Shown here piece after piece: positions 1-17,942 of a stretch of DNA of 17,942 bases. Each line of letters begins with the position of its first letter. Within the stretch, counting starts at the first letter, position 1. Source of the stretch: Sedimenticola sp. (GTDB lineage: Bacteria; Pseudomonadota; Gammaproteobacteria; Chromatiales; Chromatiaceae). The translations under genes were made by a program, and so were the position numbers. Location: NCBI GenBank assembly GCA_030590525.1, contig JAUUYI010000006.1, positions 1 through 17,942 on the forward strand, read 5' to 3'. The notes under the pieces were generated by a model. That model did not search any database and was not told where the DNA came from. It saw only the letters and a program-made list of their open reading frames with translations.

Positions 1-319
1 GCTCCCCAAAACCCTCGATGGGTTTGTCCAGCAGGGGCATCACCGCCTCCGGGGTGCTGTCGCGACCGGCTATCCCGGTGCCCCCGGTGCTGATGATGAC
101 ATCCACACCGGGATCGGCGATCCAGCGTGAGAAAACGGCCCGCATCTGATAGATATCATCCTTCACGATCAGTTTCTCCCGCACATTGTGCCCACTCTCC
201 TCCGCCCCGTCCCTGATCACTTTGCCCGACTTGTCGGTCTCTTCGGTACGGGTATCGGAGACGGTGAGTACTGCGATATTGAGTGGCACGAAGCCGGACT
301 CGTCATAGTGTCCTGTCAT
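1..319 (-). CDS. moaB: MoaB, molybdopterin adenylyltransferase family (3' end cut by window)
   Basis: About 106 codons are visible, and the gene continues past the left edge of the window. The reverse-strand protein begins [20 protein letters not shown] and shows the MoaB/Mog fold signature: an early [12 protein letters not shown] segment and the TGGTG motif at about residues 78-82, followed by a DSTPEAV segment that matches the substrate-binding part of the family. Proteins of this family act in molybdenum cofactor synthesis, adenylating molybdopterin before metal insertion, although the role of MoaB itself varies between organisms. The ATG at 317-319 is preceded by a GAGAG-type ribosome binding site. 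It lies 96 bp after the REC-GGDEF-EAL gene on the same strand, and no terminator was seen between them. Family assignment is firm; MoaB rather than Mog is judged from the N-terminus and likely length. Confidence 0.88.
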
Positions 320-415
320 TAGGGTTCTCTCAGGTTGTTTATTTCAGCCGTTCACGGGATCAGGCGATATCCAGCCATGATTCGAATCCGGAATATTACA
401 CCAAAAGGGCCGCAA

Positions 416-2608
416 CTACCGCTGCAGCAAGGCGCGTGCCTTCTCTGCCGTCGCCGGATGACCGAGCAGAAATCCCTGCGCCCTGGAACACTGCAGGCGG
501 CGCAGATAGGCGACCTGCCCCTCGTTCTCCACCCCCTTTACCACGACTTCCAGCCCCAGTTCCCTGGCCATGGCGAATATCGCCGTCACAATGGAGTTTC
601 GGTCATCTGGTGATTGTATCTCACTGATGAAAGAGCGGTCGATCTTCAGGGTATGCAGCGGCAGCGCCTGCAGGTAACCGAGTGAAGAGTAGCCGATACC
701 GAAATCATCAACGGCGATACGCACGCCCTGGATTGCCAGTTGTTGCAGCCGGGAGGCCGCCTGGTCCATATCCTGCATCAGCACGTTCTCTGTAATCTCC
801 AACTCCAAGCGGTTACCAGGAATGCCGTTTCGCTTCAATGCCCCAAGGATGCTGCTCTCGAAATCCGCCTGCACCAGCTGCGCGGCAGAGAGATTGATCG
901 CCAGCACGATATCCGTGAAACCGGCCCGCTGCCATTGCCCCAGTTCGCGACAGGCCTCCTCCAGCACCCAGCTTCCGATTTCGGTAATAAGCCCGCTCTC
1001 TTCTGCCACCGGTATGAATTCGTCAGGCAGAATCACCCCCCGCTCCGGGTGGCGCCAGCGGATCAGGGCTTCCATGCCACAAATACGCTGACTGCAGAGA
1101 TCCATCTGCGGCTGATAAAAGAGTTCGAACTGGTGTTCCTTCAACGCGGTGCGAATCCCGCTCTCGATGGTCACCTGCTTTCTGAAGATCCCTTTCATGT
1201 TGTCCGAGAAGAACTCGAAGCCGTTCTTACCTCGCCCTTTGATATGGTACATCGCCATGTCCGCACTCTTTACCAGCTCTTCGATGGATTCACCATCTTC
1301 CGGGTACAGGGCGATACCGATGCTGAAACTGCTAAACACCTCGTAACCATCGATGATCACCGGCACCTTCAGCTGATCCAGGATCTTGCGGGCGATCATC
1401 GCTGCATCGTCACGCCCCGCGATATCAGGCAAAAGCAGATTGAACTCATCCCCACCAACCCGGGCCAGGGTATCGCTGCCCCGCAGACAGCTGCGCAGGC
1501 GTGAAGCCACTGCCTGCAGCAACCTGTCCCCAGCCAGATGTCCGAGTGAATCATTGATCACTTTGAACCGATCCATGTCCAGGTACATGACGGCAAGCAG
1601 GCTCTGGTTGCGCCTGGCCCGTGATAGCGCCAGTTCGAGCCGGTCCCGGAACAGGGCCCGGTTCGGGAGTTTGGTCAGCAGGTCGTGAAACAGCTGAAAA
1701 TTGATCAGCTCTTCGGCCCGCTTGCGCTCACTGATGTCCCGCACGACACCGTAGGTACCAAGGTAAACCCCCTTCTTGTTGTTGTCGGAATAGATTCCGC
1801 TCGCACTCAGCTCGACGAAGATGGAGTGTAGACCAGGAGAGTGATCGGGCTGCCCGCGATCATGGCACAGCAGCCTGAATTCCACATTACTGCTGGCCCG
1901 ACGGCCAGTACGTCGCTCCGCGAAGGCGAATCTCGCCTTATCCCGGTCCTCTGGATGGACCAGTTCCGAGCAGTGTCGGCCCAACAGATCCTCCCCGGAA
2001 TAGTCCAGCAGGCTCAGGACACGCTCATTGAGGAAACTGAAGTGTCCCTTTTCATCCAGCATGTAGATAATGTCGGGAGAGTTGTCGACGATAAAGCGAT
2101 AGCGCTGTTCTGATGCTTCCAGGCGACGCTGCATCGCCTGCACCTCTTGTTCCAGACCCCGCTTGTGCAGGACACTCTTGAGCACCCGGTACAGCTCATC
2201 CGGTGCGCAGGGTTTGCGCAGGAAATCAAGGGCGCCCCGGCGTAGCGCCTCGGTGGCGCTCTCGAATGTGCTCTCGCCGCTGAGCACGATCACAGCAGTC
2301 TCGGGGAAATGCTCAGCAACCCGGGTCAATACCTGCTGCCCATCCATCTCAGGCATGTTCAGGTCCAGCAGCATGAGGTCAATGCTCTGCCCTGAAAGTA
2401 TCTCCAGGGCCTGCCCACCGCTGTCAGCAGAGATGCATCGAAACCCGTACGCAAGCAGCAGGTCACGCACACTGTTGCGCAGGCGGGCATCGTCATCCAC
2501 TATCAGCACGGTTGCCGATTCCGGTTCTGCCCTACCTCGTACCCCTCTAACGCCGCATTCGACGTCAGGATGGTCACTGCCCGCCTGCCATGAAAAAGAG
2601 CGCTTCAT
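416..2608 (-). CDS. Response regulator with PAS, GGDEF and EAL domains (c-di-GMP turnover)
   Basis: This 730-residue cytoplasmic protein has four domains in order. A receiver domain spans about 30-150, with acidic pocket VDDD and phospho-acceptor D82 in LLDLNMP. A PAS domain spans about 165-300. The GGDEF domain (about 305-470) has an intact GGDEF at 385-389 and an RGSD inhibitory site at 376-379, five residues before it. The EAL domain (about 485-725) has EAL at 513-515, plus EITE, DDFGIGYSS and LKIDRSF. One normally acidic position, in the EGVE-type motif, is lysine (K691), so phosphodiesterase activity is uncertain. The ATG at 2608 was chosen because GGGGAGG precedes it, although the spacing is only about 2 nt. 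A TTG at 2635 would add nine residues and overlap the kinase stop as TTGA. It is very likely the output partner of the kinase just upstream. Confidence 0.93.
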   Translation of the reverse strand: MKRSFSWQAGSDHPDVECGVRGVRGRAEPESATVLIVDDDARLRNSVRDLLLAYGFRCISADSGGQALEILSGQSIDLMLLDLNMPEMDGQQVLTRVAEHFPETAVIVLSGESTFESATEALRRGALDFLRKPCAPDELYRVLKSVLHKRGLEQEVQAMQRRLEASEQRYRFIVDNSPDIIYMLDEKGHFSFLNERVLSLLDYSGEDLLGRHCSELVHPEDRDKARFAFAERRTGRRASSNVEFRLLCHDRGQPDHSPGLHSIFVELSASGIYSDNNKKGVYLGTYGVVRDISERKRAEELINFQLFHDLLTKLPNRALFRDRLELALSRARRNQSLLAVMYLDMDRFKVINDSLGHLAGDRLLQAVASRLRSCLRGSDTLARVGGDEFNLLLPDIAGRDDAAMIARKILDQLKVPVIIDGYEVFSSFSIGIALYPEDGESIEELVKSADMAMYHIKGRGKNGFEFFSDNMKGIFRKQVTIESGIRTALKEHQFELFYQPQMDLCSQRICGMEALIRWRHPERGVILPDEFIPVAEESGLITEIGSWVLEEACRELGQWQRAGFTDIVLAINLSAAQLVQADFESSILGALKRNGIPGNRLELEITENVLMQDMDQAASRLQQLAIQGVRIAVDDFGIGYSSLGYLQALPLHTLKIDRSFISEIQSPDDRNSIVTAIFAMARELGLEVVVKGVENEGQVAYLRRLQCSRAQGFLLGHPATAEKARALLQR

Positions 2609-2631
2609 ATCCTCCCCTGATTGCTCCTCTC

Positions 2632-4752
2632 TCAAACGATCTTTCTCGGCAACAGGATCACAAACTCTGCCCCACCGCCACTTTTATTACTGCAGCTTAT
2701 CGCACCGCCCAGTTCCGAGACCAGACTCTTCACAATAGTCAGACCCAGACCTGAGTGCTGCCGCCCCTTACTGCTCTGCAGGGGGCTGAACAGGCGGCTC
2801 ACTTCCTGCGCCGGGATGCCCGGGCCATCATCTGCCACCACCAGGTCAATGTAGCTACCCCCATCCAGGTTCACCTCTCCCCGGGTGGAGATTGAGAGCT
2901 CACCTCCATCTGGCAGGGCCTCTACAGCATTCTTGATCAGATTGGTGAGTATCTGCTTGAGGCTGTTCCGGTTACTCAGTACCGGCGGCATGGCTGGATC
3001 CAGGCTTAACCGGGTCGTTATCCGGCGCTCAGCGAAATGCGAGACACTGAACAGAGCCAGCAGATCCTGTATCAGCTCATTGATCTCCACCGCCCCCTGG
3101 GGCAGATCGATCAGCGTGGGGGCATCACCCAGGTGAGCCACCATCTCTGCCACCCGTTCAATCTCTTCATCGAGGATGGAGAACTGCTCCCTGGGCAATG
3201 TCTCCTTCCCCAGTCGCAGTGAGAGCACCTGTAGATAATTCCTGATGATGGCAAGAGAGTTGTTTACCTCGTGCATCGTTTTCCGGGCCCGGACCTGCTG
3301 GCGCTGCTGCTGCTGCTTCAGCAGATCCTCCTGCTCCCGAAGTCGTGACTGTTGCCGGCCGATGGTGCCGGTTGCCCCTGCAGCAAACAGGTGCAGCATC
3401 GCCGATTGCTTCAGCAACAGACCGGCACTCTGGCTCGTGACCCCAAGAACCAGCACTCCAACCCCTCGCTGCTGCTGACTGAGCGGAATGCAGAGCAGCC
3501 CCTCAGAGCCCAGAAGTTCAGTCAACTGCCCATCCACCACCCCGGTCACTGCAGGGAGGCAGGGATCAAACGACGAGAGTATCTTCTCTTCAATCAAAGC
3601 CTCGGTTACCAGACTCCGCCCCGGCTGGATCTGGAGCTGGAACTGACCGATGAGATCGCTCCCCGCTTCATCGACTGCCGCCACCTTCAGTGTTCCATTT
3701 TTCGACACGGTCAGAAAACAGGCTGGACAGGAGAGTCCGAAGAGCAATTTGAAGCCTTGAAACAGGGCTGTCAGGGTCTCATCCAAGCAGCCGCTTCCAT
3801 TGAGTTGCTGCTGTATGACAGTCAGCAGCGCAAGCTCTTTCACCCGCCTGGCGAGTTGCAGCCGGCTCTCTTCATCATCCACGTGGAGCCCTGATTCCGA
3901 ACCGGCCACTTCATTCTGTTGCGTCAGAGCAACTGCAGTCACCCCGGCCACACGCGCGGCCACCCCCTCCTGCAACGTCTCTATCTGCACCGCTGAAAGC
4001 CCGAGCAGCAGTTCCACCTCCCGATACAGCTGCTCCTTTGCCTGACATCCTGCACTCAGCTTGCGGGCGAGATTTATCAATTTCACCAGGGGCGGGGTAT
4101 CCAGCACCCGCTCGATCGGCTCGTCCTGGTAACGGATTGCGTCACTGAGGAAGCTGTCAGGATCCCATCCACGCGCCAGTCTGGCACTCATATCTACGCA
4201 ATCCGTGCCAAACAGTTCCCGTTCCCCGATCTTCAGTTCCTCGTCAGAACTGCTGTCATTCAGCAACTGGAGATAATCCCCCGGCCTTTTCTGCAGAAAC
4301 AAAAGCTGCCCGATCCGGTGCAGCAGGCCGGCCTGGTAGGCTTCATCCACCGCCCCATAACCCGTCAGCTCCGCCAGCGCCCTGGCACTCCAGGCACAGC
4401 TCAGCGAGCGTTGCCAGAAGTGCCCCTTCCAGCGCCCGATGCCGGTATCGAAAGGGGAAAAAAACTGCTGAACCGCTGCGGTAATGACGATAGTCCGGAT
4501 AGAACCCAGGCCAAGATCCATCAACAGACGGCTGAACTCCCGCGCCTTCGGCATCCGGGTCAGACGGGATGTACCGGCGACAGCCATTACCCTGGCACTC
4601 AACCCCGCATCCTTCTGTATAATGCTGGCCAGCGCCTCGAAACTGGCATTGGAGTCGAGGCACGACTCGATCAGCTCGAGCAGGACATGGGGCAGTGATG
4701 GCAACCGTGTTTCGTCGACGGCTATGGTGCTTCGTATGCATGGTTTGGGCAT
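2632..4752 (-). CDS. HDOD-GAF sensor histidine kinase
   Basis: A 706-residue protein with no membrane segment visible. Residues about 15-215 form an HDOD domain (LPSLPHVLLELIE start, LGLGSIRTIVI segment), a protein-interaction relative of HD hydrolases. Residues about 310-465 look like a GAF domain. A glutamine-rich linker at about 467-490 leads to a HisKA H-box, MHEVNNSLAIIRNYL, with the predicted phosphorylated His at 494. The ATPase domain shows the N-box (LTNLIKNAVEAL, about 602-613), a G1 box DDGPGIP (641-647) and a G2 box GLGLTIV (668-674). All residues expected for an active kinase are present. Its TGA stop at 2632-2634 touches the possible TTG start of the response regulator gene, so the two are co-translated. 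The ATG at 4752 has only a weak ribosome binding site. HDOD fused to a full kinase is an uncommon arrangement, and the signal sensed is unknown. Confidence 0.92.
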   Translation of the reverse strand: MPKPCIRSTIAVDETRLPSLPHVLLELIESCLDSNASFEALASIIQKDAGLSARVMAVAGTSRLTRMPKAREFSRLLMDLGLGSIRTIVITAAVQQFFSPFDTGIGRWKGHFWQRSLSCAWSARALAELTGYGAVDEAYQAGLLHRIGQLLFLQKRPGDYLQLLNDSSSDEELKIGERELFGTDCVDMSARLARGWDPDSFLSDAIRYQDEPIERVLDTPPLVKLINLARKLSAGCQAKEQLYREVELLLGLSAVQIETLQEGVAARVAGVTAVALTQQNEVAGSESGLHVDDEESRLQLARRVKELALLTVIQQQLNGSGCLDETLTALFQGFKLLFGLSCPACFLTVSKNGTLKVAAVDEAGSDLIGQFQLQIQPGRSLVTEALIEEKILSSFDPCLPAVTGVVDGQLTELLGSEGLLCIPLSQQQRGVGVLVLGVTSQSAGLLLKQSAMLHLFAAGATGTIGRQQSRLREQEDLLKQQQQRQQVRARKTMHEVNNSLAIIRNYLQVLSLRLGKETLPREQFSILDEEIERVAEMVAHLGDAPTLIDLPQGAVEINELIQDLLALFSVSHFAERRITTRLSLDPAMPPVLSNRNSLKQILTNLIKNAVEALPDGGELSISTRGEVNLDGGSYIDLVVADDGPGIPAQEVSRLFSPLQSSKGRQHSGLGLTIVKSLVSELGGAISCSNKSGGGAEFVILLPRKIV

Positions 4753-4824
4753 ATAGGCTGTTACTTTATCAGGTTCTTACACAGCTTTTAAAACGAAATC
4801 ACCACCACCCCGCCGCCTATACCT

Positions 4825-5739
4825 ATGACGATACGAGCCATCCCGACATCCACCCCCCCCGCTGACCCACGACACCTGCCTGAAGTCTCGGTGATACCCG
4901 CCCCGTCAGCAACCGCACGGGTGCTGGCCTGCATATCCGGCAAAGAATCGCTACCGGTCACGGCGCTGGCTGCCGCACTCACCCGGCAGAAAAAAAAGGT
5001 CTGCCTGCTCGAAGCGCGAAAGCGGCGTGATGCAACTGCAGCTGATCCCTGCTTTCTGCTGACCGGGCAGAGTCTCGATGGCTTTCTGAAGAGAGACACC
5101 GCAGGCATATGGCGTGCCCCCCCGGTGCGCGACATAGGGGCGTTCAAACAACTCACCCCGCGACAAAAGCAGCGGCTGCTGTCGGCATTCCGCTATCTGG
5201 AAAGGCGTTTCGATTATCTGCTGATCGATACCGGTGATGATATCAGCGACTGGCTGACTGAACTGCGGCTGGCGGCGCCCCGAACCCTCCTCACCATCAC
5301 ACCGGAGAGCGGTTCCATGGAGTGGGCTATCCGCCTGCTCGAAGAGATCAGGCCTTTGGGTTTCACCCACACCGTTTATCTCATCATCGATCAGGTTTCC
5401 AGCCTGCTGGCCGGGCACGACAGCTATATCCTTTTCCAGCAGCGGCTGACAGCACTGGATATCGATCTGCGCTGCAGCGGTTTTTTACTGAAACCAGGGA
5501 ACCAAACCACTGCAGCCCCCCCCGGATCAGTGACTGAAAGCTACCTGGATATCGCTGCCGCCAGGCTGGGCGATCTGATAGATCAGGAGGAGGGGGGGAA
5601 TGCGGGTATCGGTCGTTTCTTCGAACAGCAACTGCCCGATCAACGGCGGCCAGAAAAACCCAAACAGGCACGCGATCTGGAAACAGCCGGACTGCTGGCT
5701 GCCAGCTATCATGCAGCACTGTCAGGGACCCGACTTTAG
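4825..5739 (+). CDS. ParA/MinD/FleN-like protein with a degenerate P-loop
   Basis: A 304-residue protein, divergent from the sensor kinase with only 72 bp between them. The fold is suggested by ACISGKESLPVTALAAAL at about 35-52 followed by KKVCLLEA, where MinD-type ATPases have the deviant Walker A loop, helix and second strand. It is also suggested by FDYLLIDTGDDISDWLTE at about 129-146, which matches the DYIIVDSPAG strand of MinD and FleN. A later segment resembles the family's TPE-plus-helix region (TITPESGSMEWAIRLLEEI). The usual KGGxGKT is missing: no GK[ST] follows the glycine, so ATP binding in the normal way is doubtful. The first 28 residues are proline-rich and the last 50 charged. 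The ATG at 4825 has no clear ribosome binding site. It could be a pseudo-ATPase working with the neighbouring c-di-GMP genes, but that is inference from position only. Confidence 0.75.
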   Translation: MTIRAIPTSTPPADPRHLPEVSVIPAPSATARVLACISGKESLPVTALAAALTRQKKKVCLLEARKRRDATAADPCFLLTGQSLDGFLKRDTAGIWRAPPVRDIGAFKQLTPRQKQRLLSAFRYLERRFDYLLIDTGDDISDWLTELRLAAPRTLLTITPESGSMEWAIRLLEEIRPLGFTHTVYLIIDQVSSLLAGHDSYILFQQRLTALDIDLRCSGFLLKPGNQTTAAPPGSVTESYLDIAAARLGDLIDQEEGGNAGIGRFFEQQLPDQRRPEKPKQARDLETAGLLAASYHAALSGTRL

Positions 5740-5760
5740 TACCTTACCACTGAAATCTTG
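5738..5760. repeat. 23-bp exact direct repeat, copy 1
   Basis: This stretch, AGTACCTTACC through to AAATCTTG, is identical over 23 bases to 17866-17888. It overlaps the TAG stop of the ParA-like gene and ends 36 bp before the dgkA stop. The flanking bases differ between copies. Confidence 0.9.
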
Positions 5761-5796
5761 TATGCGTTTACGAGCAAAAAAGCAGCTGAGATAAGT

Positions 5797-6156
5797 TCAA
5801 AACAGCAGCAGCAACCAGACCGTAAAGACCAGCGCGATGCTGACAAAAACCGCCGCTGAACCCATGTCCTTGGCACGGCCGGAAAGCTCATGCTGCTCAC
5901 CCCCGAAGCGATCGACCACCGCCTCGATGGCTGAGTTAAGCAGCTCAACAAGCAGGACGATGAACAGGCATCCAACCAGCAGCGCCCGTTCAACGCCATT
6001 CTGACCCAACCAGAGCCCCAGCGGGGCCAGCAGCAGCAGGCCGAACAGTTCCTGGCGAAACGCCGCCTCGTGCCGGAAACAGGCTTTGAAACCCTTCAGC
6101 GTATAGCCATAGGCATTGATTACCCGTCGTAAACCGCGGGCCCCCGGATCAGCCAT
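5797..6156 (-). CDS. dgkA: Diacylglycerol kinase (prokaryotic DgkA type)
   Basis: This integral inner-membrane enzyme phosphorylates diacylglycerol to phosphatidic acid, recycling diacylglycerol released during envelope synthesis. The 119-residue form matches the family's usual length of about 120 and has three hydrophobic segments (about 36-52, 56-75 and 98-118). The catalytic residues of E. coli DgkA all appear two positions later: E30, E71, N74, E78, K96 and D97, within [21 protein letters not shown] and [11 protein letters not shown]. The ATG at 6156 was preferred to an ATG at 6198 because it gives the family length and an N-terminus that runs straight into the first helix. This start overlaps the gcvPB stop by 8 bp (ATGGCTGA), so translation is probably coupled. 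Having dgkA at the end of a glycine-cleavage operon has no obvious functional logic and is probably a co-expression convenience. Confidence 0.93.
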
Positions 6157-7609
6157 CCTTTGCCGGGCTCCAGGCCAGGTCCAACTCGCGTGCAGCACGC
6201 ACGTCGTCCAACCGCTTCACCGGCAGAGTATGGGGCGCCCCTTTCAGCAGCTCCGGCTCCCTGTTCGCCTCCTCCAGGATCTTTCCCATCACCTCGAGGA
6301 AGGCATCCAGGGTCTCTTTATCTTCGGTCTCGGTGGGCTCGATCAAGAGGCACTCCGCTATCAGCAGGGGAAAATAGGTGGTGGGGGCATGAAAACCGTA
6401 ATCCAGCAGCCGCTTTGCGAAGTCCATGGTATTCACCCCCAGCTGTTTGGCCTGACGCCGTAAGGTGATGATGAACTCGTGTGTTGCCCGCCGCTCCGGG
6501 TAGGCCGCCTCGTAACCCAGAGATTGCAGCCGTTTGAGTAGGTAATTGGCGTTGAGGGTAGAGAAATCCGCCACCCTTGGCATCCCTTCCCGTCCCAGCA
6601 TCCGGGCATAGACGTATGCCCGCAACAACACCCCCGCGTTGCCTGCAAAGGCAGAGAGGCGGCCAATGCTCTCCGGGCAGTCCGATTCGGTCAGCCAGCA
6701 GTAATCATCCCCGTCCCGGCCCACCATCGGCACCGGCAGGTAAGGCTGCAGCCGCTGGCTGACACCCACCGGGCCGGCACCGGGTCCACCGCCCCCATGC
6801 GGCGTGGAGAATGTCTTATGCAGGTTCATGTGGATCACATCGAATCCCATATCACCCGGCCGCACCTTACCCAGGATGGCGTTGAGGTTGGCGCCGTCAT
6901 AGTAGAGCAGACCACCTGCCTCATGCATCAGACTGGCGATCTCGCTGATGCGCCGGTCGAATACCCCCAGCGTGGAGGGGTTGGTGAGCATGATACCGGC
7001 AGTCTGGGGGCCGAGCACTTCCCGCAATGCCGCCACATCCACGTCACCGTTCGCACCGGTGGGGATCTCCCGTACCTCATAGCCACACATCACGGCCGAG
7101 GCCGGGTTGGTCCCATGGGCCGCATCCGGCACCAGAATCTCACGGCGCGCTGCGTCTCCCCGAGACTCATGATAGGCTCTGATCATGGCCACTCCGGCAA
7201 ACTCGCCCTGGGCCCCGGCGGCGGGACTGAGAGAAACCGCCTGCATACCCGTCACCTCCTTGAGTATCTCCTGCAGCTCATACATACAGGCCATGAAGCC
7301 CTGACTGTGGCTCTCCGGCGCTTCTGGATGGCGCGCCAGGAAGCCGGGCAGCATTGCCAGCTGATTACCCCCCCGGGGGTTGTACTTCATGGTGCAGGAG
7401 CCAAGGGGGTAAAAGTGAGTATCGATGGAGAAATTCTTCTGTGACAGGCGGGTGTAGTGACGTACCACCTGCATCTCCGACAGTTCCGGCAGGGCAGCCC
7501 GTTTGCGCCGCTTGAAACGCTCCGGGATAGCGCCGGTCTCTCCTTTCAGCAACGGGGCCTGAGCGGGGGCTCGACGCCCCGGGCGGGAGTGTTGGTAAAT
7601 CAGGCTCAT
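6149..7609 (-). CDS. gcvPB: Glycine dehydrogenase (decarboxylating) subunit 2, P-protein C-terminal half
   Basis: GcvPB is the beta subunit of the split P-protein. With GcvPA it binds pyridoxal phosphate and decarboxylates glycine, passing the aminomethyl group to lipoylated GcvH. The 486-residue protein contains the family's cofactor region: the predicted Schiff-base lysine is K265 in [30 protein letters not shown] (about 66-78), [23 protein letters not shown] and [10 protein letters not shown] are also clear. The ATG at 7609 has a GGAG six bases upstream, but that GGAG lies inside the closing arm of a long hairpin (7613-7673). The start of gcvPB is therefore likely opened by ribosomes finishing gcvPA, whose stop is 69 bp upstream. 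Its own stop overlaps dgkA. Confidence 0.97.
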
Positions 7610-7612
7610 CTA

Positions 7613-7673
7613 GTGCTCCAGCAAGGTTATATTGATGGACTCAGAGCCCATCAATATAACCTTGTTGGAGTAC
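7613..7673 (-). promoter_or_regulatory. Long intercistronic hairpin covering the gcvPB ribosome binding site
   Basis: Bases 7613-7638 and 7648-7673 form a 26-bp inverted repeat with only two G-U type wobbles and a 9-nt loop (ACTCAGAGC on the + strand). In the minus-strand mRNA the 5' arm starts 5 nt after the gcvPA TGA. The 3' arm ends in CUGGAG, whose GGAG is the gcvPB ribosome binding site, six bases from its ATG. No U-run follows, so it is not a standard terminator. The layout fits a structure that closes the gcvPB start until a terminating gcvPA ribosome melts it. It could also act as an RNase processing site or be a resident palindromic repeat. Confidence 0.8.
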
Positions 7674-7678
7674 GAGTG

Positions 7679-9082
7679 TCACCAATCTTTGGGTTGCAAC
7701 TGGCAGGGGGCACCCCCCTGCAGGGAAAGAACACGTTCCAACTTCGTGACCAGCGACTCCATCTCATTCCGGGTGCGTCGCTCGGTGGCACAGGTAAGAA
7801 TGCAGCCGTCCCCCAGTTCGGGGTAGTCCCGGGAAAGATCCAGTCCTGCCAGCAGGTTATGTGCAGCAAGGGCGCGCAATACCCCCTTCGCCACCACCGG
7901 CAGCTGTATCACGCGCTCGTGAAACACCGGGCGGTCGAAGCGTGGTTCCACCCCGGGCAGCCGGCTCAGAGACTCTACCAGCCAGGCGGTGTTGTCATAA
8001 CAGGCAGCGGCTACCCGCTCCAGTCCATCCGGGCCCAGCAGGGCCATATGGATGGTTGCGGCCGTCACCATCAAGCCCTGATTGGTGCAGATATTGGAGG
8101 TCGCCTTGGAGCGGCGGATGTGCTGCTCCCGGGCCTGCAGGGTAAGGGTATAACCCGGCTTTCCATCCAGATCCAGGGTAGCCCCGATAATCCGCCCGGG
8201 CATCTGACGGACCAGCGCCTTCCGGCAGCAGAGAAAGCCAAAATAGGGTCCACCGGAAGAGAGGGGGGCACCCAGGGGCTGACCCTCGCCACAACAGATG
8301 TCCGCCCCTTGCTCACCCCACTCTCCCGGCGGGGCGAGCAGCGCCACGGCAACCGGGTTGATCAGGGCGATGCTCAGCGCCTTGTTGGCATGGGCCCAGT
8401 CGGTGAGCAGATCGACCTCTTCCAGCACACCGAAAAAGTTGGCCTGGGGCACCACCACGGCAGCAAAATCCTCACCGGCATGGACCGCCAGTGCCTCCGG
8501 TGACGCATGCCCGCCCTCGGGATCGAACGGCAACTCCACCAGCTCGATCCCTTGATTGCGAACGATACTGCGAACCACCCGGCGATAGTGGGGATGTACC
8601 GTCCGTGGCATCAGCACCCGCCGGGATTTGGACTTACGATTGGCGCGTACTGCCATCAATACCGCTTCGGCCAGTGCCGATGCCCCGTCATAGAGTGAGG
8701 CGTTGGAGACGTCCATAGCGGTGAGCGCGGTCATCATGGACTGATACTCATACAGCAGTTGCAGGGTGCCCTGGCTTGCCTCCGCCTGATAGGGGGTGTA
8801 GGCGGTATAGAATTCTCCCCGGGTGGCAAGCTGCCAGACCGCCGCCGGGATATGGTGATCATAGGCACCAGCCCCGATGAAGCAGACTGCCACCCCGTCC
8901 TGCCTGGCCCTGGCATCCATCAGCCGCCCAACATCCATCTCAGACATACCCTCTGGAATGGCATTCAGTTCGCCACAGCGCAGGCCATCAGGTATCTCGT
9001 CGAAGAGCCGTTCAATACTGTCGACGCCAATGGTCTCCAGCATCTCCCCGATCTCCTGCTCTGTGTGAGGTATGAAAGGCAT
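7679..9082 (-). CDS. gcvPA: Glycine dehydrogenase (decarboxylating) subunit 1, P-protein N-terminal half
   Basis: GcvPA is the alpha subunit of the two-part P-protein; it has the same fold as GcvPB but lacks the cofactor lysine. The 467-residue protein begins [20 protein letters not shown], the usual start of this subunit. Family segments include [18 protein letters not shown], where the family has its typical GAGxYxHxxP motif, and the tyrosine- and glutamine-rich stretch [22 protein letters not shown]. The ATG at 9082 lies 5 bp after the gcvH stop, with GAGG about 11 bases upstream inside the end of gcvH. The coding region ends 5 bp before the long hairpin that precedes gcvPB. Equal amounts of both halves are needed for the complex, which fits the tight linkage. 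Confidence 0.96.
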
Positions 9083-9087
9083 GACCG

Positions 9088-9483
9088 TCAGTGCGCCTCG
9101 GCGGCAATCAGTTCAGCATAGGCATCCGCGGTCATCAAACCGTCCAACTGACCCGCATCTGCGAGTTTTATCCGCAACAGCCAACCATCACCGAAGGGGT
9201 CCTGATTGGCCGTCTCCGGGGAGTCCGCCAGTACCTCGTTAATTCCAACCACCTCACCTGTCACCGGGGCATAGATGTCGGAGGCCGCTTTCACCGACTC
9301 CACGACGCCGCACTCCCTCCCCTGCTCCACGCTGTCGCCCACTTCAGGCAGTTCCACGAACACCAGGTCGCCCAACTGCTCCTGCGCATGGTCACTGATG
9401 CCAATCGTGACGGTACCGTCACCTTCTTCACGTACCCACTCGTGCTCTTTGGTGTATTTCAGATCATTTGGAAGATCGCCCAT
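9088..9483 (-). CDS. gcvH: Glycine cleavage system H protein
   Basis: GcvH is the lipoyl carrier that shuttles the aminomethyl intermediate between the P, T and L proteins of glycine cleavage in the cytoplasm. At 131 residues it has the usual size. The lipoylated lysine is K65 in [17 protein letters not shown], preceded by the typical [18 protein letters not shown] segment and followed by [15 protein letters not shown]. The ATG at 9483 has a good AGAGG site with about 7 bases of spacing. The gene lies 155 bp after gcvT, a gap filled by repeats, and 5 bp before gcvPA. The dehydrogenase subunit (L protein) is not in the window. Confidence 0.97.
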
Positions 9484-9508
9484 ATCGAAGCCTCTATATC
9501 GATTAGTC

Positions 9509-9530
9509 AGTTTACGGTTTGCAGTTCATG
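9509..9530. repeat. Short heptamer-like tract (AGTTTAC/GGTTTGC/AGTTCAT)
   Basis: Three consecutive 7-base units of similar make-up lie just upstream of gcvH (between it and gcvT). They differ in sequence from the CCTNG heptamers nearby. Copy number is low and the call is tentative. Confidence 0.35.
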
Positions 9531-9597
9531 CAGCCACAGAAAAACTCCAGGCACCAAAACCAAACACAGCACCCGGAAGGATCTAAGATTATCCAGT

Positions 9598-9641
9598 TCC
9601 TCAGTCCTGCTTTTATCCCCGGTCCTTGGCCCTTGGTCCTA
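9598..9641. repeat. Heptamer repeat tract at the 3' end of gcvT
   Basis: On the + strand, GGTCCTT, GGCCCTT and GGTCCTA occupy 9621-9641 in exact 7-bp phase, preceded by TCCTGCTTTTATCCCC. The last unit contains the gcvT stop (CTA = TAG on the minus strand, 9639-9641). The TCCTGCTTTTATCC piece recurs almost unchanged near 13863-13877. Confidence 0.8.
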
Positions 9642-10724
9642 TATTAAAGATTTGCCATTACGAACGAACGGTGGCTTGACCACACGCACCGGGATTCGCC
9701 GACCACGGATATCCACCTCGCAGCCCTCATCGATCTCCGCTGCCACCCGGGCCAGGGCGATAGAGCGCTCCAACGTGGGGGCAAACCCACCCGAGGTGAT
9801 CTCTCCGACCACCTGCTCTCCAAGGAACAGCTTCTGATGGTTACGCAAAACCCCCCGTCCCTCCAGCACCAGCCCCACGAAGCGTCTGAGCCCCGTCTCT
9901 TCTCGTTTAGACTCCAGGGCCGCCCTGCCGATAAAGGCCCGTTCCGCCGGCTCCCAGGCGATGGTCCAACCCAGGCCTGCCTCCAGCGGCGACACCCCCT
10001 CATCCATATCGGAACCGTAGAGGTTCATGCCCGCCTCAAGGCGCAGGGTATCCCGGGCCCCCAGGCCACAAGGGGCAACACCGGCATCTGCCAGCCGCTG
10101 CCAGAAACCCGTCGCCTCACCGGCGGGCAGTATCACCTCGAAACCATCCTCGCCGGTATAGCCGGTGCGACCGACGAACCAGTCATGGTCATGGGCGGCA
10201 AAAAAAGGCTTCAGCTCCGACGCCGCTATCCGCAGCCCGGCGGGCAGCAGAGGCAGCGCCCGGTGCCGGGCCTGAGGACCCTGAACTGCCACCATAGCCA
10301 GATCCCGGCGGGGATTGACCGTCACCTCGAAATCAGCCGCCTGTTGCTGCAACCAGGCCAGGTCCTTCTCCGTGGTGGCGGCATTCACCACCATACGGTA
10401 CCACTCATCGTTCAGGAAATAGGTGATCAGATCATCGATCACCCCGCCTTCCGGGTTCAGCATACAGCTGTAGAGTGCCTTTCCGGGTTGACTCAGGCGC
10501 GCCACGTCATTGGCCAGCAGATGGCGCAGAAATGCCCCCGCCCGGGGACCCTCGATGTCCACCACGGTCATATGGGAGACATCGAACATGCCCGCCTCAC
10601 GCCGTACCGCATGATGCTCTTCCAGCTGGGACCCATAGTGCAGCGGCATATCCCAGCCACCGAACGGGACCATACGCCCTCCCATCTGCCGGTGGAGGTC
10701 GAAAAGAACGGTTTGTTTACCCAT
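9639..10724 (-). CDS. gcvT: Glycine cleavage system T protein (aminomethyltransferase)
   Basis: GcvT transfers the one-carbon unit from aminomethyl-GcvH to tetrahydrofolate, releasing ammonia and forming methylene-tetrahydrofolate. The protein is 361 residues, against about 364 in E. coli. The N-terminus follows the family closely ([19 protein letters not shown], then [24 protein letters not shown] and LLANDVARL). The C-terminus [11 protein letters not shown] is the normal family end. The ATG at 10724 was chosen over a TTG at 10733: it has GGGAG about ten bases upstream and matches the family N-terminus, while the TTG has that site directly against it. The TAG stop is the first part of a heptamer repeat tract. 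It heads the gcv cluster, but its upstream region is a repeat island without a recognisable glycine riboswitch. Confidence 0.96.
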
Positions 10725-10752
10725 GAATCTCAATCTCCCTTTAAAACAGATA

Positions 10753-10773
10753 CTAGGTACGAGGTGCTAGGAA
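10753..10773. repeat. Heptamer repeat tract upstream of gcvT
   Basis: Three phased units, CTAGGTA, CGAGGTG and CTAGGAA, lie 29 bp upstream of the gcvT ATG. They belong to the same family as the tracts at 10892-10926 and 11183-11256. Confidence 0.75.
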
Positions 10774-10887
10774 AAAAATAAAACCCTTCCAAACCCACCC
10801 CTGGCACCTGGTTCTACTTTGTCAGGTTGCACAAAGGTCACAAATTGCAAAATTCGTAGGTTGGGCTGAGCCTGCGAAACCCAACAA
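10767..10887. repeat. About 120-bp direct repeat, copy 1
   Basis: Starts with CTAGGAAAAA, runs through a middle segment (CTGGCACCTGGTTCTACTTT and following) and ends with the palindromic CGTAGGTTGGGC element. Copy 2 at 10920-11038 differs at only a handful of positions, mostly in the A-run and the CCCACCCC/CCAACCC stretch. No open reading frame of note is seen in it. Confidence 0.9.
10855..10887. repeat. REP-like palindrome CGTAGGTTGGGC...CCCAACAA, copy 1
   Basis: GTTGGG and CCCAAC can pair around a 14-nt centre. The same framework (CGTAGG, G-rich arm, complementary arm, AA) appears at 11006-11038 and, with a different stem, at 17911-17942. Confidence 0.75.
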
Positions 10888-10891
10888 TATA

Positions 10892-10926
10892 CTAGGCACG
10901 AGTTACGAGGCACTAGACACTAGGAA
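10892..10926. repeat. Five phased heptamers between the two 120-bp repeats
   Basis: CTAGGCA, CGAGTTA, CGAGGCA, CTAGACA and CTAGGAA follow one another without a break in 7-bp phase. The last unit opens copy 2 of the 120-bp repeat. Confidence 0.85.
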
Positions 10927-11038
10927 AAACAAAACCCTTCCAAATCCAACCCTGGCACCTGGTTCTACTTTGTCAGATTGCACAAAGGTCACAAATTGCA
11001 AAATTCGTAGGTTGGGCTGAGCCTGCGAAGCCCAACAA
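10920..11038. repeat. About 120-bp direct repeat, copy 2
   Basis: Near-identical to 10767-10887, with a period of 153 bp including the heptamer spacer. It ends with the second CGTAGGTTGGGC palindrome (11006-11038), whose stem is 8 bp here (GTTGGGCT/AGCCCAAC) against 6 bp in copy 1. Confidence 0.9.
11006..11038. repeat. REP-like palindrome, copy 2
   Basis: CGTAGG followed by GTTGGGCT, a 10-nt centre and AGCCCAAC, then AA. One A-to-G change relative to copy 1 lengthens the stem, so the stem is maintained or improved. Confidence 0.75.
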
Positions 11039-11092
11039 CTTACCAAATTTAGCGCCACTCCTGCGTTTAGAATAGTTCTAGCTCTACTTTTT

Positions 11093-11173
11093 CGTAACTA
11101 TTCAGTTCTTTCCATGGTCGTCGCTGATGCCTGCGACTTAGTGCCAAAATTCAAAGCATGCTGAATAGTTACG
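11093..11173. mobile_element. Small element with perfect 13-bp terminal inverted repeats (MITE-like)
   Basis: CGTAACTATTCAG at 11093-11105 is exactly complementary to CTGAATAGTTACG at 11161-11173. Inside lies a nested hairpin, GTCGC (11120-11124) and GCGAC (11133-11137). The element is 81 bp and codes for nothing evident. Terminal repeats and inner folding resemble a miniature inverted-repeat element, but no target-site duplication could be recognised. Confidence 0.55.
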
Positions 11174-11182
11174 TTGTTTCTT

Positions 11183-11256
11183 TTCCTAGGACCTAGTACC
11201 TCGGCCCTAGGTCCTGTTTTTCTCCTAGTGCCTCGTACCTAGTACCTCGTACCTGC
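11183..11256. repeat. Heptamer repeat tract over the 3' end of ubiI
   Basis: Two blocks of five phased heptamers, 11183-11217 (TTCCTAG GACCTAG TACCTCG and so on) and 11222-11256 (CTCCTAG TGCCTCG TACCTAG and so on), are separated by TTTT. The second block encodes the last residues of UbiI (AGTRY) and its TAG stop at 11239-11241. Confidence 0.88.
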
Positions 11257-12453
11257 CCCTAAACCCATGGCGCGGCGTATCGCCAGGCGTTTCAGCGGTC
11301 CGGCGGCATCCGCCAGGTCCAGCCCCAGATTGCGGATCAGGGCCAGCGGCCGGTTGTGGTTGCTGAACAGGCGCTTGAATAGATCCATGGCACCCAGCAT
11401 CGCCATGTTAGCACCCTTACGGGCCCGCTCGTAGCGGCGCAGGGTCGCCATCGAACCCAGCGGGCGCCCCGCTTTCCGGGCGGCCACCAGCACCTCCATC
11501 AGCTCCGCTGCATCGAGAAAACCGAGGTTCACCCCCTGCCCCGCCAGCGGATGTATGCCGTGGGCCGCATCACCCACCAGGGCCAGCCCCGGCAGCACGT
11601 AGTGATCCGCATGCCGCAATCTCAGGGGAAAGACAGCGCGTGGCCCCACCCGGGTAATCCCGCCCAGCACCCGCTGGCTTGCCTGCGTCAACGCCTGGCA
11701 GAATGACGCGTCGTCCAGGGCCATCAACCGCTCTGCCTCTGCTGGCGAGGTGGACCAGACAATGGAACAGCGGCCGTCATCGATGGGCAGAAGCGCGAGC
11801 GGGCCGGTGGCCATGAAACGCTGCCGGGCCACCTCCCCGTGATGCTGTTCCGGCCAGACGGTGGCGACGATGGCATGCTGATCGTAGGCCCAGCCACTGG
11901 AGGAGATGGCCGCCATTTCCCGGATTGGGGAGTTGGCCCCCTCTGCGACCACCAGCAGCCCGGTATCGAACTGCCGGCCACTGCTCAATACCAGCCGCCT
12001 CTGATCACCCAGCAACTCCATCTTTTCCACAGCGTCCGGAAAGATCAGCTCCACACCATCCAGTTGCCCCAGCCGCTCCCACAGGGCCAGCCGGGTGACC
12101 CGGTTCTCGACGATATGGCCCAGGTCCGGCTCTCCGATATCGGCCGCATCGAAATGGATGGTGCCACGGCCCGCTTCATCCCACACCCGCATCTCGCGAT
12201 AAGGACTGACGCGCATTTCAGTCATCCGCTCCCACACTCCCAGCTCCTGAAGCAGCCGCTGGGAAAAGCGGGTCAGGGCCGAGACCCGCAGATCCACCTC
12301 ATCTGCCGGCCACTCCGTCTGCGGCGGGTGCAGTTCGATCAGGGCCACGCTGAAACCCTGCTCCGCCAGCCCACACCCGAGCGCGGCCCCCACCATGCCG
12401 CCACCCGAAATCACCAGGTCAAATTTGCCCGGTTCCCGACGCCTGTCACTCAA
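11239..12453 (-). CDS. ubiI: UbiI/UbiF-type FAD-dependent ubiquinone hydroxylase
   Basis: This 404-residue flavoprotein monooxygenase of the UbiH/UbiF/VisC family hydroxylates the ring of a ubiquinone precursor using oxygen. The ADP-binding loop is ISGGGMVGAAL at about 15-25. The second FAD motif is VGDAAHGIHPLAGQGVNLGF at about 293-312, and IVENRVTRLALWERL lies near 114-128. Within the family, UbiI is chosen because the order pepP-ubiH-ubiI matches E. coli; activity at a different ring position (UbiF-like) cannot be excluded. The start is TTG at 12453, overlapping the ubiH stop by 8 bp, with GAGGG seven bases upstream and no better start before the FAD loop. The final residues AGTRY and the stop codon come from a heptamer repeat tract. 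Confidence 0.88.
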   Translation of the reverse strand: MSDRRREPGKFDLVISGGGMVGAALGCGLAEQGFSVALIELHPPQTEWPADEVDLRVSALTRFSQRLLQELGVWERMTEMRVSPYREMRVWDEAGRGTIHFDAADIGEPDLGHIVENRVTRLALWERLGQLDGVELIFPDAVEKMELLGDQRRLVLSSGRQFDTGLLVVAEGANSPIREMAAISSSGWAYDQHAIVATVWPEQHHGEVARQRFMATGPLALLPIDDGRCSIVWSTSPAEAERLMALDDASFCQALTQASQRVLGGITRVGPRAVFPLRLRHADHYVLPGLALVGDAAHGIHPLAGQGVNLGFLDAAELMEVLVAARKAGRPLGSMATLRRYERARKGANMAMLGAMDLFKRLFSNHNRPLALIRNLGLDLADAAGPLKRLAIRRAMGLGAGTRY

Positions 12454-13771
12454 GGGAAAGCCCTCGGGAAAGGCGTGGTAACCGGCCGTTCAATCCCATG
12501 AACCGGCGGCTCAAAAGCCGTTTTGCGGGCGGCAGCAGATCCAGGGCCACCAGCCCCAGGTTGCGTACCAGCCGTAATGGCAGCAGTGGGTTGGTGAACA
12601 GCCGCACCAGGCCATCCGTCATCAGCGCCACCGCCTGCTGATCGCGCCGGCGCCAGTCGGCGTAGCGCTGCAGCACATCCATGAGACCGATGTCGTTCCC
12701 CCTCCCATGGGCATCGGCGATCACATCCGCCAACACCGCCACATCACGGATTCCCAGGTTGAAGCCCTGCCCGGTGATCGGATGCACCGCGTGGGCTGCA
12801 TTGCCAATCAGGGCCACTCGGGAGCGCACATGTTCCTCTGCCCGCATCAGCTTGAGGGCGTAGGAAGAGCGCTTCCCTGGTCTGCTGAAATGCCCCAGCC
12901 GGTAACCGAAGCGCTCCTGAACTCGCTGTAGAAAGGCGCTGTCATCCAGCGCCATTACTTCTTCAGCCTGTTCGTCAGACAGGCTCCAGACCATGGCGTA
13001 GCGGCCACCGATCAGCGGCAGCATGGCCAGCGGGCCAGTATCGGTAAAACGCTCGTAGGCGGTGCCATCCGCCTCCTTTCCCGGGGTAAGATTGGCGATC
13101 ACCGCCGTCTGGCCATAGCTCCATTCCCGAACCGCGATACCCAGTCTCCGACGGACCAGGGAGCGGCTCCCATCCGCCGCCACCAACAGCCGACCGTGTA
13201 GTGTCCGTCGCCCCGTCTCGAGGGCCAGTTCCACCTTTACCTGATCGCTGCCGACAGCAAACGACTCCAGTGTGGCAGGGCAGATCAGCTCCACCCCGGA
13301 GAGGTCATCCAGCCCCTTCATCAACACCTGCCCCAGTGCCTGCCCGGTGGCCACATAACCCAGGGCGTCCACTCCCTGATCCCTGCTGTGCAGGCGGGCA
13401 AAACCAAAGTGCCCCCGGTCGGATACATGAATGTGCCGTATCGGCTCGGCATCCTGCTGCAGCCTCGACCAGACCCCCATTCCCTCCAGGATTACGCGGG
13501 TTCCGTAGGCGAGGGCGATGGCCCGGTCGTCATAACTGGGCTGCTGGTCAGAATCCAATGGCCAGGCCTCCACCACCGCAATATGGAGACCACAGCCGGC
13601 CAGAGAACGAGCCAGGCTGGCCCCAACCATGCCACCACCGATAACAATAACGTCAAAATCAGGAGAATCAGGAACAACAGGACCGAGGACCGAGGACCGA
13701 GGGTCGGACGAACCGATCCCACCAGTGCTCGAATGCTTGTCCCTTTTTTTCGATCTGTGTTTTTTTCCCAC
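12446..13771 (-). CDS. ubiH: UbiH, 2-octaprenyl-6-methoxyphenol hydroxylase family
   Basis: This oxygen-dependent flavin hydroxylase acts in ubiquinone synthesis. The FAD loop is VIVIGGGMVGASL at about 41-53. The UbiH-type segment VSDRGHFGFARL follows at mid-protein, then ADGSRSLVR, and the second FAD motif GNAAHAVHPITGQGFNLGIRD. The 441-residue form has about 39 residues before the FAD fold, more than E. coli UbiH, and no ATG, GTG or TTG closer to the fold is in frame. Hence the GTG at 13771 (AGGGG about nine bases upstream) is used. Part of that extension (SSDPRSSVLGP) is encoded by a heptamer repeat tract, so the original start was probably lost or displaced. It overlaps ubiI by 8 bp and lies 79 bp after pepP. 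Confidence 0.9.
   Translation of the reverse strand: MGKKHRSKKRDKHSSTGGIGSSDPRSSVLGPVVPDSPDFDVIVIGGGMVGASLARSLAGCGLHIAVVEAWPLDSDQQPSYDDRAIALAYGTRVILEGMGVWSRLQQDAEPIRHIHVSDRGHFGFARLHSRDQGVDALGYVATGQALGQVLMKGLDDLSGVELICPATLESFAVGSDQVKVELALETGRRTLHGRLLVAADGSRSLVRRRLGIAVREWSYGQTAVIANLTPGKEADGTAYERFTDTGPLAMLPLIGGRYAMVWSLSDEQAEEVMALDDSAFLQRVQERFGYRLGHFSRPGKRSSYALKLMRAEEHVRSRVALIGNAAHAVHPITGQGFNLGIRDVAVLADVIADAHGRGNDIGLMDVLQRYADWRRRDQQAVALMTDGLVRLFTNPLLPLRLVRNLGLVALDLLPPAKRLLSRRFMGLNGRLPRLSRGLSLE
13680..13707. repeat. Tandem GGACCGA heptamers inside the ubiH 5' end
   Basis: GGACCGA occurs three times in direct tandem (13680-13700), followed by the related GGGTCGG. It is the only tract found inside coding sequence, and it lies in the opposite orientation to the other tracts. 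Confidence 0.9.
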
Positions 13772-13795
13772 GACTATAGCCCCTGACTCAACCCC

Positions 13796-13916
13796 CGGCC
13801 CCGTTTTTCCTGGGCCCCAGGTCCTGCTTCTATCCTTGGTCCCGTTTTTCCTAGGAGCCTGTCCCTGCCTTTATCCTCGGTCCTGTTTTTCCTGGGTCCT
13901 GTTTTTCCTGCTTTAA
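13796..13916. repeat. Degenerate CCTNGG / GTTTTTCCT repeat tract between ubiH and pepP
   Basis: On the + strand a TCC[TC]GTTTTTCCT-type unit recurs four times (near 13801, 13841, 13881 and 13898), mixed with heptamer pieces such as CCTTGGT, CCTAGGA and CCTCGGT. The tract supplies the last 15-20 residues and the TAG stop of PepP. The piece CCTTTATCCTCGGTCCTG matches the tract beside gcvT. Confidence 0.8.
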
Positions 13917-15218
13917 AGACATTAAGGCCTCGATCTCCTCCACTCCCTTGGGGGCATCTTTGCTCAATACATCACATCCCTCTTTGGTCACGATCACATC
14001 GTCTTCGATGCGGATTCCAATATCCCACCATTTCCGGGCCACCCCTTTGCTGCCGGCGGGAATGTAGATGCCCGGCTCTATGGTCAGCGCCATACCCGGC
14101 TCCAGCAATCGCCAGCTGCCATCCACTTTATAGTCTCCCACATCATGCACATCCATCCCCAGCCAGTGGCCGGTGCGGTGCATATAGAAGCGCTTGTAGG
14201 ATTCGTTCTTCAACAGGGTCGGCAGCCTTCCCTTCAGGATGCCGAGTTCTACCAGACCCCGGGTGATCACCCGTACCGCTGCCATGTGCGGGTCGTTCCA
14301 GTGTGCCCCTGGGCGCACCTTCCTGATCGCTGCCAGTTGTGCCTTCAGCACCAGTTCGTACAGGGCGCGCTGAGCCTTGCTGAAACAGCCGTTGACCGGA
14401 AAGGTACGGGTGATATCAGAGGCGTAGTATTCTACTTCACAGCCGGCATCGATCAGCAGCAGATCACCATCCTGCAGTTTATGCCGATTCTCCGTGTAGT
14501 GCAGCACACAGCCATTGGCACCACCGCCAACGATTGGGGAGTAGGCCTGCTCACGGGCACCCGCGCTGGCACAGGCATATACCATTTCCGCCTCCAGCTG
14601 CCACTCTCTCATCCCCGGCCGGCACGACTGCATCACTCGCTTGTGGGCGCTGGCGGAGATGCGGGCCGCATCCCGCATCACCTTAATCTCCGAGCGGCTC
14701 TTGTAGAGTCGCATGTCATGCAGGTAGTGATCAAGAGCAACGAACTCCAGTGGTCCCTGAATGCCGGCCCGTCCCTGGGAGCGGATACCACTGATCCACT
14801 CGGACATTCGACGGTCCAGCTCCGAGTCGCAGCCCATGGCGTAGAAGACCCGGTCACACTGCTCCAGCATGCGCGGCAGGATGTCGTCCAGATCGCAGAT
14901 GGGAAAGGAGTCATCCGCATTATAGTTCTCCTTCGCCCCCTCCTGACCAGCCCGGGCGCCATCCCAGAGCTCTTTTTCCGGGTCCTGCTCACGGCAGAAG
15001 AGCACATATTCAGCCGATTTGCGCCCCGGGATCATTACCGCCACCGCCTCCGGCTCCGGAAATCCGGTCAGGTAATAGAAGTCGCTATCGGGCCGATAGG
15101 TGTAATCGACGTCCCGGTTTCGCGTCACCACTGGCGCAGCTGCCAGAATGGCAATGCTGCTGCTCCCCATCATGCGCATCAACTGGCGGCGACGGCGCTT
15201 GAACTCAGCCGCTGTCAC
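13851..15218 (-). CDS. pepP: Xaa-Pro aminopeptidase (PepP)
   Basis: PepP is a cytoplasmic di-manganese peptidase that removes an N-terminal residue followed by proline. The N-terminal creatinase-like domain spans about 1-170 and the pita-bread catalytic domain about 175-435. Metal ligands are in place at D257 (LIDAG), D268 (ASDITRTFP), H351 (RTGHWLGMDVHD), E381 (EPGIYI) and E405 (GIRIEDD), close to the E. coli numbering. The body ends like E. coli PepP (EEIEALM), but about 20 extra residues (SLKQEKQDPGKTGPRIKAG and following) come from a repeat tract that also supplies the TAG stop. The start is GTG at 15218, overlapping the ygfB stop as GTGA, with no strong ribosome binding site, so translation probably depends on ygfB. 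Confidence 0.95.
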   Translation of the reverse strand: MTAAEFKRRRRQLMRMMGSSSIAILAAAPVVTRNRDVDYTYRPDSDFYYLTGFPEPEAVAVMIPGRKSAEYVLFCREQDPEKELWDGARAGQEGAKENYNADDSFPICDLDDILPRMLEQCDRVFYAMGCDSELDRRMSEWISGIRSQGRAGIQGPLEFVALDHYLHDMRLYKSRSEIKVMRDAARISASAHKRVMQSCRPGMREWQLEAEMVYACASAGAREQAYSPIVGGGANGCVLHYTENRHKLQDGDLLLIDAGCEVEYYASDITRTFPVNGCFSKAQRALYELVLKAQLAAIRKVRPGAHWNDPHMAAVRVITRGLVELGILKGRLPTLLKNESYKRFYMHRTGHWLGMDVHDVGDYKVDGSWRLLEPGMALTIEPGIYIPAGSKGVARKWWDIGIRIEDDVIVTKEGCDVLSKDAPKGVEEIEALMSLKQEKQDPGKTGPRIKAGTGS

Positions 15219-15781
15219 GGGCGTGCCGTTTGGTCGGGCACCAGATCTTCGTAGACCAGCATGGCCACAACCCAGAGAAACTCAGTGACCTGCATCAAAG
15301 ACTCCTCACTCTCCTCATCCTCCTCCAGGGCGTCCAGATCCATGCGCGTGATGTTACTGATGTCCTGTAACGCCTCACGGGTATGGTCCGACAGCGCCTG
15401 CTCGGCCGCAGCACCGGCCAGGCCGACACCATAGAGAAAGCCCTGGCACCAATCGCACACCCCCACTGCCCGCTGCCGAATGGGTCGGTCGTCACTGGGA
15501 AGTAACGGAGAAAAACCCAGACCCGGCTCCTCGATCGCCTTCCAGGTCTCCTCGCACAACACCCGCAGGGTACGCTGGCAATCATCCACCAATCCCTCGT
15601 CATCATCCGCTGGATGCGTCAACACTTCCGCCAGCCAGCGATCCAGGCCCTCCTGCCGCCCGGTACAGAGCAGACCACAGATCACGCCATGGGCCTCGGA
15701 CCCGCTCAGCTCCAGATCCGCCGAGGCCAGTCGACGTTCCACTCGCTCGAGGTCAAGCATTTGATCAGGCATCCAGTTCAT
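15215..15781 (-). CDS. ygfB: YgfB-like UPF0149 family protein
   Basis: A 188-residue acidic protein of the YgfB/YecA (UPF0149) type. The family pattern is visible as ELSGSEAHGVICGLLCTG near 24-41, then CDWCQGFLYGVGLAG near 109-123, and an acidic DALEEDEESEESLMQVTEFLWVVAM C-terminal part. E. coli YgfB is a similar length and sits in the same position before pepP. Its role is not settled; reports tie it to gene regulation in Pseudomonas. ATG at 15781 is used, but in-frame ATGs at 15772 and 15760 are possible, and none has a strong ribosome binding site. It is divergent from the ZapB-like gene, with 117 bp between. Confidence 0.92.
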   Translation of the reverse strand: MNWMPDQMLDLERVERRLASADLELSGSEAHGVICGLLCTGRQEGLDRWLAEVLTHPADDDEGLVDDCQRTLRVLCEETWKAIEEPGLGFSPLLPSDDRPIRQRAVGVCDWCQGFLYGVGLAGAAAEQALSDHTREALQDISNITRMDLDALEEDEESEESLMQVTEFLWVVAMLVYEDLVPDQTARP

Positions 15782-15861
15782 AAATTCATGGTCTCAGGGA
15801 TATTTTCTCCCATGCCCAGACGGAAAATGCAAATGATAGCACGTTGATCAGGCCTGCACCG

Positions 15862-15890
15862 TTGACCCACGGGGTGGGTCACTCTATATT
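15862..15890 (+). promoter_or_regulatory. Sigma-70-type promoter for the zapB-like/zapA pair
   Basis: TTGACC (15862-15867) and TATATT (15885-15890) are separated by exactly 17 bp, a near-ideal housekeeping promoter. Transcription would start around 15896-15898, one to three bases before the ATG at 15899, so the mRNA would be nearly leaderless. Confidence 0.7.
15863..15881. promoter_or_regulatory. Perfect 8-3-8 palindrome over the zapB-like promoter (operator candidate)
   Basis: TGACCCAC-GGG-GTGGGTCA spans most of the -35 box and the first part of the spacer. Exact symmetry at this location fits a repressor-binding site. It lies upstream of the predicted transcription start, so it would not be in that mRNA. 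Confidence 0.55.
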
Positions 15891-15898
15891 TAGAGGTT

Positions 15899-16132
15899 AT
15901 GGATAATGAACGTCTGCGCAGCCTGCCTGAGACAGAGCTGAAACAGCTGGAGGTCCGTGTGGAAGAGTTAGTCCGCACCGTCGGCCTGCTCCAGAGTGAG
16001 AATGGCGCCCTGCGCTCCAAGCAGGAGCAGCTGGTGGGCGAACGGGCCGAGCTGCTGGAGAAAAGCGAAACCGCCAGGACCCGTGTGGAAGCGATGATCA
16101 CCCGCCTGAAATCAATGGAAACCAACCTGTGA
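15899..16132 (+). CDS. ZapB-like coiled-coil protein (TIGR02449 type)
   Basis: A 77-residue, nearly all-helical protein rich in E, Q, L and R. Hydrophobic residues recur about every third or fourth position (RSLPETELKQLEVRVEELV, then TVGLLQSENGALRSKQEQLV), the mark of a coiled coil of ZapB type. Small proteins like this are commonly encoded just before zapA in gammaproteobacteria and are annotated as TIGR02449. A role beside ZapA at the division ring is inferred from that linkage and from the fold. The ATG at 15899 has AGAGG only two bases upstream, an awkward spacing, and the predicted transcript starts almost at the ATG. Its TGA overlaps the zapA GTG (GTGA). Confidence 0.85.
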   Translation: MDNERLRSLPETELKQLEVRVEELVRTVGLLQSENGALRSKQEQLVGERAELLEKSETARTRVEAMITRLKSMETNL

Positions 16133-16434
16133 ACGACAACACTGTCCCGGTAAAAATCCATATCCTGGACAAAGAGTATCGGATCGCCTGCGAGCAGAGT
16201 GAGCGGGAGGCATTACTCGACTCCGCCCAGTATCTGGACCAGAAGATGCGTGAGATCAGAGGGGGGGGGAAGGTGATAGGAACCGACCGTATTGCCGTGA
16301 TGGTGGCCCTCAACCTCGCGCATGAACTGCTGGAGCAAAGAAACCGCAAGGATGACAGCGCGGAAATAATCAGCAAGCGCCTGAAAAACATGCAGGAAAA
16401 GATAGAGGCGGCCCTGGGTCAGGGCAGTCACTAA
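16129..16434 (+). CDS. zapA: Cell division protein ZapA
   Basis: ZapA binds FtsZ and promotes bundling of its filaments at midcell. The 101-residue protein has the family layout. An N-terminal globular part is seen in VKIHILDKEYRIACEQSE and ALLDSAQYLDQKMREIR. The segment TDRIAVMVALNLAHELLEQ, which corresponds to NTEQLVFIAALNISYELA of E. coli ZapA, comes next, and a C-terminal coiled coil (IISKRLKNMQEKIEAAL) follows. The start is GTG at 16129, overlapping the preceding stop as GTGA, so the two proteins are likely made together. In E. coli the 6S RNA gene follows zapA; here the downstream gap shows no recognisable 6S RNA. Confidence 0.93.
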   Translation: MNDNTVPVKIHILDKEYRIACEQSEREALLDSAQYLDQKMREIRGGGKVIGTDRIAVMVALNLAHELLEQRNRKDDSAEIISKRLKNMQEKIEAALGQGSH

Positions 16435-16591
16435 GGGCTCGCGGAATATTGAGAATCTATGGCGAAAATGGCTTGAAAATCAGCTTAGACATGTAGGTGA
16501 TCAGGTTGATATATGGGTTTAACTGGGTGCTTACGTTCCTGCGTCTATGCTGGCAATGGCATGCATCTGATGGCAAATAAACGAAAAAATT

Positions 16592-16672
16592 GCCGCGGAT
16601 CGCCGCGGATAAGATGCGGGTTTCAGTCTGTTTCAGGTTTTTAGCCGCGTTTAATCCGTGTTGATCCGCGGC
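16592..16672. repeat. CGCGGAT-type short repeats
   Basis: GCCGCGGAT occurs twice in direct orientation (16592-16610) and once inverted as ATCCGCGGC (16664-16672). The minus strand reads CGGATCAACACGGATTAAAC followed by GCGGC, giving an approximately 11-bp spacing. Such CGGAT repeats are seen in intergenic DNA of many bacteria; function is unknown. Confidence 0.6.
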
Positions 16673-16747
16673 TGAAGGTTTTCTCATGACAGGGCTGAGT
16701 TGCAAAAAGGTGAGCGACATCGTGTGAAAATCGAGCGGTGCCAAAGC

Positions 16748-16792
16748 AGCCCCTTTCAGGGGCTTTCCTCATACCACCCGTTTTACGGGTGG
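16748..16792. terminator. Two tandem hairpins between convergent genes, probable bidirectional terminator
   Basis: AGCCCC/GGGGCT (16748-16764, loop TTTCA) is followed by CCACCCGT/ACGGGTGG (16774-16792, loop TTT). Neither has a long T-run immediately after it: TTTCC follows the first on the + strand, and ATTTTTT starts about 11 bases after the second. Placement between zapA (+) and ubiU (-) supports a two-way terminator. Confidence 0.55.
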
Positions 16793-16863
16793 CTTGTGAT
16801 TCATTTTTTCGGCGGCCCTAAAATCCAGTCCCATCCTGTTATCTGAGATAGGTTTCCAGCGAA

Positions 16864-17859
16864 TCACTGCCAGGGCCTGCTGTAGGCGCCGAGGGTTGTC
16901 TGAGTGCCTTCAGAGACTTTGCCCAGCTCTGCCATCCACTCAGCACTGGGCCGGTAGTGCTCAGGATCCCGCTGGCAGGCGTCGAGCGCCGCGCGCCACA
17001 CTCGGGTGACCTGTGCCACATATACCGGGCTGCGCTGGCGTCCCTCGATCTTTATTGCCACCACGCCGGCTGTCTGAAGCGCAGGCAGCAGTTCCAGGGT
17101 ATTGAGGCTGGTGGGTTCTTCAAGCGCATGGTAGGTGTTGCCATCCACACTGAAGCTCCCCTTACAGAGTGTTGGATAGCCTGCTTTTTCACCGCTGCCA
17201 CAGCGCTCTATCAGAATGCCGCCCAAGTAGGTTTCCAGACCCCTGCTGGTCTCTCTCCACTCGACGTGGCTGGCTGGAGAGCAGGCGCCAAAAGTGTTTG
17301 GGGAGTGGCCGGTGGCGTAGGATGAGAGGATGCAGCGTCCCTCGACCATGACGCAGAGGCTTCCAAATCCAAACACCTCCACCTGCACTGTACTGTGCTC
17401 GGCCAGATGCTGTACCTGGCTGAGTGACAGCACTCGCGGCAATACCGCCCGCCGGATACCAAAATTATCCTGGTAGAACTTCAGTGCCTCATAGTTGGTG
17501 GCAGAGCCCTGAACCGAAAGGTGAAGGTTCAGCTCTGGATAGTTTTCTGCGGCATAATCCAGCACCCCTAAATCGGCGGCGATCATTGCATCTACCTGGA
17601 GGTCGGCTGCCTGATCCACCGCTTTTCGCCAACGTGGCCAGCCAGCAGGCTGTGGGTAGGTATTGAGGGCAAGAAATACCTTTACCCCCTTCTGACGGGC
17701 GTAACGAATCCCCTCCGCGATCTTTGCGGGGCCAAAATTGAGACCTGCAAAATGGCGGGCATTGGTATCATCCCGAAAACCGAAATAGACCGCGGTTGCG
17801 CCATTATCCACAGCGGCCTTCAGAGAAGGGAGATTACCAGCCGGACATACCAGTTCCAT
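16864..17859 (-). CDS. ubiU: UbiU, peptidase U32 family, oxygen-independent ubiquinone hydroxylation
   Basis: The 331-residue protein has the same length as E. coli UbiU (YhbU) and follows it closely from MELVCPAGNLPSLKAAV through DDTNARHFAGLNF to SEGTQTTLGAY. The four cysteines that hold the [4Fe-4S] cluster in UbiU are at the same positions: C169, C176, C193 and C232. With UbiV and UbiT, UbiU allows ring hydroxylation in ubiquinone synthesis without oxygen. UbiV is not directly downstream here; it may lie upstream of the window or elsewhere. The ATG at 17859 has an AAGG about 11 bases upstream inside the 23-bp repeat. No FNR-type site was recognised in the 83 bp visible before it. Confidence 0.95.
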   Translation of the reverse strand: MELVCPAGNLPSLKAAVDNGATAVYFGFRDDTNARHFAGLNFGPAKIAEGIRYARQKGVKVFLALNTYPQPAGWPRWRKAVDQAADLQVDAMIAADLGVLDYAAENYPELNLHLSVQGSATNYEALKFYQDNFGIRRAVLPRVLSLSQVQHLAEHSTVQVEVFGFGSLCVMVEGRCILSSYATGHSPNTFGACSPASHVEWRETSRGLETYLGGILIERCGSGEKAGYPTLCKGSFSVDGNTYHALEEPTSLNTLELLPALQTAGVVAIKIEGRQRSPVYVAQVTRVWRAALDACQRDPEHYRPSAEWMAELGKVSEGTQTTLGAYSRPWQ

Positions 17860-17865
17860 CTATAC

Positions 17866-17888
17866 AGTACCTTACCACTGAAATCTTG
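17866..17888. repeat. 23-bp exact direct repeat, copy 2
   Basis: Identical over 23 bases to 5738-5760 and in the same orientation on the + strand. Here it lies 7 bp upstream of the ubiU ATG and supplies the weak AAGG ribosome binding site. Confidence 0.9.
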
Positions 17889-17910
17889 AACAGAAATAAA
17901 AAGAAATCCC

Positions 17911-17942
17911 CGTAGGGTGGGCACGTTGTTTGTGCCCACCAA
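17911..17942. repeat. REP-like palindrome CGTAGGGTGGGCAC...GTGCCCACC
   Basis: A perfect 9-bp stem (17916-17924 with 17932-17940) and a 7-nt loop GTTGTTT. The CGTAGG lead and trailing AA match the elements at 10855 and 11006, with different but still complementary arms. It may continue past the window edge. Confidence 0.75.

Follow-up and report, generated by a model that had tools for sequence, protein, structure and literature searches.

A short palindromic element of an IS630-like family as the likely source of the hairpin and ribosome site between gcvPA and gcvPB in Sedimenticola sp.

In translational coupling an RNA structure masks the ribosome site of a downstream gene and is opened by the ribosome that translates the upstream gene. 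Among the signals that mobile elements are known to introduce are promoters, terminators and nuclease sites. In the literature searched, with most subscription journals outside its coverage, no MITE was found that supplies a Shine-Dalgarno sequence. A word search in the main text of a 2024 review of prokaryotic MITEs returned none of the terms ribosome, Shine-Dalgarno, start codon and stop codon (PMC10969869), and the available part of PMC5972666 deals mostly with eukaryotic and viral reinitiation.

Several described repeats resemble the element reported here; they are compared on the basis of those sections of the sources that were accessible. RUP of Streptococcus pneumoniae, a 107 bp IS630-related MITE with terminal inverted repeats like those of IS630-Spn1, shares with the family at the gcvP junction its small size, its palindromic form, its dispersal and its IS630-like ends (PMC3049150). 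A supply of ribosome sites is not mentioned for RUP in these sections, whereas the present family has an outward GGAG at each end and lengths of 37, 60-67 and about 270 bp. The pneumococcal BOX repeat, like some of the present elements, provides neighbouring genes with their stop codon (36 CDSs); it differs in being composite, and the BOX-encoded ORFs examined are without good Shine-Dalgarno candidates (PMC3049150). SAS and ESAS of Cluster K mycobacteriophages are likewise repeats at translation starts, with AGGAG and in about half of the cases with inverted repeats just upstream, but they are regulatory repeats of phages, made up of 13 bp plus 17-bp inverted repeats, and have no transposase ends (PMC3203893). 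REP and REPIN sequences with RAYT (Y1) are short dispersed palindromes like the present family including its 37-bp form; they are Y1-linked, whereas the present ends occurred at 0 of 30 Y1 loci and around an IS630 transposase. Described coupling structures have a masked site that is eased by the upstream ribosome, as is predicted for the GGAG here. The difference is that masking arm and ribosome site would here be the two ends of one mobile element.

The hairpin between gcvPA and gcvPB

Within the window, i.e. the whole analysed stretch of 17,942 nucleotides, gcvPA, gcvPB and a near-perfect palindrome in between are part of a glycine-cleavage cluster with the following features:

6149..7609, minus strand: gcvPB, with PF21478 and PF02347 (Pfam: GcvP2_C, GDC-P); ATG at 7607-7609
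7679..9082, minus strand: gcvPA, with PF02347 (Pfam: GDC-P)
7610..7676, no strand assigned: likely palindromic mobile element, compact 67-bp copy, with copies on 13 other contigs and the ends and lengths of the family
7610..7638, minus strand: terminal inverted repeat, which is the hairpin's 3' arm in the gcv mRNA
7648..7676, minus strand: other terminal inverted repeat, which is the hairpin's 5' arm in the gcv mRNA
7616..7619, minus strand (CTCC on the plus strand): GGAG, putative gcvPB Shine-Dalgarno sequence, 6 nt before the ATG
7667..7670, minus strand: CUCC, predicted partner of the GGAG
7653..7682, minus strand: promoter-like hexamers GTGACA-18-TATATT that extend into the 5' arm, a consensus match only

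A first-pass annotation of this DNA had described a hairpin with arms at 7613-7638 and 7648-7673 and a 9-nt loop, starting 5 nt past the gcvPA stop, and all of these parts are present. The coordinates (7616-7619 versus 7607-7609) bear out that a GGAG lies six bases ahead of the gcvPB ATG. The complementarity of the arms reaches past this stem, to 7610-7676. The two wobble pairs that had been reported are G-U pairs only if the plus strand is folded; in the gcv mRNA, which has the minus-strand sequence, both are A.C mismatches. There the helix consists of 20 bp, an A.C and 5 bp with a folding energy of -38.2 kcal/mol, compared to -42.6 kcal/mol on the plus strand. In a computed fold, the 161-nt hairpin region was more stable than 200 of 200 shuffled sequences on each strand (z of -5.96 for the mRNA strand and -6.46 for the other strand). 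A search for 26/9/26 palindromes with at most 4 mismatches returned this hairpin as the single one in the whole window, and no Rfam family matched the window at gathering score.

Such a long duplex (-38.2 kcal/mol) could be an RNA-processing site, at which RNase III or another nuclease would cut and give the two cistrons separate stabilities. Correia elements are described as acting via RNase III and ERIC via RNase E in the accessible part of PMC3049150. Cleavage leaves the GGAG spacing unexplained, and we consider this reading rather improbable. An intrinsic terminator (GC-rich stem plus T run) was rejected, as 0 terminator-like sites were found at 7400-7900.

The window holds further repeats. 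Upstream of gcvT, at 10748-11251, two 119-nt direct repeats (94% alike) occur together with CTAGTACC/CCTCGTACC-like inverted repeats, possibly another repeat family. Repeats of the GGTCCTGTTTTTCCTGG type are found at 13666-13913 and also at 9604 and 11206, and an exact 23-nt direct repeat, AGTACCTTACCACTGAAATCTTG, is present at 5738-5760 and 17866-17888.

A dispersed family of elements and its probable transposase link

The genome of the window (2.34 Mb in 389 contigs, about 70% complete) has arms related to those of the gcvP hairpin on 13 further contigs. A 23-nt arm pattern, matched without mismatch by 7648-7670, occurred with at most 3 mismatches at 20 places in this genome, the reversed control at 0. 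Several of these matches were paired at a distance of about 235 nt, being the two ends of an element of about 270 bp. The members of the family end CTAGTACTCC...GGAGTACTAG. Each end bears an outward-facing GGAG, and the ends read GGAG..CTAG outward. Among 87 end-to-end spans in the fetched loci, with orthologous copies from different species counted separately, 35 were 37 bp, 8 were 60-67 bp and 21 were 269-271 bp long, the rest lying between or beyond these lengths. All except two spans (85 of 87) measured 37-322 bp; the longer ones were an IS630-bearing locus and a span of 1039 bp (L284), which holds an 85-aa ORF with no Pfam match. In 184 distinct ends, for which an intact GGAG was an inclusion requirement, conservation extended through the TAG (T in 157, A in 149, G in 148) and the sequence was random beyond.

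Copies also occur in related genera and in other families of the class. With at most 2 mismatches 83 of 210 genomes of the same family matched, many by a single place and close to the level of the reversed control, while a handful were clearly multi-copy. With at most 1 mismatch 16 of 274 genomes of the class matched, three of them from other families with 5, 23 and 23 places. Parts of the 270-bp form (query L012:440-730) matched 26 of 96 family genomes, several by the inner module alone, which may travel with other ends. The 270-bp form had no match in the plasmid collection, and the exact 17-mer was present on 0 viral contigs. The palindrome is not a device specific to gcvP: it is scattered over unrelated loci, an observation that the first-pass annotation itself had listed as a refutation of its reading.

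At one locus of a related genome (L286:298-1517) the same ends, at a distance of 1220 bp, flank a pair of overlapping ORFs with matches to HTH_32 and DDE_3. Of these ORFs, the second scored above and the first below the cut-off of the NCBIfam IS630 transposase model NF033545. This is the single transposase-bearing copy seen, none being seen in the genome of the window. Since this 1.2-kb relative with the same ends encodes an IS630-family transposase, the best reading of the family is an IS630-type MITE. The elements are short and non-coding with terminal inverted repeats, they are dispersed over unrelated loci, their mobility is apparent from filled and empty orthologous sites (rseP, AAA ATPase, nadD), and their ends are the same as those of an autonomous IS630 element at one locus. 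IS630 elements target TA and duplicate it. No clear target duplication was seen at the element insertions; the empty AAA ATPase site reads CTAG, where TA and CTAG as targets are indistinguishable, and the empty rseP site contains no TA. An origin from REP/RAYT was rejected: Y1 transposase matches were present in 10 of 12 genomes, with none in the genome of the window, and 0 of 30 fetched Y1 loci contained the end 17-mer with at most 3 mismatches.

Insertion sites, start codons and stop codons

For the history of the gcvP insertion, 80 gcvPB loci were fetched, 3 of which were dropped from the spacer count because one gene was missing in each. The gcvPA-gcvPB spacers of the 77 named relatives measured -4 to 34 nt in 30 cases, 42-111 nt in 8, at least 499 nt in 38 and 218 nt in one. 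The latter is the closest relative, Sedimenticola sp. CSMAG_2797 (L022; its duplicate L338 was left out), whose gcvPB is 92% identical. Its spacer contains the last part of the element, ending GGAGTACTAGA TTG, while the 5' arm is gone. The GGAG is retained 7 nt before the TTG even though the rest of the element has decayed. A second long palindrome (AGCAGCAATTCT...AGAATTGCT) with CACGAAG repeats adjoins the remnant. The simplest reading is one insertion that predates the split of this genome from L022, followed by loss of the stem in L022. Because the L022 remnant resembles, by eye, the long form of the element, there may instead have been two independent insertions at this site.

The end motif was found at no gcvPB locus of the 80 other than that of L022. 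Only L022 has the insertion in common with this genome, and there the stem is broken, so that a stem kept with covariation in relatives, a sign of function sought by the first-pass annotation, was not found; the sequences are too few for covariation. Relatives without a stem at this spacer were a second observation that the annotation had named as a refutation. The annotation had proposed a device that ties the synthesis of the two P-protein subunits together, i.e. a stem shaped by selection for equal amounts of GcvPA and GcvPB. The geometry would suit such a hairpin, with the stem 5 nt past the stop, the GGAG paired and its opening predicted to be eased by a terminating ribosome. However, the same palindrome stands at unrelated loci, the 5' arm is lost in the sister, the other gcvPB loci lack the end motif, and 30 of 77 relatives have spacers of -4 to 34 nt. 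We regard a hairpin evolved for this purpose as barely credible.

For three other insertions (rseP, AAA ATPase and nadD) element-free orthologous sites were found. At rseP the sister reads TGA TTCTTCCGTT ATG, compared to a 270-bp element ending GGAGTACTAGCGTT ATG in this genome. The AAA ATPase site is empty in 5 of 5 relatives, reading TAC TAG GATTCAAA ATG (GATTCGAA in one), and the filled copy reads TAC TAG TACTCC...GGAGTACTAAGA ATG with a shorter residual spacer. At nadD the element is present in 2 of 22 genomes; the other 20 are without it in the 130 nt shown, and the downstream gene differs in some. No clean empty site was found for dciA, since the sister's dciA lies in a different context.

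We then determined the distance from the element GGAG to predicted ATG starts, with GTG and TTG starts left out. Merging ends with similar flanks (149 to 136) left 136 distinct ends with intact GGAG, 44 of which have an ATG ORF (minimum 100 codons, or 60 when the ORF is open) starting within 200 nt. From the loci L276-L305 the end counts took L281, L292, L297 and L305 only; L339 and L340 were unused, their sites being already in L242 and L244. A distance of 5-12 nt was found for 11 of the 44 ends. A uniform spread would give 1.8 such ends (p about 1e-6); as a null this is crude, because small distances are imposed wherever operon gaps are short. Anchors shifted by -12 to +400 nt gave 0-3 such ends. 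The start in L016 (LysM protein) is doubtful, as judged from its translation, and probably a later GTG; with it removed, 10 of 44 ends remain (p 8e-6). The start in L240, which looks like CarA, is doubtful on the same grounds, the real ATG lying at 31 nt. A second set, from 40 later loci all of other families (50 ends merged to 48), gave 4 of 17 ends at 5-12 nt compared to 0.7 expected (p 0.004), again counting predicted ATG starts under the same null, with 0-2 for shifted anchors.

The eleven ends belong to ten elements, that of gcvPB included, two ends being from a single dciA/MatE element. Genes started at 5-12 nt include those of RseP, GspF, NadD, DciA and a SpoU methylase; for RseP, GspF and NadD the protein-family match sets in at the predicted first residue or close to it. 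At rodA (L202), outside the list of eleven, the GGAG is 8 nt before the ATG. Several operon junctions share a layout in which the stop of the first gene coincides with one end or shortly precedes it, and the start of the following gene lies 5-12 nt past the GGAG of the other end. In a sample of the own genome codirectional spacers of at most 25 nt account for 140 of the 13,002 intergenic bases, a share so small that chance landing of elements there should be rare. The names CarA and, for upstream genes, gspE, proA, dxr, mrdA and urtB were assigned by eye. Elements of unlike length, 67 bp and 270 bp, precede gspF in two genera (L211, L208, L213-L215); in L208, L211 and L213 the gene upstream (gspE) stops at the element TAG, and in L208 the GGAG before gspF is altered to GGTG.

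In L011 (G000:C294) a 269-bp element fills almost the entire gap between the divergent DciA and MatE genes, with a GGAG 7 and 6 nt before the respective starts. Such a copy suggests promoters inside the long form. At gcvP, an element-borne promoter (GTGACA-18-TATATT on the mRNA strand) would give transcripts that start in the 5' arm without the CUCC, leaving the GGAG open and gcvPB uncoupled. This one consensus match stands against 0.3 expected in shuffles, however, and half of it is gcvPA sequence outside the element, which makes such a promoter very improbable.

At the opposite side of the elements we inspected 221 distinct left ends, of which 138 are preceded at short distance by an ORF of 100 codons or more. 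These ORFs stop more than 15 nt before the element in 48 cases and 1-15 nt before it in 12; 40 end exactly at the element TAG, 10 end deeper in the element (7 of them at one TGA) and 28 read more than 40 nt into it. Thus 40 of the 78 ORFs entering the element end at the TAG, compared to 26 for equal phases (p 0.0008), an excess that we consider real but moderate; some of these ORFs may be spurious. CTAG is rare in the own-genome sample (50 found, where base composition predicts 520), and C plus a TAG stop accounts for 6 of the 50, such that a preference for CTAG would by itself steer the element to gene ends.

Predicted masking of the ribosome site and probable role of the element

For every base of the GGAG, the predicted fold of the window mRNA gives a probability of at most 0.006 of being unpaired. 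Opening the GGAG costs 9.9 kcal/mol, and 8.6, 4.9 or 3.0 kcal/mol when a ribosome at the gcvPA stop covers 11, 13 or 15 nt. Placing a ribosome at the stop lowers the opening cost in eight of the nine junction copies, the ninth (rodA) having a mis-called upstream stop; this drop is partly built in, as masking one arm of a palindrome always frees the other. The blocking of the GGAG and its release by the gcvPA ribosome, both proposed in the first-pass annotation, are thus supported in silico, as predicted pairing and predicted cheaper opening; the purpose given to them is not. Coupling of gcvPB to gcvPA translation appears physically possible, plausibly as a by-product of the palindromy of the element and not as a conserved purpose. 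The sister, having lost the stem, raises doubt on a strict need for the mask. In the L022 fold the first two GGAG bases are still predicted to be paired, to other sequence, so that loss of the stem need not mean an open site there. Coupling cannot explain all ends, as the divergent dciA/MatE copy has a GGAG before starts where it cannot act.

The element might also be a neutral selfish insertion, with gcvPB mainly served by reinitiation of ribosomes that end gcvPA and with GGAG and stem being incidental. Very short spacers in many relatives, some without an evident Shine-Dalgarno sequence by eye, and the insertion-free rseP site, likewise without an evident one, would fit this. Yet the spacing peak at 5-12 nt in both sets, and the GGAG and its spacing kept in L022 despite decay of other element parts, make it unlikely.

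As a whole the observations are best explained by a short IS630-type MITE copy inserted at a tight gcvPA/gcvPB junction, which we hold to be likely. The mobile non-coding palindromic element would have landed there, most simply before the split from the closest relative, and the GGAG of its end would have become the working gcvPB Shine-Dalgarno sequence; that the element supplied the gcvPB ribosome site is very probable. As this GGAG pairs with the CUCC of the opposite end, coupling would have been brought along: initiation at gcvPB would stay weak as long as the CUCC is not covered by a ribosome that terminates on gcvPA. This masking step is a real possibility, although we lean slightly against it. 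More tentatively, and in our view somewhat doubtful, the family as such may act as a portable operon junction that lands at CTAG, restores the TAG stop and brings, at each end, an outward Shine-Dalgarno sequence masked by the opposite end; the equal-phase comparison weakened the stop-codon part of this proposal.

The interest lies in the family of elements more than in the gcvP hairpin alone. If the portable-junction proposal holds, a single insertion would rebuild the stop, a coupling hairpin and a ribosome site between co-transcribed genes, landing in tight junctions of important genes would be nearly harmless, and coupled translation would spread over unrelated operons. The pairs of filled and empty sites would offer natural before-and-after cases for measuring a hairpin-masked ribosome site. 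Ends that supply the signal for translation to start, at times together with the stop codon ahead of it, would be another route by which mobile DNA may survive in compact operons.
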